NCBI RefSeq assembly: GCF_900163695.1
Contig: NZ_FUIC01000036.1
Location: 1-35,905 of the forward strand
Source of the DNA: Gulosibacter sp. 10
Lineage (GTDB): Bacteria > Actinomycetota > Actinomycetes > Actinomycetales > Microbacteriaceae
Direction: 5' to 3'
Length of the DNA: 35,905 nt
The first letter of the stretch is position 1; each line of letters begins with the position of its first letter. Below the pieces are notes generated by a model. The model worked only from the letters and a program-made list of their open reading frames with translations, did no database searches and had not been told where the DNA came from. This document shows, one piece after another, positions 1 through 35,905 of this stretch. The translations under genes were made by a program, and so were the position numbers.

Positions 1-443
1 ACAAAGACCATGTCACCACCGGTGCCATCCGGTGACCTGACCGGCAACAAGTCCGTGTGGTCACTCAGGTTGGTCAGAAACCTGGAAGCGACTGCGGCTA
101 ATTGTTTCACATGCCCATGCGTGTATTCGCGCAGGTGTGAGCCCAGTGTTGAGGGCGCATACACCCGATGGAACAATGATTTCATCCCACCATGCCGCAG
201 CAGATCCATGTCATCGATGCTGTCGGCACCAGCAGCCATCCCAGCGACCAGCGACGTGATCTTCGTCCCTGGATTCGCACCCTTATCGGCCCCAGTATTA
301 GCCACCGTGATCCACTCATCAGCTAAACGTTTCAGCCCCGCAGACTGCGCCAACCGCAACACGGGAGCAAGCCCAGCCGACGACACGAGATTCGGTTCAT
401 CAAACGAATAGGCAATACCAGCAGCACTGTGATTGAATAGCAT
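1..443 (-). CDS. IS1380-family transposase, N-terminal part (cut by window edge)
   Basis: DDE transposase moving the insertion sequence. About 147 residues are visible. From the ATG at 443 the reverse strand reads MLFNHSAAGIAYSFDEPNLV, then further on the family-typical stretches GTKITSLVAGMAAGADSIDD, MDLLRHGGM and APSTLGSHLREYTHGHVKQL. These are hallmarks of the N-terminal region of actinobacterial IS1380 transposases; the catalytic DDE domain lies beyond the edge, so activity cannot be judged. A purine-rich AGAAAGGCAC lies about 10 bases before the start and may serve as RBS, although it overlaps the subterminal repeat of the IS. The frame is open to the window edge without a stop. Confidence 0.85.
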   Translation of the reverse strand, partial: MLFNHSAAGIAYSFDEPNLVSSAGLAPVLRLAQSAGLKRLADEWITVANTGADKGANPGTKITSLVAGMAAGADSIDDMDLLRHGGMKSLFHRVYAPSTLGSHLREYTHGHVKQLAAVASRFLTNLSDHTDLLPVRSPDGTGGDMVF

Positions 444-525
444 CTCAGAGGTGCCTTTCTGATCCTAGAAATAGTGGCGTGAACAACTACTATTATTCCA
501 GGTCAAAAGGCACTTCTTCAGTTAA
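1..525 (-). mobile_element. IS1380-family insertion sequence, end fragment
   Basis: The 5' part of an IS1380-type transposase runs off the left window edge. Upstream of it, an inverted repeat of GTGCCTTT (451-458) and AAAGGCAC (505-512) lies just inside a TTAA at 522-525. Members of this family are reported to duplicate short target sites, TTAA-like in several cases, so 522-525 is my guess for the IS boundary; the terminal repeat cannot be confirmed without the other end. The IS abuts the 3' end of the transfer operon. Confidence 0.6.
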
Positions 526-574
526 ACCGCCGAACTCACACCAAATTTATCGGTGGATCCAGGCTAAGGAGGGG

Positions 575-835
575 CTACGCCCACTCCTCCACTGTGCTGG
601 GCAGCGGATCGGACACAACCGCGGTCGGGTACAGCATTTCGCGCAGTCGTGCAGCCGACTTCTCGATGTCCCGTAGGCGCTTCGCCAGGTCCGCAGTGGC
701 CGTCCGGTCCCCGCGCTCGATAGCAGCGGTGATGAGTCCGGGCACGCGCAGGGATGCGGCACGCAGTGCGTCGTACGCTTGATCGGCAGCGTGATAGATG
801 GCGGTGTCAACGGGTGCGAGTTCTGTGGTGGGCAT
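575..835 (-). CDS. Small hypothetical protein of the transfer operon, 86 aa
   Basis: Last gene of the leftward transfer operon, 61 bases after the coupling-protein gene. The start at 835 (MPTTELAPVD) is chosen because AGGAG lies 7 bases before it; the open frame continues upstream only into the coupling-protein gene. The protein is short, alanine- and arginine-rich and predicted largely helical, with a central stretch IEKSAARLREMLYP that could form a coiled coil. No family is recognised and no signal or membrane segment is seen. Position suggests an accessory role in transfer or mobilization, but this is only inferred from context. Confidence 0.6.
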   Translation of the reverse strand: MPTTELAPVDTAIYHAADQAYDALRAASLRVPGLITAAIERGDRTATADLAKRLRDIEKSAARLREMLYPTAVVSDPLPSTVEEWA

Positions 836-896
836 CGGGTGTTCTCCTCGGGTAGGGCACCGCCTGAGTCCCAGGCGGTGCCCTTGACCGTGAGCG

Positions 897-2684
897 CTAT
901 GCGGCCTCGCCCAACTCGTCCTCTTCCTCGACCAAACGGGGCCCCGGTGATGCCGTCTCCCAGGCGGACGTGTCGGGTAGGCGCTGGACGCGAGCCAGAG
1001 CGGCGCGGTCACCCTGAGCGGCGGCCATCAGGTCCGGGTCCTCGAACAAGGGGGTCGCTCGGACCTGCACGGTGCCGCCGGGCACATCCGGGCGGCCTGG
1101 CAACCAGACGAGCGCATGGAACGTCTGCATGGCGGCCAACCGCGCCGGGGTGGCCGCGTCCTTTTCCACGAGGTTGCGGGAGCGCTGTGTGGTCTTGGAC
1201 GTGCTCGACCCGTCACGCAGCATCCCCTTAACAGCCCCGGAGTAGTTGTTGGACTTAGTGACCGAGATGCTCACGGACTGTTCCTGCACAAGTTCTCGCT
1301 TGCCCGCCAGCTCACTGTACGCACGCAGGGTCTCAGAGTCGGTCGTGGCGGCGAATAGGACGTGTCCGCCCGAGCAGGCGTTGCGGATGGAGGCCGCGCC
1401 CTCGCGCCCGTAGACGCCGATGAGGTCGGAGACCGACTGGGTGCAGAGCAGGAATTTCACGCGGGCGGAGCGGGCGAGGTTGGCCGCCCACGATTGCAGG
1501 TCGCGGTGCGGTGTGCAGTGCACCAGCTCATCCAGGACTACGAGGTGCTGCACGGGCAGCGCGCCCCCGTGGGCCGATGCCCGCCGTTGCAGCTCCTCGA
1601 CGTACGCGCCCAGCAAAGCGTTCGTGAGAGGCCGATAGTCCGGCGTGGGGCAGATCAGATACAGGGTGTGCATCTCGGGCATGGTGTCCAGTCGCAGCGT
1701 AGTCTTGTCATCCCAGGACTGGCGGACGACGCTACCGGCGAGGATCAGGCCCTCGATGACCTGGGCGACCGAGCCGAGGATGCCTGCGCGCGTCTCCTCC
1801 GCTCGCGCCGCAGCGGCTGTCAGACCCAACGCCAACTGCGCCTGCTCCAGGGCGGCGCTCATCGTCACAGCCGCGTCCTCGCCCAGCTCAGCAGCGTCAG
1901 CGTAGTTGGCCTGCTCCGCTTCGAGGTCGTGCAGCAGACTGTCCCAGGCGTCCGGTCCATCGTCAGCACCGCTATTGTTGCCGCCGAGTTTCTTCACCTG
2001 CTTGATGAGGTCGAGCAGGCTGCTGCCGGGACGCGCGCGGAGATAGACGAGCAGCGCCGCGACAACAATGGTCGAGTGGGTGACGAAGAACGCCTGCTGA
2101 CCACCCTGCTCGGCGCCCTTAACCGCGGTGAGCATCGCGTGAGAGGTACGCTGAGCGCGCGCCCATGTGACGCCCTCGGTGATCGGCGTCCACACGCGTA
2201 CCTGATCTCGCAGCGCCGGTGACTTTGCCAGATCCGCAGCCGGGTCGAAAATGACGGGCGCCGTGGTAATCGCACGTGCCCCGATGGTGCCGCGTGCTAG
2301 GTCTGTCTTGGTGGTGGATACGAGCGCGGGGCCTCGATGGCGCACGATGGCCGGAGACAGTGCCGCGATGCTCTTGCCCGAGCCGGGCGCGCCCAGCACT
2401 TCGACAGGCGCATCGGTGTCGTCCATGACGAGGCGATCCGTCATCACCGGCTCACTGGCGACATCCACGAGGCAACCGAACACGATGCGGTCCTCGCGCG
2501 TCATCTGGCGCACGGCGATTTCACGCTGGCCGAGCATATCGCGCGATCCGCTCACCGTGTGCTGCGCCCGCTTAGCCTCGCGTGCTGCGATACGTCGCCG
2601 ATGCGTCCACCACGCGATCACAACACCGATGCAGAGGAGGACAGTGCCAGTGAGGAGCCACAGAAGAAGATCAGTCCAACTCAT
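897..2684 (-). CDS. VirD4/TraG-type coupling protein (T4CP)
   Basis: A 595-residue membrane ATPase of the VirD4/TraG/TraD superfamily, which recruits the relaxase-DNA complex and pumps DNA into a type IV secretion channel. One clear membrane helix spans about residues 5-26 (LLLWLLTGTVLLCIGVVIAW), followed by a basic cytoplasmic stretch. Walker A is GAPGSGKS at residues 98-105; Walker B is LVVLDE with D385-E386. C-terminal to this are the RecA-like elements ARSARVKFLLCTQSVSDL, typical of the family. The gene overlaps the preceding membrane-protein gene by 14 bases, so they are co-transcribed. The relaxase gene is divergent, 0.9 kb away. The classical two-helix N-terminus appears split, with the adjacent 108-aa protein supplying further membrane helices. 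Usual actinobacterial relatives are 550-650 residues. Confidence 0.88.
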   Translation of the reverse strand: MSWTDLLLWLLTGTVLLCIGVVIAWWTHRRRIAAREAKRAQHTVSGSRDMLGQREIAVRQMTREDRIVFGCLVDVASEPVMTDRLVMDDTDAPVEVLGAPGSGKSIAALSPAIVRHRGPALVSTTKTDLARGTIGARAITTAPVIFDPAADLAKSPALRDQVRVWTPITEGVTWARAQRTSHAMLTAVKGAEQGGQQAFFVTHSTIVVAALLVYLRARPGSSLLDLIKQVKKLGGNNSGADDGPDAWDSLLHDLEAEQANYADAAELGEDAAVTMSAALEQAQLALGLTAAAARAEETRAGILGSVAQVIEGLILAGSVVRQSWDDKTTLRLDTMPEMHTLYLICPTPDYRPLTNALLGAYVEELQRRASAHGGALPVQHLVVLDELVHCTPHRDLQSWAANLARSARVKFLLCTQSVSDLIGVYGREGAASIRNACSGGHVLFAATTDSETLRAYSELAGKRELVQEQSVSISVTKSNNYSGAVKGMLRDGSSTSKTTQRSRNLVEKDAATPARLAAMQTFHALVWLPGRPDVPGGTVQVRATPLFEDPDLMAAAQGDRAALARVQRLPDTSAWETASPGPRLVEEEDELGEAA

Positions 2685-2997
2685 CGAGCACCTCCTTGTC
2701 GGCGGTGCGCTTCGTTACGGCGGCATGGGCCTTGCTCGCTAGCAACGAGAGCCCGGCGAACACGACGCGTACGCCGCGACAGATGAGGCCGGCCATCTTC
2801 GCGCTGAGCTTGCGCGCCTTGCCGGGGTGCTTTACGGCGTAGATGACGCACTGGGCGACGATCACGATGCCTGCTAGACGCATCAGGGACCAGTCAATGG
2901 GAGCACCGAACCGGACGGCTGCGTACAGCTCGTCGCCCGCGGCGAAGACTGCGGCTGCGATCACGGCCCACCAGATGTAGCGCCAGGGCTTCTTCAT
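2671..2997 (-). CDS. Small membrane protein of the transfer operon, 108 aa
   Basis: Unrecognised family. A basic start (MKKPWRYIWW) leads to a hydrophobic helix at about residues 8-25 and a second at about 41-55 (AGIVIVAQCVIYAV), followed by a basic region and a third weakly hydrophobic, possibly amphipathic segment at about 68-90. The start codon overlaps the stop of the upstream gene in an ATGA, and its 3' end overlaps the coupling-protein gene, so translation is probably coupled across all three. A partner of the coupling protein in the membrane is a reasonable guess from position and topology only. Confidence 0.75.
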   Translation of the reverse strand: MKKPWRYIWWAVIAAAVFAAGDELYAAVRFGAPIDWSLMRLAGIVIVAQCVIYAVKHPGKARKLSAKMAGLICRGVRVVFAGLSLLASKAHAAVTKRTADKEVLDELD

Positions 2998-3203
2998 CGT
3001 GCGTCACCTCCTGCTTTGTGCAGGTCGAGTGCGGCGCGCACCAGGTGGTCCCAGGTGAGCGTCTGCGTGGCGCGCAGGGCGTCGAGCTGTGTCCAGGTGT
3101 CTGGTGAAGCAGTCGCGACGATGGTCACCCGTCGCGAATCCAGTGGCGGGATGGCGGTCAGCTCGGGGCGAGTCTGCGCCAGCGTGTCCAGCGCATCACC
3201 CAC
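2994..3203 (-). CDS. Small hypothetical, possible DNA-binding protein (start uncertain)
   Basis: First gene of the leftward transfer operon. With the first usable start, a GTG at 3203, it has 69 residues and ends WTQLDALRATQTLTWDHLVR, a pattern reminiscent of ribbon-helix-helix or relaxosome accessory proteins, which would fit binding at oriT; the similarity is only suggestive. The GTG has no good Shine-Dalgarno. The same frame stays open upstream and reads convincingly (STTRTLSVHPQTRRAAQIAA) back to about 3304, where AAGGAG is followed by GTC-ATC-ATC-ATC but no ATG, GTG or TTG. The real start may therefore be further upstream and non-canonical, or there is a frameshift. Confidence 0.55.
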   Translation of the reverse strand: MGDALDTLAQTRPELTAIPPLDSRRVTIVATASPDTWTQLDALRATQTLTWDHLVRAALDLHKAGGDAR

Positions 3204-3303
3204 CGAGAGGTGCAGACGTTGTGATGCTCGCGCGGCTGCGATCTGCGCAGCCCGTCGAGTCTGGGGATGGACGCTCAGGGTCCTAGTCGTGGAGATGATG
3301 ATG

Positions 3304-3621
3304 ACTCCTTCGGTTGGTCTTTCGTCATCTGCACCGTGCCGATGACTCCCCAGACCGTTAGAGCGCTGTATGACTACACAACCCCTCCTTAGTCACGCTT
3401 CGATTCAGGTCCCTCCTCTTTGCCCTCCACCAGTCAGATACGGCCCATTTCTCTCGTCTCCTGGCTCTCAGCCCCATTCCTCCTCTAGCCCCTCTTTTTC
3501 TCTACACACGCTGGCATCCGCCTGCGGCGGCTTGCACGGCCAGCGTTCGCGCACACGGTCCTCATACGTCCACACAACTCCTCGGCACGGTGCCAGGAGG
3601 GACGATTTGAGGAGGACGGCA
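3304..3621. other. Divergent intergenic region with oriT-like hairpin
   Basis: This 318-base stretch separates the leftward coupling-protein operon from the rightward relaxase gene. The plus strand is strongly pyrimidine-rich from about 3385 to 3505. It contains a nested inverted repeat: arms ACGCTGGC (3508-3515) and GCCAGCGT (3539-3546) enclosing CCGCC (3518-3522) and GGCGG (3526-3530). Location beside the relaxase, plus an imperfectly nested hairpin next to skewed DNA, is what is expected of an origin of transfer. The nick site cannot be assigned. It must also hold the two divergent promoters, which I could not place. Confidence 0.5.
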
Positions 3622-6600
3622 GTGGCCGCATCAATTGCAACCATCAAGGCGGGCCAGGCGAAGGCCTTGGCCGACTACTACGCGAACAAGGCGTCGGAGA
3701 GAGTCGCTGACCTCGCGATGGACCCCGAACACGCGGACAAGTCCGCGGACGAGCTGATGATGCTCGCACGCATCCAAGTGGCCCGCGAGGAAGCTATGCA
3801 CGATGGCAGAGACCCGGACAGAGCGGAGGTGAAGGAGCGTGCCGCTATCGCCTCGGATCGCGTCGCCGGGGCCACCGCCTACTACGCCGCGGACGACGCC
3901 GACCCGGACGGGCGACGTGTTTGGATTCGCGGCGACCGTGCCGGAGAAGCGATCACCGGGACGCAGTTGGAGGCGCTGTTCTTGGGCGCGGACGAGGCAG
4001 GGCAGAACCTAGGAGACCCAGCACCGCAGGAGATCAAGAAGGCCGCGAAGCTCGCCGGGTACACGGGCGAGATAACACCCAACGTTCTCGCCTCGATGCG
4101 TGCGGGACTGCACCCCGAGACCGGCGCAGAGCTAACCGGCGATGCTGCCGACTACGCCCGGCAGGTGTGGGCAGCACCGGAGCGGAACGAGAATGCCGTG
4201 ACCGCTTTCGACACGACGCTGAGCGCTCCCAAGGGCGTCTCGCTGCTGGCCGCGTTCTGCGATGATCGGACCGCCGAGGCCGTCATCCGAGCGCATCAGG
4301 AGGCTGCCGCGCAAGCGTTGGACTGGGCGCAGGAAAACGGGGCGGTCGTGGCCCGGCGCGGTAAGGACGGCGTGGTCCATCAGGCGGCCGAGCTGACCGA
4401 AGCGGCGCAGATCACCGAGATGACATCTCGGGCAGGCGACCCTCAGCTCCACACCCACACCCTCGTCTCCGCCTACGTTGTCAGCAACGAGGACGGACGC
4501 CGCACCACCATGGACTCCCAGGCGTGGCATGGAGCGTCTGCCGCGATCAACGCGAGCTACCTGCGAGCCCTAGACGCGAACCTGCGCCAAGAGGTCGGCG
4601 TGGGCCTGGAGCTGGACGAGAAGGGACAGCGCACCGTGGTCCCCGGCATCGCCCCGCAACTCATCGAGCGCTACAGCTCACGCCGTAACGCGATCAACGA
4701 GACGATCACCGAGCGCACGCAGGAGAAGGAACGCCTGGAACAGGTCATGGGCAGTGCCCGCCACCTGTTCAAGGAGTCGCACCAGGCCCTCGAGGCAGGC
4801 GAGGCCCTCACCGACGCCGAGACGCGCCGCGCCGAGGTCTACGGGCAATGGCTGGATTCGGGGACCACTCCGCAAGCCGCTGCACTGGACACCCGCGTCT
4901 CGAAGGCGGAGGAGCCCGAGCACGTCGCACGCGAGCGCTGGGCAGCAGACCCGACCACCCCGGACGGGGCACGCCTGCTCGGCGGAGCACAGGCCGCCAC
5001 ACAGCAGGCACAGCACGCTCCTGTGGCCGAGTGGGGCGAGGTCGAGCAGGCCCGGTTCACCGCCGAACTGGCCGAGCACCTCACGAAGGATGCCGCAGCG
5101 TTCTCCACTAAGGAAGCGCACGCGGCCGCCCTTCATCTGGCCCCGACAGGTGTGAGTACATCCGAGATTGCCGAGACCGTGGACGACTACCTCACCCGTG
5201 GCGCGGTCCTGATGCAGGAGCGCGAGGAAGCCGAGCGGGTAGGCGACCGCTGGGCGGAGAAAACGCGGAGGTTCACGACTTCCGAGATCGTGCAGGAGCA
5301 GCAGCACATCGTGGCGACCGGGCAGCAGCTCGCGGACGACACCGTGCCCGCGATCAGAGAAACGAATCTGAGGGCCGCCGCCACGGTTGTGAACTCACAT
5401 AGGGTCTCGGAGGACCAGGAACAGCTCGTGGGCGCGTATCTCACCGGGCAGCGACTCATCACCTGCGACGGCCCCGCCGGCGGCGGCAAGAGCCGCGTCG
5501 CGGAGACGATTGCGGAGCTGGCCCATGGGGCGGGGGCGCAGGTCACGGTCCTGTCCACGCAGACAGACACCGCCGCCGATCTTGCCGCTGAAATCGGCGC
5601 GGATCGCGCCATGAGTTTCCAGAAGGCGACGATGCGCGCCGCCGACGAAGACAACCCCCACCATTCCAAGGGAGTTTTCGAGTCGGGCTACTGGGGGCAG
5701 GGCCTCACCGCTGAGCAGGCCGACGACTATCACACGATCCGCATGCACCAGCGCGAAGCCAAGACCGACCGGCAGCGTGAGAAGGCAGAGCGCGAGATGG
5801 CGCGTTGGGTCGAGTCCCTGCCGACGAAGGCCGATGCAAAGCTCACCCAGCAGACCCGTTCTCACGTCGAGCAGATGGACAAGCTCGCCCGGTGGACAGA
5901 CATCGGAGATCGCTCGGAGCTGCACCAATGGCGCACGCAACTCATCGCGGAGGCAGCCGAGCAGCCCGAAACCGTGGTCAAGATCGACCACGACAGGCCG
6001 CAGGTCATCATCGTGGACGAAGCCGCGATGACGAACAACCAGCACCTCGGGCGTCTACTGGACTATGCCCGCGAGCACCGCAACGTCCAACTCGTCATGG
6101 TGGGTGACACCGCGCAACTCGGCGGTATCGGACGTTCAGGCGCATACCGCGCCCTGCTGGACGAGGTGCAGCCCGTGCAGCTCGCTGAGACGCGCCGGGC
6201 ACGGCAGGAATGGGAGCGCGAAGCCCAGCTCTCGATGCGCGGGCTCGACTACACCGACACCGCCGAGACCCACGATGCGGCCCGAGCACTGGTGGACACC
6301 TACCGGGCACAGGGGCGTGTGGGCCACATCGGTGACGAAGACGTGTCCCGCGCTATCGCAGACGGTCGTGCGGAAGCCTCCGACAAGCGCGCCGATATGG
6401 ACCTCGCCGCAGAACAGGCAGCCGACTGGTACATGAGCCGCCGCGGCGACCAGGACACCCTCGTGCTCACCGCGACTCGCGCCCAGCAGGTGCAGGTGGC
6501 ACAGCGCATCCAGGAACGGCGCATCGCGGACCCGGACGACAAGGCGATGCGAGCCGATGCGAAGACCGCGACGCTCGACCTGGGCGAGGGCCAGACCCAG

Positions 6601-7257
6601 CAGGCGCAGAAGGGTGAGCCGGTCATGGTGCGGCAGAACGACACCCGCCGTGGCCTACGCAACGGCATGACTGGCGAGGTAGTCGCCGTGAGTGCGCGTG
6701 GTGGCGTCACCGTGCAGATGACCGACGAGCGCGGACGAACGTTCAAGACGTCGATGACCCGGAAGGACCTTAACGAGGGAAAGCTCTCCCTCGCCTACAG
6801 CAGCACCAGCCACAAGGCGCAGGGGGCAACCGTGGACCGGGCACTGTACATCCATGACGCGAAGTCCCCGCATGTGGACCGGCACATGGTCTATCCGTCG
6901 GTCAGCCGTGGGCGTCAGGAGAACCGGATTCTCGTGGTCGGCGGAGCCGACGAGACCGAGGCAGCAGAGTCGTTGGCCACTGCAATGCACCGCAGCAACA
7001 CCGCCGAGCCGGTCCGCGTGGTCTCTCAGCCGGTCTCCGATGCAGAGCGGGAATGGGTGGCCAAGCGCCACCCGAGCCTGCCACGCGAGCAGCAGGACGA
7101 GATGGCCCTGCGCATGCGTGAGCGTGACCAGCGCCATGCCCGTGACGATGCCCGAGACCGCCAGATCGCACAGCGTCGCCAGACGCAGCAGCTCGCCCAG
7201 GAGCGCGACCGCGTACAGTCACGCCGCCGCGGGCTCGGGCGCGGGCGCGCCGCCTGA
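3622..7257 (+). CDS. traA: MobF-type relaxase-helicase (TraA/TrwC-like)
   Basis: A 1211-residue relaxase that nicks oriT and unwinds the transferred strand. The GTG at 3622 is chosen because GAGGAGG lies 6 bases before it; the open frame reaches back to 3370 but that part is low-complexity and overlaps the oriT-like region. N-terminal TrwC/TraI domain: tyrosine pairs Y19-Y20 and Y87-Y88 are nucleophile candidates, and the metal site reads E266 ... H277-x-H279 in the motif TSRAGDPQLHTHTLV. C-terminal RecD/TraI-like helicase: Walker A GPAGGGKS at 617-624, Walker B VIIVDEAAM (D799, E800), and STSHKAQG near 1061-1068. The first metal ligand, His in TrwC and TraI, is Glu here at the same spacing. 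The tail is Arg/Gln-rich and charged. The J-domain gene follows after 15 bases, probably co-transcribed. Confidence 0.9.
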   Translation: MAASIATIKAGQAKALADYYANKASERVADLAMDPEHADKSADELMMLARIQVAREEAMHDGRDPDRAEVKERAAIASDRVAGATAYYAADDADPDGRRVWIRGDRAGEAITGTQLEALFLGADEAGQNLGDPAPQEIKKAAKLAGYTGEITPNVLASMRAGLHPETGAELTGDAADYARQVWAAPERNENAVTAFDTTLSAPKGVSLLAAFCDDRTAEAVIRAHQEAAAQALDWAQENGAVVARRGKDGVVHQAAELTEAAQITEMTSRAGDPQLHTHTLVSAYVVSNEDGRRTTMDSQAWHGASAAINASYLRALDANLRQEVGVGLELDEKGQRTVVPGIAPQLIERYSSRRNAINETITERTQEKERLEQVMGSARHLFKESHQALEAGEALTDAETRRAEVYGQWLDSGTTPQAAALDTRVSKAEEPEHVARERWAADPTTPDGARLLGGAQAATQQAQHAPVAEWGEVEQARFTAELAEHLTKDAAAFSTKEAHAAALHLAPTGVSTSEIAETVDDYLTRGAVLMQEREEAERVGDRWAEKTRRFTTSEIVQEQQHIVATGQQLADDTVPAIRETNLRAAATVVNSHRVSEDQEQLVGAYLTGQRLITCDGPAGGGKSRVAETIAELAHGAGAQVTVLSTQTDTAADLAAEIGADRAMSFQKATMRAADEDNPHHSKGVFESGYWGQGLTAEQADDYHTIRMHQREAKTDRQREKAEREMARWVESLPTKADAKLTQQTRSHVEQMDKLARWTDIGDRSELHQWRTQLIAEAAEQPETVVKIDHDRPQVIIVDEAAMTNNQHLGRLLDYAREHRNVQLVMVGDTAQLGGIGRSGAYRALLDEVQPVQLAETRRARQEWEREAQLSMRGLDYTDTAETHDAARALVDTYRAQGRVGHIGDEDVSRAIADGRAEASDKRADMDLAAEQAADWYMSRRGDQDTLVLTATRAQQVQVAQRIQERRIADPDDKAMRADAKTATLDLGEGQTQQAQKGEPVMVRQNDTRRGLRNGMTGEVVAVSARGGVTVQMTDERGRTFKTSMTRKDLNEGKLSLAYSSTSHKAQGATVDRALYIHDAKSPHVDRHMVYPSVSRGRQENRILVVGGADETEAAESLATAMHRSNTAEPVRVVSQPVSDAEREWVAKRHPSLPREQQDEMALRMRERDQRHARDDARDRQIAQRRQTQQLAQERDRVQSRRRGLGRGRAA

Positions 7258-7272
7258 GAAAGGGAGACCCCC

Positions 7273-7965
7273 GTGACGCTTGTAGAAGCGCTCAACACCC
7301 TTGGCCTGGCGCCCGCAGCGACCCCGGACGAGGTCAAACGCGCCTACCGCGCGCGCATCCAGGCGACTCACCCCGACCTCGCCACAGACGGCGACGACGC
7401 CGCGCGACGCGCCACCGAGGCCGTGCGCGTGAACGCCGCTCGTGACCTCCTACTCGCGGGCGGCACCGGCACACCCAGCCAGGCCAGCCCGCAGCCAGAG
7501 ACGCCCCCGGCACCACCCCATTCGGAGCCCGCGCAGTGCTCACCCACGCCGGGACGGGACGAGCGCCGCACTACCGCGGCGACGCCCACGACCCCGGCAG
7601 CGCGATCAACCGAGCGCGTAGTACACCCACTCCGCTGGTTCCTCTCCATCGGCGGAGCGCTCATCGTCGCAGGCGCGGTCGCTCGCTTCCTACACGCCTG
7701 GGATGGCGCACTGGAACCCACAAAGTGGGGAGACGCTTCCCTAGCGATGGGGCCGCTGGCGATCCTGCTGCACGCGGCGGTCGGCCTGGTTGGGGTCTGG
7801 TTCCTGGGCAGACGCGCGGACCGGCCCGCCCGCGCCGTACTCGCCCTCGCAGTCATCCTCTACTCGTCGTTCTCAGAAGTAAGCCATCGCCTGAACTTCA
7901 TCGAGGAGGCGATACTCCTCATCGTCCTCGTCGTCTGGCCGCTGTACCGCCTGGTGACCAGGTAG
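7273..7965 (+). CDS. Membrane-anchored J-domain protein
   Basis: A 230-residue protein with an N-terminal J domain (residues 1-60) carrying the HPD signature at 33-35, which in this family stimulates the ATPase of an Hsp70 partner. A proline- and threonine-rich linker follows (about 65-112), then three or four hydrophobic segments: about 118-137, 155-176, 184-200 and 208-226. There is no glycine-rich or zinc-finger region, so it is not a canonical DnaJ. GTG start, GGGAG about 6 bases upstream. It lies 15 bases behind the relaxase gene, so a role in transfer, such as handling relaxase unfolding at the membrane, is conceivable but inferred from position only. Confidence 0.75.
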   Translation: MTLVEALNTLGLAPAATPDEVKRAYRARIQATHPDLATDGDDAARRATEAVRVNAARDLLLAGGTGTPSQASPQPETPPAPPHSEPAQCSPTPGRDERRTTAATPTTPAARSTERVVHPLRWFLSIGGALIVAGAVARFLHAWDGALEPTKWGDASLAMGPLAILLHAAVGLVGVWFLGRRADRPARAVLALAVILYSSFSEVSHRLNFIEEAILLIVLVVWPLYRLVTR

Positions 7966-7979
7966 ACCGGGCAAGAGAA

Positions 7980-8009
7980 GGGGGCCACGAACCCAGATTC
8001 GTGGCCCCC
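7980..8009. terminator. Terminator between convergent genes
   Basis: Perfect 12-bp stem GGGGGCCACGAA (7980-7991) and TTCGTGGCCCCC (7998-8009) with a 6-base loop, followed by TTCTC. It sits between the rightward J-domain gene and the leftward hypothetical gene and could serve both. Confidence 0.75.
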
Positions 8010-8020
8010 TTCTCACACCT

Positions 8021-8503
8021 TCACGTCGAGATCAGAATGAGGTTGGGAGCCGTACCGCTGGGCAACGAGGGCAGTGATGCCGCATCCACGCCGAACCCAC
8101 TGATGCGCTCGTCTACGAAAAGCCCCGATGCATCATCCGGTTCCAGGACGGCAGCGCCCTGGGTCTCCGATTCGAGGAACGGGGCCACCATGAGCAGAGC
8201 GTTGAGCCCTCCCGGGATCGGCGTGTCCTTCTTCGCCGCAGCGAGCAGCTTCGCTTCTGTCTGCCGGTAGCGGTCGGCGTCGGTGGCCGCGAGCTGCGAG
8301 AGGTCAGGGCCAGCGGTGTAATCGCTCACAGCATCGCGCGCCCTGTCGATCACCGCCCGCGCGCTCTCCGTGGTGGGATGCTCGTCGGAGCCCTGGGGCG
8401 TGAGCGAGACATCGGAACCGGTGCGCGTGGCCCCGTAGTAGTACAGCGCCGCAGACCCGTCGTCTGCCACCCCGAGGATAGTTACCCGAGCGTCGTCGGC
8501 CAT
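8021..8503 (-). CDS. Hypothetical protein, 160 aa
   Basis: No family recognised. It is an acidic, soluble protein without signal peptide or membrane helix; it starts MADDARVTILGVADDGSAAL, a beta-strand-like pattern, and has a helical middle with two AVxD/ARDAVSDY heptad-like stretches. GGGAGG lies 8 bases before the ATG at 8503, supporting the start. A 15-bp near-palindrome (8521-8535) sits just upstream of the RBS, a likely operator or promoter element that recurs at 10081. The XRE regulator gene lies upstream on the same strand after a 120-base gap. Role unknown. Confidence 0.7.
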   Translation of the reverse strand: MADDARVTILGVADDGSAALYYYGATRTGSDVSLTPQGSDEHPTTESARAVIDRARDAVSDYTAGPDLSQLAATDADRYRQTEAKLLAAAKKDTPIPGGLNALLMVAPFLESETQGAAVLEPDDASGLFVDERISGFGVDAASLPSLPSGTAPNLILIST

Positions 8504-8520
8504 CGTGTTTCCTCCCTGGT

Positions 8521-8535
8521 TGAGAACGGTTTTCT
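8521..8535. promoter_or_regulatory. Near-palindromic operator candidate, copy 1
   Basis: TGAGAAC-G-GTTTTCT, a 7-1-7 near-palindrome 18 bases upstream of the start of the 160-aa gene. The similarity to the copy at 10081 extends about 18 bases further to the right (shared TGATCG and TCA). The A/T-rich arms resemble Zur-type boxes of actinobacteria, but no zinc gene is nearby, so the binding protein is unknown; the adjacent XRE regulator is another candidate. Confidence 0.45.
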
Positions 8536-8626
8536 ATTGATCGTGTCATGACAGACTGCGCTGCGCTCTCGGGGTCGAGGTGTGGACACGCCCGAGGGTC
8601 GCTCTCACGGCCTCCGTCGAAAGGCC

Positions 8627-9010
8627 TCATCGGGAAGGGCTGCCGCCTTCGATGGGGTGTGGACCAGGATCTAGGATCGTGCGGGCCGTCTGTGCTGCTT
8701 GCGAGTGGGGCTCAGCACCAAAGTCATACAGTTCGGTCATGGGTATGTCGAGCACCGCAGCGATGGCGGCCACCGTGGAAAGTTTCGGGTTCGCGTGCGT
8801 ACCCGCTCGCCTGGACGACGACTGCCCGGTCTCAATCAGCGCGTAATGCGCGCGGGTGAGGCCAGCGGTGTACGCAACCTGCTCTTGCGTCAGTCCGCGC
8901 GCTTCTCTGAGGCGCTTAATACTGCTTCCCAAGCGGCGCGCGTCGTCGGCCGTCCATGCAAGTGAGTCCACTCGCACCAGTCCAGTTTGATAGCGTGCTG
9001 TTGTCTGCAT
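8627..9010 (-). CDS. XRE-family helix-turn-helix regulator
   Basis: A 127-residue transcription regulator with a Cro/C1-type HTH at about residues 26-90: LGSSIKRLREARGLTQEQVA followed by AGLTRAHYALIETGQ and, after an arginine-rich insertion, PKLSTVAAIAAVLDIPMTEL. The insert SSRRAGTHA between helix 3 and 4 is slightly longer than usual. The tail after residue 100 is probably disordered. Its start is 28 bases from the start of the divergent lipoprotein gene, so one short shared region must hold both translation starts and probably part of both promoters; autoregulation and control of the lipoprotein are likely but inferred. A GTG at 8971 (VDSLAWTADD) is an alternative start. Confidence 0.85.
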   Translation of the reverse strand: MQTTARYQTGLVRVDSLAWTADDARRLGSSIKRLREARGLTQEQVAYTAGLTRAHYALIETGQSSSRRAGTHANPKLSTVAAIAAVLDIPMTELYDFGAEPHSQAAQTARTILDPGPHPIEGGSPSR

Positions 9011-9038
9011 GCTGCAACGAACAATCGAAAGGACTGCG

Positions 9039-9932
9039 ATGGCAAAGAACTACACGGCAGGGGTGGGCGCAGTGGCCGTGCTTGCGCTAGCGCTGGCAGG
9101 GTGCAGCGACGGCGGCGACGCAGGCGGTCCTGAGGTAGACCCAGCGCCTACCCAATCGGCAGCACCGTGGGAGCCCGCCGACAGCTCGATCTTGGTGCTC
9201 TCCGACATGTCCGCGTCGGTGTACGACGCGGAGGCAGGGGCGTACGCCGTAGAGAACCTGCCGTTGGCCGGCGATGGCGCTGGGGACGAGCTAGCGGATT
9301 TCGCGCCTGATTGGAGCTGGGCTGTCGGCTTCTCGGAGAACTCGGAGCGATCCCTGACGGTCTATCCGATCCTCGATCAGCTCGAAACTGACGGCGGTGT
9401 CGAGCCGTGGGACGTCGACATCGAGCCCATCGTCGGAGACCGGGATTTCGAGATGCGCGACGTGACCGCCTCCCCAAGCGAGCCCGACACCGTCTACCTC
9501 CAGGTGTATGGCAGTGCGTCCTCACCAGAGGAGTGCGAATCGTCAATCGTGCGGGTGAACGTCGCCACGCAGAAGGGGGAAATTGTTTCCACGGAAAACG
9601 GGGGCGGCACTCAGGGAGATGCGCCTGTCGATTGTCGAATGTCAACCAAACTCACCCCGGCGGGGCTTGAGCTCTTGAGCAGCGGCCATTCCTCTGATTA
9701 CGAGGAGGAGGCCCTCCAGGCATACGGGTTCGCGGAGGTGGAAGGCCTGAACGGAGGCAAGCAGGTTGTCCGCGCTTCGGACGGTATCCGCTACGAGGCC
9801 GACGAGGGCGACCGCTTCTATCTGATTACGGACACAGGCGAGGAGGAGCGTCTCGACATGCCCGCTCCGACTGGCGTAACCAGCGACAGCGGCCTGGTGC
9901 TGCTTCCGTACGTCGGCTATCAGCAGGGGTAG
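9039..9932 (+). CDS. Putative lipoprotein, 297 aa
   Basis: Exported lipoprotein of unknown function. The ATG at 9039 is preferred over one at 9009 because GAAAGGA precedes it by 5 bases and the signal peptide then has normal length. The signal is short and basic (MAKNYTAG), has a hydrophobic core to residue 18, and a lipobox LALAGC with the acylated cysteine at 22, followed by a Gly/Asp-rich spacer. The mature part is acidic and rich in beta-strand-like segments (SILVLSDMSASVYDAEAG, EEERLDMPAPTG), suggestive of a beta-propeller-like fold but without a recognised family. Divergent from an XRE regulator and followed by a strong hairpin, so monocistronic. Confidence 0.8.
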   Translation: MAKNYTAGVGAVAVLALALAGCSDGGDAGGPEVDPAPTQSAAPWEPADSSILVLSDMSASVYDAEAGAYAVENLPLAGDGAGDELADFAPDWSWAVGFSENSERSLTVYPILDQLETDGGVEPWDVDIEPIVGDRDFEMRDVTASPSEPDTVYLQVYGSASSPEECESSIVRVNVATQKGEIVSTENGGGTQGDAPVDCRMSTKLTPAGLELLSSGHSSDYEEEALQAYGFAEVEGLNGGKQVVRASDGIRYEADEGDRFYLITDTGEEERLDMPAPTGVTSDSGLVLLPYVGYQQG

Positions 9933-9960
9933 GGGCGCGCAGGCACTCATTGCGGGACAT

Positions 9961-9997
9961 CGAAGGCCGCCGGGGAGGCTCTCCCCGGCGGCCTTCG
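9961..9997 (+). terminator. Strong hairpin after the lipoprotein gene
   Basis: A perfect 17-bp stem (9961-9977 with 9981-9997, arms beginning CGAAGGCCGCC) and a 3-base loop, 28 bases after the lipoprotein stop. There is no T run, as is common for terminators in high-GC actinobacteria. Confidence 0.7.
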
Positions 9998-10505
9998 ACG
10001 TCGAGTCACATCGGCTCCGCCCGCCCTCAAACGATCAACTGCCGAGAGATCCGGCGCAACCTCGCTCATTCCCCTTCGAGTGAAAACGGTTGTCATCTGA
10101 TCGCATCACACCAGCGAACGGGGCTGCCGCGGGAGCGCTTCGCTGGCTCCCTTGCCCTCGAAGAGGACGAGTCGCCACAGTGCGGGCTAGGTGACTGCTT
10201 GCTGCCCGCACTACATGAGCGGAGACAGGGCGAGCGAGGAGGGTCTGGATGGCCGGGGAGTCGGGAGTCATGCGTTCCCCGTGCCGGTCGGAATCCAGAT
10301 CGACGACCAAACGGGGACTCTAGGCCAAATCACCCAAAGTCGTTACCGATTCGTTACCCGCGAACACCGTTCCGACCTGCTTCTCATCTAGTCATTTAAG
10401 AGTCGACACTTGGAGGGTCCGACATCGGATCGCATGGCGCGGTCTCCGCTGGCGACGCGCCCTGGCGTTCGGGCGGATGCAGACCACCAGTGTCGTGTGC
10501 CCGAG
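9998..10505. other. Intergenic stretch without a convincing gene
   Basis: About 500 bases separate the lipoprotein terminator from the small frame in front of gajA. Open frames exist on both strands (for example 10035-10310 reverse) but their composition is arginine/serine-rich and they lack good RBS and family features. The only clear structure is the second copy of the regulatory repeat at 10081-10095, which in the reverse direction is followed by AAGGGG and an ATG at 10069 that opens only a 40-codon frame through the terminator. This could be the decayed remnant of a gene once controlled like the 160-aa gene. Confidence 0.4.
10081..10095. promoter_or_regulatory. Near-palindromic operator candidate, copy 2
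   Basis: TGAAAAC-G-GTTGTCA matches copy 1 at 8521 in 12 of 15 positions, in the same orientation, with further identity downstream (TGATCG, TCA). No intact gene follows it on either strand within the expected distance. Confidence 0.4.
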
Positions 10506-10685
10506 ATGTGGAAGCGTCGAGTCAAGAAATCGGACGAAGAGCTCCGTGCCTTCATCGCCGAGGAGAATGAGCCTCAGTTCATCCGCGACGCCGTCGAGGC
10601 CGAGCGAGCCGTCTACGACGTCCTTCGTGTACTCCGGGATCTGCACCATCCGGGGGTCGGCGCACAGCGCGTCAGCGGATACTGA
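10506..10685 (+). CDS. Small ORF upstream of gajA (doubtful)
   Basis: A 59-residue frame beginning MWKRRVKKSDEELRAFIAEE and continuing as an acidic, helical peptide (FIRDAVEAERAVYDVLRVLR). Its codons have high G/C third positions like the neighbours and it is read in the direction of gajA, ending 85 bases before it. The frame is open further upstream to 10410 with poor composition. A different frame starting at 10477 opens with a zinc-ribbon-like CPRCG, so a frameshifted or decayed gene is also possible. Not recognised; it could be a small extra component or leader peptide of the Gabija operon. Confidence 0.35.
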   Translation: MWKRRVKKSDEELRAFIAEENEPQFIRDAVEAERAVYDVLRVLRDLHHPGVGAQRVSGY

Positions 10686-10704
10686 ACCGTGAACGTCACG
10701 CATA

Positions 10705-10760
10705 CTTCAGGATGAGTAGAAGAGTGTCGATCGAGGCAGAGGCTCGATCCAGAGCTGAAG
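10705..10760 (+). promoter_or_regulatory. Nested inverted repeat in front of gajA
   Basis: CTTCAG (10705-10710) pairs with CTGAAG (10755-10760), and inside it GATCGAG (10729-10735) pairs with CTCGATC (10743-10749). The outer right arm overlaps the start of the AAGGGA Shine-Dalgarno of gajA, so the structure could mask it, or the inner repeat could be an operator. Confidence 0.4.
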
Positions 10761-10770
10761 GGAATTGACT

Positions 10771-12390
10771 TTGCGTCTCTCCAAAATCGCCATCTCCAAT
10801 CACAGTCGGATCCAGGATCTTGGCCTCGACATCCGTCGGCACGCAGTCATCGTGGGCGCGAACGACGTCGGCAAGTCTTCGATCCTGCGGATGCTGAACC
10901 TGCTTCTAGGAACGAGCACCGCCGGCGTCTACCAAGCGCTGACTCCTGGCGACCTGAGGGACACTGAGCAACAGCTCGTCGTCAACGCCATGTGGACGGA
11001 ATTCACGGACGAGAACCGTCGATGCTTCCCCTCCGAGATCAGCATCGCTGAGGACCTCACGAGTGAGTACCTCTGGGTGCAGATGGCGGTGGAGGCGGAC
11101 CCCGAGGACGAAGAGTCCGTGACGATTCGTCGATGGTTTCCCGAGAGCGGCCACGAACGAGCGCCCAGCCGAGAGCAACTCGAGGCCTTTGGTTGGCGCT
11201 ATCTGAAGGCGACCCGAGGAGCCTCGATGATGGAAGGTTCACGCAGCCCCGTCCGGACTCTCCTGGCAGCCGCGGACCTCGGCACCAACGAGGACAGCTT
11301 GAAGACGATCCTCGACCAGTTCAATGAAGAACTGGCGGGCAACGAATCCGTTGGAGAGCTCTTGGGCCGTGTCGCTGGTCATCTGAGCCGCGCGATGCCA
11401 CGCGTCGTCGAGAAGGATGACTTCTCGGTCAGAAGCGTCACGGACCCATCTAGCGACGTGCTCCAGGACGTGTCGATCTTCCTCAACCGCGATGACGGAC
11501 AGGTCTCCCTGACGGAGCAGTCGGACGGTGTGCGGCAGCTCATGTCGATGACGCTCTTCGACCTGGCGGAGGGAACAGCCAACGTCCTCGCGATCGATGA
11601 GCCGGAGATCCACCTTCATCCCACCAGCCAGAGGACGGCAGCGGACCTCTTGAGCGGTGAAGGGAACCAGAAGATCATCGTCACGCACTCGCCATACGTG
11701 CTCCACCGGTTCGAGCCTTCGGAGGTCATCGCGGTGGATCGACACGGAAAGTGTTGGCAGATCAGCGACACGAAGCTCTCGAAGGTCGAGAAAGTGCGAG
11801 CCCATTGGTGGTCGCCGCGTCTCTTAGAAGCGCTGACCGCTAGGTTCGTTGTCCTGGTCGAGGGCAACGCCGACCGGATCATCGTCGAGGCGGTGGCCAA
11901 GGAACTCGGCATCGATCTCGACCGGCTCGGCGCGGTCGTCGTGGAGCTCGACGGGGCCGACAAGTTCACGAACGTCTTCCCGCTGCTGGGGCCCGACGGC
12001 TTCGGCCCGACTCTGCTCGGCCTGGTGGACGAGAAGGAGAGCGGCAAGTGGATCGGCGCGTTCAAGGGCAAGCCTAAGCACATCATCGACAAGAAGATCT
12101 TCATATCCGACGCTGATCTCGAGGACGAGTACACACGAGCGCTCGGCGGCCCCTCCGCGGCGAAAGCGCTCATCGATGGTGGATTCTGCCGTGAACAAGG
12201 AATCCTGATGTCGGCTGAGTGTGACTCTGTCGATGCGATCACTCCTGAAGCGGTAGCCGTATTTTGCCGAGACAAGGGAAAGGTCGAGGCGGCAACCTGC
12301 ATCGCTGACGTTCTGAATGCGGAGACTGCCGAGGAAATCGGAAGCGTGGCACGCCTCCTGCGTGTGCTGGACGACTTGAGCCAGCAGTGA
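10771..12390 (+). CDS. gajA: Gabija GajA: OLD-family ATPase with TOPRIM nuclease
   Basis: Nuclease of the Gabija anti-phage system, 539 residues (Bacillus GajA is about 580). The TTG at 10771 is chosen since AAGGGA precedes it by 7 bases; a TTG at 10765 would be too close. ABC-type ATPase domain: Walker A GANDVGKS at 29-36, signature-like LTEQSDGVRQ at 248-257 region, Walker B LAIDEPEIHLHP with D276-E277, and the switch histidine in IIVTHSPYV. C-terminal TOPRIM domain: VLVEGNADR with E364, LGLVDEKE with D420, SDADLEDE near 446-453 and K502/K504. In the known system GajA assembles into a tetramer and cuts phage DNA, with nuclease activity held back by nucleotides. It overlaps gajB by four bases, so the pair is translationally coupled. 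Stand-alone OLD nuclease is excluded by the helicase partner. Confidence 0.88.
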   Translation: MRLSKIAISNHSRIQDLGLDIRRHAVIVGANDVGKSSILRMLNLLLGTSTAGVYQALTPGDLRDTEQQLVVNAMWTEFTDENRRCFPSEISIAEDLTSEYLWVQMAVEADPEDEESVTIRRWFPESGHERAPSREQLEAFGWRYLKATRGASMMEGSRSPVRTLLAAADLGTNEDSLKTILDQFNEELAGNESVGELLGRVAGHLSRAMPRVVEKDDFSVRSVTDPSSDVLQDVSIFLNRDDGQVSLTEQSDGVRQLMSMTLFDLAEGTANVLAIDEPEIHLHPTSQRTAADLLSGEGNQKIIVTHSPYVLHRFEPSEVIAVDRHGKCWQISDTKLSKVEKVRAHWWSPRLLEALTARFVVLVEGNADRIIVEAVAKELGIDLDRLGAVVVELDGADKFTNVFPLLGPDGFGPTLLGLVDEKESGKWIGAFKGKPKHIIDKKIFISDADLEDEYTRALGGPSAAKALIDGGFCREQGILMSAECDSVDAITPEAVAVFCRDKGKVEAATCIADVLNAETAEEIGSVARLLRVLDDLSQQ

Positions 12391-14060
12391 CGGCGTTCGA
12401 GCTCAGTGCGGAGCAACTTGCGGCCGCCACCTCCGCGAATGACCACCTGCTCATCATCGCCCCGCCCGGCTGCGGCAAGACCGAGGTTCTGGCACATCGG
12501 GCTGCTCACCAGCTCCAGCTTCTCGAGCCGAACCAGCGCGTGCTCGCCCTGACATTCACCAAGCGTGCCCGCGCGAACATGGAGGAGCGCCTGCGTTCAG
12601 TACTCGGGAACGCGCGGACTCGACGTCAGGTCGTCGTCCGCAACCTCCACGGCTTCGCTACACAGGTCATCCTTGCTCACGGCAGAACCATCGGCCTGAC
12701 AATGGAGACGCTCGAGCTGCCGAAGACGCGCACGATGCGGCGCGCGATGGAAGCCGCGGGAGGCGGCGAGGAGATGTACGCCGCGGAGAAAGTCTTGGCC
12801 GAAGTCAAGCGCGGCCCGCTCTCGGATGCTGAGGTGCTGGAAGCACTACAAAGGCGGGACCGGGGCCAAGCTGTGGTGCTCGCCGAGAAGGTTGAGCGGT
12901 CGCGCCAATCGGCGAACCAGCTGCACTATGAGGACCTCCTCCGCCATGCGCAGCGTCTGCTTCGCATCCCAGCTGTCGCCCGTCTCTACCAGGCGCACTT
13001 CGGCGCGGTGCTCGTCGACGAGTTCCAGGACCTCTCATCGCAACAACTCGACCTGGCCATGCTGAGCTGCACGAACAGGCGGACCTTCGCTGGGGACCCC
13101 CTCCAGGGCATCTTCTCGTGGGCTGGAGCAGCACCCACCGAGGTCGAGGCTGAGCTTCGGCGCACCTGTGGCGAGCCGATCAGACTCCATGAGTCCTACC
13201 GCTCCTCGCCGAAGGTCCTCGAAACAGTCAACTCCATCAGCGAGCTCGTAGATCCTGGGTCCGCGTTGGTCGCCGCACGGCCAGACGAATGGCCCGACGG
13301 AGGTTGCTCTGGGGCCCTCGTGTTCCAGGACCGTGACGCAGAGGCCGACACACTGCTTCGTCTGGTCGGGTCCATCTTGGAGAAAGCGCCCGAGGCATCT
13401 GTCGGCATCATCATTCGGAGCAAGTGGCGAAACTCTGCGATCCATGGCGTGTTCGATCGCGAGATGCCGTATCCGGTCCGCCGTTGGGACCTTGCGGTTC
13501 ACGATCCCGAGGTCGTGGCGCTCATCAAGGCCACTGTGGCGAGGCTGCCGCGCGGAGCCACGCTGGCTGAGGCGCGGCTCGCCGTTCTGGACTCCGTGGA
13601 TCCAGCAGACGTCGACGCACGCGAGTTGATCGACGACGCGTTCGACGCACTTGGCCGGCGCGATGCGGGCACGGCCAGGGCGGCAGTGAAGGCGATCAGG
13701 ACCGCCGATCCCAAAGCAGCAGTAGGCCCTGGCGTCCACCTGCTCAACGCGCACACCGGCAAGGGCCAGCAGTTCGACTGGGTTTTCGTCGTCGGACTTG
13801 AAGCTGGTCACCTGCCTGACAAGAGGAGCAGCGAGGGCGACTCTCTCCTTGAAGAGCAGCGAGTGCTGCTGGTCATGCTCTCGCGCGCCCGACACGGGTT
13901 GGTCGTGACCAGGTCGCGGATGAATGAGGGGCGCTACGGACCCTATGCCGCGAACCAGAGCCGCTGGTGGTCAGACATCCAGACACGGTGCACCTCGGCG
14001 GAAGAGATCGAAGCCCATCTCCTCATGCTCGAAGCTCCGACGCACCACGTAATCACTTAA
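12387..14060 (+). CDS. gajB: Gabija GajB: UvrD-like helicase
   Basis: Superfamily-1 helicase partner of GajA, 557 residues, compared with about 500 in Bacillus. The GTG start overlaps the gajA stop in a GTGA. Motifs in order: Q-like FELSAEQLAA (4-13), Walker A APPGCGKT (25-32), Ia LALTFTKRARANMEERL (53-69), Ic NLHGFATQ (86-93), II VDEFQD (210-215), III FAGDPLQGIFSWAGA (234-248), V NAHTGKGQQFDWVFVVGLE (about 453-471) and VI RVLLVMLSRARHGL (about 491-504). In Gabija GajB is thought to sense DNA ends and nucleotide depletion and to activate GajA. Its stop codon lies within the palindrome at the junction with comM, so its last codons sit at the very edge of the element; the C-terminus looks complete. 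Confidence 0.88.
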   Translation: MTAFELSAEQLAAATSANDHLLIIAPPGCGKTEVLAHRAAHQLQLLEPNQRVLALTFTKRARANMEERLRSVLGNARTRRQVVVRNLHGFATQVILAHGRTIGLTMETLELPKTRTMRRAMEAAGGGEEMYAAEKVLAEVKRGPLSDAEVLEALQRRDRGQAVVLAEKVERSRQSANQLHYEDLLRHAQRLLRIPAVARLYQAHFGAVLVDEFQDLSSQQLDLAMLSCTNRRTFAGDPLQGIFSWAGAAPTEVEAELRRTCGEPIRLHESYRSSPKVLETVNSISELVDPGSALVAARPDEWPDGGCSGALVFQDRDAEADTLLRLVGSILEKAPEASVGIIIRSKWRNSAIHGVFDREMPYPVRRWDLAVHDPEVVALIKATVARLPRGATLAEARLAVLDSVDPADVDARELIDDAFDALGRRDAGTARAAVKAIRTADPKAAVGPGVHLLNAHTGKGQQFDWVFVVGLEAGHLPDKRSSEGDSLLEEQRVLLVMLSRARHGLVVTRSRMNEGRYGPYAANQSRWWSDIQTRCTSAEEIEAHLLMLEAPTHHVIT

Positions 14061-14064
14061 GTGA
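14053..14064. other. Palindrome at the element-comM junction
   Basis: TCACTTAAGTGA is a perfect 12-bp palindrome. Read forward, TAA at 14058-14060 ends gajB; read in reverse, TAA at 14057-14059 ends the truncated comM. The host-element border lies 2-3 bases to its right. It is a candidate attachment-site core or element end; the left end would be needed to decide. Confidence 0.6.
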
Positions 14065-14776
14065 CTACGCCCGGCGGGCCGATGAAGTACAGGTGATGCC
14101 CGCCCGCCGCGGCGACCGCGAGCGCGCGGATCGCGTCCTCCTGGCCGATCACATCCCGCAGATCGGGAGGCGCCTGCCCCGCCGTGGACGCCTCGGCCTG
14201 CGACGGCGCGGTCCGCTGCGGCGGCGCATCCTCCTCGGCCTCCGACAGGAGGTCCGGGTCGGCTCCGTAGTGCAGCGCGAGCGACCGCAGTGTCGCGATG
14301 GGCACCACCTCGATGCCCGTCACGAGCTCCGCCTCGGCACGGCATTCGGCCGGGACCAGCACCCTCTCGAATCCGGCGTTCCGCGCCGCGAGCACCGCCG
14401 GCAGCACGCCGCGCACGGAGCGCACCGCGCCGTTGAGGGCGAGCTCGCCGATGTGCGCGCTGCCCTCCGGGCCGCCGCCGTGGATGAGCCCGGTCGCGGC
14501 GAGGATCGACGCGGCGATCGCGAGGTCGAACCCCGAGCCGTGCTTGCGCAGCGAGGCGGGCGACATGTTCGTCGTCACCCGCCTCGCCGGCAGCGCGTGC
14601 CCCGTGGAGTTCAGCGCGGCGCGGATGCGGTCCACCGCCTCGCCGAGCGAGGCGTCCGGGAGCCCGATGAGCACGAACCGCGGCAGCCCCTCCGCCACGT
14701 GGGTCTCGACCTCGACGGGGTGCCCGCCGAGCCCCTCGAGCGCGATCGCCCACGCCCGGCACGTGCGGGCCGTCAC
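14057..14776 (-). pseudogene. comM: comM (YifB-type AAA+ ATPase), truncated by insertion
   Basis: ComM is a hexameric AAA+ helicase that promotes branch migration during natural transformation and has an N-terminal Lon-like S5 domain and a Mg-chelatase-type ATPase domain; its usual length is about 500 residues. Here only 239 remain: the N-terminal domain is complete (AEGLPRFVLIGLPDASLGEA, TTNMSPASLRKHGSGFDLAI, IGELALNGAVRSVRG) and the ATPase domain starts at DLRDVIGQEDAIRAL, but the frame ends G-P-P-G-V-V-T-stop where GPPGVGKT is expected. The rest must be left of the element. The GTG start overlaps the yraN stop in GTGA, so the two were translationally coupled. Without Walker A the product cannot hydrolyse ATP. 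Confidence 0.9.
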
Positions 14777-15135
14777 TGCAGCCCGATCGCTTGCAGGTGC
14801 GAGAAGTCGACGAGCCCGTCCGGCCGGATGAGGATGGCGATGACGTCGAGCTGCAGGCGGCCCCGCGCATCGGGATGGCCGCGCCGCCACGCCCCCGCCA
14901 CGCGCCGCATCCGCTGGAGCTTCTCGTCGGTGATCGCGTCGAGGGGATGCCCCGCCAGCACCGAGCTGCGCGTCTTCACCTCGACGCAGACGAGCGCTCC
15001 GTCCCGAGCCGCGACGAGATCGATCTCGCCCCATCGGCAATGCCAGTTCCGGTCGAGGATCTCGTAGCCGGATGCCTCCAGGTACTCCGCCGCGAGATCC
15101 TCGCCGCGACGGCCGAGTTCGACGTGATTGCGCAT
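14773..15135 (-). CDS. yraN: YraN/UPF0102 family nuclease-like protein
   Basis: A 120-residue protein of the UPF0102 family, which has an endonuclease-like (PD-(D/E)XK) fold and usually precedes comM and dprA. The motifs seen are LGRRGEDLAAEYLEASGYEI, RWGEIDLVA (catalytic-type Glu-x-Asp) and VCVEVKTRSS (E-V-K), followed by LDAITDEKLQRMRRVA. The ATG at 15135 is chosen because it gives family length and lies after GGAG; the frame is open further upstream but Arg/Pro/Gly-rich. The cellular role of the family is not settled; links to DNA metabolism are inferred from the fold and neighbours. It overlaps comM by four bases. The 223 bases upstream, shared with the divergent ThDP-enzyme gene, should hold both promoters. 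Confidence 0.88.
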   Translation of the reverse strand: MRNHVELGRRGEDLAAEYLEASGYEILDRNWHCRWGEIDLVAARDGALVCVEVKTRSSVLAGHPLDAITDEKLQRMRRVAGAWRRGHPDARGRLQLDVIAILIRPDGLVDFSHLQAIGLQ

Positions 15136-15358
15136 CTCCGCTCCTTCCGGACCGGCCGGATGCCGGGCCCCGGCGACCAGGGTGCCGGAGTGCCGGCCGG
15201 CGCGCGGGCCGGGAGGGCGGCGCTGTGCAGGGGCGCGCATCCACCGGCCGGATGCACGCCGCCAGGCGTGTCCCGAGGCGGAGAACGGCGCCGCGATCCA
15301 CTACCGTCGATACGGCGCCCGCCCACCGCGGCGCCTTCACCGCAGGAACGGAGCCCTC

Positions 15359-17023
15359 ATGACCACCGTCGCCGAACGCATCGCCACCGTGCTCGCAGCG
15401 CATGCCGAAGAGGTGTTCGGCCTCATGGGCAACGGCAACGCCTACCTCATCGACGCGATGTACCGACTCACCGACCTGCGATTCACCCCGGTGCGGCACG
15501 AGGCGGCGACCGTCGCGTCGGCCGACGCGTACCACCGCACCACGCGCCGGCTCGCCGTGGCCACCGCCACGTACGGCGCGGGATTCACGAACGCGGTCAC
15601 GAGCCTCGCCGAGGCCGCGATGTCGCGCACCCCGCTCGTGCTCGTGGTCGGCGACGCGCCGACCACCGGCCCCCGCCCCTGGGACATCGATCAGGTCGTC
15701 GTGGCCGAGGCCTGCGGCGCGCCCACCGTCGTGGTGACCGCCGACTCCCCCGGCCGCGACACCGCCTCCGCCGTCGAGCTCGCATGGCGGCGGCGTGGAC
15801 CGGTCGTGCTCGCCATCCCCTACGATCTCCCCGCCGCGCGGACCCCGGAGCCGGAGGGCGGGTTCCCGATCTCGAGGCCGGCCCCACCCGCCCCCGACCG
15901 GGAGCAGGTCGAGACTGCGGCAGCGCTGCTGCGGGAGGCCCGGCGCCCGGTCATCCTCGCCGGGCGCGGCGCGCTCGAGGCGCGCGAGACCCTCGCCGAC
16001 CTGGCCGATCGGCTCGGCGCCATCACGGTCGCCACGGCCCCGGCCCGCGGCATGTTCGCCGGCCGACCGCTCGACGCGGGCGTCTGCGGCGGCTTCTCCT
16101 CCGAGCGCACCGCCGCCTACCTCGGTCGCGCCGACGTCGTGCTCGCGGTCGGCGCCGGCCTCAACCAGTTCACGATGGGCTTCGGACGGCTCTTCCCGCC
16201 CGAGGCCGCCATCATCCAGGTGGACCTGCTCGACGCCCCCACCCATCCGCAGGTCACCCGCTTCCTGCGCGCGGACGCCGCGCTCGCGGCCGACGCGATC
16301 CTCGCCTCGATGCGCGCCGCGCAGGGCTCAGCGCCCGCCACGACCTGGTCCGGGCTCGACCCGCAGGAGGTGGCGGGGGCGCAGTCCGACCGCGAACGGG
16401 GCTCGGAGCTCGCGGCCGACGGCCTGCTCGACCCGCGGGCCCTCGCCCGCGTCCTCGACGAATCCCTGCCCGAGCAGCGGCTCATCGTCTCGGACGGCGG
16501 GCACTTCATCGGCTGGGCCAACACCTATTTCGACGTGCCGGGGCCGGACTCCATCACCCTGGTCGGCACGCAGTTCCAATCGATCGGGCTCGGGTTCTCC
16601 TCCGCGCCCGGCGCGGCGCTCGCGGCGAACGAGCGCGGCGCGATGCTCGCCGTCGTGACGGGCGACGGCGGCGGGCTCATGGCGCTCGCGGACCTCGACT
16701 CGACGGTTCGTGCGGCCGACCGCGCCACGATCGTCGTCTTCAACGACGCGGCGTACACCGCCGAGGTCACCCAGTACGGCGCGCTGGGGCTCGACGAGCG
16801 GCCCATGCGCATCGAGCAGAACGACTTCGCGCGCTTCGGCGAGGCGGTGGGAGCGCACGGCGTCGTCGTGCGCTCCCACGCGGATCTCGAGGAGTGGGCG
16901 GAGTGGGCCCGGAGCGGGGAGCCCGGGGCCTGGCTGCTCGACTGCCGGATCTCCGGATCGATCATCGCGCCGTATCAGCTCGAGATCATGGCCAATCTGC
17001 AGCGCCAGGCCGCCGGCCGCTAG
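15359..17023 (+). CDS. Thiamine-diphosphate enzyme, acetolactate synthase/decarboxylase-like
   Basis: A 554-residue member of the ThDP superfamily that contains acetolactate synthase, benzoylformate decarboxylase and sulfopyruvate-type enzymes. Three domains are evident: PYR (1-165) with the cofactor-activating glutamate in RHEAATVASADAY (E48), central Rossmann-like domain (about 185-320; RRPVILAGRGALEA), and PP domain with the ThDP/Mg motif GDGGG at 435-439 ending in F-N-D (461-463) instead of the more common N-N. It has no FAD-type catalytic subunit partner and no ilvN small subunit nearby, so branched-chain synthesis is unlikely; a 2-oxoacid decarboxylase or lyase is more plausible, substrate unknown. 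The ATG at 15359 was chosen for family length. It ends overlapping the stop of the GMC gene. Confidence 0.8.
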   Translation: MTTVAERIATVLAAHAEEVFGLMGNGNAYLIDAMYRLTDLRFTPVRHEAATVASADAYHRTTRRLAVATATYGAGFTNAVTSLAEAAMSRTPLVLVVGDAPTTGPRPWDIDQVVVAEACGAPTVVVTADSPGRDTASAVELAWRRRGPVVLAIPYDLPAARTPEPEGGFPISRPAPPAPDREQVETAAALLREARRPVILAGRGALEARETLADLADRLGAITVATAPARGMFAGRPLDAGVCGGFSSERTAAYLGRADVVLAVGAGLNQFTMGFGRLFPPEAAIIQVDLLDAPTHPQVTRFLRADAALAADAILASMRAAQGSAPATTWSGLDPQEVAGAQSDRERGSELAADGLLDPRALARVLDESLPEQRLIVSDGGHFIGWANTYFDVPGPDSITLVGTQFQSIGLGFSSAPGAALAANERGAMLAVVTGDGGGLMALADLDSTVRAADRATIVVFNDAAYTAEVTQYGALGLDERPMRIEQNDFARFGEAVGAHGVVVRSHADLEEWAEWARSGEPGAWLLDCRISGSIIAPYQLEIMANLQRQAAGR

Positions 17024-18555
17024 CCGCGCCGCGCCTCCGCATCGCGCAGGATGAACTCTGCGCCCCGCTCGCCGATCATCACCGAGGGCGCGTTCGTGTT
17101 GCCGCTCGTCACGGAGGGCATGACGGAGGCGTCGATCACGCGCACGCCCGGCAGGCCGTGCACCTCGAGCGTGCGCGGGTCGACCACCGCGAGCTCGTCG
17201 GCGCCCATCCGGCAGGTCCCGACCTGGTGGTGGTAGGTCACGCAGTTCTGCCGCGCGTACTCGGCGATCTCCTCGTCCGTCTGCACGTCCTCGCCCGGGT
17301 ACACCTCGACGGCGCCCCATTCCTCGGCGAGCGGCGCCTGCCGCACGATCTCGCGGCACTCCTTCACGGAGGCGACGAGGCTCTCGATGTCCTCGTCGGT
17401 GCTCAGCGTCTGCGGGTCCAGCAGCGCCCTGTCGTGCGGGTCGGCCGACGCGAGGCGGAACGTGCCGCGCGAGGTCGGGCGGACGAGCCCCGCGTGGAGC
17501 GTGAACATGTTCGGCCCCGGCTCCTGCGTCTCGCTCACCATCGGCACCGAGAAGTAGATCGGCTGCGTGTCCGGCACGTCGCTGCCCTCCCGGAAGGTGG
17601 TGAAGTGGTGCATCTGCGACACCGGCTCGTTGACCTGCCGCTCGGGGAGGTCGCGCGCCGTGGTCTGCGCGATGACGGGCGCCAGGACGTGGTCGTGCAG
17701 GTTCTCGCCCACGCCCGGCAGCTCGTGCCGCACCTCGATGCCCAGCTCCTCGAGGTGCTCGCGCGGCCCCACCCCGCTCAGCAGCAGGATGCGCGGCGAG
17801 TCGAGCGCGCCGGCCGAGAGGATGACCTCGTCGGCCATGAGCCGCTCGACGCCGCCGCCGACCTCCGCCTCGACGCCGATCACGCGGCCGCCCTCGATGA
17901 GGAGGCTCGTGACCCATACGCCGGTCCGCAGCTCGAGGCGCTCGTCGCCGAGCACGGGCTCGACATAGGCGCGGTAGGAGCTGAACCGCTCGCCGTCGCG
18001 CACGGTGAGCTGCTCCCAGCCGACGCCCTCGATGCGCTCGCCGTTGTAGTCCGGGTTCGCCGGCACCCCGGCGGCGACCGCCGCCTCGTGCATCGATTCG
18101 AAGACGGGGTTGTGGGCGTAGCCGTCGACGGAGACGTCGAGCAGGCCGTCGCGGCCGCGCAGCTCGTCATCGCCGACCTCGGTGCGCTCGATGCGCTTGA
18201 ACACCGGCGCCACCTCCGCCCAGCTCCATCCCTCGGCGCCCTCGCGCTCCCAGCGGTCGTAGTCGCCGTGCGCTCCCCGCACCCAGATGCTGGCGTTGAG
18301 CGAGTGCGAGCCGCCGAGGACCCGCCCGCGCGGCCAGTGCAGCCGCCGCCCGGCGGCCCCCTCCTGCGGGGTGGTGTAGTAGGCCCAGTCGTCCTTGCTG
18401 TGCCAGAGCTCGCCGAGACGGCCGATGTCCTGGATGGCCGGGTTCACGTCCGACCCTCCCGCCTCGAGCAGAGTGACCCGGTGGCCCGCGTCCAGCAGGC
18501 GACGAGTGACGACGGATCCGGCCGAACCCGCTCCCACGACGATGTAGTGCGACAT
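17020..18555 (-). CDS. GMC-family FAD oxidoreductase (choline dehydrogenase-like)
   Basis: A 511-residue flavoprotein that oxidises an alcohol. The FAD-binding fold opens the protein (IVVGAGSAGSVVTRRLLDAG, then E-A-G-G), GMC signature 1 is GRVLGGSHSLNASIWVRG, signature 2 is GALDSPRILLLSGVGP, and the C-terminal catalytic region has TYHHQVGTCRMG (active-site His) and GNTNAPSVMIGE (active-site Asn). These are shared by choline and other alcohol dehydrogenases; no betaine-aldehyde dehydrogenase or betaine transporter is adjacent, so choline is only one possible substrate. It converges with the ThDP-enzyme gene, the two stop codons sharing a CTAG at 17020-17023. The pairing suggests a small catabolic pathway in which an alcohol is oxidised and a ketoacid decarboxylated. 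Confidence 0.85.
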   Translation of the reverse strand: MSHYIVVGAGSAGSVVTRRLLDAGHRVTLLEAGGSDVNPAIQDIGRLGELWHSKDDWAYYTTPQEGAAGRRLHWPRGRVLGGSHSLNASIWVRGAHGDYDRWEREGAEGWSWAEVAPVFKRIERTEVGDDELRGRDGLLDVSVDGYAHNPVFESMHEAAVAAGVPANPDYNGERIEGVGWEQLTVRDGERFSSYRAYVEPVLGDERLELRTGVWVTSLLIEGGRVIGVEAEVGGGVERLMADEVILSAGALDSPRILLLSGVGPREHLEELGIEVRHELPGVGENLHDHVLAPVIAQTTARDLPERQVNEPVSQMHHFTTFREGSDVPDTQPIYFSVPMVSETQEPGPNMFTLHAGLVRPTSRGTFRLASADPHDRALLDPQTLSTDEDIESLVASVKECREIVRQAPLAEEWGAVEVYPGEDVQTDEEIAEYARQNCVTYHHQVGTCRMGADELAVVDPRTLEVHGLPGVRVIDASVMPSVTSGNTNAPSVMIGERGAEFILRDAEARRG

Positions 18556-18733
18556 ATGCTCTCCTTCATGCTGCGCCCGCCCCCGTTGGCGACGCGTGCA
18601 TCCGAGTCTATGAACTGCCGCCGCGCGGACCAGGGGCGCGGCCCGCAGGGCGCGCGAATCGGCCAGTGCTGTTCACGCACAGACAACTGCGGCGAGGAAC
18701 GCATCCCCGCCGCGCCGCCGAACCCGTCCCGGC

Positions 18734-19057
18734 TCAGTCGTCGATCGAGAGCTCCTTGGGCAGCTCGAAATCGTGCGCGTTGAGCTCCTCGACGTTGACG
18801 TCCTTGAACGTGAGCACGCGCACCTGCTTCACGAAGCGGTCGGAGCGGTAGATGTCCCAGACCCACACGTCGCGCATCGTCAGCTCGAAGTAGAAGTCGT
18901 TCGCCGCATCGCGGCGCTCGAGCTTGACATCGTTCGCGAGGTAGAACCGGCGCTCGGTCTCCACCACGTACTTGAACTGCGACGAGACGTCCCGGTACTC
19001 CTGGAACAGCGAGAGTTCGAGCCCGCGCTCGTAGTCGTCGAAGGCTTCGTTATCCAT
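18734..19057 (-). CDS. DUF2469 family protein
   Basis: A 107-residue conserved actinobacterial protein of unknown function. It is recognised by MDNEAFDDYERGLELSLFQE, the block FKYVVETERRFYLANDV and the aromatic stretch FYFELTMRDVWVWDIYR. Acidic at both ends, no membrane segment. In actinobacteria it almost always follows rnhB, as it does here 55 bases downstream of it, so it is probably the last gene of the rplS-lepB-rnhB transcription group. Nothing in the sequence points to a catalytic site. Confidence 0.88.
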   Translation of the reverse strand: MDNEAFDDYERGLELSLFQEYRDVSSQFKYVVETERRFYLANDVKLERRDAANDFYFELTMRDVWVWDIYRSDRFVKQVRVLTFKDVNVEELNAHDFELPKELSIDD

Positions 19058-19112
19058 AGCGCTCCAGTCTAGGCCTCCGCACCGCCGGTTGGCGACCCGC
19101 GTTCGCTCAGGC

Positions 19113-19772
19113 TCAGGCGAGGATCTTCGCCAGCCAGCTGCGCCGGTGCTCCCGCGACGGGCCGTGCGCGACGATCGCGGCGCGGTGCGCCGGCGATCCG
19201 TACCCCTTGTTCGAGCCCCACCCGTACACGCCCAGGGCCTCGTCGCCGGCCTCGAGCTCGAGCATGCGGGTGTCCCGCGCCACCTTGGCGATGACGCTCG
19301 CCGCCGCGACCGTCGCGCAGTCGCGGTCGGCCTTGGGCCGCACCGTCACCGAGAGCGGCGATTCGAGCCCCGGCGTGAGCCAGTCGTGCGAGCCGTCGAG
19401 CAGGATCGCCGACTCGCCCACCGGCACCCCCTCCCGCCACAGCGCCTCGAGCGCCCTGATCGCGGCGGTGGCCAGGCACGCGCCGATGCCGAACTCGTCG
19501 ATCTCGGCGGCGCTCGACCACCCGACCGCACTGGCCCGGGCCCACTCGGCGCTCGCCGGCGCCAGCAGGTTCCGCCGCTTCTCGCTCAGCAGCTTCGAGT
19601 CCCGCAGCCCCTCGGGGAAGGGATGCTCGAGCTCGGCGGCGCGCACAGCGCACACGCCGACCGCGACCGGGCCGGCGAGCGCCCCGCGCCCGACCTCGTC
19701 GATGCCGATCACCGTGCCGGCATCGGCGAGGAGCGCCCGCTCGACGTCGAGCGTGGGATCCGCGACGGCCAC
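19113..19772 (-). CDS. rnhB: Ribonuclease HII
   Basis: Cleaves the RNA strand of RNA-DNA hybrids and removes single ribonucleotides misincorporated in DNA. The 219-residue protein has the four acidic metal ligands of the family: D25-E26 in GIDEVGRGALAGP, D126 in LLDGSHDW, and D151 in VRPKADRDCATVAAASVIAK. RDSKLLSEKRR and the tail YGWGSNKGYGSPAHRAAI are also typical. The GTG start at 19772 lies two bases after the lepB stop, so translation is probably coupled to lepB. Length is normal. Confidence 0.93.
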   Translation of the reverse strand: MAVADPTLDVERALLADAGTVIGIDEVGRGALAGPVAVGVCAVRAAELEHPFPEGLRDSKLLSEKRRNLLAPASAEWARASAVGWSSAAEIDEFGIGACLATAAIRALEALWREGVPVGESAILLDGSHDWLTPGLESPLSVTVRPKADRDCATVAAASVIAKVARDTRMLELEAGDEALGVYGWGSNKGYGSPAHRAAIVAHGPSREHRRSWLAKILA

Positions 19773-19774
19773 CG

Positions 19775-20587
19775 CTAGCCCTCGGGCTCGCGTCCGGGCA
19801 CGTCGGCGAACACCTCGGGGTAGTTGCCGAGGAACTGCAGGCGGTCGAAGGGCCAGTTGATGAGGAACGCCCGGCCGACGAGGTTCTCGTACGGCACGAA
19901 TCCGCCCGTCGGCGCATCCTGATGCGCGCGGGAGTCCTGCGAGTTGTAGCGGTTGTCGCCCATCACCCACAGCGCGTCGTCCGGCACCACGACGTCGAAC
20001 TCGGTGCCGGAGGCCGCCGAGTTGCCCGAGAGCTGCAGGTACGGCTCCTGCACAGCGACCTCGTTGATGACCAGCTGGCCGTAGGCGTTGCAGCAGACCA
20101 CGTGGTCGCCCGGCAGCCCGATCACGCGCTTGATGAGGTGGTTGTTCGTCTCCTCGGGCTTGAGCCCGACCGTCTCGAGGAAGCCGTCGACGATCGCCTG
20201 CACCGGCGGCTTGTCGACCGCGGGGGTCTGCGGCAGCCACCCGCCCGGATCCTCGAACACGACCACGTCGCCGCGGTTCACCTCGACGAGCCCCGGCACG
20301 AGCAGGTTCACGAGCACGCGGTCCTCCTCGATGAGCGTGTCGTGCATCGACGCGGACGGGATGTAGAAGGGCCGCAGGAGAAAGGTCTTCACGACCATCG
20401 AGATCACGAGGGCGAGCACGGCGATCACGACGATGTCGCGCAGGAAGAGCCCGAAGGAGCTGCGGGGGACGGCCTCGCCCTCCGCGTTCACGGCGAGGCC
20501 CTCCCGGACACGATGACGCGCGCCGTGCGAGTGGCGGATGACCGTGACGATCAGCGCATCGTCATCCGGGTATTCGGCGTCTGACAA
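19775..20587 (-). CDS. lepB: Signal peptidase I
   Basis: Membrane serine protease that removes signal peptides from Sec- and Tat-exported proteins. The 270-residue protein has a cytoplasmic N-terminus of about 50 residues, one membrane helix at about 51-70 (IVVIAVLALVISMVVKTFLL), and the catalytic dyad: S80 in PSASMHDTL and K153 in LIKRVIGLPGD. Box E MGDNRYNSQDSR is intact. The TTG start is preceded by GAGGAG at 5 bases. A pair of cysteines (VVCCNAYG) sits in the extracytoplasmic domain. The gene lies between rplS, from which it is separated by a strong terminator, and rnhB. Confidence 0.93.
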   Translation of the reverse strand: MSDAEYPDDDALIVTVIRHSHGARHRVREGLAVNAEGEAVPRSSFGLFLRDIVVIAVLALVISMVVKTFLLRPFYIPSASMHDTLIEEDRVLVNLLVPGLVEVNRGDVVVFEDPGGWLPQTPAVDKPPVQAIVDGFLETVGLKPEETNNHLIKRVIGLPGDHVVCCNAYGQLVINEVAVQEPYLQLSGNSAASGTEFDVVVPDDALWVMGDNRYNSQDSRAHQDAPTGGFVPYENLVGRAFLINWPFDRLQFLGNYPEVFADVPGREPEG

Positions 20588-20634
20588 CCGGGCTCCTCAA
20601 AAGATGGGTACCGCACGAGTCTAGAGCGAAGAAA

Positions 20635-20671
20635 AAGCCGACCCCCGCGCCATGGGCGCGGGGGTCGGCTT
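20635..20671 (-). terminator. rplS terminator
   Basis: Perfect 17-bp stem (20635-20651 with 20655-20671) and 3-base loop. On the reverse strand it is followed by a run TTTTTC, a classical intrinsic terminator 16 bases after the rplS stop. lepB downstream therefore needs its own promoter in the short gap or depends on readthrough. Confidence 0.88.
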
Positions 20672-20686
20672 GTTACCGAATCGAGA

Positions 20687-21034
20687 CTAGTTCTCGCGCT
20701 TCTCGCGGATCTTCGCGGCCTTGCCGCGCAGGTCGCGCAGGTAGTACAGCTTGGCGCGGCGGACGACGCCGCGCGAGACGACCTCGATCTTCTCGATGAT
20801 CGGCGAGTGCACCGGGAACGTGCGCTCGACGCCGACCTGGAAGCTCACCTTGCGGACGATGAAGGTCTCGGCCACGCCCGCGCCCTGACGCGCGATGACG
20901 ACGCCCTGGAAGACCTGGACTCGCGAGCGGTTGCCCTCGGTGATGTTCACGTGCACCTTGACGGTGTCGCCGGGACGGAACTCGGGCACCTCGCGGAGCG
21001 ACTCGGCGTTGATCTGGTCGATGATGTTGGTCAT
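20687..21034 (-). CDS. rplS: 50S ribosomal protein L19
   Basis: Ribosomal protein at the 30S-50S interface. The 115 residues match the family throughout: [53 protein letters not shown], and the C-terminal [24 protein letters not shown] lies about 12 bases before the ATG. The Shine-Dalgarno falls inside an inverted repeat in the leader, pointing to translational control. Followed by its own terminator. Confidence 0.97.
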
Positions 21035-21045
21035 GATGAGTAATC

Positions 21046-21122
21046 ACCCTCTGCCCCGCCACAGGTCGGAGGCTTGCTGAGAAAGTCGTGTCATCCGCGG
21101 CGGAGTGTCCCCTGTGGCAGAG
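21046..21122 (-). promoter_or_regulatory. Possible rplS leader structure masking the Shine-Dalgarno
   Basis: On the reverse strand CTCTGCCACAGG (21122-21111) can pair with CCTGTGGC-gggg-CAGAG (about 21065-21049), leaving a loop of about 45 bases. The proximal arm contains the AGAGGG Shine-Dalgarno of rplS. Leaders regulating L19 are known in other bacteria; whether this is one is inferred. Confidence 0.4.
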
Positions 21123-21206
21123 TCACGTCGCGGCACAAGCGATCATCTTAGCCCGATTCCGGCGCGGAGCACCAGTCCGAACCGCGGGCATCCGGCGACG
21201 GGACGG

Positions 21207-21824
21207 CTAGCCCGAGCGCGGACGGGCCTCCCACTCGTCGGGATCCGGCCCGTCGTCGTCCCGCTCGTCCACGATCTCGCCGTCGACGGCCTCGACGTCC
21301 CCGCGCGCGCTCGAGCCGGTGTCCTCCCACCGCTCGCCCGTCTCCACGGTGATCACCCGCCCCGCGCCGGGCCCCGAGGCGTCGGGCCACGGCCCGGGCG
21401 CCTGCCCGTCGAGGTGCTGCCGCAGGTAGTCCGCGCGCGCCGTCATGTTCGCGACGGCCTCCTCGCGCGAGCGCCTGCCGATGCGCCCCATCGCCAGGAT
21501 GCCCGCCGCGAACCCGGCGAGCTGCACCAGCCCGCCGATCGGGTCCGGCAGCGCGGCCCCGACCGCCCAGAGCCCGAACGTGCCGAGGTACCAGGCGACG
21601 TCCTCGGTGGTGAAGGCCTTCTTCATCCGGATGCTCTCGCGGAGCCACAGCAGGACGCCGAGAATCGCGAGCTGGATGAACGAGGCGGGGATGGTGAGGA
21701 AGAGGGAGAGGAACCCGGGCACCGAGCGCTGGAAGACGATCCACGCCAGCACCGTCCACATCCCCAGCACGAAGGGCGCGGGGATGAGCGAGGCGTAGAG
21801 GATGCGCTGGAACGGGTTCGGCAT
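21207..21824 (-). CDS. Hypothetical membrane protein, 205 aa
   Basis: Unrecognised integral membrane protein. Hydrophobic segments at about residues 9-30, 37-61 and 77-108 (the last probably two helices, the second being GGLVQLAGFAAGILAMG) are followed by a basic stretch GRIGRRSREEAV and an acidic, disordered C-terminal tail (from about residue 140) rich in Asp, Glu and Gly. It stands alone between the rplS leader and the carboxylate-amine ligase gene and shares its direction with both. No motif indicates transport or enzymatic function. Confidence 0.72.
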   Translation of the reverse strand: MPNPFQRILYASLIPAPFVLGMWTVLAWIVFQRSVPGFLSLFLTIPASFIQLAILGVLLWLRESIRMKKAFTTEDVAWYLGTFGLWAVGAALPDPIGGLVQLAGFAAGILAMGRIGRRSREEAVANMTARADYLRQHLDGQAPGPWPDASGPGAGRVITVETGERWEDTGSSARGDVEAVDGEIVDERDDDGPDPDEWEARPRSG

Positions 21825-21863
21825 GCGAAAAACGCTAGTCGACGCGCCTGCGAATCTCGCCGA

Positions 21864-22955
21864 CTAGCGGAGGAATTCCGCGCGCAGCGAATCGACGACG
21901 CCGATCGGCCCGCCCGTGCGCATCGCGGCGCGCTGACGGTCGGCGGAATTGTTGTCGACGATGGCGAGCGCCGACACGAGCTCAGCCTCGCACCCGAGGT
22001 CGCGGGCGACGGGCTGCAGCTCGTCGATGCGCCGGGCCAGCGACTCCCGGCCGCTCTCCTGGCGGCCGTCGGCGCCCGTGATGAACTTCGTGCTGAACCC
22101 CCAGCGCGCCGCGCGGAACTTGTTCTCGCGCACCGCCCACTCGGGCAGCAGGAAGGGCGCCCGCCCGGTGTCCAGCGCGCGCAGCGCCTCCTCCACCACG
22201 CACTGGGTGAAGGCGGCGCCGGCGGCGACGTCGAAGAGCGAGGGGCCCCCGTCGGCGATGCGCACCTCGACGGTGCCGAAGTGGGGCGCCGGCCGGACGT
22301 CCCAGCGCAGCTCGAGCGGGTCGAGGATCACCCCGCCGGCGAGCATGCCCTCAACGGTGCGCACGTAGTCGGACCAGTCCTCGAGGCTCGGCGGGAGCCC
22401 TCCGGTGGGCAGCTGCTGGAAGAGCATGGTGCGGTGCGAGGCGAAGCCCGTGTCCTGCCCCTCCCAGAAGGGGCTGGACGCCGAGAGCGCGAGCAGCCAG
22501 GCGACATTGGCGTTGATGGCCCCCATGACGGGCACGACCGCCTCTCGGTCCGGCACGCCCACGTGCACGTGCACGCCCCAGATCGACAGCTGCCGGCCCC
22601 AGTCGCGCGAGCGCTCGGCCACGCGCATGTAGCGGTCGGCCGGCGTCACGGTCTGCAGGCGCCAGTCGGCGAAGGGGTGCGTGCCCGAACCGATAGCGGC
22701 GACGCCCGCCTTGCTCGCGGCCCGCTGGAACTTGCCCCGGAGATCCCGGAGATCCGCGATGGCCCCGGGCACGTCCCTGTGCACGGAGGTCACGAGCTCG
22801 ACCGTGTTCGTGAGGAACTCGCCGACGCATCGCTTCACACCGACGGAGTCGATCACCTCGTTCGCCCTGCCGGTGAGATCACCGCTGGCGGGGTCGACGA
22901 GTGCGAGCTCCCACTCGATACCGAGGGTCGTTCGCTCCGTAGGGGCAAAGTCCAT
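21864..22955 (-). CDS. Carboxylate-amine ligase (GCS2/YbdK family)
   Basis: A 363-residue ATP-dependent ligase of the glutamate-cysteine-ligase type 2 family; members condense an amino acid carboxylate with an amine. It starts [20 protein letters not shown], with the conserved G-x-E-x-E Mg-binding pair, and carries [34 protein letters not shown]-like block and [15 protein letters not shown], all family hallmarks. True glutathione synthesis is not expected in actinobacteria, which use mycothiol, so the annotation glutamate-cysteine ligase should be read as family only. The upstream gap of 194 bases to rpsP holds the divergent promoters. Confidence 0.88.
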
Positions 22956-23149
22956 GCGACCATCGTAGAGGGACGGCGACGGAAGAACTCCCCACTTCTC
23001 GGTTTTTCTGTAAGAATGGAGAGCTGAGTCTGCGCCAGCGACCCTCTACCCGCGCGTGCAGCCCATCACGAGCCCTGACCGGGATTGCCCCACAACTCCC
23101 CGGTCGTTGTTCTTCACTTTGTTCACAACGTTTAACCTGCAGGAGACAC

Positions 23150-23557
23150 GTGTCTGTCAAGATCCGTCTGAAGCGCCTGGGTAAGATCCGGGCTCCGTTC
23201 TACCGCGTCGTGGTCGCCGACGAGCGCTCGAAGCGCAACGGCCGCGTCATCGAAGAGATCGGCAAGTACCAGCCCACCACCGAGCCCTCGTTCATCGAGA
23301 TCGACTCGGAGCGCGCGCAGTACTGGCTCTCCGTCGGCGCGCAGCCGACCGAGGCCGTGCTCGCCCTCCTCAAGCTCACGGGCGACTGGGGCAAGTTCAA
23401 GGGTGAGGGCGAGACCGAGTCCCGCGTCAAGCAGCCCGAGCCCAAGGCCGAGTTCGTCGCGGACGCGGCGAAGAAGCCCGTGCTCCGTCCCAAGTCGGCC
23501 CCCAAGGCCGAGCAGGCGCCGGCCGAAGAGCCGGCCGCCGAGGAGACCGAGGCCTAG
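23150..23557 (+). CDS. rpsP: 30S ribosomal protein S16
   Basis: Small-subunit ribosomal protein needed in 30S assembly. The GTG start ([20 protein letters not shown]) has AGGAGA 5 bases upstream. The conserved core ends by about residue 85 ([13 protein letters not shown]); a charged Ala/Glu/Lys/Pro-rich tail of about 50 residues follows, common in actinobacteria. First gene of the operon with khpA, rimM and trmD; spacing to the next gene is 2 bases. Confidence 0.97.
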
Positions 23558-23559
23558 TC

Positions 23560-23790
23560 ATGCTCGCGTCCGCGCTGGAACATCTCGTCCGCGGCATTGT
23601 CGATCGACCCGATGATGTCCGCGTGGACGCGCACGCCTCCTCGCGCGGCCAGGTCCTCGAAGTGCATGTGCACTCCGAGGACCTGGGCCGCGTGATCGGC
23701 CGTCAGGGCCGCACCGCGAAAGCCCTCCGCACCGTCATCGCGGCCCTCGCCGAAGGCCGCCGCGTGCGCGTCGACGTGGCGGACCGCTGA
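23560..23790 (+). CDS. khpA: KH-domain RNA-binding protein KhpA
   Basis: A 76-residue single KH domain protein. The GxxG RNA-binding loop is in GRVIGRQGRTAKALRTVI (about residues 45-62). In other bacteria KhpA dimerises with KhpB and influences small RNAs and cell division; here its place between rpsP and rimM is the standard one. It begins 2 bases after the rpsP stop and ends 2 bases before the rimM start, so translation is coupled. Confidence 0.93.
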   Translation: MLASALEHLVRGIVDRPDDVRVDAHASSRGQVLEVHVHSEDLGRVIGRQGRTAKALRTVIAALAEGRRVRVDVADR

Positions 23791-23792
23791 CA

Positions 23793-24344
23793 TTGGCCGG
23801 CAAGAACCGCGGCATCACGCAGCTCCGGGTCGGCCGCCTCTCCAAGGCCCACGGCCTCAAGGGCGCCCTCAAGCTCGAGCTGTACACCGATGAGCCCGAT
23901 AAGCGCTTCGTGCCCGGAGCCTCCTTCTCGCTGCAGGTTCCCTCCACTTCGCCGTGGCACGGCCGCAGCATCGTCCTGCGCGAACTGCGCTGGTACAACG
24001 AATCCCCCGTCGCATTCTTCGAGGGCGTCGCCGACCGCACCGCCGCGGAGACGCTCGTCAAGGCCATCCTCTGGGTCGACCAGGACGAGGCCGAGGAGCT
24101 CGACCCCGATACCTGGTACGACCATCAGCTGGTCGACCTCTCGGTCGTCGTCGACGGCGAGGTCGTCGGCCGCGTCGCGCGGGTCAACCACTTCCCCTCG
24201 CAGGACCTCCTCGAAGTCGAGACCCCGAAGTCCGGCACCGTCATGGTGCCATTCGTGAAGGCGATCGTTCCCGGGGTCGACCTCGAGGCCAAGACGGTCA
24301 CCGTCACGCCTCCGGGCGGTCTGTTCGACGGCGAGGGCGAGTGA
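23793..24344 (+). CDS. rimM: Ribosome maturation factor RimM
   Basis: Assists assembly of the 30S head by binding S19. The 183-residue protein has the N-terminal RimM beta-barrel ([20 protein letters not shown]) and the C-terminal PRC-barrel ([59 protein letters not shown]). The start is TTG at 23793, two bases after the khpA stop; the next candidate start is well inside the conserved barrel. trmD follows after 4 bases. Confidence 0.95.
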
Positions 24345-24348
24345 GCCG

Positions 24349-25080
24349 ATGACGGCGTCGCCGACCCGCGTCGATATCGTCACGATCTTCCCCCAGTTCT
24401 TCGACGTGCTGGACATCTCGCTGCTGGGCAAGGCCCGGGCGAAGGGCATCGTGGATCTGCGGGTGCACGACCTCCGCGACGCCGCGCACGACCGCCACCG
24501 CACCGTGGACGACACCCCGTACGGCGGCGGCGCCGGCATGGTCATGCGGCCGGAGCCGTGGGGCGAGACGCTCGACGGCATCCTGGACGCCGCGGAGCCG
24601 CGGGCCGAGGCCCCGCTCATCGTCTTCCCCTCCCCCGCCGGGGAGGTCTTCACGCAGGCCGCCGCGCGCCGGTACGCCGCGGAGCCGCATCTCGTCTTCG
24701 GCTGCGGCCGGTACGAGGGCATCGACCAGCGCGTGTTCGACTACGCGGCCTCCCGTGCCCGCGTCGAGCTCGTCTCGCTCGGCGACTACGTGCTCAACGG
24801 CGGCGAGGTGGCCGTCATGGCCATGATCGAGGCCTTCGGGCGGCTCATCCCCGGCGTCGTCGGCAATCCCGCCTCGCTCGTCGAGGAGTCGCACGAGGAC
24901 GGCCTGCTCGAGTACCCGAGCTATACGAAGCCCGCCTCGTGGCGCGGCCGCGAGGTGCCCGAGATCCTCCTGAGCGGGCACCACGCCAGGATCGAGGCGT
25001 GGCGGCACGAGCAGCAGGTCGAGCGGACCAGGCGCGTCCGGCCCGATCTCTACGAGGCGTGGGCCGCGCGGCCCGAATAG
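24349..25080 (+). CDS. trmD: tRNA (guanine-37-N1)-methyltransferase
   Basis: SPOUT-family enzyme that methylates G37 of tRNAs with S-adenosylmethionine and prevents frameshifting. The 243 residues show the trefoil-knot motifs [19 protein letters not shown] and [20 protein letters not shown], the flexible lid [18 protein letters not shown] and the C-terminal [20 protein letters not shown]. Normal length. Last of the classical operon rpsP-khpA-rimM-trmD, with a racemase gene 17 bases further on. Confidence 0.97.
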
Positions 25081-25097
25081 CCCGCCGAGGACGACTC

Positions 25098-25766
25098 GTG
25101 GACGAGCCGCAGCAGCGGGACGCATCGACGCGGCCGCGGACCGTGCTGCTGGTGAATCCCAACATGAACCGCCGCACGACGGCGCTCATGACGGGGCTGG
25201 CGCAGGTGGAGCTGCCGTCGGCGGTTCGCGTCGCGGGGGTCACCGCCGAGCGGGGGCCCGCGATGATCGTCGACCCTGCCGCGCTGGCTCGGGCGGAGGG
25301 CGCGGTGCTCGACGTCGCCAGGAAGGCCGTCGAGGCGCATCGGCCCGACGCTGTGATCGTGGCGGCGATCGGCGACCCGGGGCGCGCGGCGCTGCAGCGC
25401 GCCCTCGACGTCCCCGTGATCGGCATCGGCCAGGCCTCGATCCGCGCCGCGGCGGCCGGCGGACGCCGCTTCGGCATGGCCACGACCACGCATGAGCTCG
25501 TCGGCGCCTACGGCTGCCGCGAGCGGTTCACGGGCGTGAGCCTCAGCCGCCGCGGGCCGCTCGAGCTCGCCTCGGACCCGGAGGCCCAGTACCTCGAGCT
25601 GCTCGAGGCCGTGCGCGCGAGCCGGGCGCGGGGCGCCGAGGCCGTGATCATCGCCGGCGGCCCGCTCAGCGATACCGCGCGCCGCCTGCGCGACGCGGTC
25701 GATCTCCCGATCGTCGAGCCGGTGCCCGCGGCGTGCGCGCTGCTGCGCGAGACCGGGATCGTCTAG
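25098..25766 (+). CDS. Asp/Glu/hydantoin racemase family protein
   Basis: A 222-residue protein of the aspartate/glutamate/hydantoin racemase superfamily. It reads TVLLVNPNMNRRTTALMTGL at the N-terminus (the substrate-binding N-P-N), ends with the typical PIVEPVPAACALLRETGIV, and has GGRRFGMATTTHELVGAYGC in the middle. The two catalytic cysteines of the family should lie in the GDPG- and E-P-region: at the first position I see AAIGDPGRAAL, with no cysteine, and the only cysteines are in YGCRERF and PAACAL, so the first is replaced and racemase activity is doubtful. GTG start with GAGG 8 bases upstream. Probably co-transcribed with trmD but functionally unrelated. Confidence 0.8.
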   Translation: MDEPQQRDASTRPRTVLLVNPNMNRRTTALMTGLAQVELPSAVRVAGVTAERGPAMIVDPAALARAEGAVLDVARKAVEAHRPDAVIVAAIGDPGRAALQRALDVPVIGIGQASIRAAAAGGRRFGMATTTHELVGAYGCRERFTGVSLSRRGPLELASDPEAQYLELLEAVRASRARGAEAVIIAGGPLSDTARRLRDAVDLPIVEPVPAACALLRETGIV

Positions 25767-25841
25767 CGCGCGCCCGCGAGATCCGGCTCGAGGTCGTGGG
25801 CGGCCCAGACGCGCTCGCCCGCTGAGCGGCTCCCGGCCCTG

Positions 25842-27395
25842 CTAGCGGCCGAGGAACTTCTGCAGCTGCTCGAGCTCCTCGGGGGTCGGGCCGTCGCCGC
25901 CGGGCTTCGCGGCGCCGAACGCCGCGCCCGCCGGCTTGTCCTGCTTCGGGGCGGGCTCGACGCCCCGCTTGGCGGGGTTGCCGGAGAAGCGCTTGCCCTT
26001 CGCGGCCTTCTTGCTCTTCTTGGCGCCGCCACGGGCGGGGGCCCCGCCGCCCATCGGGCCCATGCCGGGGATGCCCGGGGTCGCGCCGCGGGCCATCGTG
26101 CGCATCATCTTCGACATGCCGTCGAACCGCTTGATGAGCTCGTTGATCTCGCTGACCTGCGTGCCCGAGCCCCGCGCGATGCGGGCCCGGCGCGAGCCGT
26201 TCAGCACCTTCGGGTTGTTCCGCTCGAGCGGGGTCATCGACTGGATGATCGCCTCGATGCGCACCAGGCTCGACTCGTCGAAGTTCTCGACCTGCGACTT
26301 CATGCTCTTGTCCATGCCGGGGAGCATGCCGATCATCTTCTTGAAGTTGCCGGCCTTGCGGACCTGCTGCATCTGCTTCAGGAAGTCGTCGAGGGTGAAG
26401 CGATCCTTCGCGATCTTCTCGGCGGTCTTGCGCGCCTCCTCCTCGTCGAAGGCCTTCTGCGCCTGCTCGATGAGCGAGAGCACGTCGCCCATGTTGAGGA
26501 TGCGCGAGGCCATGCGGTCGGGATGGAAGACCTCGAGATCCTCGAGCCGCTCGCCCGTGGACGCGTAGAGGATGGGCTTGCCGGTGGTCTGCGCGACCGA
26601 GAGCGCGGCGCCGCCGCGGGTGTCGCCGTCGAGCTTGGTGAGCACGACGCCGGTGAAGTCCACGCCGTCGAGGAAGGCCTTGGCGGTCGCGACCGCGTCC
26701 TGGCCGATCATCGAGTCGATCGTGAACAGCACCTCGTCCGGGTCGGTGGCCTCCTTGATGAGGCGCGCCTGGCGCATGAGCTCCTCGTCGACACCGAGAC
26801 GGCCCGCGGTGTCGATGATGACGATGTCGTGGAGCTTCTCCTCGGCGAGCCGCATCGACTCGCGGGCCACGCGCACCGGGTCGCCGACGCCGTTGCCGGG
26901 CTCGGGCGCGAACACGGGCACGCCGGCCTGGTCGCCGACGATCTGCAGCTGGGTGACCGCGTTCGGGCGCTGGAGGTCGGCCGCCACGAGCATCGGCGAG
27001 TGCTTCTGCCCCGCGAGGTGCTTCGCGAGCTTGCCCGCGAGCGTGGTCTTGCCGGCGCCCTGGAGGCCGACGAGCATGATGACCGTCGGCGGGCGCTTCG
27101 CCAGGTTGAGCGGCCGCGACTCCTTGCCGCCGAGGATGCGGACGAGCTCCTCGTTGACGATCTGCACGACCTGCTGCGCGGGGTTCAGCGCGCGGTTCAC
27201 CTCGTCGCCAAGGGCGCGCTCGCGCACGTGCGCGGCGAACTCCTTGACCACGGGGAGGGCGACGTCGGCCTCCAGCAGGGCGCGACGGATCTCGCGCACC
27301 GTGCCGTCGACGTCGGCGGCGGTGAGCCTGCCCTTCGAGCGGAGGTTGCCGAGGGCTTCAACGAGCCGATCTGAGAGGTTCCCGAACATAGCCAT
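25842..27395 (-). CDS. ffh: Signal recognition particle GTPase Ffh
   Basis: Protein subunit of the signal recognition particle; binds 4.5S RNA and hydrophobic signal sequences and docks with FtsY. The 517 residues comprise the N domain (1-90), the G domain with G1 GLQGAGKTTLAGK, G3 DTAGR and G4 TKLDGDTRGG, and the methionine-rich M domain (about 325-440; FLKQMQQVRKAGNFKKMIGM, RIARGSGTQVSEINELIKRF). A basic Lys/Gly/Pro-rich tail of about 80 residues follows. An ATG two codons inside (27389) is an alternative start. Confidence 0.96.
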   Translation of the reverse strand: MAMFGNLSDRLVEALGNLRSKGRLTAADVDGTVREIRRALLEADVALPVVKEFAAHVRERALGDEVNRALNPAQQVVQIVNEELVRILGGKESRPLNLAKRPPTVIMLVGLQGAGKTTLAGKLAKHLAGQKHSPMLVAADLQRPNAVTQLQIVGDQAGVPVFAPEPGNGVGDPVRVARESMRLAEEKLHDIVIIDTAGRLGVDEELMRQARLIKEATDPDEVLFTIDSMIGQDAVATAKAFLDGVDFTGVVLTKLDGDTRGGAALSVAQTTGKPILYASTGERLEDLEVFHPDRMASRILNMGDVLSLIEQAQKAFDEEEARKTAEKIAKDRFTLDDFLKQMQQVRKAGNFKKMIGMLPGMDKSMKSQVENFDESSLVRIEAIIQSMTPLERNNPKVLNGSRRARIARGSGTQVSEINELIKRFDGMSKMMRTMARGATPGIPGMGPMGGGAPARGGAKKSKKAAKGKRFSGNPAKRGVEPAPKQDKPAGAAFGAAKPGGDGPTPEELEQLQKFLGR

Positions 27396-27424
27396 AGGGA
27401 GCCATTCTACCGCGTCGAGGACGG

Positions 27425-28327
27425 TCAGTCAGCGGCGATCTCCACGAGTTCCGCCGCCGCGTCCGGCAGCGCCCGATCCTCGCGCCAGACCGCCGTGAGC
27501 GGCCGCCGCAGCTCGAGGCCGCGCACCGGCACGCGGATGAGGCGTCGGGCCGCGAGATCCTCGGCCACGGTGATCGTGCTCATCACCGAGGGGGCGATCC
27601 CCGCCGCCACGGCGCCGCGCACCGAGGTCACCGCAGAGAACTCCGCGGCGGGCGGCGCGAGCTCGAGGCCGGCGTCGAACTCGCCCAGGATGTGCTCGAG
27701 CGCCTGGCGGGTGCCGGATCCCTCCTCCCGGACGACCAGCGGGGTGCCCGCGAGCTCGGCCGCGTCGATCCCTTCGGACAGGTCGGCCCACGGGTGGTCG
27801 GGGGCGACCACCACGACCAGCTCGTCGTGCCCGACCGTGCGCATCGCGAGGTCCCGAGGCAGGTCGAGCGTCTCGATGAAGCCGAGCGACACCGTGCCCG
27901 CCTGCACCTCGCGCACGACCTCCACCGAGTTGACGGCGTGCACGTGCGGGCTCGCGGTGCCGTTCGCGCCCCTGGTCTTCAGCGTTCCGAGCCACTTGGG
28001 GAGCAGATAGCCCGCGATGGTCTGCGAGGCCGCGACCCAGAGCTCGGCGTCCTCGTCGACGCGCAGCGAGTCGAGGCGGGTCCTGAACGCCTCGGTGGCC
28101 GCGAGCAGGTCCGCGGCCCAGTCGGCCACGATCTGGCCCGCCTCCGTGGGCTTCGAGCCGCGCGCGCCGCGTTCCAGGAGGGCGAGGCCGAGCTCCCGCT
28201 CGAGCCGGCGCATCCGCTCCGACACCGACTGCTGCGAGCGGCCCACCTGCGCGGCCACGGCGCTGATGCTGCCGACATCGACGACGCGGACGAAGAGGCC
28301 GAGCGATTCGTGGTCGAGATGCCGCAT
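27425..28327 (-). CDS. LysR-family transcription regulator
   Basis: A 300-residue LysR-type regulator. The winged helix lies at about 1-62 (LGLFVRVVDVGSISAVAAQV, GRSQQSVSERMRRLERELGL), the linker helix follows, and the effector-binding domain covers about 90-295. The ATG at 28327 gives the standard N-terminus MRHLDHESLGLF, although no good Shine-Dalgarno is visible; an upstream ATG at 28366 would overlap the divergent gene. The target is not obvious: the divergent gene, 37 bases away, is a gamma-carbonic-anhydrase-like protein, and the usual divergent arrangement makes it a candidate. Confidence 0.88.
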   Translation of the reverse strand: MRHLDHESLGLFVRVVDVGSISAVAAQVGRSQQSVSERMRRLERELGLALLERGARGSKPTEAGQIVADWAADLLAATEAFRTRLDSLRVDEDAELWVAASQTIAGYLLPKWLGTLKTRGANGTASPHVHAVNSVEVVREVQAGTVSLGFIETLDLPRDLAMRTVGHDELVVVVAPDHPWADLSEGIDAAELAGTPLVVREEGSGTRQALEHILGEFDAGLELAPPAAEFSAVTSVRGAVAAGIAPSVMSTITVAEDLAARRLIRVPVRGLELRRPLTAVWREDRALPDAAAELVEIAAD

Positions 28328-28364
28328 GGGATCAATGTACCCGCGAAGGTGAGAAACTTGCCTC

Positions 28365-28922
28365 ATGACGAATGGACCCCTGATTCTGCCCTTCGACGGC
28401 AAGACCCCGCGCATCCACGCGTCCGCGTGGATCGCCCCGAACGCCACGATCATCGGCGACGTGGAGATCGGCCCCGACTCAAGCGTGTTCTACGGCTGCG
28501 TGCTGCGCGGCGACTCCGGCGCGATCCGGGTGGGCGCGCGCTCGAACATCCAGGACGGCACGATCGTGCACGTCGACGCGGACGCGCCCTGCACGCTGGG
28601 CGACGACGTGACGGTCGGCCACTCCGCGATGCTGCACGGCACGACCGTGGGCGACGGCACGCTCGTCGGCATGTCCTCCTCGCTGCTGAGCCACTCGGTC
28701 ATCGGCGAGGGCACGCTCATCGCGGCGGGCGCCGTGGTGCTCGAGCACGCCGAGATCCCCGCCCGCTCGCTGGCCGCGGGGATCCCCGCGAAAGTGCGCC
28801 GCGAGCTGAGCGAGGAGGAGTCCACCGCGTTCATCCCGCACGCGGGCGGCTACGTGGAGCTCTCGAAGGCGCAGGCCGGCGTCGCCGAGGCGCTCTCGCT
28901 CGACGACGTGCGGTACGAGTAG
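28365..28922 (+). CDS. Gamma-carbonic anhydrase-like hexapeptide protein
   Basis: A 185-residue left-handed beta-helix protein. Hexapeptide repeats run from about residue 20 to 135 (IIGDVEIGPDSSVFYGCVLR, VGDGTLVGMSSSLLSHSVIG). The three zinc or iron ligands of the gamma-carbonic anhydrase family are at H69 (TIVHVD), H86 and H91 (GHSAMLHG), with the correct five-residue step between the last two; R48 and D50 in LRGD match the conserved active-site region. Many members of this group (YrdA/PaaY-type) lack proven CO2 hydration, so the activity is uncertain. Monocistronic, ending in a hairpin shared with ftsY. Confidence 0.85.
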   Translation: MTNGPLILPFDGKTPRIHASAWIAPNATIIGDVEIGPDSSVFYGCVLRGDSGAIRVGARSNIQDGTIVHVDADAPCTLGDDVTVGHSAMLHGTTVGDGTLVGMSSSLLSHSVIGEGTLIAAGAVVLEHAEIPARSLAAGIPAKVRRELSEEESTAFIPHAGGYVELSKAQAGVAEALSLDDVRYE

Positions 28923-28929
28923 CGACCGC

Positions 28930-28958
28930 CGCCGGGGAGGCGGCCGCCCTCCCCGGCG
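28930..28958. terminator. Hairpin between convergent genes
   Basis: Perfect 11-bp stem CGCCGGGGAGG (28930-28940) and CCTCCCCGGCG (28948-28958) with a 7-base loop, between the stops of the gamma-carbonic-anhydrase-like gene and ftsY. No clear T run. Confidence 0.6.
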
Positions 28959-28961
28959 CGG

Positions 28962-29843
28962 CTACGCGTCGGCGAGCAGCTGCTCGGCGAACACGTGCGG
29001 CGTGAAGCCGGAGAGGTCGTTGATGCCCTCGCCGGTGCCGATGAGCTTGATCGGCAGGCCGGTGCGCTCCTGCACCGAGAGCACGAAACCGCCCTTGGCG
29101 GAGCCGTCGAGCTTCGTGACGACGAGGCCGGTGACGCCGGCGTGCTCGATGAACGCCTCGGCCTGCGAGACGCCGTTCTGCCCCGTGGTCGCGTCGAGAA
29201 CGAGCAGCACCTCGCTGACGGGGGCGAGCTTCTCGACCACGCGGTGGATCTTCGTGAGCTCGTCCATGAGCCCCGCCTTCGTCTGCAGGCGGCCCGCCGT
29301 GTCGATCACGACCATCTCGATGCCCTCCCGCATCGCCACCTCCACCGTCTGATAGGCGACGGAGGCGGGATCCTGGCCGAACTGCTGCGGCCGCACGATG
29401 CGCACGTCCGCCCGCATGGCCCAGGTGTCGAGCTGCTCCACCGCGGCGGCGCGGAAGGTGTCCGCCGCCCCGACCACGACCGTGCGGTCGAAGTTGCGCA
29501 GGAACCGGGCGAACTTGCCGATCGTGGTGGTCTTGCCGACCCCGTTGACGCCCACCATGAGCGTCACCGCCGGACGCTCGCTGAGGTTCAGCGTGGTGTC
29601 GAACTTCGCGAGCCGGTCCTCGATCACCTCGCGGAGCATCCGCCTGAGGTCGGCGGGATCGGTCGTGTTGAAGCGGTCGACCTGGTCCCGCAGCTCCTCG
29701 AGCACCTCGTCGGTGATCGTCGGGCCGAAGTCAGCCGTCAGCAGCGCGTCCTCGAGGTCCTCCCACGTCGACTCGTCGATCGTGGGCCGCTTGAACATGG
29801 TGCGCAGGGCGCCGCCGAGCGACCAGGATTTACGTTCCGCCAT
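28962..29843 (-). CDS. ftsY: Signal recognition particle receptor FtsY
   Basis: Membrane-associated GTPase that receives the SRP-ribosome complex. The 293-residue protein consists of little more than the NG core: N domain from ESTWEDLEDALLTADFGPTI, G1 GVNGVGKTTTIGK, DTFRAAAVEQL, G3 DTAGR and G4 TKLDGSAKGG. The long acidic A domain of many FtsY proteins is missing; the protein begins with a basic amphipathic segment MAERKSWSLGGALRTMFKRP that could serve as lipid anchor. The ATG at 29843 is the first start giving this N-terminus; the frame is open upstream through the divergent phosphatase gene but that is antisense. Confidence 0.95.
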   Translation of the reverse strand: MAERKSWSLGGALRTMFKRPTIDESTWEDLEDALLTADFGPTITDEVLEELRDQVDRFNTTDPADLRRMLREVIEDRLAKFDTTLNLSERPAVTLMVGVNGVGKTTTIGKFARFLRNFDRTVVVGAADTFRAAAVEQLDTWAMRADVRIVRPQQFGQDPASVAYQTVEVAMREGIEMVVIDTAGRLQTKAGLMDELTKIHRVVEKLAPVSEVLLVLDATTGQNGVSQAEAFIEHAGVTGLVVTKLDGSAKGGFVLSVQERTGLPIKLIGTGEGINDLSGFTPHVFAEQLLADA

Positions 29844-29894
29844 GCCATTAGGGTACGGGATGAGCAGGCGCAGGCGAGAGAACGGCGAGGCGAC

Positions 29895-30464
29895 ATGAGA
29901 ATCGGGTTGATCCGGCACGGCGAGACCGACTGGAACGTGGCGTCCCGGCTGCAGGGCGCCGCCGACATCCCGCTCAACGACAACGGCATCCTGCAGGCCG
30001 AAGAGGCCGGGGAGCTGCTGCGCGGCCAGCCCTGGAGCCGCGCCGTCTCCTCCCCGCTCGGCCGCACCCGCCACACCGCCCGCATCGTGACGCGGGCGAT
30101 GGGGCTCGGCGAGCCCGAGATCGTGGCGGACCTCATCGAGCGGGGCTTCGGCGTGCTCGAGGGGCAGTCCGTCTACCTCCCGGACGGCTCCCGGCGCGAT
30201 CTCACCCATCCGTCGGTCGAGCCGACCGATGCCGTGCGCACCCGCGCGCTCACCGCGCTGCGCGCGATCGCGGAGGCCCATCCCGAGGAGAACGTGCTCG
30301 CCTTCACCCACGGCGCGGTCGTCCGCCAGACGCTGAACGCCCTGATGGCGCGGCCCGCTCCGAGGATCGCGAACCTCAGCCTGTCGATCATCGAGACCGA
30401 TCCGGCGCACCCGCACGGCTTCTCCGTCTGGTCGGCGAACGGGTATCCGATGCGCCTGGACTAG
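29895..30464 (+). CDS. Histidine phosphatase family protein
   Basis: A 189-residue enzyme of the phosphoglycerate-mutase-like histidine phosphatase superfamily. The catalytic RHG motif is at the start (MRIGLIRHGETDWNVASRLQ), followed by a conserved arginine in SSPLGRTRHTARI, E in IERGFGVLEGQS, and the second histidine in LAFTHGAVVRQTL. It is too short for a true phosphoglycerate mutase, and belongs with small broad phosphatases such as CobC- or GpmB-like proteins; the substrate is unknown. GAGGCGAC precedes the ATG. It is divergent from ftsY with only 51 bases between the starts. Confidence 0.88.
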   Translation: MRIGLIRHGETDWNVASRLQGAADIPLNDNGILQAEEAGELLRGQPWSRAVSSPLGRTRHTARIVTRAMGLGEPEIVADLIERGFGVLEGQSVYLPDGSRRDLTHPSVEPTDAVRTRALTALRAIAEAHPEENVLAFTHGAVVRQTLNALMARPAPRIANLSLSIIETDPAHPHGFSVWSANGYPMRLD

Positions 30465-30499
30465 AGCATGCTCCGCGAAAGCGTGTACCCTGTCCGATG

Positions 30500-30605
30500 G
30501 TGAAGGGGAGTATTCCTCTCGCGACGTTCTCGTCATCACGGATTCGGAACCCTACGTTCCGCCCGGGAGCGTCGGCCGCGGACCTGCGGCGGAAGAGACC
30601 TTCAG
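30500..30605 (+). promoter_or_regulatory. yybP-ykoY (manganese) riboswitch candidate
   Basis: The leader of terC has the signature of this riboswitch class: GAAGGGGAGTA (30502-30512) near its start and GAGACCTTC (30595-30603) at its end, able to form P1 by pairing TGAAGG (30501-30506) with CCTTCA (30599-30604). In between lie a hairpin CGGAAC...GTTCCG and a second CCGC...GCGG hairpin. The class binds Mn2+ and is typically found in front of TerC/Alx and MntP exporters, which matches the gene downstream. Recognised from the conserved bases; no covariance model was run. Confidence 0.8.
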
Positions 30606-30644
30606 AGCAGTCCCTTCGCGGACCACCTGGAGGCTATTGAACTA

Positions 30645-31895
30645 ATGGGTCATGTCGACTTGCTCGTATGGGGCATCAGCATCGCAGTCATCTGCGGCTT
30701 CTTCTTCTTCGACTTCTACTCGCACGTGAAGCACGCGCACGTGCCGTCCATGCGCGAGGCCGGCTTCTGGTCGATCTTCTACATCGTCATCGCCGTGCTC
30801 TTCATGGTCGGGCTCGGATTCTTCTGGAACTGGGACCAGGCCGGCGACTTCATCACCGGCTACGCCACCGAGAAGGCGCTCTCGGTGGACAACCTCTTCG
30901 TCTTCCTGCTGATGATGACGAGCTTCCAGGTGCCGAAGATCGCGCAGCAGAAGGTGCTGCTCATCGGCATCGCCATCGCACTCGTCCTGCGAACCGTCTT
31001 CATCATCGCCGGCGCCTGGGTGCTCGAGTCCTGGGCATGGGTCTTCTACATCTTCGGCGCCTGGCTGCTCTTCATGGCCGTCAGGCAGTTCATCGACTCC
31101 TTCGACGACTCCGATCCGGAGATGCCGGGCTGGGTCGCCCACCTGCGCAAGTTCATCCGCACCTCGGAGCACTACAACGACGACAAGTGGACCGTGGTCG
31201 AGAACGGCAAGAAGCTGTTCACCCCGCTGTTCCTCGTGATCGTGGCGCTCGGCATGACCGATCTGCTCTTCGCGCTCGACTCGATCCCCGCGATCTTCGG
31301 CATCACGCAGGAGCCGTACCTCGTGTTCATGGCGAACGCGTTCGCGCTGCTCGGTCTGCGCCAGCTCTACTTCCTGCTGGACGGCCTGCTCTCGCGGCTC
31401 GTGTACCTGGACCTCGGCCTGGCGTTCATCCTCGGCTTCATCGGCGTGAAGCTCGTGTTCCACGCGCTGCACGTCAACGAGGTGCCCTTCATCAACGGCG
31501 GCGAGCCCGTCATGTGGGTACCCGAGATCCCCACCTGGTTCTCGCTCATCTTCATCTTCGGCACGCTCGTGATCGCCACCTTCGCGTCCATCATCTACGC
31601 GAAGGGCCGTGAGGAGGGCCGCGCGCAGCTGCAGCAGGAGATCGACGCCGACGAGGCGGAGGACGGCTCGGTCGAGGCCGAGGTCGCGGGCTCGGGCTCG
31701 GGCTCGGTGCAGGCTGCCGGGGATGCGGCCGGGACGGATGCCCCTGCGGCGGATGCGGTCGGGACCGACGTCGACGGTGCCGGCACGGCCGCGGAGCCCG
31801 GCGCGAAGGCGGATGCAGCGGCCGAGGACGAGCGCCGCGAGGAGTTCGGCCCGTACGTCCAGCGCGACTTCGACGAGGACCGTCGGCGCCCGTAG
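30645..31895 (+). CDS. TerC/Alx-family membrane protein (probable Mn2+ exporter)
   Basis: A 416-residue integral membrane protein of the TerC/Alx family, linked to manganese export and metal-stress tolerance. About nine hydrophobic segments lie in residues 1-320, with family motifs TEKALSVDNLFVFLLMMTSF and LGMTDLLFALDSIPAIFGIT; the acidic residues in SVDNLF and FALDSIP are conserved for metal passage. From about 322 a hydrophilic tail of some 95 residues, rich in Ala, Asp, Gly and Glu and probably disordered, is an extension not needed for the fold. GGAGG lies 11 bases before the ATG. The riboswitch upstream strongly supports Mn-induced expression. Confidence 0.9.
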   Translation: MGHVDLLVWGISIAVICGFFFFDFYSHVKHAHVPSMREAGFWSIFYIVIAVLFMVGLGFFWNWDQAGDFITGYATEKALSVDNLFVFLLMMTSFQVPKIAQQKVLLIGIAIALVLRTVFIIAGAWVLESWAWVFYIFGAWLLFMAVRQFIDSFDDSDPEMPGWVAHLRKFIRTSEHYNDDKWTVVENGKKLFTPLFLVIVALGMTDLLFALDSIPAIFGITQEPYLVFMANAFALLGLRQLYFLLDGLLSRLVYLDLGLAFILGFIGVKLVFHALHVNEVPFINGGEPVMWVPEIPTWFSLIFIFGTLVIATFASIIYAKGREEGRAQLQQEIDADEAEDGSVEAEVAGSGSGSVQAAGDAAGTDAPAADAVGTDVDGAGTAAEPGAKADAAAEDERREEFGPYVQRDFDEDRRRP

Positions 31896-31904
31896 GCGCC
31901 CTCA

Positions 31905-31954
31905 CGACGGCGAGGGGCGGCGGGAACCACGGTTCCCGCCGCCCCTCGCCGTCG
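31905..31954. terminator. Bidirectional terminator between terC and prpC
   Basis: A perfect 24-bp stem (31905-31928 with 31931-31954) and a 2-base centre, between the terC stop and the converging prpC stop. Very GC-rich, without a T run. Confidence 0.8.
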
Positions 31955-31999
31955 CCGTCCGTACGTCCCGGCGCTCCTGCGCGTCGCAGGCCCTGCGCA

Positions 32000-33121
32000 C
32001 TACGCCTTGCCGTCGAGGTGCCGCTCCTCCGGGCCGTTGTACACCGACAGCGGCCGGATGAGCGCGTTGTCCGCGTTCTGCTCCATGATGTGGGCGGTCC
32101 AGCCCGTGACCCGCGCGGCGACGAACAGCGGCGTGAAGGTCGGGGTGTCGAAGCCCATGAGGTGGTACGTGGGGCCGGCCGGGTAGTCCAGGTTGGGGTG
32201 GATGCCCTTGCGCGAGGTGAACTCCTCGGCGAGCGCGGTGTACAGGTCGAGCATGTCCTGTCGGCCGTAGTGCTCGATCATGCGCTCCATGGCCGCCTGC
32301 ATGGTCGGCACGCGCGAATCCCCGTTCTTGTACACGCGATGGCCGAAGCCCATGATCTTGCGCTTGCCGGCCAGCGCCTCGTCGAGCCACGGCACGACGT
32401 TCTCGGCGCTGCCGATCTCCTCGAAGATGTGCATGACGGCCTCGTTGGCGCCGCCGTGCAGCGCCCCCTTGAGCGCGCCGACGGCGCCGGTCACGGCGCT
32501 GTACAGATCGGAGAGGGTGGATGCGATGACGCGGGCGGTGAACGTCGAGGCGTTGAAGGAGTGCTCCGCGTAGAGCACCATCGAGACGCGGAACGCGTCG
32601 ACGACCTCGGGGGCGGCCTCCTCGCCGAAGGTCATCCACAGGAAGTTCTGCGCGTAGCCCAGGTCCTCGCGCGGCTCGACCGGGTCGAGCCCGTGCCGCC
32701 GCCGCTGGTCGTAGGCCACGACGGCGGGGATCGCGGCGAACAGCCGCTTCGCCTTGGCGAGGTCCGACTCGGCCGTGCTCTCCCCGCTGCTCGGGTCGGT
32801 GGCGCCGAGCACGGAGACGGCGGTGCGCAGCACGTCCATCGGATGCGCCGAGGCGGGCAGCGTGTCGATGAGGGTGCGCAGGTCGGGGTCGAGCGCGCGG
32901 CTGTGCCGCTCCTGCGCCACGAACTGCTCGAGCTCCGCAGAGGACGGGAGCTCGCCGTTCCACAGCAGCAGCGCCACCTCTTCGAAGCTGCACGACTCGG
33001 CGAGCTCCTGCACGGGGTACCCGCGGTACAGCAGCGAGTTGGTCTCGGGGTTGACCTTCGAGATGGCCGTGTAGTCGACCGGCACCCCGGCCAGGCCCTT
33101 GTAGACGTCCTTGTCGTTCAT
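32000..33121 (-). CDS. prpC: 2-Methylcitrate synthase
   Basis: Condenses propionyl-CoA with oxaloacetate to 2-methylcitrate, first step of the methylcitrate cycle. The 373-residue citrate-synthase-fold protein is of the short, dimeric type. Conserved sites: the histidine in GALKGALHGGANEAVM, the histidine in MGFGHRVYKNGDSR and the aspartate region in FDTPTFTPLFVAARVTGW (typical of PrpC/CitZ-type enzymes). Its N-terminus MNDKDVYKGLAGVPVDYTAI is the PrpC-type N-terminus. Last gene of the prpD-prpB-prpC operon, 24 bases behind prpB. Citrate synthase side activity is likely, but the neighbours decide the name. Confidence 0.93.
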   Translation of the reverse strand: MNDKDVYKGLAGVPVDYTAISKVNPETNSLLYRGYPVQELAESCSFEEVALLLWNGELPSSAELEQFVAQERHSRALDPDLRTLIDTLPASAHPMDVLRTAVSVLGATDPSSGESTAESDLAKAKRLFAAIPAVVAYDQRRRHGLDPVEPREDLGYAQNFLWMTFGEEAAPEVVDAFRVSMVLYAEHSFNASTFTARVIASTLSDLYSAVTGAVGALKGALHGGANEAVMHIFEEIGSAENVVPWLDEALAGKRKIMGFGHRVYKNGDSRVPTMQAAMERMIEHYGRQDMLDLYTALAEEFTSRKGIHPNLDYPAGPTYHLMGFDTPTFTPLFVAARVTGWTAHIMEQNADNALIRPLSVYNGPEERHLDGKA

Positions 33122-33145
33122 TCGGGTGCTCCTATCTGTGGCGCG

Positions 33146-34045
33146 TCAGCGGTCCACTCGGAAATTGAATACGGAGGTGTCGAAGCGGTTGTAGTCCTCG
33201 TAGTCGACGAGGTCGTAGAGGTCCGCGCGGTGCTGCATCTCGTCGAGCTTCTCCCGCAGGTGCCCCTCCCCCGCGAGCTCGTCGAGGGCCCGCTCGGTGG
33301 CGCCCATCGAGATGCGCAGCATCGAGACGGGCCAGATGACGAGGTTCATCCCGACGTCTCGCAGCTGCTCGACGCTGAAGAGCTCGCTCTTGCCGAACTC
33401 GGTCATGTTCGCGAGCAGCGGGACGTCCACCGCGGCGCGCATCGCCGCGAACTCGTCGAGCGTGCGCATCGCCTCTGGGAAGATCGCGTCGGCGCCGGCG
33501 TCGACGAGGGCCTTCGCCCGGTCGATCGCGGCGTCGAGGCCCTCGGCGGCGCGGATGTCCGTCCGGGCCATCACGAGGAAGTTCGGGTCGCGACGGGCGT
33601 CCGTGGCGGCCCTGATGCGCTTCGCGGCCGTCTCCACGTCCACCACCGACTTGCCGTCGAGGTGCCCGCAGCGCTTGGGGTTGACCTGGTCCTCGATGTG
33701 GCAGCCGGCGAGTCCCGCGTCCTCGAGTTCCTGCACGGTGCGGGCCACGTTCATCGGCTCGCCGAACCCGGTGTCGGCGTCGATGAGCGCGGGCAGGTCC
33801 GTCATCCGCGCGATCTGCCGGCCGCGGGCCGCGATCTCGGTGAGGGTGGTGAGGCCGATGTCGGGCAGCCCCAGGTCGGCTGCGAGGACGGCGCCCGAGA
33901 TGTAGACCCCGTCGAAGCCCTTGCGCTCGATGAGCCGCGCCGAGAGCGGGTTGAAGGCGCCGGGCATGCGCAGGAGCTCTCCCGAGGCCAGGCGGGCGCG
34001 GAAGCGTTCGCGCTTCGCCGCGGCGGTGTTCGTGGCGTAGAGCAT
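33146..34045 (-). CDS. prpB: 2-Methylisocitrate lyase
   Basis: Splits 2-methylisocitrate into pyruvate and succinate, last step of the methylcitrate cycle. The 299-residue TIM-barrel enzyme of the isocitrate lyase/PEP mutase family shows the Mg-binding ALIDADTGFGEPMNVARTV, the catalytic-cysteine loop PKRCGHLDGK and the N-terminal GFDGVYISGAVLAADLGLPD. The ATG at 34045 has GGAGG upstream; only 10 bases separate it from the prpD stop, so the genes are in one transcript. Length is typical. Confidence 0.94.
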   Translation of the reverse strand: MLYATNTAAAKRERFRARLASGELLRMPGAFNPLSARLIERKGFDGVYISGAVLAADLGLPDIGLTTLTEIAARGRQIARMTDLPALIDADTGFGEPMNVARTVQELEDAGLAGCHIEDQVNPKRCGHLDGKSVVDVETAAKRIRAATDARRDPNFLVMARTDIRAAEGLDAAIDRAKALVDAGADAIFPEAMRTLDEFAAMRAAVDVPLLANMTEFGKSELFSVEQLRDVGMNLVIWPVSMLRISMGATERALDELAGEGHLREKLDEMQHRADLYDLVDYEDYNRFDTSVFNFRVDR

Positions 34046-34055
34046 CGGTCCTCCT

Positions 34056-35591
34056 TCAGAACAGGCCGTCGATGGGTGCCGGCGTCAGCGTCCCCGGGGC
34101 CGCGGTGATGGTGAGCTCGCCGAGCTCCGCCGCCGTGAGCTCGGGAAGGCGCTCGGCGAGGCGGAGGAAGCGCTCGATCTCGGCGGGCTCGAGCACGCCC
34201 TCCGCGAGGGTGCGGAACTTGCGGACGTACTGCTCCCGGGCGAATGGTCGCGCGCCCAGCGGGTGCGCATCGGCCACGGCGATCCGGTCGCGGATCTCGG
34301 TGCCGTCCTCGAGCGCGATGACCACGGCTCCCCCGAAGGCCTTCTCGCGGATGTCGAGGGAGTGGTAGCGGCGGGTCCATTCCGGGTCCTCCACCGTCGC
34401 GACCTTGCGCCACAGCTCCACGGTGTCGGGGCGGCCGGCGCGCTCAGGGGCGTAGGAGTCGACGTGATGCCAGGAGCCGTCCTGCAGCGCCACCGTGAAG
34501 ATGTAGGGGATGGAGTGGTCCAGCGTCTCGCGCGAGGCGCGGGGGTCGTACTTCTGCGGGTCGTTGGCGCCGGAACCGATCACGAAGTGCGTGTGGTGCG
34601 AGGTCTCGATGACGACGGAGGCGATCCGCTCGGGGTGCTCGACGAGTTCGGGATGCTCGCGGTGCAGCTTCCGCGCGAGGTCGATCCACGCCTGCGCCTG
34701 GTACTCGGCGGAGTGCTCCTTGGTGTAGGTGTCGAGGATCGCGCGCTTGGCCTCGCCCGGCTCGGGCAGCGGCACGGAGTAGGCCGCGTCCGGGCCGTCG
34801 AGGATCCAGGCGATCACGCCGTCCTCGCCCTCGTAGATGGGGGTGGGGCTCGTCTGGCCGCGCATCGCGCGGTCGACGGCCTCGATGGCCGTCTTGCCGG
34901 CGAAGGCGGGGGCGTAGGCCTTCCACGTGGAGATCTCGCCCTTGCGGGACTGGCGGGTGGCGGTGGTCGTATGCAGTGCCTGGCCGATGGCCTGGAAGGT
35001 GGTCTCGACGTCGAGGCCAAGCAGCGTGCCGAGGCCGGCCGCGGCGGATGGTCCGAGGTGCGCGATGTGGTCGATCTTGTGCTTATGCAGGCAGATCGCC
35101 TTCACGAGGTCGACCTGGACCTCGTAGGCCGTCGCGATGGCGCGGAGGACGTCCGCGCCGGTGAGTCCCTGCTCGGCGGCACGGTGCTGGGCCACCGCGA
35201 GGATCGGGGGGATGTTGTCTCCCGGGTGCGAGTAGTCCGCGGCGAGGAAGGTGTCGTGGTAGTCGAGTTCCCGGACCGCCACGCCGTTCGCCCAGGCGGC
35301 CCATTCGGGGCTGGTGCGGGTGGCGGCGGGTTCACCGAAGATCGTGGCGCCGGCGCCGTGCTTGGATGCGGGGTGCGCCTCGGCCTGCCCGCGGGCGGCG
35401 ATGATCGGGGCGCGGTGCAGCGATGCGGCGGCCACCGCGGCGTTATCGATGACCCGGTTGATGACCATGTCCGCGACTTCGTCGACGACCTCGACCGAGT
35501 CGGCCGCGACCTCCGCGAGCTTCCAGGCGAGCTGCTCCTCGCGGGCCAGCTGCTCCTCGGATCGATACACGCGGACGTGGTGCTGCTTCAC
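34056..35591 (-). CDS. prpD: 2-Methylcitrate dehydratase (MmgE/PrpD family)
   Basis: Dehydrates 2-methylcitrate to 2-methyl-cis-aconitate without an iron-sulfur cluster. The 511-residue protein belongs to MmgE/Prp[21 protein letters not shown] with the catalytic-region [21 protein letters not shown], and the C-terminal [23 protein letters not shown] start with GGAGGGAG just before it. First gene of the operon; the following hydration step is probably done by an aconitase encoded elsewhere. The 228 bases upstream contain two inverted repeats that may bind a regulator. Confidence 0.93.
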
Positions 35592-35651
35592 GAGTCTCCC
35601 TCCAGGTGGCTGGACGTGCCTTCTTCGGCGATGGCCACCCGAACCACTTTA

Positions 35652-35698
35652 CCGACCGCGGTCGGGAAGGCTCCCGAGGATGTGGGTTCTCGCGAACC
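35652..35698. promoter_or_regulatory. Two inverted repeats upstream of prpD
   Basis: CCGACCGCGGTCGG (35652-35665) is a perfect 14-bp palindrome 61 bases before the prpD start, and GGTTC-tcgc-GAACC (35685-35698) lies 20 bases further upstream. Both are in the region where the prp promoter must be. They do not match the TTTGCAAA-type sites of PrpR/RamB as I know them, so the regulator is unknown. Confidence 0.4.
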
Positions 35699-35819
35699 GG
35701 TATCGGCCCGGGGCACCGTCCGGTCCCGGAAACCGCGAAAAGAGGATACCCATCACGGATATCCCCGCTACCACCCCCCGAGCCCGACCACAGCCCCGGA
35801 CCGACCCGGAAAAGCAAGT

Positions 35820-35849
35820 GAGGTGGGTACCCCACCGGGTACCCACCTC
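35820..35849 (-). terminator. rRNA operon terminator
   Basis: Perfect 12-bp stem GAGGTGGGTACC (35820-35831) and GGTACCCACCTC (35838-35849) with a 6-base loop, 18 bases after the 5S rRNA 3' end on the reverse strand and followed there by CTTGCTTTTCC. It separates the rRNA operon from prpD in the same direction. Confidence 0.8.
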
Positions 35850-35867
35850 AACTTCATTCAAAAAGAG

Positions 35868-35905
35868 TCCGGCAGTGTCCTACTCTCCCACACAGTCCCC
35901 CATGC
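35868..35905 (-). rRNA. rrf: 5S ribosomal RNA, 3' end (cut by window edge)
   Basis: The reverse strand reads GCATGGGGGACTGTGTGGGA then GAGTAGGACACTGCCGGAC, the typical 3' end of actinobacterial 5S rRNA. About 38 of 117-120 bases are in the window. The 23S and 16S genes should lie to the right. Confidence 0.9.

Follow-up and report, generated by a model that had tools for sequence, protein, structure and literature searches.

A probable mobilizable element encoding Gabija and a large serine recombinase interrupts comM at the Walker A motif in Gulosibacter sp. 10

A split comM gene and the element beside it

The window analyzed here, 35,905 nt long, is the whole of contig C13 in a 55-contig assembly of Gulosibacter sp. 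10. It begins in an insertion sequence (IS), continues through the genes of a mobile element, and then reaches the 5′ part of comM. The main features are given below, together with the recombinase gene located at the other end of the element on contig C35.

1-563, no strand: one IS end, where C13 begins, with a transposase remnant at 3-443 (minus strand; DDE_Tnp_1_4, E 6.4e-4, under the cut-off)
564-568, no strand: CTAAG beside the IS; the same 5 bases stand at the IS end on C35 (241475-241479)
897-2684, minus strand: TraG/VirD4-like coupling protein (Pfam TraG-D_C, E 1.6e-15; T4SS-DNA_transf, E 3.3e-11)
3370-7257, plus strand: MobF/TrwC relaxase with a helicase domain (Pfam TrwC, E 1.1e-42; NCBIfam MobF, over the cut-off)
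7273-7965, plus strand: weak DnaJ-domain protein (Pfam, just under the cut-off)
8627-9010, minus strand: helix-turn-helix regulator (Pfam HTH_3, E 1.2e-10)
10765-12390, plus strand: gajA, OLD-like ATPase/TOPRIM protein of Gabija (PADLOC PDLC00075, E 1.3e-165; Pfam AAA_15 and OLD-like_TOPRIM)
12387-14060, plus strand: gajB, UvrD-like helicase of Gabija (PADLOC PDLC00121, E 3.4e-151; Pfam UvrD-helicase)
14053-14064, no strand: perfect palindrome TCACTTAAGTGA at the right tip of the element (sequence)
14057-14776, minus strand: comM 5′ fragment, from the ChlI/Lon-like domain to G-P-P-G of Walker A (translation, Pfam, NCBIfam)
14070-14074, no strand: core of the right junction (putative attR), CCCGG on the plus strand and CCGGG in the orientation of comM, paired with L036:2395-2399 on C35
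L036:2424-4166 (C35), reading into the element: large serine recombinase (LSR), 580 aa (Pfam)

Translation of the comM fragment yields 239 aa with the C-terminal end ...HHLYFIGPPGVVT-stop. The protein stops just after G-P-P-G, in agreement with the original prediction that comM is broken inside its Walker A motif, and the unrelated island said to adjoin it proved to be a mobile element with a relaxase, a coupling protein, and Gabija. Pfam recognized ChlI in this fragment (E 2.5e-35) and matched Mg_chelatase only at positions 1-33 of 207, while the NCBIfam match to TIGR00368 (YifB family) runs to profile position 221 of 499. A YraN-family gene (NCBIfam) lies immediately to its right. The missing 3′ part, which the prediction expected beyond the island, is present on another contig (C35:238032-238934, minus strand), where it adjoins the opposite end of the element close to the terminus of C35, which is 241,534 bases long. 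It shares 72% identity with codons 221-520 of a same-genus comM, reads ...VPPGSGKTMLAE... / ...LALVPPGSGKTMLAE..., and is followed by a DprA-like gene (read by eye). Both halves of the ComM/YifB layout, a ChlI/Lon-like domain and then the Mg_chelatase AAA+ domain, are present and divided over the two fragments. The left end of the element chances to contribute P-P-G to the 3′ fragment, which thus retains a complete-looking Walker A. The G+C content is 0.60-0.71 in 1-kb intervals wholly to the left of the comM break, 0.72-0.77 in intervals over the first 4.5 kb to its right, and lower again further right.

Contigs C35 and C13 terminate in what appear to be the two ends of one IS, presumably of an IS1380-like family, with CTAAG outside each. 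A third contig, C6, terminates in the same left IS end, but with CTAAA outside; the assembly holds only one right IS end, and the 565-base IS piece is present once. Because of the end on C6, the IS probably exists in at least two copies and may prefer such targets, so the 5-base CTAAG match is modest evidence. C35 would accordingly join C13 through the IS, a pairing that we base mainly on the complementary parts of comM, with CTAAG as support.

The element comprises about 16 kb plus one IS; leaving the IS aside, C35 contributes about 2.6 kb and C13 about 13.5 kb of what is seen. The LSR gene lies at its left end, the relaxase and coupling protein genes lie in between, and Gabija occupies the right end. 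An integrase of its own and a relaxase, the hallmarks of an integrative and mobilizable element, are both present. Among the 14 element open reading frames (ORFs) given to Pfam, no conjugation gene was found beyond those for the relaxase and coupling protein, which is why we term the element mobilizable and not conjugative. The anti-phage defense system Gabija, here a predicted one, is represented by gajA and gajB, which have strong PADLOC matches and are adjacent with a 4-bp overlap. The gajB stop codon lies 9 bp from the core of the right junction, and the 12-bp palindrome supplies the stop codons of both gajB on the plus strand and truncated comM on the minus strand.

Junctions, recombinase, and origin of the insertion

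In the orientation of comM, the right junction has the sequence ATCGGCCCGCCGGGCGTAGTCACTTAAG and the left junction GCGTTGGTTCCTCCGGGATCGGGCAAGACG. Both contain CCGGG, plus a CC slightly before it. Joining the flanks at CCGGG yields a single comM frame of 527 aa with G-P-P-G-S-G-K-T, whose product shares 71% identity with a same-genus ComM across 522 residues. The alignment contains a single gap of 3 residues about 45 residues before the join and none across it. Such a frame is not a chance product. The uninterrupted state is also found among relatives, as comM is an open frame of at least 523 aa in nine of the ten same-genus genomes searched; the Walker A codons are intact by DNA pattern in six of these nine, the other three not fitting the pattern. 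The tenth (G010) has a comM that is split at the Walker B codons and, around codon 50, lies in two frames. What can be read directly from the DNA of Gulosibacter sp. 10 is that comM is split, that its two junctions have a core in common, that an LSR gene adjoins a junction, and that the frame is restored when the flanks are joined.

The LSR contains Resolvase, Recombinase, and zinc ribbon domains (Pfam E 1.5e-21, 1e-11, and 1.4e-6, all over cut-offs), and its start codon lies 24 bp from the core of the left junction. A recombinase gene at the element end and attL and attR sites sharing only a short core (CCGGG) are the arrangement of an LSR element. No close relative of this LSR was found in the collections searched (order genomes, genus, plasmids, phages, and viral contigs), and the genome-contig collection and the viral contigs contained no relative. 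A search of 297 order genomes at E 1e-20 gave matches only in the own genome and in G279 (29%), whose integrase (L038) adjoins a TadA-type ATPase gene, read from the DNA by eye, and not comM. LSRs at 26-28% identity occur in 4 others of the 11 genus genomes (own included), and the 6 plasmid and 81 phage records all fall below 60% identity and 80% coverage, the best listed being at about 32%. As the LSR start abuts the att site, we considered promoter exchange on circularization; no sigma-70-like promoter was found in L036:2200-2600, which leaves this as only an idea. The genome also contains a second LSR of 525 aa (G000:C32:2579-4156, L106), very distant from the first and located near an ORF resembling a tyrosine recombinase (by eye).

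We infer that this LSR carried out the integration. The putative attB would read ...GGCCCGCCGGGATCGGGCAAGACG..., with crossover within the shared CCGGG. Very probably, then, a mobilizable LSR element (about 16 kb plus one IS) was inserted by its own LSR into an attB in the Walker A codons of comM. Crossover in CCGGG would have split comM and left attL and attR sharing the core, and ComM activity would be lost. The element may still be able to excise and would transfer with the help of another conjugation machine.

Three other explanations were weighed. The insertion could be a reversible switch in which regulated excision restores comM, as in the comK prophages of Listeria and the XisF-excised fdxN element. 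Joining at the core does restore the comM frame, and XisF is the NCBIfam profile that the LSR matches best, albeit far under the cut-off (79.3 versus 375 bits); precise restoration is, however, expected of any LSR element in a gene, no excision factor stood out among the genes identified, and we regard a switch as highly improbable. Still less likely is a Tn7-like (AbaR/Tn6022-type) or other DDE transposon, with CCGGG as a 5-bp target duplication. The length of the shared core would suit such a transposon, and Tn6022 does target comM: Tn6022 and Tsy are described as being guided by TnsF to a 10-bp stretch within the part of the gene that encodes Walker B (PMC10293859). Like the Gulosibacter element, these AbaR-type and Tsy elements sit in comM at codons for an ATPase motif, but the break studied here is in Walker A, the element does not share the Walker B insertion point that defines the AbaR/Tn6022 type, and an LSR at its end abuts the junction. 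Moreover, no Tns/Tni or TnsF-type Tn7-like transposition protein was found among the 14 ORFs given to Pfam, and visual inspection revealed no inverted repeats that match between the ends. Least credible of all is that comM was already broken, or was split by assembly, with an unrelated island merely beside it: the comM parts do lie on different contigs, but both breaks fall within the same five bases, both sides run into non-comM DNA, and the joined protein is gapless across the join.

Split comM genes across the order

A survey of actinobacterial comM genes for insertions at the same codon had been proposed. Using the complete comM of the same-genus genome G005 as the query, 396 order genomes were searched, of which 386 matched at E 1e-12. 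Thirty-five genomes were searched again, namely, 34 flagged for several or weak matches and G010, which stands outside the sample; 25 stretches were fetched, including two from the own genome that fall outside the survey. The gene is split in at least 13 of the 386 genomes (own included), a lower bound given that only flagged genomes were re-examined, among the matches listed. G157, G171, and G237, with two matches each and from the same genus as G101 and G143, were left out of the second search.

The splits fall at three points. Walker A is split in the own genome and in G071, the only other instance of the proposed insertion point; the remaining cases lie at codon ~86 (F-D-L; G044, G259, and G399) and in the Walker B region (codons ~310-318; G175, G383, G373, G313, G425, G197, G094, and G355). 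The comM parts lie on two contigs in G197, G094, and G399, and only the 5′ part was found in G355. Left out of the count were partial matches, several of which stop at contig ends (G253, G128, G199, G204, G333, G076, and G092), close matches in an apparently single comM (G052, G057, G101, G143, G185, G284, G323, G348, G403, and G422, of which G052 is in two frames and G422 has a weak third match on another contig), and complete comM genes with an extra piece or copy (G254, G312, G318, and G218).

Of the 13 split cases (own included), 11 have an LSR at a junction or in the stretch between the two parts of comM, as does G010; the surroundings of comM in G425 and G355 yielded no LSR. For G175, the PF07508 search gave 0 matches, and the case is made by an ORF that shares 50% identity with the LSR of G383. 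In G044, G399, G010, G373, G313, and G197 (L074, L076, L081, L084, L087, and L089), the LSR gene comes after the 5′ fragment of comM and is read in the same direction, an arrangement in which the comM promoter might read into the LSR gene. Beside the comM 3′ part and reading away from it, the LSR is found in the own genome, G071, G175, and G383 (L036, L071, L082, and L083).

Several individual loci have features of their own. In G010 (L080-L081), of the same genus, Walker B is split by a different LSR element, with about 34 kb between the comM parts; two of the three sites are thus represented within a single genus. In G399, one contig (L076) bears an LSR and a junction at codon 86, and another (L077) a junction at Walker B; comM codons ~88-300, between the two junctions, gave no match in this genome. 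The gene content of the codon-86 element of G044 (L074), which includes an AAA_25 protein and a protein of a phage capsid family, would fit a phage satellite. In G355 (L109), comM breaks off at the Walker B codons; beyond it, as read by eye, lie ORFs resembling ATPases and helicases and then a DprA-like gene.

The two LSRs at Walker A are only 26% identical over 417 residues. The G071 junctions have GGCCCGCC in common; placed over GGCCCGCCGGG, this core and the CCGGG of Gulosibacter sp. 10 overlap in CC, which could therefore be the crossover point of both enzymes. Among the 18 LSRs placed in a tree, the enzyme of G071 clusters with those of Amnibacterium, Pseudarthrobacter, and Curtobacterium (support 100/99). 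Its relatives L091-L093 (42-45%) might have been expected in comM, and no comM fragment was found within 3 kb of any of them. The LSR of Gulosibacter sp. 10 falls elsewhere, on a long branch whose placement the program called unsure. Since the one groups with enzymes outside comM and the other lies elsewhere, Walker A of comM was probably reached twice by LSRs. The seven Walker B enzymes form three groups, and well-supported branches force at least two changes, while the three codon-86 enzymes form a single group.

The original prediction likened the choice of comM to that of AbaR-type islands and ascribed it to independent targeting. Independence is borne out by the three points and the several LSR lineages, while the island itself, with an LSR at its end and an insertion in Walker A, is not AbaR-like; the link to AbaR would be one of analogy only.

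comM as a target and the possible consequences of its loss

The magnesium chelatase/ATP-dependent protease gene, which we read as comM/yifB, is reported as the target of 12.4% of predicted site-specific LSRs, and competence genes are enriched among LSR targets (PMC10083194). The elements in that study resemble ours in having a large serine recombinase and in the kind of gene targeted, but Walker A is not named as a site in its main-text passages, and the LSR described here has no close counterpart in the collections searched. An LSR preference for comM and the targeting of Walker B are already in print (PMC10083194, PMC10293859). In the literature found, as judged by titles and abstract openings, supplements excluded, no LSR attB is described within the part of comM that encodes Walker A; chelatase, comM, YifB, and ATPase are absent as whole words from the main text of PMC12884075.

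Mobile elements are reported to inactivate comM in association with lower transformation, a pattern argued to reflect a conflict with transformation, and defense systems often occur at the comM locus in Acinetobacter (PMC11472951, PMC4774983). Those insertions resemble ours, in which comM is presumably inactivated by the mobile element as well, but the species named there are Gram-negative. ComM is described as a transformation helicase of Gram-negative bacteria that is absent from Firmicutes (PMC11612176). Natural transformation has been studied in the actinobacterium Micrococcus luteus (PMC8467076, PMC6667448), and the word comM has zero occurrences in the available text of these two papers. 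No test of the role of ComM in Actinobacteria was found in the literature searched.

The genome of Gulosibacter sp. 10 contains a ComEC-like gene (PF03772, E 2.8e-42, frame of 779 aa) and a DprA-like gene, indicating that parts of a DNA-uptake path exist in this host. For the loss of ComM, PMC11472951 cites a fall of two orders of magnitude when the DNA is divergent and a very slight effect when it is identical. If ComM works in this host as in Gram-negative bacteria, its loss would be expected to lessen the recombination of divergent incoming DNA.

The mobilizable, Gabija-bearing LSR element in comM is a new instance of a behavior that has been recorded before for elements of this kind. To the known preference for comM it adds an LSR lacking close relatives in the collections searched, with a putative attB in Walker A, a motif that two distantly related LSRs reach. 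A bolder idea, which we consider doubtful, is that several LSR lineages have converged on three motif-encoding points of comM in Actinobacteria because disabling ComM pays, as ComM would otherwise remove integrated elements. If this were true, ComM would clear elements by recombination with incoming DNA or through another activity against them, and actinobacterial ComM would be an unrecognized barrier to mobile elements and not a bystander with well-conserved codons. The locus is a small, self-contained setting in which to ask what draws elements to comM, its conserved DNA or the gain from disrupting the gene.
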